Of a DNA stretch of 49,659 nt, positions 1-49,659 are shown piece after piece. The stretch is from NCBI GenBank assembly GCA_030603635.1, contig JAUVXK010000007.1, positions 1-49,659 of the forward strand, read 5' to 3'. Made by a program: the position numbers and the translations under genes. The stretch is from Burkholderiales bacterium. Lineage in GTDB: Bacteria; Pseudomonadota; Gammaproteobacteria; Burkholderiales; Burkholderiaceae_C. The notes below the pieces were generated by a model. That model was not told where the DNA came from. It saw only the letters and a list, made by a program, of their open reading frames with translations, and did no database searches. The number at the start of each line of letters is the position of its first letter. Position 1 is the stretch's first letter.

Positions 1-619
1 AGCAGGTAGCCGATGCCCTCGTTCGAGGCCGTCATTTCCGACACCGTGGTGCCCACAAACGCCAGCGTGATGGCCACTTTGAGCGAGCCGAAGAAATAGG
101 GCAGTGAGCGCGGCAGCCCACCTTGGTCAGCACGTCCCAGCGCTTGGCACCGAGCACGCGCAGCACGTCTTCCAACTCGGGCTCCAGAGTGGCCAACCCA
201 GTGGCAATGTTCACCATGATGGGGAAGAAGCTGATCAGGAACGCCGTGAGGATGGCCGGCCCGATGCCGATGCCGAACCACACCACCAGAATGGGCACGA
301 AGGCCGCCTTGGGTAGTGCGTTGAAGGCTGTCATCAGCGGGTAGATGGCGGCGTAAGCCAGGCGCGAAGAGCCGATCAGGAAGCCCAGCAGCACCCCCAC
401 CACGATGGCAATGCCGAAGCCCGCCATGGTTACCCAGTAGGTGCGCCACGCATGGCCGAGGATGGTGGTCTTGTGTTCCAGCGTCTGTTCCCAGATGCGG
501 GAGGGGCTGGGGAAGATGAATTCCGAAACGCCAAAGCCTTTGGTGATGACTTCCCAGACCACGATGATGGCCAGCAGGAGGATCAGCGGAGACCAGCGTT
601 CAATGTGTTTTCTTTTCAT
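1..619 (-). pseudogene. ABC transporter permease (nitrate/sulfonate/taurine type), apparent frameshift, 3' end outside window
   Basis: This is the inner-membrane channel subunit of the importer encoded by the next two genes. The ATG at 617-619 is preceded by AGGGGA and lies 11 nt after the ATPase stop. The first membrane helix begins near residue 10, followed by a typical family segment (FPSPSRIW) and several further helices, up to the cytoplasmic loop that docks the ATPase (LGAKRWDVLTKVG). Just after this loop, at about 116-120, the reading frame breaks. Restoring one base in the short C/G run gives LPRSLPYFFGSLKVA and then the conserved SEMTASNEGIGYL stretch to the window edge. One base is therefore missing: either a real inactivating mutation or a sequencing error in a homopolymer. 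The family assignment is firm; the substrate is unknown. Confidence 0.8.
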
Positions 620-630
620 GCCAGTCCCCT

Positions 631-1473
631 TCACTGGTTGATGGCCGCGCCGGCCTTGCGCATGGCACCGATGTGCCCACGCAGCTCGTGCACAATGTCG
701 GTGAACTCGTTGGTGTAGGTCACCTCCAGGTCGCGGGTGCGCGGGATGGGGATTTCGCGGCGCACGACGAACCGGCCCGGGCTCTTGCTCATGCAGTACA
801 GCGGGTCGGCCAGGAACACGCTTTCGCGCAGGGCGTGCGGGGCCAGGCTGACGGTGAAGCGTTGTGCTTCCCACAGGTCGCGCAGGGTGCACCACAGCTC
901 TTCACGTGTGAAGGCGTCCAGCGCACCGAAGGGTTCGTCGAGCAGCAGCATCTTGGGCTCGTGGATCAGCGCCCGGCAGATGCTGGCGCGTTGCTGCATG
1001 CCGCCCGACAGTTCCCAGGGAAACTTCTTTTCCATGCCCCCGAGGCCCACGCTGGTCAGCAGCTTGCTGGCACGCTCCTCGAACTCCTTGCGGCGGTCCT
1101 TGAACTGGCTGCGGTAGGGTTCCACGATCTCCAGCGGCAGCAGCACGTTGTCGAGCGTGGTGCGCCACGGCAGCAGAGAAGGCGCCTGGAAGGCCATGCC
1201 CGAAATCTTCAGCGGCCCGGTCACGGGCTGTCCGTCGATGGTGATCTTGCCCATGCTGGGCATTTTCAGGCCCGTCGTGAGCTTCATGAAGGTCGACTTG
1301 CCGCAGCCCGAAGGCCCCACGATGGCAATGAATTCTCCCTTGTGCACCTTGAGGTTGATGTCCTCCACCGCAAAGATGTTCTTGGCCAGCAGGTCCTCGT
1401 TATAGGCCAGCCAGACCTGGTCGAAATCCACAAAGGGCTGTGACGTGGAGGCGGTCTTGACCGTGTCGTTCAT
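631..1473 (-). CDS. ABC transporter ATP-binding protein (nitrate/sulfonate/taurine family)
   Basis: Cytoplasmic ATPase of 280 residues that powers the importer with the adjacent permease. It has Walker A GPSGCGKST near residue 55, the ABC signature LSGGMQQR near 155, and Walker B LLLDEPFGALDAFTREE near 175, the pattern of the SsuB/TauB/NrtD group. The ATG at 1471-1473 has AGGAG just upstream. The gene lies between the binding-protein gene (66 nt upstream, with a terminator hairpin in the gap) and the permease (11 nt downstream), so the order is binding protein, ATPase, permease. ATPases of this family do not reveal the substrate. Confidence 0.93.
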   Translation of the reverse strand: MNDTVKTASTSQPFVDFDQVWLAYNEDLLAKNIFAVEDINLKVHKGEFIAIVGPSGCGKSTFMKLTTGLKMPSMGKITIDGQPVTGPLKISGMAFQAPSLLPWRTTLDNVLLPLEIVEPYRSQFKDRRKEFEERASKLLTSVGLGGMEKKFPWELSGGMQQRASICRALIHEPKMLLLDEPFGALDAFTREELWCTLRDLWEAQRFTVSLAPHALRESVFLADPLYCMSKSPGRFVVRREIPIPRTRDLEVTYTNEFTDIVHELRGHIGAMRKAGAAINQ

Positions 1474-1485
1474 GCATGCTCCTGC

Positions 1486-1518
1486 AAAAAGGGCCGGCTA
1501 CCCCGTGGAGGCCGGCCC
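1486..1518 (-). terminator. Intra-operon rho-independent terminator
   Basis: Read on the minus strand, an 8-bp perfect stem (GGGCCGGC/GCCGGCCC, forward 1491-1498 and 1511-1518, 12-nt loop) is followed directly by TTTTT (forward 1486-1490). It lies 22 nt after the binding-protein stop and just before the ribosome-binding site of the ATPase gene. Its likely effect is partial termination, giving more binding protein than ATPase and permease. Confidence 0.75.
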
Positions 1519-1539
1519 GTGTCTTCCGTCCGTTGGGTG

Positions 1540-2571
1540 TCAGCGCTTGGCCGGCGGCAGAATGTTCAGATCGGCGGCCGGCGGCAGCATGGCGCCGTTC
1601 CATACGGCAGCGGGGTCCACGCGGGTACGGGTGCCAAAGGCGTCAGATACCTGGCTGGCCATCAGGCTGAGGCGTCCCGGGTTGATCTGACCGAAGCCTT
1701 CGCGGCGGGCGTCGGGGCTGGCGATCACCGAGTCGATCGCCAGTTGCAGGCGACGGGTTTCCAGGGCCACGTTGATGATCCCGTCGCGCGCCTTTACCGA
1801 TTCGATGCCCATCGTCGGATTGGCCATGACTTCCTTGGCGCCCTTGGCGAATGCCTTGAGGAAGGCGGTGATCGCAGCCGGGTTCTCCTGGATCAGCTTC
1901 GGCGTGGCGATGATCACGTTGCCGTACAGCTTCACACCGTGATCGGCATAGGGCATGATCACCACATCTTCGGGCTTGACGCCACGTGCTTCCAGGTTCA
2001 GCAGCGAGGTGAAGGAAAAACCGGTGATGGCGTCGATGTCGCCACGGACCAGCATGGTTTCACGCAACGGGGGGTCCATCGAGGTCCAGGTCACGCCGCT
2101 GACGTTGTTGGCCTTCTCGAAGATGGGGAAGGCCTTGCGGCCGGCGTCGAACACCGGGGCGCCGAGCTTCTTGCCGTTGAGGTCTGCCGGCGTCTTGATG
2201 CCGCTCTTCTTGAGGGCCAGCACCGCCGCCGGGGTGTTGTTGTAGACCATCATCACGGCCACCGGCTTGTTCGGTGCATCCGGGTTGTTGGCGTGGAACT
2301 CCATGAGGGCAGCCAGGTCCGCAAAGCCCATGTCGTAGGTGCCCGAGGCCACGCGTGTCACGGTGCCACCGGAGCCGTTGCCGGAGTCGATGGTCACGTT
2401 CAGGCCCGCATCCCGGAAATACCCCTTCGCGGCTGGATGCAGGAACAGGGCGGCCGGCCCCTCGAAGCGCCAGTCGAGCTGGAATCGGATCGGCGTCTGG
2501 GCATGGACCGAGCCAAAGGTCATGGCGGCCGCCAGGGCGGCGGTGGCTTGCAGGAAATGGCGCTTGTTCAT
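1540..2571 (-). CDS. ABC transporter substrate-binding protein (NMT1/THI5-like)
   Basis: Periplasmic binding protein of 343 residues and first gene of the importer operon. A signal peptide (MNKRHFLQATAALAAAM, cleavage after VHA near residue 24) precedes a family-typical start, QLDWRFEGPAALFL. The mid-region fits the NMT1/SsuA/ThiY-like fold: glycine-rich GSGGTVTRVASG near residue 68 and DLNGKKLGAPVFDAG near 130. The ATG at 2569-2571 has AGGAG 8 nt upstream. The ligand cannot be read from sequence; sulfonates, thiamine or pyrimidine precursors, and aromatic acids are all carried by relatives. The neighbouring NCS2 permease and a shared TGTATACA motif hint at a purine- or pyrimidine-related compound, which is inference only. 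Confidence 0.9.
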   Translation of the reverse strand: MNKRHFLQATAALAAAMTFGSVHAQTPIRFQLDWRFEGPAALFLHPAAKGYFRDAGLNVTIDSGNGSGGTVTRVASGTYDMGFADLAALMEFHANNPDAPNKPVAVMMVYNNTPAAVLALKKSGIKTPADLNGKKLGAPVFDAGRKAFPIFEKANNVSGVTWTSMDPPLRETMLVRGDIDAITGFSFTSLLNLEARGVKPEDVVIMPYADHGVKLYGNVIIATPKLIQENPAAITAFLKAFAKGAKEVMANPTMGIESVKARDGIINVALETRRLQLAIDSVIASPDARREGFGQINPGRLSLMASQVSDAFGTRTRVDPAAVWNGAMLPPAADLNILPPAKR

Positions 2572-2679
2572 GAAGGGCTCCTAGGGACAGTGGAACGTAA
2601 CGGTTGGGCCTGGGGTTGGCTTCAATTCGTGCAGCAAGATCGGTGCCAGCCCTTGGCCTCCGCCTTTTGAACACAGAGG

Positions 2680-2687
2680 TGTATACA
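2680..2687. promoter_or_regulatory. Candidate operator, TGTATACA palindrome upstream of the ABC importer operon
   Basis: A perfect 8-bp palindrome TGTATACA lies 109 nt upstream of the binding-protein start, inside the 250-base gap 2572-2821. The same palindrome, extended to TTGTATACAA, occurs upstream of the neighbouring NCS2 permease gene. A short AT-rich palindrome of this type is typical of GntR-family operators, but no regulator gene for it is visible here. The gap also contains two copies of TGCATGAA near 2750-2780 that are unexplained. Confidence 0.4.
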
Positions 2688-2821
2688 GAACGTCGGGGGT
2701 ACACCGCATCTGTCGACGCCTCAGGGTCGGGGTTGGGAACGTGTCTGGTGCATGAACGCACTGCAAGTGTGCATGAAAATGGCCCGGATGCTGCCGGGTT
2801 TTGAAGGATGGGAGTTCATGG

Positions 2822-4189
2822 TTAACCCTTATCCGTGTTGCCGTCGAGGGCTTGGGGCAGCAACAGGTTGAGCACGATGGACAGCACCGCCGCAGGGAAC
2901 AGCCCGCTTGTCATCAGGATGCGCAGGGTGTCTGGCAGATGCTGCAGGGCCTCTGGCGCGAGCTGCAGGCCCAGCCCGACCGAGAGGGAGACGGCGAAGA
3001 TCACCATGTTGCGCCGGTTCCAGTTCACGTCCGAGAGCATGCGCACACCCGATGCGGTGACCATCCCGAACATGATGATCACGCCACCGCCCAACACGGT
3101 GATGGGCATGCTTGCGATCACGGCACCCAGTTTCGGCACCAGGCCGCACAGGATCAGGAAAACCGCTCCAAGAGTGACCACATGCCGGCTCATCACGCCC
3201 GTCATGGCCACCAGACCCACATTCTGGCTGAAGCTGGTGTTGGGCAGGCCACCGAAGAGACCGGCGACGGCCGTTCCCAGGCCATCGGCGTAAGTGGCGC
3301 CCTGGACCTCCTTGTCGGTGGCCTCGCGGTTGGCCCCCCCTTTGGTGATGCCGGAGACATCGCCCACCGTCTCGATGGCCGATACCACTGTCATGAAGCA
3401 CATCCCGATGACGATGGCCCAGTTGATCTCCCAGCCGAAACGGAACGGTTCAGGGGCCGTGAACCATGCCGCGTTGCCCACTGGCGCGAAATTCACCTGT
3501 CCCAGCACGAGGGCGTACAGGTAACCCACAATCATGCCCAGCAGGACCGCCGCGACCGAAAGCATGCCGCGCGCGAAGAACTTGAGCAGCAGTGTCGCCA
3601 CGATCACCACCAGCGCGACCGACCAGTTCTCCAGGCTGCCATATGCAGGCTTGCCTTTCAGTGGCACACCGCCAGCAGCGTACTCGATCCCCACCTTGAC
3701 CAGGGCCAGTCCGATCATCAGCACGATCAGGCCGGTCACCAGCGGTGGCAGCGCATGGCGGATGCGCCCGATGAATGTGCCCAGGAAGAAGTGGAACACG
3801 CCGCCCAGGACGATGCCCGTCATGAGGCCCGCCATGCCCGCCACCCCTGCACCGGCCACCGCGGGGATCATGATCGGGATGAAGGCGAAGCTGGTGCCCT
3901 GAACGATCGGCAGGCGGGCGCCAACGGGTCCGAGTCCGATGGTCTGCAGCAGCGTGGCTGCCCCCGCCAGGAACATTGACATCTGGATCATGTAGACCAG
4001 ATGGTGGAAGTCGGGTGACTGGGAGCCAAAGCCAAACCCTGCCGCACCCGCCACGATGATGGCCGGCGTCACGTTGCTGACGAACATGGCCAGCACGTGC
4101 TGGATGCCTAGGGGGATCGCCTGACCCAGGGGAGGGGTGTAGTCGGGATCCCTCAACTGCTCCGGGGTGCCCAATGTGCTGCCGGCCAT
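2822..4189 (-). CDS. NCS2-family nucleobase permease (xanthine/uric acid/uracil type)
   Basis: Inner-membrane proton-coupled nucleobase importer of 455 residues, with about a dozen hydrophobic segments. The NCS2 signature (Q/E/P)NxGxxxxTG is present as QNVGLVAMTG, and a GFGSQSPDF-type segment follows the second helix. Together these suit the xanthine/uric acid branch, though uracil carriers are close relatives. I chose the ATG at 4187-4189 because AGGAGG lies 4 nt upstream; an in-frame start at 4234 lies over the operator palindrome and lacks a ribosome site. It is monocistronic as seen, 250 nt from the ABC operon and separated from the Bug gene by a strong hairpin. Exact substrate unproven. 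Confidence 0.92.
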   Translation of the reverse strand: MAGSTLGTPEQLRDPDYTPPLGQAIPLGIQHVLAMFVSNVTPAIIVAGAAGFGFGSQSPDFHHLVYMIQMSMFLAGAATLLQTIGLGPVGARLPIVQGTSFAFIPIMIPAVAGAGVAGMAGLMTGIVLGGVFHFFLGTFIGRIRHALPPLVTGLIVLMIGLALVKVGIEYAAGGVPLKGKPAYGSLENWSVALVVIVATLLLKFFARGMLSVAAVLLGMIVGYLYALVLGQVNFAPVGNAAWFTAPEPFRFGWEINWAIVIGMCFMTVVSAIETVGDVSGITKGGANREATDKEVQGATYADGLGTAVAGLFGGLPNTSFSQNVGLVAMTGVMSRHVVTLGAVFLILCGLVPKLGAVIASMPITVLGGGVIIMFGMVTASGVRMLSDVNWNRRNMVIFAVSLSVGLGLQLAPEALQHLPDTLRILMTSGLFPAAVLSIVLNLLLPQALDGNTDKG

Positions 4190-4214
4190 GCATCCTCCTG
4201 TGTAAGACTTCATC

Positions 4215-4245
4215 GTGCACAAAGTTGTATACAAATTATGTGCAC
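4215..4245. promoter_or_regulatory. Candidate operator, TTGTATACAA flanked by two GTGCAC
   Basis: A perfect 10-bp palindrome TTGTATACAA (4225-4234) is flanked almost symmetrically by two GTGCAC palindromes (4215-4220 and 4240-4245; gaps of 4 and 5 nt). It lies 26-56 nt upstream of the NCS2 permease start, where a repressor would cover the promoter. The core is shared with the site upstream of the ABC importer. Confidence 0.5.
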
Positions 4246-4283
4246 ATGATTTGCTCCGAACACACAGGGGAAACCCTCAAGCG

Positions 4284-4320
4284 CCAAGGCCGGGCTCCGC
4301 TGTCGCGGGCCCGGCCTTGG
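4284..4320 (-). terminator. Strong hairpin, likely terminator of the iorA-iorB-Bug transcript
   Basis: The arms CCAAGGCCGGGC (4284-4295) and GCCCGGCCTTGG (4309-4320) pair over 12 bp, and the loop contains a further CCGC/GCGG pairing. It sits 26 nt after the Bug gene stop. The sequence after it on the minus strand (CGCTTGAGGGTTT) has only a weak U-tract, so termination efficiency is uncertain. Confidence 0.55.
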
Positions 4321-4346
4321 GGGTGGATACCTGAGCGCGGGCTCGG

Positions 4347-5336
4347 TCAGTCCGCGCGGATGTTGCGTTCCCGGATGATGGCGCCAAAACGCTCGGAGTC
4401 CTTGGCGCCACGCTGCCCGAACTCGGCAGGGCTCAGCGGCAGGGCTTCGCCGCCCAAGGTGGCGATGCGCTCGCGCACGGCAGCGCTGTTCAGGACCTGG
4501 TTGATTTCGCGGTTGAGACGGGTCACCACGTCGGTCGGAGTACCCGTGGGTGCGTAGAAGCCGAAGATGGTGTCGGCATCAAAGCCCCGGAGTCCCAGTT
4601 CGTCGAGCGTAGGCACGTCGGGGAACAACGGCGAACGCTTCAGGCTGCCCACGGCCAGCAGCTTGGTGCGGCCGGCGCGGGCGTGTTGGAGGCCGATGCC
4701 GGGATCGAAGTAGAAGTCGATCTGGCCACCCATGAGGTCGTTGAGGGCGGGTGCGGCGCCACGATACGGCACGTGCACCGCGAACACGCCGGCCTGGCTC
4801 TTGAACATCTCTCCGGCGATGTGAGGCGAACTGCCGTTACCGGCCGACCCGTAGGACAGCTTCCCCGGTTGAGCCTTCATCATGGCGATCAGCTCCTGTG
4901 CAGAAGAGGCTTCCAGCGTCGGGCGTCCCATCAGGTACACCAGCACGCGCGCGGCCGAAGCCACGGGCACGAGATCCTTGGCAGGGTCGAATGACATGCG
5001 GCTGTAGATGTGAGGGTTGACCGACACCATGCCGCCCGAGGCCATCAGAAGGGTGTAGCCATCGGCAGCCGATTTGGCGACCGCATCGCCCGCGATGTTG
5101 CCGTTGGCACCCGGCCGGTTTTCCACCAGCACGGGTTGCCCGATGGCTTCGGCCAGTGGGGTGGACACCAGCCGAGCGATCTGGTCGGCCGCTCCGCCCG
5201 GCGGGAAACCGACCACGATCCGGACCGGTTTGGTGGGCCAGGCCTGGGCGGCAGCGCTGCCCAGTGTGCCCAGCGTGATGGCGGTCGATACGCCCAGCAT
5301 CAGCAGGGTGCGGCGCAGGCATCGGGAAGTGGTCAT
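4347..5336 (-). CDS. Bug/TctC-family periplasmic solute-binding protein
   Basis: Secreted binding protein of 329 residues from the Bug family that is greatly expanded in Burkholderiales. A signal peptide ends near AAAQA (residue 31), followed by the family pattern WPTKPVRIVVGFPPGGAADQIAR, with PLAEAIGQPVLVENRPGANG downstream. The ATG at 5334-5336 has AAGGAG upstream. It lies 30 nt after iorB on the same strand with no terminator between, so it is probably the last gene of the ior operon. No TctA/TctB membrane partners are nearby, as is common for orphan Bug proteins. Ligands of the family are mostly carboxylates or aromatic acids; a substrate linked to aromatic 2-oxoacid metabolism is inferred from context. 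Confidence 0.9.
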   Translation of the reverse strand: MTTSRCLRRTLLMLGVSTAITLGTLGSAAAQAWPTKPVRIVVGFPPGGAADQIARLVSTPLAEAIGQPVLVENRPGANGNIAGDAVAKSAADGYTLLMASGGMVSVNPHIYSRMSFDPAKDLVPVASAARVLVYLMGRPTLEASSAQELIAMMKAQPGKLSYGSAGNGSSPHIAGEMFKSQAGVFAVHVPYRGAAPALNDLMGGQIDFYFDPGIGLQHARAGRTKLLAVGSLKRSPLFPDVPTLDELGLRGFDADTIFGFYAPTGTPTDVVTRLNREINQVLNSAAVRERIATLGGEALPLSPAEFGQRGAKDSERFGAIIRERNIRAD

Positions 5337-5366
5337 GGTGGTCTCCTTGTTGTGTGGGAAAAAGAA

Positions 5367-7004
5367 TCAGCCGGGCTGGTGAGCCGTGCGTTGGGGGCGT
5401 TTGATCCAGTGGATGGGTTGTGCCTTGAGGGGACGGGCAGGGGCACCATGCCCCACCAGCACCTGGTCCAGGGCTTTGCCGGCCTCGTCGGTGAGGGCAG
5501 CTTGTCGGGCGGCCCGCACCGCCTTGGCCCGCTCGGCTGCGCTGGCGGTTGACGTCGCTGACGCGGGCGCCAGATGGTCGATGATGTGCAGCAGGTTCTC
5601 CTTGCCACGCTCGTTGGTGCTGCCGTACCCCTTGATGAGTTGGCCGCACAGGGCGATCTCGTGCCCCAGGGCCCAGTGTTCCCGGGTGCATGCTTCCACG
5701 CGGGTCAGCCAGCGCTCGATCAGGGACTGCTCCAGCGCAAAACGGCTGCCCCGGCGCCGCAACCGTTTCAGCGACGCCATGAAGCGCAAGGCCAGGAACC
5801 CACTGACGCTGTGGGTCGCGATTTTCAGTGGCATGGCCCAGGGCTTGAGGCCCCGCTGTACCCGACGCTGGTCCCAAGCGATCAGGCGTGTGGCCATACC
5901 TTGCGGCAGCAGGCCTGCCAGTTCGGGCACTCCCGGTTTGAAATGGTCGTACACCTTGAGCAGATCGGCTTCGCCCGCCTTCACTTCCTGCTGGACGCGT
6001 GTCGTGCGGCTGCGACGACTCTTGAGATCGGCGACCCGGACCACATCGTCAAACGCCATCCACAGTGCCAGCCAGCGGGCCATTTCCCTGACGATGGCGC
6101 CCTGGTGTTCATCCGAGGGATCGGCCTGCAGCTCGGCGGCGTGCAGGCGTTGCAGGCGTTGCAGGTACTGCGCCGCATAGGCGGCATCCTGGTACTCGAC
6201 CAGCCGTTCATGACCCAGCCGGACCATGGCCAGGGCAGACGCTGGCAGGTCCTGTGCCTCCGCAGGCAAGGCCCGCTGGCGATCGGGTTGGAGGGGCTCC
6301 TGGGCTGGCGGGCGCCACACCGTATCCACATACTGAGCCTGTTGGCGTTGCCGTTCGATGGCTTCATAGGCCATGGCAAAACCGCGCAGACTGGCCTGGG
6401 CGCTTGGGCCCGAGGCGCCGATCACCGACTCGTAGTCGCGCCGGCTCATGGGCAGCAGCCCGCTGGCGGCGATGCATCCCAGCATGACCGCGCTGACCAC
6501 GGTGCCGGCTTCTCGCGTCATGCGGGCCATGTCCACCACATGGTGTGCGCGGCTGTGTTGCCGAACCAGCGCCAGCAGGCCGTCGTCGGCCGCACGCCCG
6601 TCTCCCATGGCCATTTTCTCGGCGGTGGTGTAGGTGCGGGCCGAGGAGCTGATGAGCAGGGTGTGGTCACGCGAGACCATGCCGTTGGCGATCTGGCGCC
6701 CCGTTTCCAGCAGTTCCGAGGAGACCAGCGCGTCCAGTCGGCCGGGCAGGGGGTTGAGGCCGAACACGGGCTGGCGACCTCCACAGTCTGCCAGTGGGAC
6801 GGGGTAGATCTCGACGTAATAGGTGGTGGCACCGGTGCGCTGGGCCACACCGGGGACCGAGGTGGCCTGGGCGGCATGGCCTGCGTGGCGTGCGGTGTCG
6901 ACGAGCCAGTCGGTCAACACACCGCCGCCTTCGCCGCCCAGGGCGCAAAGAAGCAGGGAGACCGGGCGGTCTTTCGGAACAGGAGAGGAGGATGGGGTGT
7001 TCAC
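5367..7004 (-). CDS. iorB: Indolepyruvate oxidoreductase subunit beta family protein
   Basis: Beta subunit of a 2-oxoacid:acceptor oxidoreductase that oxidatively decarboxylates aromatic 2-oxoacids to acyl-CoA with the IorA subunit. Residues about 15-210 form the oxidoreductase gamma-type domain (LLCALGGEGGGVLTDWL, then VPGVAQRTGATTYYVEI). The remaining 300 residues are a helical C-terminal extension that makes this 545-residue protein far longer than the archaeal subunit (about 200). Such long forms are common in proteobacteria. The start is GTG at 7002-7004; the gap to the iorA stop is 12 nt, so translation is probably coupled. The physiological substrate (indolepyruvate, phenylpyruvate or another) is not shown by sequence. 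Confidence 0.88.
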   Translation of the reverse strand: MNTPSSSPVPKDRPVSLLLCALGGEGGGVLTDWLVDTARHAGHAAQATSVPGVAQRTGATTYYVEIYPVPLADCGGRQPVFGLNPLPGRLDALVSSELLETGRQIANGMVSRDHTLLISSSARTYTTAEKMAMGDGRAADDGLLALVRQHSRAHHVVDMARMTREAGTVVSAVMLGCIAASGLLPMSRRDYESVIGASGPSAQASLRGFAMAYEAIERQRQQAQYVDTVWRPPAQEPLQPDRQRALPAEAQDLPASALAMVRLGHERLVEYQDAAYAAQYLQRLQRLHAAELQADPSDEHQGAIVREMARWLALWMAFDDVVRVADLKSRRSRTTRVQQEVKAGEADLLKVYDHFKPGVPELAGLLPQGMATRLIAWDQRRVQRGLKPWAMPLKIATHSVSGFLALRFMASLKRLRRRGSRFALEQSLIERWLTRVEACTREHWALGHEIALCGQLIKGYGSTNERGKENLLHIIDHLAPASATSTASAAERAKAVRAARQAALTDEAGKALDQVLVGHGAPARPLKAQPIHWIKRPQRTAHQPG

Positions 7005-7016
7005 GGAAACGGGATC

Positions 7017-9176
7017 TCAGGCGGGTTGCATCCAGCGCAGCCACATGCCGCGCCACTGGTTCATCAGGCGTTCGTGCCAGCGGGGGTTCTGCACCACCTC
7101 GGCACGGTAGAACGACGGGCACAGCGTGGCCGCATGGGCGTTTTCGCCGCACAGGCCACAACCCACGCACCCGTCGATCACCGTGGCCACCGGGTCTACC
7201 TTCAGCGGGTCGGGGTTGTCCTTGAGCGTGAGCGTGGGGCAGCCCGACAGCCGTATGCAGGCGTGATCGCCGTTGCACACATCCTCGTCCACGCCATACT
7301 TCACCCTGACCACGCGCTCGCCTTTCTTGAGCAGACCCGCCAGCCAGGGCTTGATGCGGCGTTGCCGTTCCAGCTGGCATTCGCCCTCCGCCACGATCAC
7401 CTTCAGCCCGTTGAATTCGGTGGTGAAGGCCTCGTTGAGGGTGTCGCGCACCTTGCTGACCTCGTAGGTGTGCACGGTCCGCAGCCATTGCACGCCCAGG
7501 CCTTTCAGGGTGTTTTCGATGGTCTGGTTGGTGTGGACCACGCTCTGGCGCTTGTCGGTGGCACCGTCCTTGGCCATCTCGTCGGGTGTGGAGATGATGT
7601 CCTGCGTGCCGGTGGCCGATGTGTAACCGTTCTTGAAAATCAGCAGCACCGCGTCGTCGCCGTTGAACAGGGCGGATTGCACGCCCGTAAGCAGGCCGTT
7701 GTGCCAGAAGCCACCGTCGCCCATGATGGACAGCACGCGCCGCTGCATCATCGGCGACACACCTGCCCGGCTGGCGAGGCTCATGCCGTAGCCGAGGATG
7801 GAATGGCCAAAGGAGAACGGCTCGAACGTGCCCAGCGCATGGCAGCCGATGTCGGCCGCGATGTGCACGGACCCCACGTCCTGCTGCGCGAGCTTGAGCG
7901 CAGAAAAGACCGGTCGTTCGGGGCAGCCGATGCACATGCCTGGCGGGCGGGCAGGCAAGGGCGTGGTGCGCTGCGCGGCCACCTCGGCACGGCGCTGGGC
8001 ATTGCCTTGCAGCCATGCCGTTGCTGCCTCAAGGGCGGCTGCCTGATCGGGCAGGTACCGGTCGACAAACTGGGCCAGACCTTGGGCCATGACCTCGGCC
8101 GTGTACTCGCCGGCACTCGGAAGCATGTCCTTGCCGTGCAGCGGGGTCTGGATGTCGGCCCGGCGCAGCAGGGTGGCCAGTTCCTGCTCGATGTACTCGG
8201 GCTGGCCCTCCTCCAGCATCAGCACCGCCTCCTTGTCCACGCAGAACGTCTGCAGCTCCTGCGGCACCAGCGGATAGGTCACGTTGAGCACCAGCAGCGG
8301 AATCCGGCTTCGGCCGAAGGCATCGGCCAGATCGAACTGCTGCAGTGTGCGGATCAGGGTGTTGTAGAGCCCGCCCTGGACCACGATGCCGACGTGACGG
8401 TATTCCCCGTCCATCAGCTCGTTGAGCCGGTGTTCCTGGATATAGCGTCGCGCTGCCGGCAGGCGTTCGGCGGTCTTGAGCTTTTCATGGCCAAAGGTCA
8501 CGGGGGGGTGTGCCAGCCGGGCATAGTCGAAGGCGGCGGGTTCCTCCATCAGCGCCCGCTTGGAAATCGGCGGCGACTGGTTGTCCTTGGCCTCGAAGCT
8601 GCCCCGTACATGGCAGGCACGGATGCGCAACTCCATGATGACGGGCATGTTCGAGGCTTCCGACAGCCGGAAACCGTGCTCCACCATGTTGACCATCTGG
8701 CCCAGCTCGGGCCGTGGGTCGAGCAGACACATGCTGGATTTCAGGGCGAACGCATGGGTGCGCTCCTGGATCACGCTGGCGCCTTCGCCGTAGTCTTCGC
8801 CCACGACGATCAGCACGCCCCCCTTCACGCCCGGCGATGAGAGGTTGGACAGCGCATCGGCCGCCACGTTGGTGCCAACGATCGACTTCCAGGTGACGGC
8901 ACCCCGCAAGGGATAGTGGATGGAGGCGCCCAGCATGGCGGCGGCCGAAGCCTCGTTGGAACAGGCCTCCACGTGCACGCCCAGTTCGTCCATGTAGGGT
9001 TTGGCCTGGACCATCACGTCCAGCAGGTGTGACACCGGGGCACCCTGGTAGCCGCCCACGTAGGCCACGCCCGATTGCAGTAGGCCCTTGGTGATGGCGA
9101 GGATGCCCTCGCCGTGAAATGTGTGCCCGTCACCGAGCCGCAGGGACTGTATTTCCTGCGTGAATGAAACTTCCAA
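7017..9176 (-). CDS. iorA: Indolepyruvate ferredoxin oxidoreductase alpha subunit
   Basis: Catalytic thiamine-pyrophosphate subunit of 719 residues. The N-terminal part (GVAYVGGYQGAPVSHLLDVM, about 38-57) is the pyruvate:ferredoxin oxidoreductase domain. CIGCPERP is near residue 415, and the TPP-binding motif GDGGFWHNG near 485 is followed by a conserved NGYTSATG. The C-terminus carries ferredoxin-like cysteines: CNGDHACIRLSGCP near 631 and CVGCGLC near 669. The first group has wider spacing than the classic CxxCxxCxxxCP. The start is TTG at 9174-9176, supported by GGAG about 8 nt upstream and by the absence of a better in-frame start before the conserved FHGEGILA region. It is divergent from the LysR gene and followed by iorB. 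Confidence 0.9.
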   Translation of the reverse strand: MEVSFTQEIQSLRLGDGHTFHGEGILAITKGLLQSGVAYVGGYQGAPVSHLLDVMVQAKPYMDELGVHVEACSNEASAAAMLGASIHYPLRGAVTWKSIVGTNVAADALSNLSSPGVKGGVLIVVGEDYGEGASVIQERTHAFALKSSMCLLDPRPELGQMVNMVEHGFRLSEASNMPVIMELRIRACHVRGSFEAKDNQSPPISKRALMEEPAAFDYARLAHPPVTFGHEKLKTAERLPAARRYIQEHRLNELMDGEYRHVGIVVQGGLYNTLIRTLQQFDLADAFGRSRIPLLVLNVTYPLVPQELQTFCVDKEAVLMLEEGQPEYIEQELATLLRRADIQTPLHGKDMLPSAGEYTAEVMAQGLAQFVDRYLPDQAAALEAATAWLQGNAQRRAEVAAQRTTPLPARPPGMCIGCPERPVFSALKLAQQDVGSVHIAADIGCHALGTFEPFSFGHSILGYGMSLASRAGVSPMMQRRVLSIMGDGGFWHNGLLTGVQSALFNGDDAVLLIFKNGYTSATGTQDIISTPDEMAKDGATDKRQSVVHTNQTIENTLKGLGVQWLRTVHTYEVSKVRDTLNEAFTTEFNGLKVIVAEGECQLERQRRIKPWLAGLLKKGERVVRVKYGVDEDVCNGDHACIRLSGCPTLTLKDNPDPLKVDPVATVIDGCVGCGLCGENAHAATLCPSFYRAEVVQNPRWHERLMNQWRGMWLRWMQPA

Positions 9177-9222
9177 CGGTCTGTCTCCAGCGGTTTTTTT
9201 CCAGTATCCGTTTCAGCCGACC

Positions 9223-9255
9223 ATTGATCAATAAAATGAACGAGATAAGACTTAT
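9223..9255. promoter_or_regulatory. Candidate operators in the iorA-LysR divergent region
   Basis: Two perfect palindromes lie between the divergent genes: ATTGATCAAT (9223-9232) and ATAAGACTTAT (9245-9255, 5-bp arms around one base). LysR regulators usually bind AT-rich interrupted palindromes between themselves and a divergent target, which this geometry fits. Binding is not shown. Confidence 0.4.
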
Positions 9256-9262
9256 AAGTACC

Positions 9263-10172
9263 ATGCATACAAAGAACATCGACCTCAACCTGCTCCGCCT
9301 CTTCAACGAGGTCTACCGGGCAGGCAACGTGAGCCGGGCAGCGGAGCGCCTGGGCATGACGCAGCCCGCCGCCAGCCAGGCGCTGACCCGCTTGCGCCTG
9401 CTGCTGAAAGATCCTTTGTTCATGCGTGCCGCAGGGGGCGTAGAGCCCACGCCCCGGGCCCATGCCCTGGCCGAATCGGTGCAGCAGGCGCTGCAGACCA
9501 TCGACGTCGCGCTCGAGGCATCGTCGGGTTTTCAGCCGCAGACCTCGCGCCGGCTGTTCCGGCTGCACATGAGCGATATCGGCGAGGGCCGCTTCCTGCC
9601 GGAACTGATAGGGGCACTGGTCGTGGAGGCGCCGCAAGTGCGCCTGGCCACGCAACCGGTGCCGCACGACGACATCGCCGCTTGGCTGGACCGGGGGACC
9701 ATCGACTTTGCCTTCGGCTTCCTGCCCCGGGTCAAGTCCACCCGGAGTCAGGAGCTGCTGGATGATCGCTACATCGTATTGATGCGGCGGGAACACCCCA
9801 TGCGCGAGGCGCTGGAAGCGTGCCGACAGCGCTCGGCCGTCATCAAGTTGTTGCGGCGCATGGAGTTTGTCGCCATTCGCAGCCATGCCGATACCTTGCG
9901 CATCCTGCAGCACGAGGGGCTGGAAGAGCGACTGCGCCTGACCACCCAGCATTTCATGGTTCTGCCCTCCATCGTGCGCTCCACCGACCTGTGCGCGGTG
10001 ATGCCGCGCAACATCGCCCAGGGCTTCGGCGAGGAGTGGGGGTGTGCGCTGTTCGACCCGCAGTTCGAACGCAGCACCTTCACGGTGTCACTCCACTGGA
10101 GCCACCGGTTTGAAAACGACCCTGGCCATCAGTGGTTTCGCCATTTGGTGGCCAGGCTGTTTTCCGAGCGCG

Positions 10173-10183
<11 letters not shown>
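9263..10183 (+). CDS. LysR-family transcriptional regulator
   Basis: DNA-binding regulator of 306 residues. The N-terminal winged helix-turn-helix (LNLLRLFNEVYRAGNVSRAA then TQPAASQALTRLR) spans about residues 6-65, and the rest is the periplasmic-binding-protein-like effector domain. I chose ATG 9263 over the in-frame ATG 9236 because the latter would place the palindrome at 9245-9255 inside the gene; neither has a clear ribosome site. Its divergent position makes the ior-Bug operon the likely target, with an aromatic or 2-oxo acid as possible inducer (inference). Its 3' end overlaps maeB by 11 nt. Confidence 0.92.
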
Positions 10184-12473
<2,290 letters not shown>

Positions 12474-12560
12474 GATCGTCTTTCGGGCGGATGGGAAAAC
12501 GCCTGCATGCACAGGGTAGCTGCCAGTGTAGCGTTGCCGGTCGGCACTTGATGCAGATGG

Positions 12561-12577
12561 CGCATGGTTGCCATGCG
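12561..12577. repeat. Inverted repeat upstream of maeB
   Basis: CGCATGG and CCATGCG form perfect 7-bp arms around TTG in the 124-nt gap between the FbpC-like ATPase gene and maeB. No U-tract follows on either strand, so an operator is as likely as a weak hairpin. Role unknown. Confidence 0.35.
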
Positions 12578-12597
12578 TGTCGTGCATCGGATCGGTG

Positions 12598-13716
12598 TCA
12601 GTGGCCGATGCGCATGCCCGGTGCCGGGGGCGCGCTGGCGCCCGATCCGCGTTCGAAGGTCACCACGTGGTCCACGGCGGCGCGGATGCCGATCCACTCG
12701 CCGATGTCGTGGTTGTGGTGCGAGGGCACATGGACCATGACGGTCTCCCCGCTCGCCAGGCGCAGGGTGTAGAGGAATTCGGAGCCGCGGAAGGCCTTGC
12801 GGACGATGCGTGCTTTCACGGGAGAGGCGTCGTCGTGCAGGATGTCATCGGCCCGCAGCAGCACGTCGCACAGGCCGGCCTCGTAGGCGCTGGGCAGAGG
12901 GCACTCTTCCACGTCCTGCAGTGGGCCCAGCGGCGTCTGGACCACCACCTCTTGTCCGTTCATCGAGATCTGCGCCGGCGTGAACACGCCGTGGCCGATG
13001 AATTCCGCCACGAAGCGGGTGGCTGGGCGGTGGTAGAGCGCGTACGCGTCTTCCCACTGGTGCAGGGCCCCTTGGTGCATGACGCCGATGACGTCGCCGA
13101 TGGCGAAGGCTTCCAGCTGGTCGTGTGTGACAAACAGCGCGGTGGCTCCTGCTGCCTTGAGGATGCCGCGGATTTCGTGGGCCAGGCGCTCGCGCAGGTC
13201 CACGTCCAGGTTGGAAAAAGGCTCGTCCAGCAGCAGCAGGCGCGGGCTCGGAGCCAGCGCGCGGGCCAGTGCCACACGTTGCTGCTGCCCACCCGACAAC
13301 TCGTGCGGGAAGCGCGTCTGCATGTCGTCCAGCCCCACCAGGGCCAGCACCTCCTGCACCCGGTCACGACGGGCCGCCACACCCAGCTGGCGGATGCCGA
13401 AAGCCACGTTCTGTTCCACGCTCAGGTGGGGGAAGAGGGCGTAGTCCTGGAACACCATGCCGATGCGCCGCTCCTCGGCGGGCACATGGCGGCCCGGCTG
13501 GCTGACCACATCCCCGCCCAGGGTGATGCTGCCAGCGCTGGCTTTTTCCAGGCCGGCCACGGCCCGCAACAGGGTCGTCTTGCCGCATCCCGATGGGCCG
13601 ATCAGCACCCCGATGTCGCCCGCGTTCAGGCCCAGCGACACCTCCCGGACGGCAGCAAGGGTGGCGCCCGGATAATGGACAGACAAATGGGAAACGGTCA
13701 GGAACATGCTTCGCAT
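12598..13716 (-). CDS. Iron(III)-type ABC transporter ATP-binding protein (FbpC-like)
   Basis: Cytoplasmic ATPase of 372 residues from the FbpC/PotA/CysA group. Walker A is GPSGCGKTT near residue 41, the ABC signature LSGGQQQRVALARAL near 140, and Walker B LLLLDEPFSNLDVDLRE near 160. A C-terminal TOBE-like domain (about 290-360) is typical of the group. The start may be ATG 13716 or ATG 13707 (MFLTVSHL); neither has a clear ribosome site. It is divergent from a double-length permease, and only a Fur-box-like sequence and about 30 nt separate them, which supports ferric iron as the cargo. No binding-protein gene is adjacent. Confidence 0.88.
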   Translation of the reverse strand: MRSMFLTVSHLSVHYPGATLAAVREVSLGLNAGDIGVLIGPSGCGKTTLLRAVAGLEKASAGSITLGGDVVSQPGRHVPAEERRIGMVFQDYALFPHLSVEQNVAFGIRQLGVAARRDRVQEVLALVGLDDMQTRFPHELSGGQQQRVALARALAPSPRLLLLDEPFSNLDVDLRERLAHEIRGILKAAGATALFVTHDQLEAFAIGDVIGVMHQGALHQWEDAYALYHRPATRFVAEFIGHGVFTPAQISMNGQEVVVQTPLGPLQDVEECPLPSAYEAGLCDVLLRADDILHDDASPVKARIVRKAFRGSEFLYTLRLASGETVMVHVPSHHNHDIGEWIGIRAAVDHVVTFERGSGASAPPAPGMRIGH

Positions 13717-13720
13717 TGTA

Positions 13721-13740
13721 GATAATGACCATTCTCATTC
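13721..13740. promoter_or_regulatory. Candidate Fur box between divergent FbpC-like and FbpB-like genes
   Basis: GATAATGACCATTCTCATTC matches the 19-bp Fur consensus (GATAATGATAATCATTATC) at 13 positions by my count, including the first eight bases. AATGACCA/TTCTCATT forms an imperfect inverted repeat (6 of 8). It sits in the only space available for both divergent promoters, so iron-bound Fur would repress both genes. Confidence 0.6.
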
Positions 13741-13748
13741 ACGTTGAC

Positions 13749-15395
13749 ATGAATCAAATTCCCTCCCGCGTGTGGTCTCGCTCCGTCGCCTGGCTGGCCC
13801 AGGTGGCCATGCTGGTGTTCGCCGGCCTGCTGGCCTTGCCGGTGCTGGCGCTGGCCGTGTCCTGGCTGCAGTTTGATGCCGAGGCCCTGGACGTGCTGCG
13901 CCAGATGGCCGAGACGGTGCTGCCCGAGTACGTCCGCACCAGCCTGCTGCTGTGCGTGGCGGTGGCCGTGGCGGTGGCCGTGGTGGGGATGGCCACCGCG
14001 TGCGCAGTGACGCTGTTCGATTTTCCCGGGCGGCGCGTGTTCGAATGGGCGCTGCTGCTGCCGCTGGCCATGCCTGCCTATGTGGTGGCCTATGCCTATA
14101 CCGATTTCCTGCAGTTTTCCGGCCCGTTGCAGGTGTTCATCCGGGACACGTTCGGGCTGCGCGGGCGCGTCTTCCCGGAAATTCGCAACACCTGGGGGGC
14201 GGTGTGGGTTTTCACCTTCACCCTCTACCCCTACGTCTATCTGCTGGCCCGTACCGCGCTGAGCGAGCGCGCCACACAGCTCATGGAGGCGGCACGCCTG
14301 CTGGGGGCACCGTTGTTGCGCCGCATCCGCGAGGTGGCCCTGCCGCTCGCGCGTCCGGCCGTGGCCGCTGGGGTGGCGCTCGCGCTCATGGAAACGCTGG
14401 CCGATTTCGGCGTAGCCAGCTATTTCGGCATCCAGACCTTCACCGCCGGCATCTACAAGGCCTGGCTGGTGATGGACAACCGCATGGCCGCCGCCCAGCT
14501 GGCCACCCTGCTGCTGCTCACCGTGGCGCTGCTGCTGTGGCTGGAGCACCGCGCCCAGAGGCGTCTGCGTTTTGCCTCGGTCCGGGGTGGGCGGGCGAAC
14601 AGCGCCGAGGCGCAGCCGGTGCGCCTGCGGGGAGCCGCGTGCTGGGGCCTCTGGGCCGTCTGTGGCCTGCCGGTGCTGTTCGGCTTCGTGCTGCCGGTGC
14701 TGTTCATGCTGCGCCCACTGATCGGCGGCTGGGAGGAACTGCCCTGGCGCTCCTTCTTGCAGTGGTCCCGCAACAGCCTGTGGCTGGCCGGGCTCGCCGC
14801 TGCCCTCGCGACACTGGCCGCGCTAGGACTGGCCTTCGCGCAGCGCCGGCAACCGGGCTGGTTGACCACCGCCGTGAACCGTGTGGTGGGGTTGGGTTAT
14901 GCCGTGCCTGGCGCGGTGATCGTGGTGGGCCTGCTGCTGCCGGTGGGCTGGGTGCAGTCGGTGGCGCCGCAGAGCAGCGCGGGTTACTGGGTCACGGCCA
15001 CCGTGCTCGGCATCGTCTGGGCGTATCTGGTGCGGTTCACGGCGGTGGCGCTGCAGTCGGTGCAGAGCGGATATGCGCGCATTCCCGCCAGCTTCGACGA
15101 CTCGGCCCGCATGCTGGGCACCACCGGCCTCGGCCTGATGGCGCGGGTGCATTGGCCGCTGCTGCGCCGCTCCACCATGGCCGCCGCCTTGCTGGTGTTC
15201 GTGGACGTGATGAAGGAGCTGCCCGCCACCCTGGTCCTTCGCCCGTTCAACAGCGACACCCTGGCCGTGGTCACCTACCAGCTCGCCCGCGACGAGCGCC
15301 TGGGCGAGGCGGCTTTGCCGGCGCTCACGCTGGTGGTGGTGGGGCTGATCCCGGTGATCCTGCTGAGCCGCACCTTACGCAGCAAGGCGGCCTGA
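13749..15395 (+). CDS. Iron(III)-type ABC transporter permease, two fused transmembrane domains (FbpB-like)
   Basis: Inner-membrane channel of 548 residues with two tandem permease domains (about 50-265 and 335-540). Each has the ATPase-docking loop, seen as EAARLLGAPLLRRIREVALP in the first half and DDSARMLGTTGLGLMARVHWP in the second. This duplicated layout is normal for FbpB/SfuB. I preferred ATG 13749 to ATG 13725, which lies within the candidate Fur box; no strong ribosome site is seen for either. It works with the divergent FbpC-like ATPase. The periplasmic Fe-binding protein must be encoded elsewhere. It ends 3 nt from the convergent ktrA. Confidence 0.88.
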   Translation: MNQIPSRVWSRSVAWLAQVAMLVFAGLLALPVLALAVSWLQFDAEALDVLRQMAETVLPEYVRTSLLLCVAVAVAVAVVGMATACAVTLFDFPGRRVFEWALLLPLAMPAYVVAYAYTDFLQFSGPLQVFIRDTFGLRGRVFPEIRNTWGAVWVFTFTLYPYVYLLARTALSERATQLMEAARLLGAPLLRRIREVALPLARPAVAAGVALALMETLADFGVASYFGIQTFTAGIYKAWLVMDNRMAAAQLATLLLLTVALLLWLEHRAQRRLRFASVRGGRANSAEAQPVRLRGAACWGLWAVCGLPVLFGFVLPVLFMLRPLIGGWEELPWRSFLQWSRNSLWLAGLAAALATLAALGLAFAQRRQPGWLTTAVNRVVGLGYAVPGAVIVVGLLLPVGWVQSVAPQSSAGYWVTATVLGIVWAYLVRFTAVALQSVQSGYARIPASFDDSARMLGTTGLGLMARVHWPLLRRSTMAAALLVFVDVMKELPATLVLRPFNSDTLAVVTYQLARDERLGEAALPALTLVVVGLIPVILLSRTLRSKAA

Positions 15396-15398
15396 GGT

Positions 15399-16097
15399 TC
15401 ATTTCTCGGTCGAGTGGGCTGCGAATTTCTCGACCTTCTTGGTTGGCCCGGAGACGATCAGCAGGTCGCCCGGCAGAATCTGGGTGTCGGGCTTGGCATG
15501 CTGGAAGTCCTCGTGTGCCCTTTTCACGCCCACAACGGTGACGCCGAACCGCTCGCGGACCAGGCTTTCCGCCAACGACTTGTTCAGGGCGGGCAGCGGA
15601 GCCCGAATCTTCGCGATGGCGAAACCATCATCGAATTCGATGTAGTCCATCATTCGGCCGGTGATCAGGTGGGCCACGCGCTCGCCCATGTCCGCTTCGG
15701 GATAGACCACATGGTGGGCACCGATGCGCTCCGCAATCTGTCCGTGCTCCGGTGTCGTCGCCTTGACCCAGATGTCTTTGATGCCGAGTTCGGAGAGGGC
15801 CATCACCGTCATCAGGCTGCCCGCGAGATCGGTCCCGATGCCCACGATGGCATGAGGGAAGTCGGCGACGCCAAGCTGCCGCAGCACCTGGACGTTGGTT
15901 GCATCGGCCTGCACCGCGTGGGTCAGCCGGTCGGCCCAGGCTTGGACGGGATCGGCCTCGCGGTCGATGCCCATCACGTCGTGCCCCAGTTGCATCAGGG
16001 AATGGGCGACGGCCCCGCCGAATCGGCCGAGACCGATGACGACCACGCTGTCGCTCTGACCGAAGGCGTACTGCTCGGTGAACAATTTACCCAACAA
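15399..16097 (-). CDS. ktrA: Potassium uptake regulatory subunit KtrA (TrkA family)
   Basis: Cytoplasmic gating subunit of about 232 residues that binds nucleotides and controls KtrB. The N-terminal RCK/Rossmann domain starts with VVVIGLGRFGGAVAHSL and has the acidic strand end MGIDRE; a TrkA-C domain follows (about 150-232). The start is not ATG: TTG at 16095-16097 has GAGGAG 7 nt upstream and overlaps the ktrB stop by 11 nt, which fits translational coupling. The longer in-frame extension reads through ktrB sequence and is unlikely. One RCK domain means a Ktr system rather than the double-domain TrkA. Confidence 0.88.
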   Translation of the reverse strand: MLGKLFTEQYAFGQSDSVVVIGLGRFGGAVAHSLMQLGHDVMGIDREADPVQAWADRLTHAVQADATNVQVLRQLGVADFPHAIVGIGTDLAGSLMTVMALSELGIKDIWVKATTPEHGQIAERIGAHHVVYPEADMGERVAHLITGRMMDYIEFDDGFAIAKIRAPLPALNKSLAESLVRERFGVTVVGVKRAHEDFQHAKPDTQILPGDLLIVSGPTKKVEKFAAHSTEK

Positions 16098-17415
16098 TTG
16101 GATGCTCCTCTGGGTAGCGGTAGGCTGCCCGGCTGTGTCCCATGGCCAACGAGGCGGCCAGGGTGATGGTTCCGACACGGCCGACGTACATCAGGAGGGT
16201 CAGCATGAGCTGACCCGCAGGCGGCAGCTCTGCAGTGATCCCCGTGGACAGGCCGACGGTGCCGAAGGCGGAAATGACTTCGAAGATGACCTGGTCGGTG
16301 GGCAGGTCGGTGCTGCGCAGGATCACCAGCGTACCGAGCACCACCATGCTGCTGCCGAGGACAAGCACGGTGATGGCCTGGCGCTGCGCGGAGCCGGATA
16401 TCCGACGCCCGAAGGCCTCGCTGTCGTTGCGTCCCCGAATTTCAGCGTAGACCAGCATGGCCAGGATCAGGAAGGTGCCGACCTTGACGCCGCCCGCGGT
16501 GCCAGCACTGCCTCCGCCGATGAACATGAGGAAGTAGTGCACCGCCCAGCTCTCGTGATTCAGCGCCCCGATGTCGATCGAATTGAACCCAGCCGTACGT
16601 GCGGATACCGACGCGAAGACGGAGGAAAGCAGCTTGTCCGGGACGCTCATCGGGCCAAGCGTGCCCGGATTGGACCATTCGAAGAACAGCAGGGTCAGCA
16701 TGCCACCTGCCAGCAGGATGCCTGTGCCCACCAGGGTCAGCTTGGTGTGCAGGGACCAGTGATGGGGATCTCGCAGCCGGGAACGGATGTCGTGCAAGAC
16801 CGGAAAGCCGATGCCGCCGACCACGATCGCGACAGCGATCGGTCCGAGTATCCACGCATCTCCAGCGTAACCCATGAGGCTGTCCGCGTTCAATGAAAAA
16901 CCCGCATTGTTGAACGCCGACACCGAGTGGAAGATCCCATGCCAGAGTGCATCCGTCCAGGGCATATCGTGTCCCGAGGCGAATCGCAGCGTGAGCACTG
17001 CAGCGAGCACGAGTTCGGCAACCAGGGTCACGATCAAAACCACCTTGGCGATGCTGGACACATCACCCAGTCCCACCGAATGGGTTTCCACCTGAGTGAT
17101 CAGTCGCGTGCGCAGCCGCAGCGAACGGTTGACCATCAGTCCCAGAAGGGTGGCTGCGGTCATCATGCCGAAACCGCCCATCTGGAACAGGAGCATGATG
17201 ACGAACTGACCAAAGAAGGACCAGTAGGTGCCTGTGTCCACCACGACCAGTCCCGTGACACACACGGCCGAGACGGCGGTGAAAAAGGCGGTCAGCAGCG
17301 GTGTCGAGGCAGGATGGGCGCTGGCAGCGGGCAGCATCAGCAAAGCGGTGCCCACCAGGATCGCCAGCAGAAAAGCCAGCGCCACGGTTCGGGTGGGATG
17401 AAGGACCTTGCCCAT
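16087..17415 (-). CDS. ktrB: Potassium transporter KtrB (TrkH/KtrB family)
   Basis: Inner-membrane K+ (often Na+-dependent) channel-like subunit of 442 residues, the usual KtrB size. The fourfold M1-P-M2 architecture shows as alternating hydrophobic segments. The first pore loop reads FFTAVSAVCVTGLVVVDTG, and later filter-like loops include FHSVSAFNNAGFS and GGGSAGTAGGVKVGTF. The ATG at 17413-17415 lies only 8 nt after the 3' end of the upstream tRNA-Arg gene and has no Shine-Dalgarno sequence in that gap. It is followed by ktrA with an overlap. Confidence 0.92.
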   Translation of the reverse strand: MGKVLHPTRTVALAFLLAILVGTALLMLPAASAHPASTPLLTAFFTAVSAVCVTGLVVVDTGTYWSFFGQFVIMLLFQMGGFGMMTAATLLGLMVNRSLRLRTRLITQVETHSVGLGDVSSIAKVVLIVTLVAELVLAAVLTLRFASGHDMPWTDALWHGIFHSVSAFNNAGFSLNADSLMGYAGDAWILGPIAVAIVVGGIGFPVLHDIRSRLRDPHHWSLHTKLTLVGTGILLAGGMLTLLFFEWSNPGTLGPMSVPDKLLSSVFASVSARTAGFNSIDIGALNHESWAVHYFLMFIGGGSAGTAGGVKVGTFLILAMLVYAEIRGRNDSEAFGRRISGSAQRQAITVLVLGSSMVVLGTLVILRSTDLPTDQVIFEVISAFGTVGLSTGITAELPPAGQLMLTLLMYVGRVGTITLAASLAMGHSRAAYRYPEEHPIVG

Positions 17416-17423
17416 GTTGCGGT

Positions 17424-17498
17424 TGGTCCCCCCGACAGGAATCGAACCTGTATTTGCCGCTTAGGAGGCGGCCGTTCTATCCATTGAACTACGGGGAG
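17424..17498 (-). tRNA. tRNA-Arg (anticodon CCT)
   Basis: A 75-nt cloverleaf on the minus strand. The 7-bp acceptor stem (CTCCCCG with CGGGGGG, one T-G wobble) is followed by T8-A9, a D arm with GTTC/GAAC, anticodon loop CTCCTAA (anticodon CCT, reading AGG), and T arm ACAGG-TTCGATT-CCTGT. The discriminator is A and the CCA end is encoded. The gene's first 10 nt include the stop codon of tamB, and its 3' end is 8 nt from ktrB, so it sits inside a same-strand run. tRNA-Arg genes can be phage attachment sites, but no integrase is near. Confidence 0.96.
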
Positions 17499-20400
17499 GC
17501 GTCCGGGATTGTACGTGGCGCTCCCCGGCCGTCGAAGGTGTGGGTGAAGATGAGGTCGATCGCATTGTCGTCACCCGCTTGTGCGCGCAGGGTCAGGTGG
17601 CGAGAAAGGTCCAGGAACACGGCCACCGTGCCAACGGCACCCGCCACGCTGCGTGAATAGCTCACATAGAGTTGTTCGCTCAGCCGCTTGCCCAGCGTCA
17701 GGGCTGCGGCCGTGGTGGTTCCATCGGGGTTGACGGCTTCTCCCTGGAAGCTCAGGTCGTCGAGGCCGAGGCGCTGCGCCAGGGAGCCGTCGTCGGTGCC
17801 CCCGCTGAGCAGGGCCAGGGCCGCCTGCTGGAGCACCGCGGCTTCGGCACCGGCACCGCTGGCCGGGCGTCCGAGCACCAGCCAGGCGAGTTTTTCGCTG
17901 TCGGGCAGGTCCGGATCGGCGTACAGCCGTACGCGGGGCGATTGCGCCGTTCCACCGATTTCCACACCTACCTTCTGGGTCGGGTGTGGGCGCAGGGCGA
18001 GGATGTCGAGGCTCGGGTTGTCGTAGGGGCCGTTGAAACGGACCAGTCCCTGCTCGATCTGCAGACGTTGCCCATAGGCCCGGTAGCTGCCGCGCACCGT
18101 ACGCACCTCTCCGGTCAGGATGGGCGTGAGTTGCCCGGGTTGGGCCTCGACGAGCAGGCGGCCTTGCAGCATGGTCTGCAGGCCCAGGCCCCTCACCTCG
18201 AAGCGCTCCCCCAGGTTAACTTCGCTGCGCAGGCGCAGCCGAAATGGCAGACGGGCACTGAGGGGAGCCGGGATCGTGCTGCCCCGGATCACGACGTCAC
18301 GTCCCAGGCTCGGTGTGGTTTCGTCGGGCAGCAGGAACAGGGCCTGATCCACGTCGAGCCGGCCCGTGAGGTCGAGCAGTCCGTCCGTGAGCCGGCTGTC
18401 GATCCGGCCGGACAGGGTGAGGCGACGGTCCGCTCGGGCCAGCAGGCGCAACGTCTGCGCCTGGAGCGTCAGGGTCATCTCGGGGCGCGGAGTGCCGTCC
18501 AGGACCCGGTTCCAGGAAGCACGCCCCTGGCCGGTGAGCAGACCCCCGTCCGTGCCGCCGGCGCCACGCAGCTGCAAGCGCTCGATGGTCATCTGGTCGC
18601 CATTCAGGCGGGCCAGCAACTGGCCGTCACTGAACTCGATACCGTCAAGCGCCGAGCGCACGGTCAGCTGTCGCAGTTCGATCTGGCCCTGCCAGTCCGG
18701 CTGGGCCCGGGTGCCCAGGATACGGGCGTCGACCTGTCCTTCGCCCTCGATGCGCCAGCCCGGTGGCGCAAAGGCGGAAAACGGGGCCATCTGGGTCAGG
18801 CGGGCCTGAAGTTGCCCTTCCACTGGCGCATCCTCCGGCCAGATCCACCCCTCACCAGAGGGTGCAGGAGGTTCCAGCCGGGTGGTGAGCTGGCCATGCA
18901 CACGTCCGAACCGGCGCGTCTGCAACTGGGCTTGCACAAGCACGTTGTTGCCTTGCAGGGTTGCGTCGGCCTGCAACGACTCCAGTCCCACGGGTGTGCG
19001 CTGGACGTCCGTCCCGCTGCCGTAGAGGTAGGTCAGATCACCGCTGAGGTGCCGCCACCGCACCTGGGCTCGGGCGGGTTCCGGGGTGGCGGCCGTCAGC
19101 GGCAGGGAGAGGTCCCAGTGGCTTTCCAGCATCAGGTCGCCGGCGAAACCGGCCGTCGCCAGTGGTCCTTCAGGGTGGGTGGCATCGGACAGCCAGGCAT
19201 TGACCCAGCTCAGGGCCACCGGGCCGGCACGCCCCTCGGTCTCGAGGCGGCCTTGTGTCCATTCCAGGCGGCTCCACTCGATGTGTGCTGGCTGCTCCGC
19301 CATGGGCGGCGTGGGCCGCTCCGACCAGGACAGCGGCTGCAGGCTGAAGGCGCCTGCTGAGGCCATCGCGTGGCCTTCCGGGGTGACACGGATGTCCAGG
19401 GGCTGGGCCAGCGTCAGCCGGATCCCCAGCGGTGCACTCGGGTGCCATGCCTCCAGACTCATGGTTTCCCCACGCAGACGATGAGCAGACTCCTCCAGCC
19501 CTTCACCCGACAGGCGGACGGTCGTCGCCAGCGTCCAGGCTTCTTGCGGCGAACCCAGGGTGGCGGTGCCGCGCAGGGCGGCAGCCCAGCGGTTGGCGCT
19601 TCCCTCAAGGTTGAACTGGGCCTGCTTCAGCGTCACGGTGGGGATGTCGGTTCCGTTGTCTGACGTTCTCTCCACGGTCAGTCGCGGCACGTTCGCGAGC
19701 ATGCGCCATTCGCCGGGCCAGGGGCTGTGGTCGGCCGGGCCTGTGGCGTTCAGATCGAGTCGAGCCTGGCCCTGCCAACGGGTTTGCCACAGCCCCTGGG
19801 CCCGGGCAGCGGCTTGCCCTGCAGGGAGCCACGCATCCAGGGCCTGCACGGCCCTTTGGCTCCACTGTTGAAAGCGTTCGGCGTCGCGCAGTTCGACGTT
19901 GACCTGGATCGGCCGCCCAGCCCATGGCCAGGCCCCATTCCCCTGGAGCTCCAGCCCCGGTGCTTCCCAGCGGCCCTGACCCTGGACGGACAGGTTTGAT
20001 CCCATGAAGACGGTGGTTTGGGCCTGCAGCCGGCTGCCCAGCCAGTTGGCCAGTAGGGTGTCGATCTGAAGCCGTTGACCCGACCAGGCGCCTTCGGCCT
20101 GTACCGTGGGCAACGGGGCGGCGGTGTTGGGTCGGCCCGTGGGTTGAGGCTTGAGGTCCAGGGACCAGCGGGTGTGTCCGCCGGCGAGTGTGGCCTGGGC
20201 CTGCGCATCGATCCGGGTGGTGGGCAGTGTGGACCAGAGGGTCTGGGGTTCCAGCCCCTGCACGGAGAGTCGGCCCTGGCTCTCCACGAGTCGTTCGGTC
20301 CAGGGCTGGCTGCTGCTCCCCGGGAGCCAGCGGGCCTGGCCTTGACCTTCGAGGCGGCTCGCCCCCAATGCCCAGCGCAGGGTGTGCACCTGGCCACGGT

Positions 20401-21571
20401 CGGGCTGGAGCTCCAGGTGGGTGTCGAGGCGGTCCAGCGGCAGGCCGCCCTCGTTCCAGGGACGGGCCGAGCGGTTGTGCAGGCGGCCTTGCAACCGCCA
20501 GCGCCAGGCGTCGGAAGCTGCCGGTTCGAGGTGGGTGGCATGCCAGTTGCCGTCGAGGCGGGTGGTGGGCCCCTGGGGCCAGAACTGGGCGATGTTGATG
20601 TCTTGCAGGTGAAGATCGGCGTGATCCAGCGGCATGTCGGCCCAGGGGCGGAGGCGGGCCTGCAGCCGCAGTTCCGGGTTCCAGTCCACGCCACGGGAGG
20701 CAGTGTCGGGCCGCACATCGGCCTGGGCCTGGAGCAAGGCCTCCTCGTTGCCCAGGTGTCCGTGGATCGCAGCGCGCACGGCCAAGGTCTGGGCAGGCAC
20801 GTCGGCCGCCTCCGGGGTGTCGATGGTGGCTTCGAGGTCGACCTGCAGCGTCAGCGGTTGCACGGCGAGCAGGCCTGCCTCGATGCGGTATTGCCCGTCT
20901 GCCCAGGCCAGTTCGTCCACTTTCAGCCGGTGGGTCGGGGCGTCGTTTTCTGTTTCGTAGCGGTAGTGGGCGACAAAGCGGCCGCTTTCCAGCGTCGTGG
21001 GGCCGGCATAGGCCAGGGCGTCCACCTGCACCGGCAAGGAGACGGTGTGGAACCAGGGCAGGGTGAGCCGTTCGGGTGGCCGGGGTGAGTCGTCGTGGGG
21101 CTTGGCCGGGCGTTCGTCCCGCACATGGATGCGCCGGGCAACCCATCGCTCGATGGTCAGGTTGCGTTCCAGCAGCATGCCCAGCCACAGGCTCGGTTCC
21201 CAGGCAAAGGCCATGGAGTCGATTTCGACGGTCAGGCCGTCTTGTTGCCATTGGAGCCGCTCGATGCGTCCGCCGTTGGTCAGGCTGCCTCTGGCGCCGT
21301 GGACCGTCAGGGGCGAGACGCCGTTGTCGGCATCGGTGAGCCATTCTTGTGCCCACTTCAGGGTTTGCGGCAGGGCCAGAGGGGTGCTGGCCCACAGGAC
21401 GAAGGCCAGCAGGCCCGCCACGAGCAGGGCAAAACCCGCCCCCAGGATCCAGAGCAGGCTGCCCACCAGTCCGGTGGACCAGCGGGCGAGACGGCTGGCC
21501 CATCCGGGCCTGCGGAGCGCCTGTGAAGGCGGTACCGTTTCCGGAGCCGGAGGAGTGGTGTGGGGTTCCAT
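17489..21571 (-). CDS. tamB: Translocation and assembly module inner-membrane protein TamB
   Basis: Very large envelope protein (1360 residues), anchored in the inner membrane by one N-terminal helix (about residues 38-60) and spanning the periplasm as a long beta-rich AsmA-like structure. With TamA it helps place outer-membrane proteins and is linked to phospholipid transport. The C-terminal 300 residues match the conserved TamB domain (LTPILTGEVRTVRGSYRAYG, YDNPSLDILALR, then SRSVAGAVGTVAVF). The ATG at 21569-21571 follows the tamA stop by 2 nt. After the usual end near FTHTFD it runs 13 residues further and stops at TAG 17489-17491 inside the tRNA-Arg gene. Earlier in-frame sequence upstream of 21571 belongs to tamA. 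Confidence 0.92.
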   Translation of the reverse strand: MEPHTTPPAPETVPPSQALRRPGWASRLARWSTGLVGSLLWILGAGFALLVAGLLAFVLWASTPLALPQTLKWAQEWLTDADNGVSPLTVHGARGSLTNGGRIERLQWQQDGLTVEIDSMAFAWEPSLWLGMLLERNLTIERWVARRIHVRDERPAKPHDDSPRPPERLTLPWFHTVSLPVQVDALAYAGPTTLESGRFVAHYRYETENDAPTHRLKVDELAWADGQYRIEAGLLAVQPLTLQVDLEATIDTPEAADVPAQTLAVRAAIHGHLGNEEALLQAQADVRPDTASRGVDWNPELRLQARLRPWADMPLDHADLHLQDINIAQFWPQGPTTRLDGNWHATHLEPAASDAWRWRLQGRLHNRSARPWNEGGLPLDRLDTHLELQPDRGQVHTLRWALGASRLEGQGQARWLPGSSSQPWTERLVESQGRLSVQGLEPQTLWSTLPTTRIDAQAQATLAGGHTRWSLDLKPQPTGRPNTAAPLPTVQAEGAWSGQRLQIDTLLANWLGSRLQAQTTVFMGSNLSVQGQGRWEAPGLELQGNGAWPWAGRPIQVNVELRDAERFQQWSQRAVQALDAWLPAGQAAARAQGLWQTRWQGQARLDLNATGPADHSPWPGEWRMLANVPRLTVERTSDNGTDIPTVTLKQAQFNLEGSANRWAAALRGTATLGSPQEAWTLATTVRLSGEGLEESAHRLRGETMSLEAWHPSAPLGIRLTLAQPLDIRVTPEGHAMASAGAFSLQPLSWSERPTPPMAEQPAHIEWSRLEWTQGRLETEGRAGPVALSWVNAWLSDATHPEGPLATAGFAGDLMLESHWDLSLPLTAATPEPARAQVRWRHLSGDLTYLYGSGTDVQRTPVGLESLQADATLQGNNVLVQAQLQTRRFGRVHGQLTTRLEPPAPSGEGWIWPEDAPVEGQLQARLTQMAPFSAFAPPGWRIEGEGQVDARILGTRAQPDWQGQIELRQLTVRSALDGIEFSDGQLLARLNGDQMTIERLQLRGAGGTDGGLLTGQGRASWNRVLDGTPRPEMTLTLQAQTLRLLARADRRLTLSGRIDSRLTDGLLDLTGRLDVDQALFLLPDETTPSLGRDVVIRGSTIPAPLSARLPFRLRLRSEVNLGERFEVRGLGLQTMLQGRLLVEAQPGQLTPILTGEVRTVRGSYRAYGQRLQIEQGLVRFNGPYDNPSLDILALRPHPTQKVGVEIGGTAQSPRVRLYADPDLPDSEKLAWLVLGRPASGAGAEAAVLQQAALALLSGGTDDGSLAQRLGLDDLSFQGEAVNPDGTTTAAALTLGKRLSEQLYVSYSRSVAGAVGTVAVFLDLSRHLTLRAQAGDDNAIDLIFTHTFDGRGAPRTIPDASP

Positions 21572-21573
21572 GG

Positions 21574-23391
21574 TCAGAAGGTGAACCCCACACTCAGGTG
21601 CAGCCGCAGGCGCTTGCTGTCCACGCCGTACGCCAGGTCGGCCTGCAGGGGCCCCACGGGGCTGTTGTAACGCACCCCGGCGCCCACGCCCACCTTGGGC
21701 TGAAGGTCGGCCCCCCGGTTGGCCACCGCGCCGGCATCCAGGAAGACCACGCTTTCCCAGGCGGTTTTCTGGCCGTCGCGCCACAGGGGGCGTTGCCATT
21801 CCAGGCTGGCGACCGTCAGCAGCTTGCCGGCTTCCACGCCGCCGGACGGCAGGGGCACGCCGATCTCGCGCTGGGTATAGCCGCGCACGCTCTGGTCGCC
21901 GCCGGCCAGAAACCGCTGAGTGACCGGCACGGGTGCGTCCTGAGGGGCCCAGATCGCGCCGCCCTCCAGCCTCAGGGCGACCCGGCTCGGGCGCACGCTT
22001 GCAGTCCCGACCGGCCAGTACCCGAGCCAGCGCACCCGGCTGCGGAGGTAAGGCTTGCGGTCCTGTGTCAGCGTCACGCCGGCGCCCAGCTCCACGGCCA
22101 GACCGTAACCGCGCTGGGGAGCTGTGAGGTCGTCAAAGGCCCGCCGCGTCCACGCATAGTTGGCACTCACCGATGTGGCGGCCGGCGTGGTCATGCCCGG
22201 TTCCCGGACGCGGGCGCGGTCGAATTGCAGGAAGTAACTGCGATCCAGCACCGTGCCGTCCTGCGCCTGCCCGACCCGGAACTGTTCACTCTGCGTCACG
22301 CGGTTTCCGTCTTCCTGTCGCCTCCACTCACCAGCGGTCAGCCAGCGCCAACCTTTGTCGTCCACGGGGGTGCTCAGGTCCAGCCCGAGGGTGGTGGTGT
22401 CGCGCTCGGCCTGGAATCGGGACAGGGCGCGCCAGCCGAGACCGGGCAGGCGGTGGTGGGTGTGTTCGAGGGTGAACCGCGGACCGCGGTCGGTGCTGGC
22501 GCCGACCCCGATCACCACCTTCTGCAGCGGCGCTTCCCGCACCCGGGCCACCACGGTGTGCTGCGCCGGTTCTCCATCCGGGGCCAGCAACACGAAGGCC
22601 GACGGGTAGTAGCCGCTGTCCGTCAGGCGTCGCTGGGCGGCCTGGAGCAGGGCTTCGTCGTAGGGCTCTCCAGGGCGTACGCCTGCCAGACGCACCAGCC
22701 GGCGTGCCATCTCGGCGTCGTAGCGCTCGGCCCCTTCCACGGTCACGTCGCCAAAGAAGTGCGCAGGGCCCGAGTCCAGCACCAGGTACAGGTTCGCCTC
22801 GTTGGCCTCGGGCACGATGTCGGCCAGGCTGTTGATCAGTTGGGCACGGGGATAGCGCACTTCGGTCAGGGTGCGCAGGGCGCGCGATTTGGCGTTGTCC
22901 CAGGCCGACTGGCTGAAGGCCTGGCCCACAGGGAGCAACCACTCGCCTGTCAGTCGCTCGCGCTGTGCGGCAGCCTCTGGGGCGTCTTGGGCGTCGCCTT
23001 CCAGGGTGACCTGGATCAGCGCGACACGTGTGGGCGGACCGGGTTCGACGCGGATGTGCACCTGCGGTACAGGCCGGTCCAGGCTCGTCAGCCGCACCTC
23101 CACCGTCGGGGAGAAATGCCCCTGGGTGCCCAACAGGTCGCGCAGGTTCTGGGGCGCCTGCGCCACCAGCCGTTCAAGCTCGGCGCGGCTCAGATCGGGC
23201 AGGGTTTTGAAGCGCTGCAGCTCGGCATGCCGGGCCAGAAAGGCGTTCAGTGGCTCAGGGGCTTCGATCGTGACCTCGAACGAGGGCGCTTCCTGTGCCT
23301 GTACCCAGGTGGCAGGGATCAGCCAGATCCAGCAGCACAGGCTCCACCAGAGGCCCAGGCGCCATGGGTTCGGCCCGCGATGCACGTTCAC
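21574..23391 (-). CDS. tamA: Translocation and assembly module outer-membrane protein TamA (Omp85 family)
   Basis: Outer-membrane beta-barrel protein of 605 residues. A signal peptide (LGLWWSLCCWIWLIPATWVQA, shown in part) is followed by three POTRA-like periplasmic domains (about 40-260) and the 16-strand Omp85 barrel. The barrel contains the lid-loop type motif VRGYTQREIG and ends in a terminal phenylalanine (HLSVGFTF), as Bam recognition requires. The probable start is GTG 23391, whose GTGA overlaps the TGA stop of the upstream VWA gene by 4 nt; GTG 23385 is an alternative. It is translationally tied to both neighbours, with tamB starting 2 nt after its stop. Confidence 0.92.
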   Translation of the reverse strand: MNVHRGPNPWRLGLWWSLCCWIWLIPATWVQAQEAPSFEVTIEAPEPLNAFLARHAELQRFKTLPDLSRAELERLVAQAPQNLRDLLGTQGHFSPTVEVRLTSLDRPVPQVHIRVEPGPPTRVALIQVTLEGDAQDAPEAAAQRERLTGEWLLPVGQAFSQSAWDNAKSRALRTLTEVRYPRAQLINSLADIVPEANEANLYLVLDSGPAHFFGDVTVEGAERYDAEMARRLVRLAGVRPGEPYDEALLQAAQRRLTDSGYYPSAFVLLAPDGEPAQHTVVARVREAPLQKVVIGVGASTDRGPRFTLEHTHHRLPGLGWRALSRFQAERDTTTLGLDLSTPVDDKGWRWLTAGEWRRQEDGNRVTQSEQFRVGQAQDGTVLDRSYFLQFDRARVREPGMTTPAATSVSANYAWTRRAFDDLTAPQRGYGLAVELGAGVTLTQDRKPYLRSRVRWLGYWPVGTASVRPSRVALRLEGGAIWAPQDAPVPVTQRFLAGGDQSVRGYTQREIGVPLPSGGVEAGKLLTVASLEWQRPLWRDGQKTAWESVVFLDAGAVANRGADLQPKVGVGAGVRYNSPVGPLQADLAYGVDSKRLRLHLSVGFTF

Positions 23392-24575
23392 TTTGACAGC
23401 GCCCGCATGGCCTCCTCCAGCCCCTTGAGCGTGAGCGGGTACATGCGCTGGCCCATGAGCTGCTGGATGATGGCAATGCTCTGGCGGTACTGCCACATGC
23501 CCTGCGGCTCGGGGTTGATCCAGGCAAAGCGCGGGAAAGCATGCGTGAGGCGCTGCAGCCATTCGGCGCCGGCCTCTTCGTTGTTGTACTCGACGCTGCC
23601 GCCAGGCTGCAGGATTTCGTAGGGGCTCATGGTCGCGTCGCCCACGAAGATGAGCTTGTAATCCTTGTTGTACTTGCGGATCACGTCCCACGTTTCGAAC
23701 TTTTCGGCGTAGCGGCGGCGGTTGTTCTTCCACACGTAGTCGTACACGCAGTTGTGGAAATAGTAGAACTCCAGGTGCTTGAATTCGTTCTTGGCGGCGC
23801 TGAAGAGTTCCTCCACCCGCTGGATATGCTCGTCCATGGTGCCGCCCACGTCCATGAGCAGCAGCACTTTGACGTTGTTGTGCCGCTCCGGCACCATTTT
23901 GATGTCGAGCCAGCCCGCGTTGGCGGCCGTGGCGCGGATGGTGTCGGGCAGGTCCAGCTCCAGCTCGTTGCCCTCGCGCGCGAATTTGCGCAGGCGGCGC
24001 AGCGCCATCTTGATGTTGCGCGTGCCCAACTCCTGCGTATCGTCGTAGTCGCGGTAGGCGCGTTGCTCCCACACTTTCACGGCGCTCTTGCCACCGCCCT
24101 TGCCGCCGATGCGGATCCCTTGCGGGTTGTGGCCGCCGTGGCCGAAGGGGCTGGTGCCGCCGGTACCGATCCAGCGGTTGCCGCCCTCATGGCGTTCTTT
24201 CTGCTCTTCCAGCCGCTTCTTGAGCGTCTCCATCAGCTCGTTCCAATCCATCCTGGGCGCGTTGGCCTTTTGCTGGTCACTCAGCAGGCGTTCGATCTCC
24301 TTGCGCAGCCAGTCGGCGGGGATCTCCTTGCTGAAGTCGGCCAGCATCTCCACGCCCTTGAAGTAGGCCGCGAAGGCGCGGTCGAACTTGTCGAAGTGCT
24401 TCTCGTCCTTCACAAGCGCGGTGCGGGCCAGATAGTAGAAGTCGTCGAGCGTGCAGGCGTCCGGGTTGCGCGGACCCACCACGTCCTGCTTCAGGCACTC
24501 CAGCAGCGTCAGGTATTCCTTGACCGAGACCGGCAGCTTCGCGGCGCGCAGGGTGTAGAAGAAGTCGATCAGCAT
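23388..24575 (-). CDS. VWA-domain protein, CoxE-like partner of a MoxR ATPase
   Basis: Cytoplasmic protein of 395 residues. The N-terminal half (MLIDFFYTLRAAKLPVSVKEY) is the helical CoxE-type region with a glycine-rich stretch near residues 145-165. The C-terminal half is a von Willebrand A domain (about 225-370). The metal site reads DVGGTMD where the classic MIDAS is DxSxS, a Gly change that I believe is usual in the CoxE group. MoxR-VWA pairs act as chaperones that insert metal cofactors or remodel complexes. moxR lies 55 nt upstream on the same strand, and its stop overlaps the tamA start. The client is unknown. Confidence 0.88.
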   Translation of the reverse strand: MLIDFFYTLRAAKLPVSVKEYLTLLECLKQDVVGPRNPDACTLDDFYYLARTALVKDEKHFDKFDRAFAAYFKGVEMLADFSKEIPADWLRKEIERLLSDQQKANAPRMDWNELMETLKKRLEEQKERHEGGNRWIGTGGTSPFGHGGHNPQGIRIGGKGGGKSAVKVWEQRAYRDYDDTQELGTRNIKMALRRLRKFAREGNELELDLPDTIRATAANAGWLDIKMVPERHNNVKVLLLMDVGGTMDEHIQRVEELFSAAKNEFKHLEFYYFHNCVYDYVWKNNRRRYAEKFETWDVIRKYNKDYKLIFVGDATMSPYEILQPGGSVEYNNEEAGAEWLQRLTHAFPRFAWINPEPQGMWQYRQSIAIIQQLMGQRMYPLTLKGLEEAMRALSK

Positions 24576-24630
24576 GACAGGACTCCCGTGGAAAGCTCAA
24601 AGCGCCCCGTGGCCGGCGGCGCGTGGTGGC

Positions 24631-25473
24631 TCATCGGTTGCGCTGGTTCATGAACACCAGCTTCTCAAACAGCGTGATGTCCTGCTCGTTCTTGAGCAAC
24701 GCCCCCACCAAGGGAGGCACGCTCACCTTGTTGTCCTGGCTTTGCAGCGCCTCCAGCGGAATGTCCTCGGCCATCAGCAGCTTGAGCCAGTCCAGCAGTT
24801 CGGAGGTCGAGGGCTTCTTCTTCAGCCCTGGGAGGTTGCGGATGTCGAAGAAGGTCTTCATCGCCGCAGTCAGCAACTCGTCCTTCAGGCCGGGGTAATG
24901 CACGTCCACGATCTGCTTCATGGTCGTGGCGTCGGGGAACTTGATGTAGTGGAAGAAGCAGCGGCGCAGGAAGGCGTCTGGCAGTTCCTTTTCGTTGTTA
25001 GACGTGATGAACACCAGTGGCCGGTGCTTGGCCTTGATGAGTTCTCGCGTCTCGTAGCAGTAGAACTCCATGCGGTCGAGTTCGCGCAGCAGGTCGTTCG
25101 GGAATTCGATATCGGCCTTGTCGATCTCGTCGATCAGAAGCGCCACGGGCTGCTCGGCCGTGAAGGCCTGCCACAGCACGCCCTTGACGATGTAGTTCTG
25201 GATGTCCTTGACCCGGTCGTCGCCGAGCTGGCTGTCGCGCAGCCGGCTGACCGCGTCGTACTCGTACAGACCTTGCTGCGCCTTGGTGGTCGACTTGATG
25301 TGCCACTGCAGCAGCGGCATGTCGAGGGCCTGGGCCACTTCCTCGGCGAGCATGGTCTTGCCGGTGCCGGGCTCTCCCTTGACAAGCAGGGGGCGCTTGA
25401 GCTGGATGGCCGCGTTGACGGCGAGCATCAGGTCCTGGGTGGCGACGTAGTTGGAGGAGCCGGTGAATTTCAT
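24631..25473 (-). CDS. MoxR-family AAA+ ATPase
   Basis: Cytoplasmic AAA+ ATPase of 280 residues. Walker A GEPGTGKTMLAEE lies near residue 41, Walker B LLIDEIDKAD near 113, and sensor 1 VFITSNNEKELPDAFLRR near 150; the short C-terminal lid is typical of the MoxR group. I chose the ATG at 25471-25473 (MKFTGSSNYVAT) because family members start here and the upstream in-frame stretch lacks similarity. It forms a pair with the VWA gene 55 nt downstream, the conserved chaperone arrangement also known as CoxD-CoxE in carboxydotrophs; no CO dehydrogenase genes are in the window. Confidence 0.93.
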   Translation of the reverse strand: MKFTGSSNYVATQDLMLAVNAAIQLKRPLLVKGEPGTGKTMLAEEVAQALDMPLLQWHIKSTTKAQQGLYEYDAVSRLRDSQLGDDRVKDIQNYIVKGVLWQAFTAEQPVALLIDEIDKADIEFPNDLLRELDRMEFYCYETRELIKAKHRPLVFITSNNEKELPDAFLRRCFFHYIKFPDATTMKQIVDVHYPGLKDELLTAAMKTFFDIRNLPGLKKKPSTSELLDWLKLLMAEDIPLEALQSQDNKVSVPPLVGALLKNEQDITLFEKLVFMNQRNR

Positions 25474-25553
25474 GGATCTGTGCCGGAACTGGGCCGCTGT
25501 CCCGAAGGATACGGCCAAGGGTTTTCAAGGGGATGGTGGGTGGAACGAGTCTA

Positions 25554-25559
25554 TATAAT
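25554..25559 (+). promoter_or_regulatory. Possible -10 element of the cytochrome c gene
   Basis: A perfect TATAAT lies 46 nt upstream of the cytochrome c start in the divergent gap with moxR. No convincing -35 hexamer is found at 16-18 nt spacing, so this is tentative. Confidence 0.35.
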
Positions 25560-25604
25560 CGCGCGTTGATTTTTGTCAAACGTCCTTCTGATTGTGCTTG
25601 CAAA

Positions 25605-26270
25605 ATGAACAAACCGTTGTCCACCTTGTTGAAAACCGTTGTCGCAAGCGCGACCGTCGCCGTGTCTTTTGCTGCCCAGGCACAGGTGGCGGGTGACGTG
25701 AAGGCCGGAGAAGCCAAGGCCGCCATGTGCATCGGCTGCCACGGCATTCCGGGCTACCAGAACAGCTTCCCCGAAATCCACAAGGTGCCCAAGATCTCCG
25801 GGCAGACGGCACAGTTCATTGCCGCATCGCTGGTGGCATACCAGCGCGGCGACCGCAAGCACCCCACCATGCGTGGCATCGCCGGCTCGCTCAGCGAGCA
25901 GGACATCGCCGACCTGTCGGCTTTCTATGCCGCCCATAACGGCGACGTGAAGGCGCCGGAAGCGCCTCGTGCGCCCAACGCCATCGTCGCTGCCCTGCTG
26001 GAGCGCGGCGCATGCGCCTCCTGCCACGGCGCCAACTTCAGCAGCCCCATCGACCCCAGCTACCCCAAGATCGGCGGCCAGTATGCCGATTATCTCTACG
26101 TGGCACTGAAGTCTTACCAGGTCCAGGGCAACCCCATCATCGGCCGAAGCAACCCGATCATGGGTGGCATCGTGGCCCAGTACTCGCTGCAGGAACTGCG
26201 CCAGATGGCCAACTACCTGGCGTCCGTGCAGGGTGAACTGGCCACCCGGCCCCAGCCCCGTTTCCGTTGA
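25605..26270 (+). CDS. Di-heme c-type cytochrome (cytochrome c4-like)
   Basis: Periplasmic electron carrier of 221 residues. The signal peptide (MNKPLSTLLKTVVASATVAV, cleavage after AQA near residue 26) leads to two similar cytochrome c domains. Each domain has a heme motif, CIGCH near 42 and CASCH near 140, and a candidate axial methionine (the HPTMRGIA and NPIMGGIV segments). This twofold layout is that of cytochrome c4, which passes electrons to terminal oxidases. The ATG at 25605 begins a proper signal peptide; the longer in-frame start at 25533 does not. It is divergent from moxR, and the TonB-dependent receptor gene follows after 44 nt. Confidence 0.9.
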   Translation: MNKPLSTLLKTVVASATVAVSFAAQAQVAGDVKAGEAKAAMCIGCHGIPGYQNSFPEIHKVPKISGQTAQFIAASLVAYQRGDRKHPTMRGIAGSLSEQDIADLSAFYAAHNGDVKAPEAPRAPNAIVAALLERGACASCHGANFSSPIDPSYPKIGGQYADYLYVALKSYQVQGNPIIGRSNPIMGGIVAQYSLQELRQMANYLASVQGELATRPQPRFR

Positions 26271-26314
26271 AACCCCGCTACAGAGACAGGTCAGGTTGAC
26301 AAGCAACTGATACC

Positions 26315-28297
26315 ATGGCACCCATGCGTGCCTTGACCCGCCACTGGCCAGCCCCGCGATGTGGAGCCCCCCGGCTTCTCTCGTGGGGTTTTCTGTTGGC
26401 CGCAGGTTGGGCGCAGGCCTCGTCGGGTCTGCCGACCGAGGCCGATTTCTTCAGCGACGTGCCGATGGTCCTGACCGTGAGCCGCCTCGCACAGCCGCTG
26501 CAGGACACGCCCGGAGCGGTCACCGTGATCGACCGTGAGCTCATCCGCCAGTCGGGTGCGCGCACGCTGGCCGAACTGATGCGACTGGTTCCGGGCTACC
26601 TGGTGTCGGGCTACAACGGTGCCAATCCGGTGGCGGCCTATCACGTGCCGGTCGATGAGCTGGGGACGCGCAACCTCGTGCTTGTCGATGGCCGCTCGGT
26701 CTACTCCTCGACCTACCTGGGCGGAACCGTCAGGGGGCTCTACATGGTCGCTCTTGAGGACGTGGAGCGGATCGAGGTGCTGCGGGGTTCCAATTCGGCC
26801 GCCTACGGCGCCAATGCGCTGTTCGGGGTGATCAACGTCATCACCCGGCATCCGCAGGACACCATCGGTGGGACCGTTGCCGTGGCGGCGGGCGAGGAGG
26901 GCATCCGCGATGCCTATGCACGCTACGGCTGGGGAGACGCGGATGCCAGTCACCGTCTGTCGGTGGCCCAGCGACGCGACAATGGCTACCGCTTCGTCAA
27001 CGACGATGCACGACTGGTGACGCTGAAGTGGCGCAGCGATATCCGCCTCAACGCCCAGTCCGAGCTCGTGCTCTCGGCCGGTTATGCGGACAACCGGGCC
27101 GGCGAGGGGGTTCCGAGCACCACGCCCGGCCACTTCGACAATCCGGAGCGTGACGTTCGCTGGCGCAGCGCCTACCTGCAGGCGCGCTGGACCTATCAAC
27201 CGTCGGAGGACGAGTCGTTTCAAGGCACGGTGAGTTGGAGTGAGGAGCAGGCGGTGGATGATTTCATCTACCAGCGCCCGGGCTTGCAGGGGGTGGTCAT
27301 CGACTTTGGCAACCGGGAACGCCGGCTGCATGCCGAGTTCCAGCATCAGTTTCGTGCCAGTGATAGCCTGCGTTGGGTCTGGGGTGCCGGACTGAAAGAA
27401 GACAGCGCCGTTTCCCGCCCCCTGTTCTTTCGCGACAGCCGTATCCGCCAGTGGGATGCCCGGTTGTTCGGCAACGTCGAGTGGTCCATCGCCGACGACT
27501 GGGTGCTGAATGCGGGGGTGTTTGCCGGCAAGAATGGCGGCACGGGTGACTATGTCTCGCCGCGGCTCATGGTGAATTACCACCTGCTGCCGGGGCACAC
27601 CGTCCGCTTTGGGGTATCCACCGCGCAGCGGGCGCCGACCCTGTTCGAGCAGTTTGCCGATGTGCGCTACTTCTTTCCCAATGGAACCTTCATCACACGC
27701 ACCCTGGTCTCGAGCGGGCAGGTGGAACCCGAGCGCCTGGTCAGCCGCGAAATCAGCTATTACGGGCGCTTCCCCGAGGTCAACCTGACCGTGGATGCCC
27801 GCCTCTACGATGAGCGGTTCGATCGGGAGATCGACACCGTGTCCACCGTGGGGCTGGAGCGGGATTTCGTCAACACCGACGGTTTCCGGACCCAGGGCCT
27901 GGAATACCAGCTGCGCTGGCAACCCCGGCCGGGCACCCAGTTCCTCTGGAACCACAACCTCAACCGGTTTCGGTGGACCAACCCTGCCAATGCGGACCGA
28001 AACATCCCTCCTCGCCAGTTCTCCACCCTCGGGTGGATGCAGGAGCTGCCCGACGACTGGTCCCTGGCCCTGTGGGTCTACTCCCGGGATCCCATGGCTT
28101 GGCGTGCGGTGACGAGCGGGCTTCCCCGGGATCGCCGGGTGGACCTGCGGTTGTCGCGGCAGTTCCGGTGGGGAGACACCCGCGCAGAACTGGCGTTCAC
28201 GGTCCATTCGTTGAACGGGTCTCGCAAGGAATTCACCCTTTCCCGGCCTTCGGTCTTCCCCCGCCGGGCATTCGCCTCCCTGCATGTGGAGTTCTGA
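26315..28297 (+). CDS. TonB-dependent outer-membrane receptor
   Basis: Outer-membrane gated channel or receptor of 660 residues. A signal peptide ends near AQA (residue 31), and the mature N-terminus includes a possible TonB box (VLTVSRL). The plug domain (about 55-165) contains TPGAVTVIDRELIRQSGART, LVLVDGRSVYSS and VERIEVLRGSNSAAYGANA. The 22-strand barrel ends with the terminal aromatic LHVEF. No N-terminal signalling (STN) domain is present, so it does not talk to an anti-sigma factor. The start is ATG 26315 or 26324, both without clear ribosome sites. Its end overlaps the binding-protein gene by 14 nt, and a diguanylate cyclase follows. Ligand unknown. Confidence 0.92.
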   Translation: MAPMRALTRHWPAPRCGAPRLLSWGFLLAAGWAQASSGLPTEADFFSDVPMVLTVSRLAQPLQDTPGAVTVIDRELIRQSGARTLAELMRLVPGYLVSGYNGANPVAAYHVPVDELGTRNLVLVDGRSVYSSTYLGGTVRGLYMVALEDVERIEVLRGSNSAAYGANALFGVINVITRHPQDTIGGTVAVAAGEEGIRDAYARYGWGDADASHRLSVAQRRDNGYRFVNDDARLVTLKWRSDIRLNAQSELVLSAGYADNRAGEGVPSTTPGHFDNPERDVRWRSAYLQARWTYQPSEDESFQGTVSWSEEQAVDDFIYQRPGLQGVVIDFGNRERRLHAEFQHQFRASDSLRWVWGAGLKEDSAVSRPLFFRDSRIRQWDARLFGNVEWSIADDWVLNAGVFAGKNGGTGDYVSPRLMVNYHLLPGHTVRFGVSTAQRAPTLFEQFADVRYFFPNGTFITRTLVSSGQVEPERLVSREISYYGRFPEVNLTVDARLYDERFDREIDTVSTVGLERDFVNTDGFRTQGLEYQLRWQPRPGTQFLWNHNLNRFRWTNPANADRNIPPRQFSTLGWMQELPDDWSLALWVYSRDPMAWRAVTSGLPRDRRVDLRLSRQFRWGDTRAELAFTVHSLNGSRKEFTLSRPSVFPRRAFASLHVEF

Positions 28298-29237
28298 CCT
28301 GTCCCTGCTCAACCGGCGTCAGCTTTGGGCCTGGCCACTTGCTGCTGCGGCTCTGCTGGGTGTTCCGGCAGGGGTGGCTGGCCAGGCGGCACGTGTCCGG
28401 GTCTGGGTGTCCGATACGGGGGGGGCACAGGGCGAGGTCATCGGTCACCTGCGACGCCTCTGGGGGACGCAGGTGCAGATGGAGGTGCAGCCCGTGCCAC
28501 CCGTGCCGGTTCTGCCCGGCGAGGCGCGTTTGCACCTGACCTTGGGCGTGCGTCCACTGGTCGAACTTTCTGCCATGGTCCAGAGGCAGCCTGGTGCATG
28601 GACGGCACCCGTGCTGGCGGCCCTGCTGCCGGAGGCAGCGTATGCAGCGGTGGCGCGTTCATTGCCGGCGGGTTCTTCCGGGGTGTGGCTCGATCAGCCG
28701 CCCGAACGCTATCTGTCCCTGATCCAGCAAGCCATGCCACGCCGGCGCCGGGTCGGCGTCCTGTTCGGACCTGCCTCCGCAGCGCTGGAGCCTGCACTCG
28801 ACCGCGCGGCCAGCGACCGTCAACTGGTTTTGGTCAAGTCGCGTGTGCAGGAGGAGACGCAAAGCCTGTTCCCGCTGCTGCGCAACCTGCTTGCGGAGTC
28901 TGACGTGCTGCTGGCTTTGCCCGATCCGCTGATTTTCAACACCGCCACGCTGCAAAACATCCTGATTGCCACCTACCGGCAACGCATTCCCGTGGTCAGT
29001 TACGCCGAATCCCATGTCCGTGCCGGTGCCACGCTGAGCCTGTTCATCACACCTCAGGAGGTGGCTCGTCAGGTGGTGTCGGCCACCCAGGCCTTGTGGG
29101 CGGGAGGGTCGCTTCCCGCCCCCATGCGCGCCGCCAGTGGCACCGTGGCGGTGAACGAGCAGGTGGCCAGATCCCTCGGCCTGGACATGCCCGATGCCGA
29201 GGCGTTGCAACGGACCCTGGCAGGAGAATCCCGATGA
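28284..29237 (+). CDS. ABC-type substrate-binding-like periplasmic protein, orphan, sensor partner
   Basis: Exported protein of 317 residues with an N-terminal signal sequence (hydrophobic to about residue 33). The C-terminal half resembles the ABC_sub_bind (PF04392) fold: RRRRVGVLFGPASAALEPAL, PVVSYAESHVRAGATLSL, and an end with VAVNEQVARSLGLDMP as in that family. There is no ABC permease or ATPase beside it. Instead it overlaps the receptor gene (14 nt) and the diguanylate cyclase gene (4 nt, ATGA), so the three are made together. I infer that it binds a ligand in the periplasm and signals to the cyclase rather than feeding a transporter. Domain assignment is by eye. Confidence 0.75.
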   Translation: MWSSDLSLLNRRQLWAWPLAAAALLGVPAGVAGQAARVRVWVSDTGGAQGEVIGHLRRLWGTQVQMEVQPVPPVPVLPGEARLHLTLGVRPLVELSAMVQRQPGAWTAPVLAALLPEAAYAAVARSLPAGSSGVWLDQPPERYLSLIQQAMPRRRRVGVLFGPASAALEPALDRAASDRQLVLVKSRVQEETQSLFPLLRNLLAESDVLLALPDPLIFNTATLQNILIATYRQRIPVVSYAESHVRAGATLSLFITPQEVARQVVSATQALWAGGSLPAPMRAASGTVAVNEQVARSLGLDMPDAEALQRTLAGESR

Positions 29238-30589
29238 GACGTCTGCAACAGGCCATGGGGATCCGGGTTCGACTGTGGCTGGCGGCTGCCCTGCCGGCGG
29301 TTCTGGTCACCCTCTCGCTGCTGTGGGTGTTCATCGACCGGCAGGAGCGTGACCTCACCTCCGCCCTGGCCGACCGGGTGCGTGCGACGGCCTTGCAGGT
29401 GGCCGGGGCGGCAGAGTTCGGCCTGTTCGCCGGGGATCGCCAGAACCTGCAGCGCCAGGTGGACGGGCTGATGGCTTCCGATCCCGAACTGCTGGGGGTG
29501 GCGGTCATCCCAGCCGACGGTCGCTACCAGATCGTGGCAGGGGAGTTGCCCACCCTGCTGCCGCCGCTGAGCCATGAGGTGTCGACCCTGTTCGGGAAGG
29601 TGCTGGTGGTGGCTGTGCCCGTGCGCTACTCGTCCATCGAGGTGGACGATCTGTTCTCCCATGCACCGGAATTCCGGCGCGATCTCGCCCCACAAGGGCT
29701 GGCAGGACAGGTCGTGGTGGTGTTCGATCTGCAGAAGCTGCGGGAGCAGCGGCGTGATCTGCTGGTCTGGGCCATGCTGGTCACGGCGGTGGCCCTGGGA
29801 CTGGCGACGGTGATGTCCACGGTCATCGCCTCCAGCGTCACCGGGCCCATGGCCGGCGTGTCCAAGGTGGTCGAGCAGATCGGCCTGGGGCAGTTGCATG
29901 CCCGTGCCGACGTGTCGACCTCCGGGCCGCTGGCCGATCTGGCTCGTGGCATCAATGCCATGGCGTCCCGGATTGCCCTGACCCAGGACGACCTTCGACA
30001 CCAGGTGGCCGCAGCGACCCGGGAGTTGCGTCTGCAGAAAGAGGCAGCCGAGAAGGCCGCCCGCATCGACACCCTCACCGGAGTGGCGAGCCGGCGTGCT
30101 TTCACCGAGCGGGCGGAACTGGAAATCCAGCGTGCCTTGCGTTACCGCCAGCCATTGTCGGTGGTCATGGTGGACCTGGACCGCTTCAAACGCATCAACG
30201 ACACCTATGGACACGCCGTGGGCGATGCGGTGCTGGTCAGTTTTGCCCAGGTGTTGCTAAGCGATGTCCGCGAGGTGGACATGGTGGGCCGCCTTGGTGG
30301 CGAGGAATTCGCGGTCTTGCTGCCCGGCATTGAGGGGGAAGAGGCCATGCGGGTCGCCGAGCGCATGCGCGCCGCTGTCGAGGAGCTGGCGCTGATGGTG
30401 GGGGGCCAACGCCTGACGTTCACCGCCAGTTTTGGTGTGGCCGACTTCGATGGCGTGGAGGTGAATCTGCCGGGCCTGCTGGCGAAAGCCGATGCCGCCC
30501 TGTACCAGGCCAAGCATACCGGGCGCAACCGGGTGGTTTACGCCGACAATTCCGTCCCGTCGTTCGAGGACACGCGGCCGGCAGGCTGA
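29234..30589 (+). CDS. Membrane diguanylate cyclase (periplasmic sensor, HAMP, GGDEF)
   Basis: Makes cyclic di-GMP from two GTP. Of 451 residues, helix 1 spans about 13-35, the periplasmic domain 36-175 (CHASE8-like, as in YfiN/TpbB), helix 2 about 176-199, HAMP 200-252, a short coiled coil to 275, and the GGDEF domain 278-440. The active-site motif is GGEEF (355-359). An inhibitory I-site RxxD (REVD, 346-349) lies exactly five residues before it, so product inhibition is expected. There is no EAL domain. The ATG at 29234 has AGGAGAA upstream and overlaps the preceding stop (ATGA). Being third in the receptor/binding-protein unit, it is probably the output of that sensor. Confidence 0.93.
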   Translation: MRRLQQAMGIRVRLWLAAALPAVLVTLSLLWVFIDRQERDLTSALADRVRATALQVAGAAEFGLFAGDRQNLQRQVDGLMASDPELLGVAVIPADGRYQIVAGELPTLLPPLSHEVSTLFGKVLVVAVPVRYSSIEVDDLFSHAPEFRRDLAPQGLAGQVVVVFDLQKLREQRRDLLVWAMLVTAVALGLATVMSTVIASSVTGPMAGVSKVVEQIGLGQLHARADVSTSGPLADLARGINAMASRIALTQDDLRHQVAAATRELRLQKEAAEKAARIDTLTGVASRRAFTERAELEIQRALRYRQPLSVVMVDLDRFKRINDTYGHAVGDAVLVSFAQVLLSDVREVDMVGRLGGEEFAVLLPGIEGEEAMRVAERMRAAVEELALMVGGQRLTFTASFGVADFDGVEVNLPGLLAKADAALYQAKHTGRNRVVYADNSVPSFEDTRPAG

Positions 30590-30600
30590 ACCGCCGGCCG
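30575..30600. repeat. Inverted repeat at the cyclase/argH convergent end
   Basis: CGGCCGGC (30575-30582) and GCCGGCCG (30593-30600) form a perfect 8-bp stem with a 10-nt loop across the cyclase stop codon. There is no U-tract, so it is at most a weak bidirectional terminator for the convergent cyclase and argH transcripts. Confidence 0.35.
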
Positions 30601-30607
30601 GCACCGC

Positions 30608-32059
<1,452 letters not shown>

Positions 32060-32146
32060 GGGGATGGGCGCGACAGCGGCGCGAAAATTTGAAAGAATGC
32101 GAGAGATATCGATTTTACGTTGCCACACTCTCGGGGAAGGGTTGCG

Positions 32147-32908
32147 ATGCGCATGCGGATTCTGCTGGTGGATGACGAGCCCTTGGCCCGGGCCCGGCTG
32201 CGCTCCCTGCTGGACGAATGCGCATGGCCCGATGGCGGGCGTGCCGAAGTGGGCGAGGCCGGAGATGCCGTGCAGGCCATGGAGCGGCTGCAGCACGCCG
32301 AGTGGGATGCGGTGCTGCTGGACATCCACATGCCTGGAGTGGACGGGTTGGCCTTTGCAAGGTTGCTGCGAGACTTGCCCGATGCACCCGCCGTGGTGTT
32401 TGTGACGGCGCACGCCGAGCACGCCCTGGAGGCCTTCGACGTGGAAGCCGTGGACTACCTCACCAAGCCGGTGCGGCAGGAGCGCCTGCAGCAGGCCCTG
32501 GACAAGGTAGCTAGGCGGCGGCCCTCGGCCCCTGCGGATCTGCAGGAGGCCGGGACCACCGATTTCCTGCTCATTCACGACCGGGGGCGCACCGAGCGCG
32601 TGCCACTGGCGGAAGTCGTGTACCTCAAGGCCGAGCTGAAGTACGTCACGGTCCGCACCGGCCAGCGGTCCTACATCTACGACGGTTCCCTGCACGAGCT
32701 GGAGCAGGCACACCCGCAGCGCTGGCTGCGCATCCACCGCAACGCGCTGGTGGCCAGGCACCGTGTGCGCGCGCTCGAAAAAGGACGCGAGCCGAACGAC
32801 GAACCGGAAAGCTGGTGGCTGCGCCTGGACGGTGTGGAAGAGGCCCTGGCGGTGTCGCGCCGGCAGTTGCCTGCCGTGCGGGAGGCCTTGGCTGGGCGTG
32901 CGTGCTAG
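32147..32908 (+). CDS. LytTR-family response regulator (AlgR-like)
   Basis: Two-component transcription factor of 253 residues. The receiver domain (1-120) has the acidic pair DD near 9-10, phospho-acceptor Asp59 (LLDIHMPG), a conserved Thr (VTAH) and Lys (TKPV). The LytTR DNA-binding domain (about 145-245) shows [16 protein letters not shown] and [12 protein letters not shown]. The ATG at 32147 has GGGGAAGG about 7 nt upstream. It lies directly ahead of hemC as algR does in Pseudomonas, but the kinase gene normally between argH and algR is absent here; a LytS/FimS-type kinase is encoded at 46908-47909. Confidence 0.93.
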
Positions 32909-32963
32909 CATCGACGGTTTTGTGTGTCGAACGTCGGCGGAGCCGGCGTCACAGGATATGGGC

Positions 32964-33932
32964 ATGTCTGAATCTCCCGCACTGAACCTCACCATTGCGA
33001 CCCGCGAGAGCCGGCTGGCGCTCTGGCAGGCCGAGCACGTTCAGGCGTTGCTGCAGGCCCGTGGTCATGCGGTCCAATTGCTGGGCATGACCACCCAGGG
33101 CGACCAGATTCTGGACCGCGCGCTGAGCAAGGTGGGTGGCAAGGGCCTGTTCGTCAAGGAACTGGAGGTCGCGCTGGAGCAGGGGCGTGCCGATCTGGCC
33201 GTGCATTCGCTCAAGGACGTGCCAATGGAATTGCCTCCCGGCTTCATTCTGGCGTGCGTGATGGAACGGGAGGACCCGCGCGACGCCTGGGTCTCGCCCC
33301 ATTGCCCCGATCTGCCGGATCTGCCTCCGAACGCCGTGGTCGGCACCTCCAGCCTGCGCCGCGTGGTGCTGCTGCGCGAGGCGCTCCACCGCATCGGGCG
33401 GGACGATGTCCGCATCGAGCCCCTGCGTGGCAACCTGGACACCCGGTTGCGCAAGCTCGATGAAGGGCAGTACCACGCCATCGTGCTCGCTGCCGCCGGA
33501 CTCAAGCGCCTGAAGCTGGAGACGCGCATCCGCAAGATTTTCTCGCCCCATGAAATGCTGCCTGCCGCCGGGCAGGGGGCGCTCGGCATTGAAGTGCGCC
33601 ACCACCGTGCGGAGGTGGTGCAGGCCCTGGCGCCGCTGGCCGACCGTGCCACCTGGTGGTCGGTGGCGGCCGAGCGGGCCGTATCGCGCACCATGGGGGG
33701 CAGCTGCTCCATGCCGTTGGCAGCGTTCTCCACCTGGGTGGAGGCGCCGGGCGGGGGTGAGGGCGTGCTCAGGCTCGAAGCCGCCTGGGGCGAGCCCGAG
33801 GGGCGCGGCCCGGTGCTGCGGACCAGCGGGCAGGCGCGCATTGCTTCTTTGGAGGACGCCGACGCCCTCGGGGTGGAGGTGGCGCAGGCCTTGCAGCGCG
33901 CTGGCGCTCCCGGGGGCCGCGCGACGGCATGA
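32964..33932 (+). CDS. hemC: Hydroxymethylbilane synthase (porphobilinogen deaminase)
   Basis: Cytoplasmic enzyme of 322 residues that joins four porphobilinogen units into hydroxymethylbilane in heme synthesis. It has [16 protein letters not shown] at the start, [14 protein letters not shown] near 50, HSLKDVPME near 75, and the cofactor-binding cysteine Cys248 in [12 protein letters not shown] chose the ATG at 32964 because AGGA lies 7 nt upstream, whereas it is too close to the ATG at 32958. It heads the hemC-hemD-hemX-hemY row and overlaps hemD by 4 nt. Confidence 0.96.
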
Positions 33933-34684
33933 CCACGGTCCTCGTCACCCGACCCGAGCGGGAGGCGGCCTGGTGGGTCGAGGCCCTGTGCGCGTCTGGC
34001 TGGGCGGCCCGGGCCCTGCCCCTGATCGAGATCGCCCCACCCACCGACACCGACGCCCTGCGGCGTGCCCAGGCTGCCGCCCCCGGTTTCGATGCGTGGA
34101 TGTTCGTGAGTGCGCAGGCCGTGCGCCCCTTCATGACCCCCGCGCTGGCCCAGGCCTTGCCCCGCTGCTGGGCGCCAGGCCCCGGCACGGCACAGGCGCT
34201 GTTGGCGGCAGGCGTGGAGCCGGGGCGCATCGATCAACCGGCGGCCTCGGCCGAACAGTTCGATTCCGAGGCCCTGTGGCGGGTCGTGGGTTCGCAGGTG
34301 CATCCGGGGCACCGCTTGCTCATCGTGCGTGGCCAGTCAGCCCAAGGACACACCGGCCGCGACTGGCTCCAGGCGCAGTGCCTCGCCGCCGGTGGCGACG
34401 TGTCCAGTTGCATCGCCTATCGGCGTCTGCCACCGGTGTGGGACGCGGCCACGCGGCAGCGGGTGACCGAATGGGCAGGGGGCGATGCCATCTGGCTGTT
34501 CAGCAGCACCGAAGGCCTCCAGCACCTGGCGGATCTGTGCCCCGGCCAGTCCTGGAGCCGTGCGCGGGCACTCGTCACGCATCCGCGCATCGAAATGTCA
34601 GCCCGGCGCATGGGATTTGGCGAAATAATCACCACACGGCCTGCCCTCGACGACGTGGTGCGGGCCCTGGAAAACCACCGTTGA
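33929..34684 (+). CDS. hemD: Uroporphyrinogen-III synthase
   Basis: Cytoplasmic enzyme of 251 residues that closes and inverts the D ring of hydroxymethylbilane to uroporphyrinogen III. The family is poorly conserved. Visible support is the N-terminal [15 protein letters not shown], the [14 protein letters not shown] segment, [17 protein letters not shown] near 130, and the late [13 protein letters not shown]. The ATGA overlap with hemC and the following hemX make the call firm. Confidence 0.92.
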
Positions 34685-34686
34685 TC

Positions 34687-35853
34687 ATGTCCGAACCGGA
34701 AAAAGACCCCGTCATCGTTTCCTCGCCGGCCCAGGCCGCCAGTGCCCCTGTCGACGCACCTGCCGCTGCGGTGCCGACCAGGGGAACGGGGCGACTGTCG
34801 GCGTGGATGGCATGGCTCGCTCTGGCGCTGGCTGCTGGCGCACTCGCGTGGGCCGCTTCGCTGGCGCAACGCCTGGGTCAGACGCAGGAAACCATGGCCC
34901 GCCGCAGTGCCGACACGCTGACCGAGGCCGCCGCTGCCCGTACCCTGGCTCAGCAGGCGGAATCGCAGTCCAAGGAACTGGCCGCACGGTTGGGGGTGGC
35001 CGAGTTGCGCTTGTCGGAGGTGTCTCTGCAGCGCAGCCAGCTCGAAGAGCTCATGTTGTCGGTGTCGCGTTCGCGCGACGACAGTCTGGTTCAGGACTTG
35101 GAGGCTGCGGTCCGTCTGGCCGTGCAGCAAAGCCAGTTGACGGGCAGTGCGCAGCCGCTGATTTCCGCGCTGCAGGGGGCCGAGCAGCGTATCGAGCGCG
35201 CCGCACAGCCACGCCTGAATCCGGTGCAGCGTGCCATTGCCCGCGACATCGAAAGGCTGCGGGCGGCAGAGCTGGTCGACGTGCCGGCGCTGGTCACCCG
35301 GATCGATGAACTGCTGCGCCACGTGGACGACTGGCCTCTGCGCAATGCCCCGCTGCTGGTCACGGACACGGTTGTCGTGGCAGCCGAGCCGGTTTCGGAC
35401 ACGTCGGACGCGCAGCAGGAAACGCCTCTCCCCGAGGAGGCTGCGAATGCGCTGACGCGGGGCTGGGCGCGTTTCAACGCCTGGCGCAGCGAAGCCATGG
35501 CCCGGTGGTGGGCGCATGTCCGCGAAAGCAGCTCCGATCTGGTGCGCGTCAGTCGCATCGACCAGCCGGAGGCGGCGCTCCTGGCACCCGAACAGTCTTT
35601 CTTCCTGCGCGAGAACCTGAAGCTCACCCTGTTGAACGCCCGGCTGGGCCTGTTGGGGCGGCAGTTCGACACCGCTCGGGCCGACATCCAGAAAACCCGT
35701 GCGCTGGTGCAGCGTTATTTCGACGACCAGGCGGTTTCCACCCGACTGGCCCTGCAGACCCTGGCCCAGCTCGAGGTGGACATGCGGCAGGACACCCTGC
35801 CCAGGCCCGACGAGACCCTGGGTGCCCTGGCGGTGGCCGCGAGTGGCCGCTGA
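34687..35853 (+). CDS. hemX: HemX-like inner-membrane protein
   Basis: Protein of 388 residues with a cytoplasmic Ala/Pro-rich N-terminus, a single membrane helix (about 40-60) and a long periplasmic coiled-coil and helical region. Coiled-coil heptads run through about 65-125 (QETMARRSADTLTEA and onward). It matches the HemX family usually encoded beside hemD. Despite the name, methyltransferase activity is not expected in this form; its role is unsettled. It starts 2 nt after the hemD stop and lies 18 nt before hemY. Confidence 0.85.
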   Translation: MSEPEKDPVIVSSPAQAASAPVDAPAAAVPTRGTGRLSAWMAWLALALAAGALAWAASLAQRLGQTQETMARRSADTLTEAAAARTLAQQAESQSKELAARLGVAELRLSEVSLQRSQLEELMLSVSRSRDDSLVQDLEAAVRLAVQQSQLTGSAQPLISALQGAEQRIERAAQPRLNPVQRAIARDIERLRAAELVDVPALVTRIDELLRHVDDWPLRNAPLLVTDTVVVAAEPVSDTSDAQQETPLPEEAANALTRGWARFNAWRSEAMARWWAHVRESSSDLVRVSRIDQPEAALLAPEQSFFLRENLKLTLLNARLGLLGRQFDTARADIQKTRALVQRYFDDQAVSTRLALQTLAQLEVDMRQDTLPRPDETLGALAVAASGR

Positions 35854-35871
35854 CCACAGGAGGGTCCATTC

Positions 35872-37170
35872 ATGAGAACCGTGTTCTGGTTTCTGTTCCT
35901 GGCCGCCGTGGCCGTGGCCTTGGCGCTGCTGGTGGGTGACAACACGGCCACCGTCACGGTGTTCTGGCATCCGTGGCGCCTCGACATGTCGCTCAACCTG
36001 GTGCTGTTCGCCGTCGTCGCCGGGTTCGTGTTGCTGCACCTCACGCTGCGTGGCCTGTCGCTGCTGCGCGGCCTGCCGCAGCAGGCCCATCGTTGGCGAG
36101 CCCATCAGCTGGAACGGGCCGTCTACGTCTCCCTGCTGGATGCGGTGACTTACCAGCTGGCCGGGCGTTTTGTGCGGGCCCAGGCCGCTGCACGTCATGC
36201 GCAGCAGGTACTGGATGGTTTGCCGGCCGACGGTGGCATGGCGCGCCGGGCGCAGTGGCTCGTGCTGGCTCGGCTGTTGGAGGCGGAAAGCGCTCAGGCG
36301 CTGGGCAACACCGAGCGCCGTGACCAGGCCATCGAGGCGCTGGTCGCCGTGACGGATGCCGATGCCGCAGCCGCCCGGGAGGGGGCCATGCTGCGTGCCG
36401 CTGCCTGGGCCGTGAAGGACCGCGATGCCAATGCCGCCCGGCACTGGCTCCAGCTGTTGCCCCAGGGCGCGGTCCGGCGGATTCAGGCGGTGCGTCTGCG
36501 CCTGAAGCTTGCCCAGCTCGAAAGGGATACCCCCGTCGCGCTGGACATGGTGCGCCTGCTCACCAAGCACAAGGCATTCTCCCCGGCCGTGGCCGCGAGC
36601 CTGCTGAAAGGCTTGCTCAACGACACCCTGCAACAGGCCCACGACCCGGCCCAGTTGCTTCAGGTCTGGCAGGCGCTTGACGAACGCGAGCGACGGGAGC
36701 CCACCCTGGCTTTGCAGTTCCTGCAGCGCTGGGAGCAACTCGAGCCGGTTTCCTTGTCTTCCGCCCCGGAGGCAGAGGAGGTCGGCCCAGACCCAGAAGG
36801 GTGGTCGCACCGCGTCCACGCCCTGGAGGCGGTCTGGAAGGGGTATCCCACGCTCTCCGAACGTCAGCGTCGTGCGGGTCTGCTGTTGATCGAGGCGCAC
36901 CTGCCCCGTCTGGAGGCACGCTGGGTGCCGGAAATCGAGACGGCGCAGCAGGTGCAACCCGCCGACGCCGGCCTGCAGTATCTCGCCGGGCAGGCCTTCA
37001 TGCAGCGCCAGCTCTGGGGCAAGGCGGCCAGGTTGCTGACCCTGGCCAGCAACGGTTTGCAGGATCCGGAACTGCTGCGTCGCACCTGGTCCTCACTGGC
37101 TCAACTCGCCGAACAGCGCGGCGACGAAGAGGCCGCACGAAAGGCCTGGAAGCGTGCCGCCCTGAGCTGA
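35872..37170 (+). CDS. hemY: HemY-like inner-membrane TPR protein
   Basis: Protein of 432 residues with two N-terminal membrane helices (about 3-20 and 42-60) enclosing the typical HemY segment VTVFWHPWRLDMSLNLV. A helical TPR-rich domain follows, seen as repeated Ala/Leu-rich helix pairs to the C-terminus (for example AGQAFMQRQLWGKAARLL). This proteobacterial HemY is linked to protoheme synthesis, but its function is not settled; it is not the Bacillus HemY oxidase. The ATG at 35872 has AGGAGG upstream. Confidence 0.88.
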   Translation: MRTVFWFLFLAAVAVALALLVGDNTATVTVFWHPWRLDMSLNLVLFAVVAGFVLLHLTLRGLSLLRGLPQQAHRWRAHQLERAVYVSLLDAVTYQLAGRFVRAQAAARHAQQVLDGLPADGGMARRAQWLVLARLLEAESAQALGNTERRDQAIEALVAVTDADAAAAREGAMLRAAAWAVKDRDANAARHWLQLLPQGAVRRIQAVRLRLKLAQLERDTPVALDMVRLLTKHKAFSPAVAASLLKGLLNDTLQQAHDPAQLLQVWQALDERERREPTLALQFLQRWEQLEPVSLSSAPEAEEVGPDPEGWSHRVHALEAVWKGYPTLSERQRRAGLLLIEAHLPRLEARWVPEIETAQQVQPADAGLQYLAGQAFMQRQLWGKAARLLTLASNGLQDPELLRRTWSSLAQLAEQRGDEEAARKAWKRAALS

Positions 37171-37185
37171 CCTGCAGGTCTTTCC

Positions 37186-37767
37186 TCAGCGGGGGTTGCG
37201 CATCTTTTCCAGCCGACGGCGCCGGGCCCAGCGTACCCGCAACATCCACAGGACGTGGACGAGGAAATAGGCCATCAGGCCGGCTGCGGAGGCCACGATG
37301 GCCAGGCCCACGATGAGCGGCTTGCCCACTTTCCCCAGCTGGTGCCAGGCATACTGGATGCGGTCCACCATGCTGAATTCGCCGGCGAGTTGCTTGTCTC
37401 GTGCCTTTTTCTCGATGATTCGCTCGATCTCGTCCTCGGTGGGTTCTTCCTCGAGCAGCACGAACTTGCCGAGCTTGTAGGCCCCGTAGTAAACGGGACC
37501 GAAGGTCACCGGGTTGGTGACCAACGTGCTGGCCACCGCCACCGGCAGGTTGGCGCGCAGGATCACCGCCATGGTTGCGGAAAACGGGATCTGTGCCACC
37601 GGAATCAGCAGGCCGAAGAACACCCCCAGGGCCAGCCCCATGGCGATGCCCTTGCGACTCATGTGCCACAGGCGGGGGTGGTTCAGCCAGGGGCCGAGCC
37701 AGCGCTGCCAGCGGTTGTTGTGCAGGCTGTCCTTGGTGGGCAAGAATTTCTTCAACCGTTCGAGCAT
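37186..37767 (-). CDS. DUF2062 inner-membrane protein
   Basis: Small membrane protein of about 193 residues. The DUF2062 core is recognised by LWHMSRKGIAMGLALGVFFGLLIPVAQIPFS followed by LRANLPVAVASTLVTNPVTFGPVYYGAY (each shown in part here as read). A charged segment (about 110-135) and a C-terminal helix pair follow, ending in a basic tail. The start is ATG 37767 (MLERLKKFLP); an in-frame GTG at 37794 is possible. Its function is unknown. It is convergent with hemY (15 nt apart). Confidence 0.82.
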   Translation of the reverse strand: MLERLKKFLPTKDSLHNNRWQRWLGPWLNHPRLWHMSRKGIAMGLALGVFFGLLIPVAQIPFSATMAVILRANLPVAVASTLVTNPVTFGPVYYGAYKLGKFVLLEEEPTEDEIERIIEKKARDKQLAGEFSMVDRIQYAWHQLGKVGKPLIVGLAIVASAAGLMAYFLVHVLWMLRVRWARRRRLEKMRNPR

Positions 37768-37880
37768 GATGTCCGTCGCAGACGCTTCGCGCACGGGTAT
37801 TCATGCGCAACCCTCAATTGTCGCCGATCGGCGTGTCGCGAGCTCGGTGGTTTGGCACGCCAGCCGCTATGCTTGCGGGG

Positions 37881-38612
37881 ATGGAACTGCAGGAAATCTT
37901 GTTCACCCAGGGCTTCGGGACGCGGCGGGTCTGCCACGGTCTGGTGCAGCAGGGGTTGGTGGGCGTGGGGGAGGCCGCAGAGGTCTGCCTGGACCCGTTT
38001 GCATCGTTCGAGCCTGAAGGGTTCGTGTTTCATGTGCAGGGGCAGCGTTGGGTCTATCAGCATCTGGCCTATTTGATGCTGCACAAGCCCACAGGTTTCG
38101 AGTGTTCTCAGAAGCCCAGCACCTGGCCCAGCGTGTACACCCTCCTGCCGGCCCCGCTGCGCCAGCGGCCCGGGGGGGCGGCCAGTGGGGTGCAGGCGGT
38201 CGGCCGCCTGGATCAGGACACCACCGGCCTGTTGCTGCTGTCAGACGACGGTCGCTTCATCCACCGCCTGTCCTCGCCCAAGCACCATGTGCCCAAGGTG
38301 TACGAAGCGACCTGCAAGCACCCGGTCACCCCGGATCAGGTCCGGCGTCTGCTGGCGGGCGTGGTGCTGGACGACGACCCCCGCCCAGTGAAGGCGCAGG
38401 CCTGCGAGGTGGTGGATGGGCACGTGCTGCACCTCACCCTGACCCAGGGCAAATACCATCAGGTCAAGCGCATGGTGGCCGCGGTCAGCAACCGGGTGGA
38501 AGCGCTGCACCGCAGCCGCATCGGCGACATCGAGCTGCCGCCGGACCTGCTGCCGGGTCAGTGGCGCTGGCTCAGCCGGGCGCAGGTCGATTCGCTCATG
38601 GCCAAGGGCTGA
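37881..38612 (+). CDS. rsuA: 16S rRNA pseudouridine synthase (RsuA family)
   Basis: RNA-modifying enzyme of 243 residues; RsuA makes pseudouridine 516 in 16S rRNA. An N-terminal S4-like RNA-binding part (about 1-60, LQEILFTQGFGTRRVC) is followed by the catalytic domain with the active-site motif GRLDQDTTGLLLLSDDG (catalytic Asp in RLD). Further conserved segments are HKPTGFECS and GKYHQVKRMVAAV. I chose the ATG at 37881 because the S4-like part begins there. RsuA is favoured over RluB/E/F by size and S4 type, but relatives cannot be excluded. Its 3' end overlaps the convergent hydrolase gene by 17 nt. Confidence 0.85.
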   Translation: MELQEILFTQGFGTRRVCHGLVQQGLVGVGEAAEVCLDPFASFEPEGFVFHVQGQRWVYQHLAYLMLHKPTGFECSQKPSTWPSVYTLLPAPLRQRPGGAASGVQAVGRLDQDTTGLLLLSDDGRFIHRLSSPKHHVPKVYEATCKHPVTPDQVRRLLAGVVLDDDPRPVKAQACEVVDGHVLHLTLTQGKYHQVKRMVAAVSNRVEALHRSRIGDIELPPDLLPGQWRWLSRAQVDSLMAKG

Positions 38613-39396
38613 GAAACGCGGTCAGGGCGTCGGTCAGGGCGGCCGGCTGGTCGCGGTGCGGGCTGTGACCGCAGTCTTCCAGCGTCAGGCGCTGGGCGTG
38701 GGGCGCGGCGGCCTGGATGGCGTCGAGTTGCGCCAGCGTGCCGTACTCGTCCTGCAGGCCCTGCACGAGCAGCAGCGGTGCCGTGATGGAGGCGCACTCG
38801 CGGCGGATGTCGAAGGCCAGGAAGGGGGGCGACAGCCACACATCGTTCCACTGCCAGAACGCGTTGTCCACGTCGCTGTGGTGGCGCGCCAGCCGCTCGC
38901 GCAGGGGGCCTTGGAGGTAGGCATCCCGGGCGCCTTCGATCGAACGGATCGACACCGGCTCCACGAACACATGCGGCGCCATGGCCACGCAGGCCGTCAC
39001 CGGGTGGCGCGCGGCGTGCAGCAGCGCGATGGTGGCCCCGTCGGAATGACCGATCAGCACCGGTGCCTGCACGCCGAGGACCTGCAGCAGGGCGGGCAGG
39101 CCATTTTCGGCCTCGCGGTGCATGTAGTCGGGCCGGTGGCGCCCGGCGCCGCGCACATCGGGGATGGGGTCCGAACGGCCATAGCCGCGCCGGGAGTAGA
39201 CCCACCCCGTGCGGCCGGTGGCTTCGCACAACTCGGCAGGCCAGTAACGCTGGCGCTGGCCCCACAGGGAGACCGAGCCCAGCCCTTCGTGCAGAAACAC
39301 CAGGGGTGCCCGATCGGGGTGGGTGCCCGGCAGGTGCAGGACCTCCAGGTCGATGCCGTCGACATTTACGAGGGTGCTGGCTGGCATGGTGTGCAT
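38596..39396 (-). CDS. Alpha/beta-fold hydrolase
   Basis: Predicted cytoplasmic serine hydrolase of 266 residues. The fold shows the oxyanion segment LVFLHEGLGSVSLW, the nucleophile elbow GHSDG (Ser near residue 123), an acid in LLVQGLQDEYG and the catalytic His in LEDCGHSPHRDQP. The substrate cannot be told. The start may be ATG 39396 or ATG 39387. No operon partner; it is convergent and overlapping with the rsuA gene. Confidence 0.85.
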   Translation of the reverse strand: MHTMPASTLVNVDGIDLEVLHLPGTHPDRAPLVFLHEGLGSVSLWGQRQRYWPAELCEATGRTGWVYSRRGYGRSDPIPDVRGAGRHRPDYMHREAENGLPALLQVLGVQAPVLIGHSDGATIALLHAARHPVTACVAMAPHVFVEPVSIRSIEGARDAYLQGPLRERLARHHSDVDNAFWQWNDVWLSPPFLAFDIRRECASITAPLLLVQGLQDEYGTLAQLDAIQAAAPHAQRLTLEDCGHSPHRDQPAALTDALTAFLSPWP

Positions 39397-39444
39397 GTCG
39401 CGATGTTACGTCCCTGATCGTGCAGAGCCTGTATCCTTCGTGTC

Positions 39445-40335
39445 ATGCGATTGTTTGTCGATGCTCTCTGGCGTGCGGTGGCCTATTGTCTCCACCCCCG
39501 GGTCGTGGCACTCTCGGTTCTGCCGCTGGTGCTCATGGTCGCGGCGTCGTTCGCCCTGGGCTATCTGTTCTGGGATGCCGCCGTGGGGGCCGTGCTCCGC
39601 TGGCTGGAGGGGTGGGAGCCGTTCACTGTCGTGATGCACTGGCTGGCCACCTTCGGTGTGGCCGATGTCAAGACCTTTCTGGCACCGCTGTTCGTGCTGG
39701 TGCTGGTCACGCCGGTCATCGTGGTACTGGCCCTGCTGCTGGTGGCCCTGCTGATGACGCCGACCATGGTGGATCTGGTCGCACAACGCCGCTTCCCCGG
39801 GCTGGAGCGCCTGCGCGGGGGCAGTTTCGTGGGAAGCTTGGGCTGGTCCCTGTGGTCCACCTTGCTGGCGCTGCTCGCGTTGCTGGTGTCGCTGCCATTC
39901 TGGTGGATACCGCCGCTCATCCTCATCCTGCCGCCGCTGATCTGGGGGTGGCTCACCTACCGGGTGTTTGCCTTCGACGCCCTGGCCGAACACGCCAGCG
40001 TGCCGGAGCGACGCGAATTGCTGGCGAGTCATCGCTGGACGCTGCTTGCCATGGGCGTGTTGTGTGGCTACCTCGGGGCCGCGCCCAGCCTGTTGTGGGC
40101 TTCCGGGGCGGTGTTCATCGCCCTGGCGCCGTTGCTGGTGCCGCTGGCGGTGTGGATCTACGCGCTGGTCTTTGCCTTTGCGTCGCTGTGGTTCACCCAT
40201 TACCTGCTGGCGGCGCTGGAGGACCTGCGCCGCGACCGGGACCGCGATCGGGCGGAGGCGGTGCCCACCGAGTCCCCGGCCCTGGCCCCTTCCTCCGGTG
40301 AAGTGATCGACGTGACCGCCCGCGACATCCCATGA
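39445..40335 (+). CDS. EI24/CysZ-like inner-membrane protein
   Basis: Membrane protein of 296 residues with several long hydrophobic segments. The EI24-family layout is visible: LCLHP-type entry (YCLHPRVVALSVLPLVLM), LLMTPTMVDLVAQRRFPGL near 105 and the aromatic PFWWIPPLILILPPLIWGWLTYR region near 155 (partly quoted). The C-terminal tail is charged and Pro-rich. CysZ members pass sulfate, but most beta-proteobacterial members are uncharacterised, so I do not assign a substrate. Its last 4 nt overlap the next gene (ATGA). Confidence 0.8.
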   Translation: MRLFVDALWRAVAYCLHPRVVALSVLPLVLMVAASFALGYLFWDAAVGAVLRWLEGWEPFTVVMHWLATFGVADVKTFLAPLFVLVLVTPVIVVLALLLVALLMTPTMVDLVAQRRFPGLERLRGGSFVGSLGWSLWSTLLALLALLVSLPFWWIPPLILILPPLIWGWLTYRVFAFDALAEHASVPERRELLASHRWTLLAMGVLCGYLGAAPSLLWASGAVFIALAPLLVPLAVWIYALVFAFASLWFTHYLLAALEDLRRDRDRDRAEAVPTESPALAPSSGEVIDVTARDIP

Positions 40336-41162
40336 CCTCTCCCGCTTCCACACCCCGTTTCGGCCTGATCATCATTGGCGACGAAATCCTGTCCGGCAAA
40401 CGCCAGGACAAGCACCTGCCCAAGACCATCGAACTGCTCGCGGCGCGCGGGCTGTCGCTCGCCTGGGCACGCTACCTGGGCGACGACCGGGCCACCATCA
40501 CGGCCGCCCTACGCGACGCCTTCGCGAGTGGCGACACCGTCTTTTCCTGCGGCGGCATCGGGGCCACGCCCGACGACCATACCCGCCAGTGTGCGGCGGC
40601 CGCGCTCGGTGTGGAGCTGGTACTGCATCCGCAGGCCCGCGACCTGATCGAGCAACGCATGCGCGACGTGGCCCGGGAGCAGGGGCAGACCTACGACCCG
40701 GACCGCCCCGACAATGTGCATCGCTTCAACATGGGGGTGTTTCCGGTCGGCGCCCACATCATTCCCAACCCCTACAACAAGATCCCTGGTTTTTCGTGCG
40801 ACGGCCCCGGTGGCGGCACCGTGCATTTCGTTCCCGGTTTCCCGGTCATGGCCTGGCCCATGATCGAGTGGGTGCTGGAGACCTTTCACGCCCGGGATTT
40901 CCGCCGAATCGACTGGCGCGAACGGTCGGTGATCGTCTTCGGCGCCATGGAAGCCGCGCTCACGCCGCTCATGGAACAGATCGAGGCCGCGCATCCGGCC
41001 GTCAAGGTCTTCAGCCTGCCGAGCGTGGACCATCCCGAATTCGGTCGGCACATCGAGCTGGGTGTCAAGGGCGACGATGCGCAGGCCCGCCCGGCCTATG
41101 TGGCCCTGCTCGACGGTTTGCGTGCCTGTGGTGCCTCTCTGGGCCCCGAATTGGTGCGTTGA
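40332..41162 (+). CDS. CinA N-terminal/molybdopterin-binding domain protein
   Basis: Protein of 276 residues with a MoCF_biosynth-type domain at the N-terminus (about 10-170): GLIIIGDEILSGKRQD, then FSCGGIGATPDDHTRQ, and an FNMGVFPVGAHIIPNPYNKIPG segment. It lacks the C-terminal deamidase half of full CinA. Stand-alone forms are common in Burkholderiales; the role is undefined, perhaps pyrophosphatase-like as in CinA. The start codon overlaps the EI24-like gene (ATGA), implying coupled translation. Confidence 0.85.
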   Translation: MTSPASTPRFGLIIIGDEILSGKRQDKHLPKTIELLAARGLSLAWARYLGDDRATITAALRDAFASGDTVFSCGGIGATPDDHTRQCAAAALGVELVLHPQARDLIEQRMRDVAREQGQTYDPDRPDNVHRFNMGVFPVGAHIIPNPYNKIPGFSCDGPGGGTVHFVPGFPVMAWPMIEWVLETFHARDFRRIDWRERSVIVFGAMEAALTPLMEQIEAAHPAVKVFSLPSVDHPEFGRHIELGVKGDDAQARPAYVALLDGLRACGASLGPELVR

Positions 41163-41179
41163 TCCGCTTGCGCCATTTT

Positions 41180-41196
41180 TGCACCGATAATGTGCA
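41180..41196. promoter_or_regulatory. Candidate NtrC binding site upstream of glnA
   Basis: TGCACCGATAATGTGCA matches the NtrC enhancer palindrome TGCACC-N5-GGTGCA in 11 of 12 arm bases. It lies 61-77 nt upstream of the sigma-54 promoter, a distance at which NtrC sites work. ntrB and ntrC are encoded just downstream. Confidence 0.7.
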
Positions 41197-41256
41197 TTCT
41201 GGCCCCATGTTGGGGCGCGCCTACACCCGGCGGCATGGCCGCTGTGGGGCGACAGG

Positions 41257-41273
41257 CTGGCACGGTTGCTGCT
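41257..41273 (+). promoter_or_regulatory. Candidate sigma-54 promoter of glnA
   Basis: CTGGCACGGTTGCTGCT fits the -24/-12 consensus (YTGGCACG-N4-TTGCW) with one mismatch; the invariant GG (41259-41260) and GC (41271-41272) have the required 10-nt spacing. Transcription would start about 12 nt after the GC, some 35 nt before the glnA ATG. Confidence 0.75.
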
Positions 41274-41319
41274 ACTCCCTGTCCGTTCGATTTTTTACCC
41301 CCGAAACAGGAGATTCCAG

Positions 41320-42735
41320 ATGGCCAAAACCGTCGCCGACGTGATGAGCATGGTGAAAGAGAACGACGTCAAGTTCGTCGACTTCCGTTTCACCGATACC
41401 CGTGGCAAGGAACAGCACGTGACCGTGCCGATTTCCGCTTTTGACGAGGACAAGTTCACCTCCGGTCATGCCTTCGACGGTTCTTCCGTGGCCGGCTGGA
41501 AAGGCATCGAGGCTTCGGACATGCTGCTCATGCCCGATCCGGCCACGGCCAATATCGACCCGTTCTTCGAGGAAACCACGATCTTCATCCAGTGCGACGT
41601 GGTGGAGCCGAGCGACGGCAAGGCCTACGACCGCGATCCCCGTTCGATCGCCAAGCGCGCTGAAGCCTACCTGAAGGCCTCCGGCCTGGGCGACACCGCC
41701 TACTTCGGTCCCGAACCCGAGTTCTTCCTCTTCGACGGCGTGCGCTGGAGCACCGAGCCCGGTCGCGGTTTCTACGAAATCGAGGAATACGAGGCCCCCT
41801 GGAATTCCGGCACCAAGTTCGAGAACGGCAACCGCGGCCACCGTCCGCGCACCAAGGGTGGCTACTTCCCCGTGCCCCCGGTGGACAGCACCCACGACAT
41901 GCGCGCCGAGATGGTGCTGATCCTGGAAAGCCTGGGCATTCCCGTTGAAGTGTTCCACCACGAGGTGGCCGGCGCCGGCCAGTGCGAGATCGGCACCAAG
42001 TTCTCCACCCTGGTGGAGCGCGCCGACTGGACGCAGAACCTGAAGTACGTGATCTGGAACGTGGCCAACAGCTATGGCAAGACCGCCACCTTCATGCCCA
42101 AGCCCTACCACGGCGACAACGGCTCCGGCATGCACGTGCACCAGTCGGTCTGGAAGGACGGCAAGAACCTGTTTGCCGGTGACGGCTACGCCGGCCTGAG
42201 CGACTTTGCCCTGTACTACATCGGCGGCATCATCAAGCACGCCCGCGCCCTGAACGCCATCACCAACCCGGGTACCAACAGCTACAAGCGCCTGGTGCCG
42301 CACTTCGAAGCTCCGGTGAAGCTGGCCTACTCGGCCAAGAACCGTTCTGCATCCATCCGCATTCCCTACGTGGCCAACCCCAAGGGTCGCCGTGTGGAAG
42401 CGCGTTTCCCCGATCCCCTGGCCAACCCCTACCTGTGCTTTGCCGCACTGCTCATGGCCGGTCTGGACGGTGTGGAGAACAAGATCCATCCGGGCGAAGC
42501 CGCCACCAAGGACCTCTACCACCTGCCGCCGGAAGAGGACAAGCTGGTGCCGACCGTCTGCCACAGCCTCGACCAGGCCCTCGACTACCTGGACAAGGAC
42601 CGCGCCTTCCTGACCAAGGGCGGCGTGTTCACCGATTCCATGCTCGACGCCTACATCGAACTGAAGATGCAGGAAGTGACCCGCGCCCGCGTGGAAGTCA
42701 CTCCCACCGAGTTCGACATGTACTACAGCCTCTGA
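41320..42735 (+). CDS. glnA: Glutamine synthetase type I (adenylylated form)
   Basis: Cytoplasmic dodecameric enzyme of 471 residues that makes glutamine from glutamate, ammonia and ATP. It has the N-terminal [17 protein letters not shown], the active-site region [10 protein letters not shown], the ATP-binding [16 protein letters not shown] and a late [14 protein letters not shown]. Tyr400 in [10 protein letters not shown] is the adenylylation site that marks the GSI-beta type. The ATG at 41320 has CAGGAGA upstream. A sigma-54 promoter and an NtrC-like site lie upstream and a strong terminator downstream, so it is mainly transcribed alone under nitrogen control. Confidence 0.98.
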
Positions 42736-42758
42736 CCGGTACAGGGCCGTGCAAACGA

Positions 42759-42785
42759 GGGACGGGGGCGACCCCGTCCCTTTTT
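42759..42785 (+). terminator. Rho-independent terminator of glnA
   Basis: GGGACGGGG (42759-42767) pairs perfectly with CCCCGTCCC (42772-42780) around a 4-nt loop and is followed by TTTTT. It begins 24 nt after the glnA stop. Confidence 0.92.
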
Positions 42786-42864
42786 CATGGGCGTGCGGCG
42801 GACACTTTTCAGCGATACTGGAAATCCTTGACTTGTTTTCAGCAACTTTCGCGGTAAGGAAGTG

Positions 42865-43413
42865 ATGCGACTGCTCCCGTTTCCCTGGCTCATCCCGGCG
42901 TTGGTGCTGGGCGTGCTGTCCCTGTCCGTTGCCGCCCAGGGCCAGATCTGGCGTTGTGGCAACGAGTACACCAACAACCCCGGCTCACAGCCCGAATCCC
43001 GTGGCTGTCGGGTGGTGGAGGGGGGAAATCTCACGATTGTGGAAAGCGGGCGAGCACCGTCTGGCGCTCCGTCCGCCACGCCTGCGCCCGGTCCGGCCCC
43101 GGCCGCGCGCAGTGCCGCCCCCTCCTCGGGTGCACGCAACGGGAACGAGCGCGTGGGCCGTACCGAGCAGCAGGCGCGTGATCGGGATGCACGCCTCATC
43201 CTCGAAACCGAATTGCGCCGGGCGCGGGAGCGGCTGGTGGAACTCGAAACCGAATACAACCAGGGTCAGCCGGCACGCCTGCCGAGCGAAAGAGGCGACG
43301 ATGGGCGCTACCGCGAGCGCTCCGAAGAGCTGAAGCGCCGACTGGAGCGTGCACAAGGTGATGTGATGGCCATTGAGCGAGAGCTTGAACGCCTGCCGGC
43401 GGTGTCGCGATGA
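42865..43413 (+). CDS. Small exported coiled-coil protein, function unknown
   Basis: Protein of 182 residues between glnA and ntrB. A signal peptide (about 1-24, ending SVAA) is followed by a small region with two cysteines, Cys31 and Cys48 (IWRCGNEYTNNPG, then RGCRVVEGG), that could form a disulfide. A Pro/Ala-rich linker (about 60-90) leads into a long charged helix that looks coiled coil (about 100-182, rich in Glu/Arg, e.g. LRRARERLVELETEYN). The ATG at 42865 has AAGGA upstream. It resembles DUF4124-like periplasmic proteins only loosely. Position suggests co-transcription with ntrB and ntrC, but a role in nitrogen control is not shown. Confidence 0.78.
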   Translation: MRLLPFPWLIPALVLGVLSLSVAAQGQIWRCGNEYTNNPGSQPESRGCRVVEGGNLTIVESGRAPSGAPSATPAPGPAPAARSAAPSSGARNGNERVGRTEQQARDRDARLILETELRRARERLVELETEYNQGQPARLPSERGDDGRYRERSEELKRRLERAQGDVMAIERELERLPAVSR

Positions 43414-43427
43414 GGGAAGGGCAGCTC

Positions 43428-44504
43428 ATGGTTCGCAAACCGGCCGGTGCGGCAACGCCACGCTTCCAGGCCCTGGACATGCTGGCCACACTGGTGTCGG
43501 TGGTGGACGCTGACGGCCACCTCCTGTTTGCCAACAACGCCCTGGAAGACGCGATCGGCCTGTCGCGACGGAGTCTGCTCGGGGTGTCCCTGACCGACTG
43601 GTTCACCATGCCGGAGTTGCTGCAGAACGCGTTGCAGGGTTCACGCGGCAACGAGTACGCGGTGATCCGTTACGACGCCTTCCTCAAGCGGCTGAACAAC
43701 GAGCCGCTGCCCGTGCACGTGGTGCTGGCCAAGAGCGACGTCCACGGCGAGGTGGTGGTCGAGATGCTGCCGCTGGAGCAGCAGACCCGCCAGGAACGCG
43801 AGGAGCGGCTGATCGACCAGGCCCAGGCCAACAAGGAACTGATCCGCAACCTGGCCCACGAGATCAAGAACCCGCTTGGCGGCATTCGGGGCGCGGCCCA
43901 GTTGCTGCAGATGGAGCTGGACTCGCGCGAGCTGGTCGAGTTCGCGCAGGTGATCATCCACGAGGCGGACCGGCTGCAGTCGCTGGTGGACCGCTTGCTG
44001 GCTCCGCACCGACGCGCGCAGGTGGTCGGCGACGTGAACATCCACGAGGTGTGTGAACGGGTTCGCTCGCTCATCCTGGCGGAGTTTCCCCGGGGCCTGA
44101 GGGTGGTCCGGGACTACGATACCTCCATCCCCGAGTTTCGGGGCGATCGCGAGCAGCTTATCCAGGCCGTTCTCAACATCGCACACAACGCGGCGCAGGC
44201 GCTCAAGGAGCGCATCGCCGCCGGCGATGCCGAGATCGTTTTCCGCTCCCGCGTGCTGCGCCAGGTGACGTTCGGCCGCCAGCGCTACCGGTTGGCACTG
44301 GAATTGCATGTGATCGACAACGGGCCCGGCGTGCCCGAAGAGATCAAGGACCGCATCTTCTACCCGCTGGTGTCGGGGCGAGATGGCGGCTCCGGCCTGG
44401 GGCTCACGCTCGCGCAGACGTTTGTCCAGCAGCACCATGGCCTGATCGAATGCGACAGCGAGCCGGGCCGAACGGATTTCAAGCTGTTGATTCCCCTGCC
44501 CTGA
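43428..44504 (+). CDS. glnL: Nitrogen regulation sensor histidine kinase NtrB
   Basis: Cytoplasmic kinase/phosphatase of 358 residues that sets NtrC phosphorylation in response to the PII protein. A PAS domain (about 15-110: TLVSVVDADGHLLFANNAL) is followed by the H-box with His144 (NLAHEIKNPLGG). The ATPase domain has an N-box (QAVLNIAHNAAQAL), DNGPGVP and a G-box GGSGLGLTLAQ. There are no membrane helices, as expected for NtrB. I chose ATG 43428 because GGAAGGG lies about 6 nt upstream; an in-frame ATG at 43410 overlaps the previous stop (ATGA) but lacks a ribosome site. Confidence 0.95.
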   Translation: MVRKPAGAATPRFQALDMLATLVSVVDADGHLLFANNALEDAIGLSRRSLLGVSLTDWFTMPELLQNALQGSRGNEYAVIRYDAFLKRLNNEPLPVHVVLAKSDVHGEVVVEMLPLEQQTRQEREERLIDQAQANKELIRNLAHEIKNPLGGIRGAAQLLQMELDSRELVEFAQVIIHEADRLQSLVDRLLAPHRRAQVVGDVNIHEVCERVRSLILAEFPRGLRVVRDYDTSIPEFRGDREQLIQAVLNIAHNAAQALKERIAAGDAEIVFRSRVLRQVTFGRQRYRLALELHVIDNGPGVPEEIKDRIFYPLVSGRDGGSGLGLTLAQTFVQQHHGLIECDSEPGRTDFKLLIPLP

Positions 44505-44552
44505 CAAGGGTGGCTGGCAGGGGAGGCCTAAAACGAAAGAGGAAACGCTCGC

Positions 44553-46058
44553 ATGAAACCTATCTGGATCGTGGATGATGACCAATCCATCCGGTTCGTC
44601 TTGGAAAAGGCCCTGTTGCGCGAGAGTTTGCCGACCCGCAGTTTCACCCACCCCCGCGAAGTGCTGGATGCCCTGGCCGATGCCAATGACGAGGGTCCGC
44701 AGGTTCTGGTGAGCGACATCCGCATGCCCGGTGGTTCCGGCCTGGATTTGCTGGACAAGGTGAAGAAGCAGATGCCGGGCCTGCCGGTGATCATCATGAC
44801 GGCGTTTTCCGACCTGGACAGTGCGGTGTCGGCGTTTCAGGGGGGGGCGTTCGAATACCTGCCCAAGCCGTTCGATCTGCCCAAGGCCGTGGAGCTCATC
44901 CGCCGCGCAGTGGAAGAGAGCCAGCGCGAGGAGGTCGAGGAGGAGCGCCTGAGTGCGGCGCCAGAGATGCTGGGGCAGGCCCCGGCCATGCAGGATGTGT
45001 TTCGCGCCATCGGCCGCCTGAGCCAGAGCAACGTGACGGTGCTGATCACCGGTGAGTCGGGCTCCGGCAAGGAGCTGGTTGCCCGGGCGTTGCACAAGCA
45101 TTCGCCCCGGGCCAAGGGGCCGTTCGTGGCCATCAACACCGCCGCGATCCCGAAGGACCTCCTGGAAAGCGAACTTTTCGGGCATGAACGTGGCGCCTTC
45201 ACCGGGGCCCAGACCATGCGGCGTGGGCGCTTCGAGCAGGCCGAGGGCGGCACGCTGTTCCTGGACGAGATCGGCGACATGCCGTTCGACCTGCAGACGC
45301 GTCTCCTGCGCGTGCTCAGCGACGGGCACTTCTATCGGGTCGGCGGCCACAGCGCGGTCAAGGCCAACGTGCGGGTGATCGCGGCCACCCACCAGAACCT
45401 GGAGCAGCGGGTCAAGGAAGGGGTGTTCCGCGAAGACCTGTTCCACCGGCTCAACGTGATCCGTCTGCGCCTGCCCGCACTGCGCGAGCGCCGCGAGGAC
45501 GTGCCCTTGCTCACGCGCTTCTTTCTGCAGCAGAGCGCCAAGCAGCTCGACGTCGAACCCAAGCGGATATCGGATGCCGCGCTCAAGGTGATGGGCGCTT
45601 TCGACTTCCCGGGCAACGTGCGTCAGCTCGAAAACATCTGCCACTGGCTCACGGTGATGGCGCCGGCCCAGTCGATCGAGGTCAAGGATCTGCCACCGGA
45701 GGTGCTCGGGGTCTCCGGGTCGAATGCCGCCGCGGCGGTGGCGGCTCAGGCGGAGCCGGGCATGCCGGCGCCAGCCGCTCCCGAAGCGCCGTCTGCGTCC
45801 CTGTCCGTGGCCGAACCCGTCGCTGTGCCGGGGCAGGGATCGGTGGGGGGTTGGGAGCAGGGCTTGCGGGCCGAAGCCCTGGCCCTGCTGACCGAGGGCC
45901 GCCCTGACGTCTGGGACGTGCTCACGCGCCGTTTCGAGACCAGCCTGATCCAGACCGCGCTGGCCTGCACCCGGGGGCGACGCATCGAGGCGGCACAGAA
46001 GCTCGGCATCGGTCGCAACACCATCACCCGCAAGATCCAGGAATTGAATCTGGAGTGA
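44553..46058 (+). CDS. glnG: Nitrogen regulation response regulator NtrC
   Basis: Sigma-54 activator of 501 residues. The receiver domain (1-120) has Asp55 as phospho-acceptor (VSDIRMPG). The AAA+ domain (about 140-370) has Walker A GESGSGKE (167-174), the sigma-54 contact motif GAFTGA (214-219) and Walker B FLDEIGDMP. An unusually Ala/Pro-rich linker (about 390-430) precedes the Fis-type helix-turn-helix at the C-terminus (RRIEAAQKLGIGRNTITRKIQEL). The ATG at 44553 follows AGAGGAAA. Expected targets include the glnA promoter in this window. Confidence 0.96.
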   Translation: MKPIWIVDDDQSIRFVLEKALLRESLPTRSFTHPREVLDALADANDEGPQVLVSDIRMPGGSGLDLLDKVKKQMPGLPVIIMTAFSDLDSAVSAFQGGAFEYLPKPFDLPKAVELIRRAVEESQREEVEEERLSAAPEMLGQAPAMQDVFRAIGRLSQSNVTVLITGESGSGKELVARALHKHSPRAKGPFVAINTAAIPKDLLESELFGHERGAFTGAQTMRRGRFEQAEGGTLFLDEIGDMPFDLQTRLLRVLSDGHFYRVGGHSAVKANVRVIAATHQNLEQRVKEGVFREDLFHRLNVIRLRLPALRERREDVPLLTRFFLQQSAKQLDVEPKRISDAALKVMGAFDFPGNVRQLENICHWLTVMAPAQSIEVKDLPPEVLGVSGSNAAAAVAAQAEPGMPAPAAPEAPSASLSVAEPVAVPGQGSVGGWEQGLRAEALALLTEGRPDVWDVLTRRFETSLIQTALACTRGRRIEAAQKLGIGRNTITRKIQELNLE

Positions 46059-46067
46059 GGGGCGGCC

Positions 46068-46856
46068 TCACCCCAGCGTCAGCACCACCGGGGCGTGGTC
46101 GCTGGGTTGGGGGTTCTTGCGCGGTGCGCGATCCACCTCGCAGGCGGTCGCGCTGGCCTTGAGCGCGTCGGTCACCAGGATGTGGTCGATGCGCAGGCCG
46201 CGGTTCTTCTGGAAGCCCAGCATGCGGTAGTCCCACCAGCTGAAGGTCTTGGGCGGGTGGGGGAACAGGCGGTGGGCGTCGTGCAGGCCCAGTGCGATGA
46301 GCGCCTGCAGGTGGGTGCGCTCCTCGCTGGTGCAGTGGATGGTTTCCCGCAGCCCGTCCGGGTCCCAGACGTCGGCGTCGTCAAAGGTGATGTTGTAGTC
46401 GCCCATGAGCGCCAGCCGGGGGTGCTGACGCAATTCGTCGGCCAGCCACTTGCGCAGGGCCTCCAGCCAGCGCATTTTGTACGCGAACTTGTCGGAACCC
46501 GGCGCCTGTCCGTTGGGGAAGTAGGCGCCGATCACGCGCAGGGCGTCATCGCCCTCTCCGTAGGTGGCGGCGATCACGCGGGACTGCTCATCGGGAAAGC
46601 CAGGGATGTTGCGCACCACGTCAGACGGCGGGGTGCGGGAGATCAGGGCCACGCCGTTGTAGGTCTTCTGCCCGAACCAGGCGGCGTGGTAGCCGGCCTC
46701 TTCGAAGGTCTGGGCGGGGAATTTGTCGTCGGTGAGCTTGAGCTCCTGCAGGGCCAGCACGTCCACCGGTGTGGTCTGGGCCTGTTTGGCCAGCCAGTCC
46801 AGCACCTGGGGCAGGCGCACTCCCAGGGAATTGATGTTCCAAGTTGCCAGTTTCAT
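46068..46856 (-). CDS. xth: Exodeoxyribonuclease III
   Basis: DNA repair enzyme of 262 residues (AP endonuclease and 3'-5' exonuclease) of the exonuclease III family. Conserved metal and catalytic segments are MKLATWNINSLGVRLPQ at the start, LQELKLTDDKFP (metal-binding Glu), LMGDYNITFDDADVW, RIDHILVTDAL and the C-terminal SDHAPVVL with the catalytic His. I chose ATG 46856 over an in-frame GTG 46862 because it begins exactly at the conserved MKLATWN. It is convergent with ntrC and divergent from the LytS-type kinase gene. Confidence 0.93.
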   Translation of the reverse strand: MKLATWNINSLGVRLPQVLDWLAKQAQTTPVDVLALQELKLTDDKFPAQTFEEAGYHAAWFGQKTYNGVALISRTPPSDVVRNIPGFPDEQSRVIAATYGEGDDALRVIGAYFPNGQAPGSDKFAYKMRWLEALRKWLADELRQHPRLALMGDYNITFDDADVWDPDGLRETIHCTSEERTHLQALIALGLHDAHRLFPHPPKTFSWWDYRMLGFQKNRGLRIDHILVTDALKASATACEVDRAPRKNPQPSDHAPVVLTLG

Positions 46857-46907
46857 GCGCACAATGTAAGCGATTCACCCGCGCCACCGTCTGCCACTGT
46901 CCCACCG

Positions 46908-47909
46908 ATGAAACCGCCGTTCGCCGCCTTACCCGACTTCCGCAACCTGGGGGTGTTGCTGCGGGTGCTGGTGGTGGCCGAGGGCCTGCGCCTGGCGGTG
47001 TGGTGGGTGCAGGAGCCGGGCTGGACCGCATGGTGGACCGGTTACCTGGGGCAGGCGCTGCTCTATGAACCCGCACTGCTCACCAGCGTGTTGCTCTTGT
47101 TCCTGCTGCAACCCTGGTTCGCGCGGACCTCTTATGGAAGGGGAGTGGTGGCTGTGATCGGCGTGGCTGCCTTGTCGGCCGTGGGCTGGCACGCCGGGGT
47201 GACTTGGGGGCTGGGTCTGGCGCTGCCGGTCACGGCCTGGCACAGCGCCACGGTGGCGGCCCTGGTGGCGGGCGCGGTGTTGTTCTATTTCAATTGGCGG
47301 CACCACCGCTTGTCGCCCGCGCTGGCCGAGGCCCGCGTCACGGCGTTGCAGTCTCGCATCCGGCCCCATTTTTTGTTCAACAGCCTCAACAGCGTCATGG
47401 CCCTGTTGCGCACCCAGCCGCGCCAGGCGGAGGTGGTGCTGCAGGATCTGGCGGACCTGTACCGCGCGCTGCTGTCCGATGCGCGGGCGCTGGTGCCACT
47501 GGCTCAGGAGCTGCAACTGGCCAAGGCCTATGTGGACATCGAGGCCGTTCGCCTGGGGGACCGGCTGCGCATGCACTGGTTGACCGACAACGCCCCCCGG
47601 GACGCTCTGGTGCCGCCGCTGCTGCTGCAGCCGTTGCTGGAGAATGCGGTGCGCTATGGGGTGGAGCCCACACCCGGCGGCGCGGACGTGACGCTCGAAA
47701 TCTACGCCGAGGACGATCGTTTGCTGATCTTTGTGCGCAACGACCTGCCCCCCGATGGGATGAGTGCCGTGGCCGGAGGCAACCACATGGCGCTAGGCAA
47801 CATCCGCGAGCGGCTGGAGCTGCATTTCGACGCCGAGGCGCAGCTCAAGCGCCACACCACCGAACGCGAGCATGTGGTGACGGTGCGGATTCCCCGGCGC
47901 ACGCGCTGA
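46908..47909 (+). CDS. LytS/FimS-type sensor histidine kinase
   Basis: Membrane sensor of 333 residues. The N-terminal 130 residues hold four to five hydrophobic helices with no obvious input domain. The His_kinase (PF06580) block follows, with the phospho-acceptor His154 in RIRPHFLFNSLNS and a C-terminal ATPase domain (PLLLQPLLENAVRYGVEP, then GNIRERL). Kinases of this family pair with LytTR regulators, and the only one in the window is the AlgR-like gene at 32147-32908. In Pseudomonas the equivalents (fimS-algR) are neighbours; here no regulator gene adjoins this kinase. The pairing is inferred. ATG 46908 was chosen as the first start of the hydrophobic protein. Confidence 0.9.
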   Translation: MKPPFAALPDFRNLGVLLRVLVVAEGLRLAVWWVQEPGWTAWWTGYLGQALLYEPALLTSVLLLFLLQPWFARTSYGRGVVAVIGVAALSAVGWHAGVTWGLGLALPVTAWHSATVAALVAGAVLFYFNWRHHRLSPALAEARVTALQSRIRPHFLFNSLNSVMALLRTQPRQAEVVLQDLADLYRALLSDARALVPLAQELQLAKAYVDIEAVRLGDRLRMHWLTDNAPRDALVPPLLLQPLLENAVRYGVEPTPGGADVTLEIYAEDDRLLIFVRNDLPPDGMSAVAGGNHMALGNIRERLELHFDAEAQLKRHTTEREHVVTVRIPRRTR

Positions 47910-47925
47910 ATCGCCGCAGTGGGGT

Positions 47926-49275
47926 TCAGACCAGGGCGGTTTCCGCGATCACCACTTCGCCGCGGAGCGAATGGGGCAGGGCTTGGGTGATCCGCACGTC
48001 CAGCATCTGACCGACCAGACGCGCGCCGTTCGGGCCCGCGTCGAAGTTGACGATGCGGTTGCATTCGGTGCGTCCCATCAGTTCCTGCGGGTTTTTCTTG
48101 GAGGGCCCGGTGACCAGAATGCGCTGCACCGTGCCCACCCGGCTGGCGCTGATGCGTTGCACGTTTTCCTCGATGGTGGCTTGCAGGTGCTGCAGCCGTT
48201 TAAGTTTGACCTCATGCGGGGTGTCGTCGGGCAGGTTGGCCGCCGGGGTGCCGGGGCGCGGGCTGAAGATGAAGCTGAACGAGCTGTCGTAGCCCACGTC
48301 GGTGATGAGCTTCATCATCTTCTGGAAGTCTTCTTCGGTTTCGCCGGGGAAGCCGACGATGAAGTCGCTGCTCATGGACAGGTCGGGCCGGATGGCGCGC
48401 AGCTTGCGGATGGTGCTCTTGTATTCCATCGCGGTGTAGCCGCGCTTCATGGCCATGAGGATCTTGTCGCTGCCGTGCTGCACGGGCAGGTGCAGGTGGC
48501 TCACCAGCTTGGGGATGCGGGCGTAGGCCTCGATCAGCCGGGGCGTGAACTCGTTGGGGTGGCTGGTGGTGTAGCGGATGCGCTCGATGCCGGGGATCTC
48601 GGCCACGTATTCCAGCAGCAGGGCAAAGTCGGCGATCTCGCCGCTGTCCCCCATCGGGTCGCGGTAGGCGTTGACGTTCTGGCCCAGCAGCGTGACTTCC
48701 TTCACGCCCTGGTCGGCCAGACCAGCGACTTCCACCAGCACGTCCTCGAACGGGCGGCTGAATTCCTCGCCCCGGGTATAGGGCACCACGCAGTAGCTGC
48801 AGTACTTGCTGCAGCCTTCCATGATGCTCACGAAGGCGCTGGCGCCGTCCACCTTGGCCGGGGGCAGGTGGTCGAACTTCTCGATCTCGGGGAAACGGAT
48901 GTCCACTTGCGGGCGGGCGGCGCGTTCGCGCTCTTCCAGCAACTGCGGCAGGCGGTGCAGGGTCTGCGGGCCGAACACCACATCCACGAAGGGCGCACGC
49001 TTGATGATCTCTTCGCCTTCCTGGCTGGCCACGCAGCCGCCCACGCCAATGAGGACGCCCTTTTTCTTCAGGTGCTTGACGCGGCCCAGGTCGCTGAATA
49101 CCTTTTCCTGTGCCTTTTCGCGTACCGAGCAGGTGTTGAAGAGGATGAGGTCGGCCTCGTCCACGTTCTGGGTGGGTTCGTAGCCCTGGGCGGCGCCCAG
49201 CACGTCGGCCATCTTGTCCGAGTCGTACTCGTTCATCTGGCAGCCGAAGGTTTTGATGAAGACTTTTTTGCTCAT
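47926..49275 (-). CDS. miaB: tRNA-2-methylthio-N6-dimethylallyladenosine synthase
   Basis: Radical-SAM methylthiotransferase of 449 residues that modifies A37 of tRNAs reading UNN codons. The N-terminal domain carries Cys12 ([12 protein letters not shown]), Cys49 (FNTCSVRE) and Cys81 (GGCVASQ), which bind the auxiliary 4Fe-4S cluster. The radical-SAM motif is CxxxCxxC at 155-162 (CSKYCSYC). A C-terminal TRAM domain (about 380-445) binds RNA. All six cysteines and the usual length are present. The ATG at 49273-49275 is the family's normal start. It is convergent with the kinase gene. Confidence 0.97.
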
Positions 49276-49358
49276 GATCTGGCAGCGTGACTGGTGTGGA
49301 TCCAGGGGCTGTGGTGAAGTGGAAAGCCTTTGATTTTACTGGGCCACAGGCGCGTGCG

Positions 49359-49659
49359 TCAGGACGCGGCGAGGGCGATGCGAGCGGCCAGCCGAGCGCC
49401 GACGCGGGCCGTGAGGCCGTCGCGATCCAGTGTGGGGTTGAGTTCGGCGATGTCGGCGGCCACCACCTTGCGGCTGGCCAGCACCGTGTCGATCAGCGTC
49501 TGCACTGTGCCCAAGGGGACGCCGAGGGACGAAGGCGCGCTGACGCCGGGGGCCTGGCCACCGGGCAGCACGTCCAGGCACACCGTGAGGTACACCGCAT
49601 CGCAGGCCGCCAGATCCCGTTCCAGCACGGCACGCGCGGTGGCCACGCCCGATTCGGTC
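49359..49659 (-). CDS. hutG: Arginase-family hydrolase, C-terminal part (HutG-like formimidoylglutamase)
   Basis: Only the last 100 residues are in the window; the gene continues past the right edge. The fragment shows the ureohydrolase metal-site strand YLTVCLDVLPGGQAPGVSAP (Asp in the xxxDxD-like position) and the C-terminal VVAADIAELNPTLDRDGL, both typical of the arginase/agmatinase family. The VSAP and GVPL pattern fits HutG, which hydrolyses formiminoglutamate in histidine breakdown, but the rest of the hut genes would have to be seen to be sure. It ends 83 nt before miaB. Confidence 0.7.
   Translation of the reverse strand, partial: TESGVATARAVLERDLAACDAVYLTVCLDVLPGGQAPGVSAPSSLGVPLGTVQTLIDTVLASRKVVAADIAELNPTLDRDGLTARVGARLAARIALAAS

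Follow-up and report, generated by a model that had tools for sequence, protein, structure and literature searches.

Three overlapping genes

The window, that is, the whole stretch of 49,659 nt of Burkholderiales DNA that was analysed, carries three genes with overlapping ends on its forward strand:

26315..28297, + strand: gene for a TonB-dependent outer-membrane receptor, 660 aa (ORF call; Pfam Plug and barrel)
28284..28297, + strand: 14-nt overlap of the receptor gene and the binding-protein gene (ORF coordinates)
28284..29237, + strand: gene for a periplasmic binding protein, 317 aa (ORF call; PF04392)
29234..29237, + strand: 4-nt ATGA overlap of the binding-protein stop and the cyclase start (ORF coordinates)
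29234..30589, + strand: gene for a predicted diguanylate cyclase, 451 aa counted from the ATG at 29234

The overlaps of 14 nt and 4 nt (ATGA) claimed in the preliminary description agree with the ORF coordinates of all three genes. The 14-nt overlap is present also in Tepidicella baoligensis (locus L269), the only match when genome contigs were scanned with the window protein. No RNA family reached the gathering score between positions 25000 and 31500, and positions 25300-31000 contained 0 promoter-like sites and 4 terminator-like sites (3.5 expected).

As had been claimed, the receptor is TonB-dependent and has no STN domain: Pfam lists Plug and TonB_dep_Rec_b-barrel, and a signal peptide followed by a TonB-box-like stretch, VPMVLTVSRL, can be read by eye in its N-terminal part. 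Plug and barrel were found in 21 of 21 trio-family receptors examined, STN in 0/21. The solved relatives retrieved by sequence match, mostly over the Plug region, are colicin I, enterobactin, haem and B12 receptors. A search of the assembly that contains the window found three Plug domains, including that of the trio receptor.

The binding protein matches PF04392 (ABC_sub_bind) with 27.9 bits, against a cut-off of 25.9, over residues 139-304 only. Because there is no other PF04392 match in the 2.9-Mb assembly, the earlier label of an orphan ABC_sub_bind-like protein stands. Its AlphaFold2 model (mean pLDDT 85.3) displays a two-lobed type I fold, with 3lkv (Z 24.0), 6hnj (Z 23.9) and 3lft (Z 22.4) as best fold matches; judged by this predicted model and the Pfam match, it belongs to the type I periplasmic binding proteins and has the ABC_sub_bind fold, and it lacks an ABC transporter of its own. 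The binding proteins of the trio family have a common signature, located partly at strand ends, that is unlike that of their ABC relatives, and the ABC-type signatures A-T-P-[ST]-A-Q, T-D-P and D-N are lost. The modelled fold together with this signature suggests a retained ligand site.

The cyclase is laid out as a transmembrane segment, an sCache_4-like periplasmic domain (about residues 36-168), a second transmembrane segment, HAMP, and GGDEF with an I-site. Pfam recognises HAMP and GGDEF (PF00990, 156.9 bits). The GGEEF motif at 355-359 and the I-site R346xxD349 five residues earlier, both read from the sequence, fall at conserved columns of the homologue alignment (A4), and the GGDEF active site expected of a diguanylate cyclase is intact by sequence. 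The best 50 matches listed in a fold search with the whole cyclase were all GGDEF-domain proteins. HAMP, GGEEF and an intact I-site had thus been correctly described, but the CHASE8 identity proposed for the sensor is rejected, since the homologues match sCache_4 (PF09984) in 29/32 cases, and in 7/10 of another set, and CHASE8 in 0/32. The window cyclase itself matches no sensor family above threshold, neither sCache_4 nor CHASE8. One distant relative (L149) has a CHASE8 match below the cut-off.

Recurrence and co-inheritance of the trio

Homologous loci were collected with profiles seeded with trio members, the cut-offs being placed after the matches were seen. A first set comprised 120 regions taken from among the matches listed, with some genomes contributing more than one locus; further annotation covered 59 loci among the matches listed, with 1.5-kb flanks, 4 of them repeats. 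The border between strong and weak binding-protein groups, also chosen after the scores were seen, was 95 bits in the first set, where no score lies between 96 and 71, and 85 bits in the wider set, where the gap is narrow: the protein scoring 86 has the sensor downstream of it, and the one scoring 82 an ABC ATPase.

Among the matches listed, class- and phylum-wide loci included, a close binding protein is present at 149 loci, and a protein with the same sensor lies directly downstream of it at 145. A TonB-dependent receptor lies directly upstream on the same strand in 104 of these 149 across the phylum, and all three parts are together in 100 loci, again among the matches listed. Since 100 loci have all three parts and the 14-nt overlap recurs in T. 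baoligensis, the arrangement exceeds chance; co-occurrence, the test named beforehand, is far beyond what chance would give. The trio module is widespread in proteobacteria, and in a literature search we recognised no paper describing a trio of receptor, binding protein and cyclase.

In the first set, among the matches listed, a sensor-domain protein follows the binding protein in 95/97 strong-group loci vs 0/29 weak-group loci, and an ABC ATPase motif occurs within 2.5 kb downstream in 0/97 (some flanks being shorter) vs 20/29. The absence of an ABC ATPase claimed before therefore holds across the module loci for the motif that was scanned. The reverse count used the 58 strong binding-protein places among the matches listed and left weak places out: a binding protein is upstream in 50 of the 54 sensor matches of at least 121 bits in 250 genomes, and a strong one is not upstream in 4/54 strong and 25/28 weaker sensor matches. 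At least one of these 29 unmatched sensors (L324) is preceded by a weak binding-protein match, and another (G180:C14) sits about 540 nt after one. As family members also exist where no strong binding protein precedes them, the sensor domain can work without one. The wider set added 52 loci; at 13 of these the profiles used matched the sensor domain but no output domain, and the sensor match of the most distant added loci is weak (16 to 37 bits).

How closely are the parts tied? Among the matches listed, a 4-nt overlap of the binding-protein and enzyme genes is possible in 92/145 loci and a 1-nt overlap in 19 (any overlap, 111/145), whereas spacing behind the receptor gene is looser, with overlap or at most 20 nt in 67/97 measured loci. 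Of the unit first claimed, the binding protein and enzyme hold as the tightest pair, but the receptor is not constant, adjoining in 104/149. It is not adjacent in 45/149 loci and so need not be next door; one of the 45 (L011) reflects a frame artefact, and a few others (e.g. L138, L263) stop at a contig end. The receptor is thus a usual yet optional part of the module. A fusion of receptor and binding protein at L011 (genome G002), suggested by one shared frame, was rejected: by eye, the DNA is better explained by a shift of frame by one base shortly before the receptor gene ends than by a designed fusion. At L025 the binding-protein gene is divided between two frames.

Distance correlation over 100 loci leads in the same pair: 0.84 between binding protein and sensor, and still 0.60 once the receptor is controlled for (shuffles at most 0.17), while receptor-binding protein and receptor-sensor keep 0.36. 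Contact-level covariation gave nothing above within-cluster shuffles for any of the three protein pairs, with low power at 145 loci. GGDEF and histidine-kinase outputs replace each other at least 8 times, with a constant input pair, on a quick tree that warns of long branches and leaves out two loci without a sensor (L089, L130) and one whose output is not clear-cut (L092). The conserved unit is therefore the input pair. The name 'c-di-GMP sensor' first given to the system suits the GGDEF members and only part of the family, since many members have a histidine kinase as output.

No fourth gene recurred with the trio when neighbours were compared in 92 loci. The most frequent neighbours, named by eye (a DnaQ-like exonuclease and others), resembled the common chromosomal neighbourhood of one lineage, and response regulators were neighbours in 7 of the 92.

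A putative signal path across the envelope

What might such a module do? In the reading that we favour, with a probability of about 0.65, the trio would be a cross-envelope signalling module whose binding protein controls the enzyme and whose receptor feeds it or signals to it. This reading starts from observed gene order, coupling, co-inheritance, output exchange and the predicted fold. The module would probably bring a signal from outside through the envelope to the messenger c-di-GMP. The binding protein, which is related to the amino-acid-binding proteins of ABC systems and lacks a transporter, would act on the enzyme via the latter's sCache_4 periplasmic domain: ligand-dependent closure of the binding protein would change how it touches the Cache domains and, thereby, GGDEF output or, in relatives, GGDEF-EAL or histidine kinase output. 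Such control of the enzyme is likely. The receptor, a direct neighbour in about 70% of loci, would form the input side, most likely importing for sensing, not for uptake, a ligand too large or too scarce for porins; that it delivers the ligand has somewhat less than an even chance.

It is rather unlikely that the binding protein instead restrains the Cache enzyme in the manner of YfiR, with an occupied or TonB-energised receptor drawing it to the outer membrane and any cleft ligand being secondary. YfiR is indeed sequestered by YfiB, an outer-membrane protein (PMC3375315), and in a hand count of DUF4154/YfiR loci the receptor was adjacent in 24/30, the enzyme in 24/30, both in 19/30 and in the same order in 18/30. 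However, homology of the binding protein to YfiR, suspected from similar C-terminal ends, was not found (hhalign probability 0.4%), the fold and signature point to a retained ligand site, and 45/149 loci among the matches listed have no adjacent receptor. YfiR is also absent among the structural matches listed for the model, which is no proof of absence.

Could the receptor gene serve uptake on its own and do no more than share the operon, leaving binding protein and enzyme as the whole system? Its adjacency changes 13 times (parsimony on one quick tree, branch support disregarded), its spacing is the looser one, and in 9 of 10 genomes chosen for a receptor-less module copy a strong member of the receptor subfamily lies elsewhere, which fits relocation or independence. 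Nevertheless, its position upstream on the same strand in 104/149 loci across the phylum, among the matches listed, and the presence of only three Plug domains in the assembly, one of them here, make this unlikely. In one of the ten (G320) the subfamily member is near the genome's second module copy, and one match in G202 is also beside a second copy.

Cache domains commonly bind small molecules, and sensors without a strong binding protein upstream (4/54 and 25/28 matches) would suit an enzyme that binds the ligand itself, the binding protein merely concentrating or buffering it; we consider this improbable, given coupling and co-inheritance as tight as 145/149 loci with overlap possible in 111/145 (among the matches listed). 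Service to an ABC importer encoded elsewhere, which the family name and fold would allow, can practically be dismissed, as the assembly holds no second PF04392 protein, the signature common to ABC-type relatives is lost and the ATPase motif is near 0/97 loci among the matches listed.

To our knowledge, what most diguanylate cyclases and sensor kinases respond to is not known; for most sensor kinases of Pseudomonas aeruginosa this is stated in PMC11113362. The module would tie an outer-membrane receptor to a specific enzyme, so that the ligand of the receptor or binding protein would reveal the enzyme's signal. Because one input pair joined different outputs several times in evolution, the module is a candidate general-purpose sensor. 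Caution on inferring control from gene neighbourhood comes from the kinases AgtS and AruS, which are not activated by the studied binding proteins encoded near them (PMC11113362).

Comparison with known systems

The closest relatives by fold are TrpX-type ABC binding proteins (3lft, 3lkv, CD0873), which align over about 265 residues at Z 22.4 to 24.0. PF04392 matches 43/45 binding proteins and the equivalog profile NF041285 also 43/45, weakly; the window protein reaches 29.1 bits against its cut-off of 390. The TrpX type, however, has an ABC partner, whereas the trio protein has none and has lost the ABC-type signatures. FecA-type transducers carry an N-terminal STN signalling domain, unlike trio receptors (0/21); our reading, if true, would give TonB-dependent receptors a second route, beside STN and sigma-factor transduction, to report outside conditions.

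NspS, whose ligands are polyamines, belongs to a different SBP family from the trio binding protein. The NspS-MbaA system of Vibrio cholerae, in which a periplasmic binding protein controls a membrane c-di-GMP enzyme (PMC8967002), is similar in that the binding protein is encoded with the enzyme and has no transporter of its own; no TonB receptor is described in the available text of that source, whereas the trio has one.

YfiBNR of P. aeruginosa likewise combines an outer-membrane part, a periplasmic regulator and an inner-membrane HAMP-GGDEF enzyme (PMC3375315), but its parts differ. YfiB is a Pal-like lipoprotein, and the outer-membrane gene adjacent in the trio encodes a TonB-dependent receptor; YfiR is a DUF4154 protein, and the trio binding protein belongs to PF04392, with no DUF4154 listed by Pfam; the periplasmic domain of YfiN is CHASE8, and that of trio enzymes is sCache_4 (29/32, CHASE8 0/32). 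The Yfi parallel reaches further than first proposed, YfiR-like genes often standing in the same order with TonB receptors: clusters of TonB receptor, DUF4154 protein and kinase or cyclase have the trio's gene order in 18/30 loci with a different periplasmic protein. The window receptor matches NF053590 (TOL_0244 receptor) best, with 171 bits against a curated cut-off of 645, and the enzyme matches NF053592 ('HK near YfiR-like') weakly, with 28 bits against 194; these names suggest that NCBIfam curators had noticed parts of such clusters. Receptors of the two kinds fall mostly on separate branches, with 5 changes (FastTree, long branches). We tentatively envisage, at less than even odds, a phylum-wide class of three-part relays. 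In each, a signal would pass along a single route made up of a TonB receptor, a periplasmic switch and a Cache/HAMP enzyme whose output can be exchanged; the switch would be either an ABC binding protein co-opted for the role or the YfiR fold, which is unrelated to it. By this route TonB receptors would inform signalling by c-di-GMP or kinases with neither an STN domain nor a sigma factor. In this respect, relatives of YfiBNR have outputs swapped for GGDEF-EAL or histidine kinases and often lack the outer-membrane part (PMC3375315), and they thus resemble the trio family both in exchangeable outputs and in an outer-membrane part that is not always present.

Genes, domains and surroundings of the trio in the window

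The trio consists of a TonB-dependent receptor, a periplasmic binding protein (PF04392, ABC_sub_bind) and a diguanylate cyclase, and its genes and neighbours are as follows.

25533-26270: cytochrome c gene, ending 44 nt before the receptor gene
26315-28297, + strand: TonB-dependent receptor gene (ORF call), overlapping the binding-protein gene
28284-29237, + strand: binding-protein gene (ORF call), overlapping the receptor and cyclase genes
29234-30589, + strand: diguanylate cyclase gene (ORF call), overlapping the binding-protein gene
Directly 3′ of the trio, convergent: argH-like gene (identity by eye)

The gene overlaps claimed in the preliminary description are borne out by these ORF coordinates, and both the 14-nt overlap of the receptor and binding-protein genes and the 44-nt gap are identical in the same-genus relative Tepidicella baoligensis. 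Neither promoter-like sites around the trio nor RNA families were found, and base composition is ordinary (66.4% G+C in the trio, 66.2% in the window). Binding-protein matches of any strength occurred in only 15 of the 60 relatives searched, and the distribution near the window is therefore patchy. On the - strand, at 23388-25518, a pair resembling a MoxR-type ATPase and a VWA/CoxE-type protein (by eye) lies divergent from the cytochrome c gene.

According to Pfam, the window receptor carries Plug and barrel domains, as do 21 of the 21 receptors scanned, none with a listed STN domain. The PF04392 match of the binding protein spans residues 139-304, and its predicted model (mean pLDDT 85.3) has a two-lobed fold that aligns over 266 residues with 3lkv (Z 24.0, rmsd 4.7), CD0873 6hnj (Z 23.9, rmsd 3.1) and 3lft, a structure with tryptophan (Z 22.4, rmsd 4.5). 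It is the sole PF04392 match in the whole assembly, as expected of the orphan it had been called. Across the 2.9 Mb of the assembly, 43 GGDEF matches but only three Plug domains of TonB receptors were found. The cyclase has HAMP and GGDEF domains (Pfam), with GGEEF and I-site both intact. Its periplasmic domain belongs with sCache_4, the family matched by 29 of 32 homologues, although in the window protein it is too diverged to give a Pfam match of its own.

Conservation of the trio across genomes

A binding-protein profile search of the order gave matches in 148 of 399 genomes. The first locus set comprised 120 regions among the matches listed, five further loci (L010, L011, L013, L014 and L025) and the window, with genes marked by profiles built for this analysis. 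Binding-protein scores in this set show a gap between 96 and 71 bits, at which the gene neighbourhood also switches. Above the border (97 loci among the matches listed), a protein with the sCache_4-like sensor domain lies directly downstream in 95; the exceptions are L089, at a contig end, and L130, where a DEAD-box helicase follows (by eye). The receptor is directly upstream in 61 of the 97, elsewhere in the locus in 8 and not seen in 28. An ABC ATPase motif occurs in 0 of the 97, in agreement with the earlier claim of a trio without a nearby ABC ATPase. Below the border (29 loci among the matches listed), the sensor is found in none, an ABC ATPase in 20 and an upstream receptor in 3.

The class-wide search gave matches in 95 of 369 genomes and the phylum-wide one in 57 of 299, ABC-type matches included. 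Of the 59 such loci taken among the matches listed, 4 had already been counted and 3 fall below 85 bits, two of these having an ABC ATPase and the third neither ATPase nor sensor; in this wider set the score step at the border is small, 86 vs 82 bits. Of the remaining 52, 50 carry the sensor domain downstream and 44 the receptor upstream; in 13 the custom profiles detected no output domain in the short flank. Combining all 149 loci of at least 85 bits, the sensor is present in 145, the receptor upstream in 104 (not counting L011, with two genes in one frame) and both in 100, so that the neighbourhood search upholds the co-occurrence of the three genes. Viewed in reverse, across 250 genomes, a strong binding protein lies upstream of 50 of the 54 sensor matches of at least 121 bits and of 3 of the 28 weaker ones; the four strong sensors lacking it have, by eye, response-regulator or chemotaxis-like genes in their vicinity.

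Several single loci vary this arrangement. At L171, L177 and L178, weak binding-protein relatives (50-57 bits) lie between a TonB receptor and a GGDEF enzyme (about 390 nt further on in L178) whose sensor is not matched by the custom sensor profile; these may represent another family with this architecture. L064 and L067 have tandem TonB receptors before the binding protein and an extra GGDEF gene upstream. At L011:1480-1520, in the third Tepidicella genome (G002), a single open frame runs through both receptor and binding protein; the apparent cause is a change of one base close to the receptor end, either genuine or a sequencing error. In one lineage (L069, L072, L074, L075, L083, L095, L098, L111) the module directly follows a DnaQ-like exonuclease gene, and in its relatives L073, L077 and L086 the receptor lies between the two, which looks like a loss or gain of the receptor.

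The core pair, its outputs and the putative cleft

The core of the module is the pair of binding protein and enzyme. Taking the start nearest to the stop, a choice that favours overlaps, a 4-nt overlap between binding-protein stop and enzyme start is possible in 92 of 145 loci and a 1-nt overlap in 19 of 145; the spacing of receptor and binding protein is looser (overlap or at most 20 nt in 67 of 97 measured). Over 100 loci, the distance correlation of binding protein and sensor is 0.84, and 0.60 with the receptor held constant; for the other two protein pairs 0.36 remains with the third held constant. Column covariation among the three proteins showed no excess over within-cluster shuffles.

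A quick tree was made of 94 binding proteins, whose outputs are GGDEF-bearing in 62 and histidine kinases in 32; it requires 12 changes between the two, at least 8 by well-supported branches, against 26.6 for shuffled labels. Seven of the eight outputs left open by the custom profiles have a histidine-kinase ATPase domain in Pfam, which shows HAMP only for that of L092. Receptor adjacency was gained or lost 13 times on the same tree. Among 10 genomes with a receptor-less module copy, 9 encode a strong receptor-subfamily member elsewhere; G247 has a distant one only, and in G320 the strong member is close to a second module copy. Loci L139-L144 form a branch with HisKA_3 kinases as outputs; in L140-L143 the binding protein is immediately preceded by a gene for a response regulator, with no adjacent receptor, whereas L139 does have a receptor. 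At L146, two histidine kinases, both weak sensor-profile matches, flank the binding-protein gene.

The ABC signature of 21 ABC-type relatives (3lkv and proteins from 20 loci) is lost from 94 module proteins set against them (A-T-P-[ST]-A-Q at 88-93, T-D-P at 116-118, N after D214). The module proteins have their own signature: G88 (94 of 94), A91 (87), D137 (82), Q138 (81), P139 (83), R142 (82), P213 (91), D214 (90, E in 4), Y231 (82), R232 (87) and S241 (90); the window protein deviates at 91, with P, and at 241, with A. Several signature residues sit directly after strands in the predicted model, which is the place of the ligand in type I binding proteins. We read this as a putative ligand site that has been kept, for a ligand probably different from that of the ABC-type relatives.

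Parallel with YfiR and relation to known systems

A search of the order for YfiR (DUF4154) gave matches in 40 of 200 genomes. By hand count in 30 loci among the matches listed, with 1.5-kb flanks, 24 have a neighbouring receptor gene, 24 a neighbouring enzyme gene and 19 both, 18 of them in the gene order of the trio. Homology between binding protein and YfiR was not detectable; as 18 of the 30 DUF4154 loci repeat the trio layout, two unrelated-looking proteins fill the same slot between TonB receptor and signalling enzyme. The receptors of the two kinds of loci fall mostly on separate branches (5 changes on a FastTree tree of receptors).

The passages of Malone and co-workers (PMC3375315) on this subject report that Yfi outputs are exchanged and that YfiB, the outer-membrane partner, is frequently missing; the word "TonB" is absent from the main text. 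NCBIfam names hint that receptors and kinases of this sort have come to the notice of curators. In the literature searched for the trio, its parts or the YfiR sister, with subscription journals mostly outside it, no paper was recognised as a description of the trio, a module that is widespread and orderly and apparently undescribed. Its mechanism would be of an expected kind. That binding proteins as such stimulate receptors is an established principle (PMC9602780). The P. aeruginosa kinases AgtS and AruS, as described in part of PMC11113362, are not activated by three studied binding proteins encoded nearby, and by analogy gene neighbourhood can mislead as a guide to function. Because all three parts that define the P. 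aeruginosa YfiBNR system fail in the trio, it is classed as a probable variant of SBP-controlled signalling rather than a member of YfiBNR.
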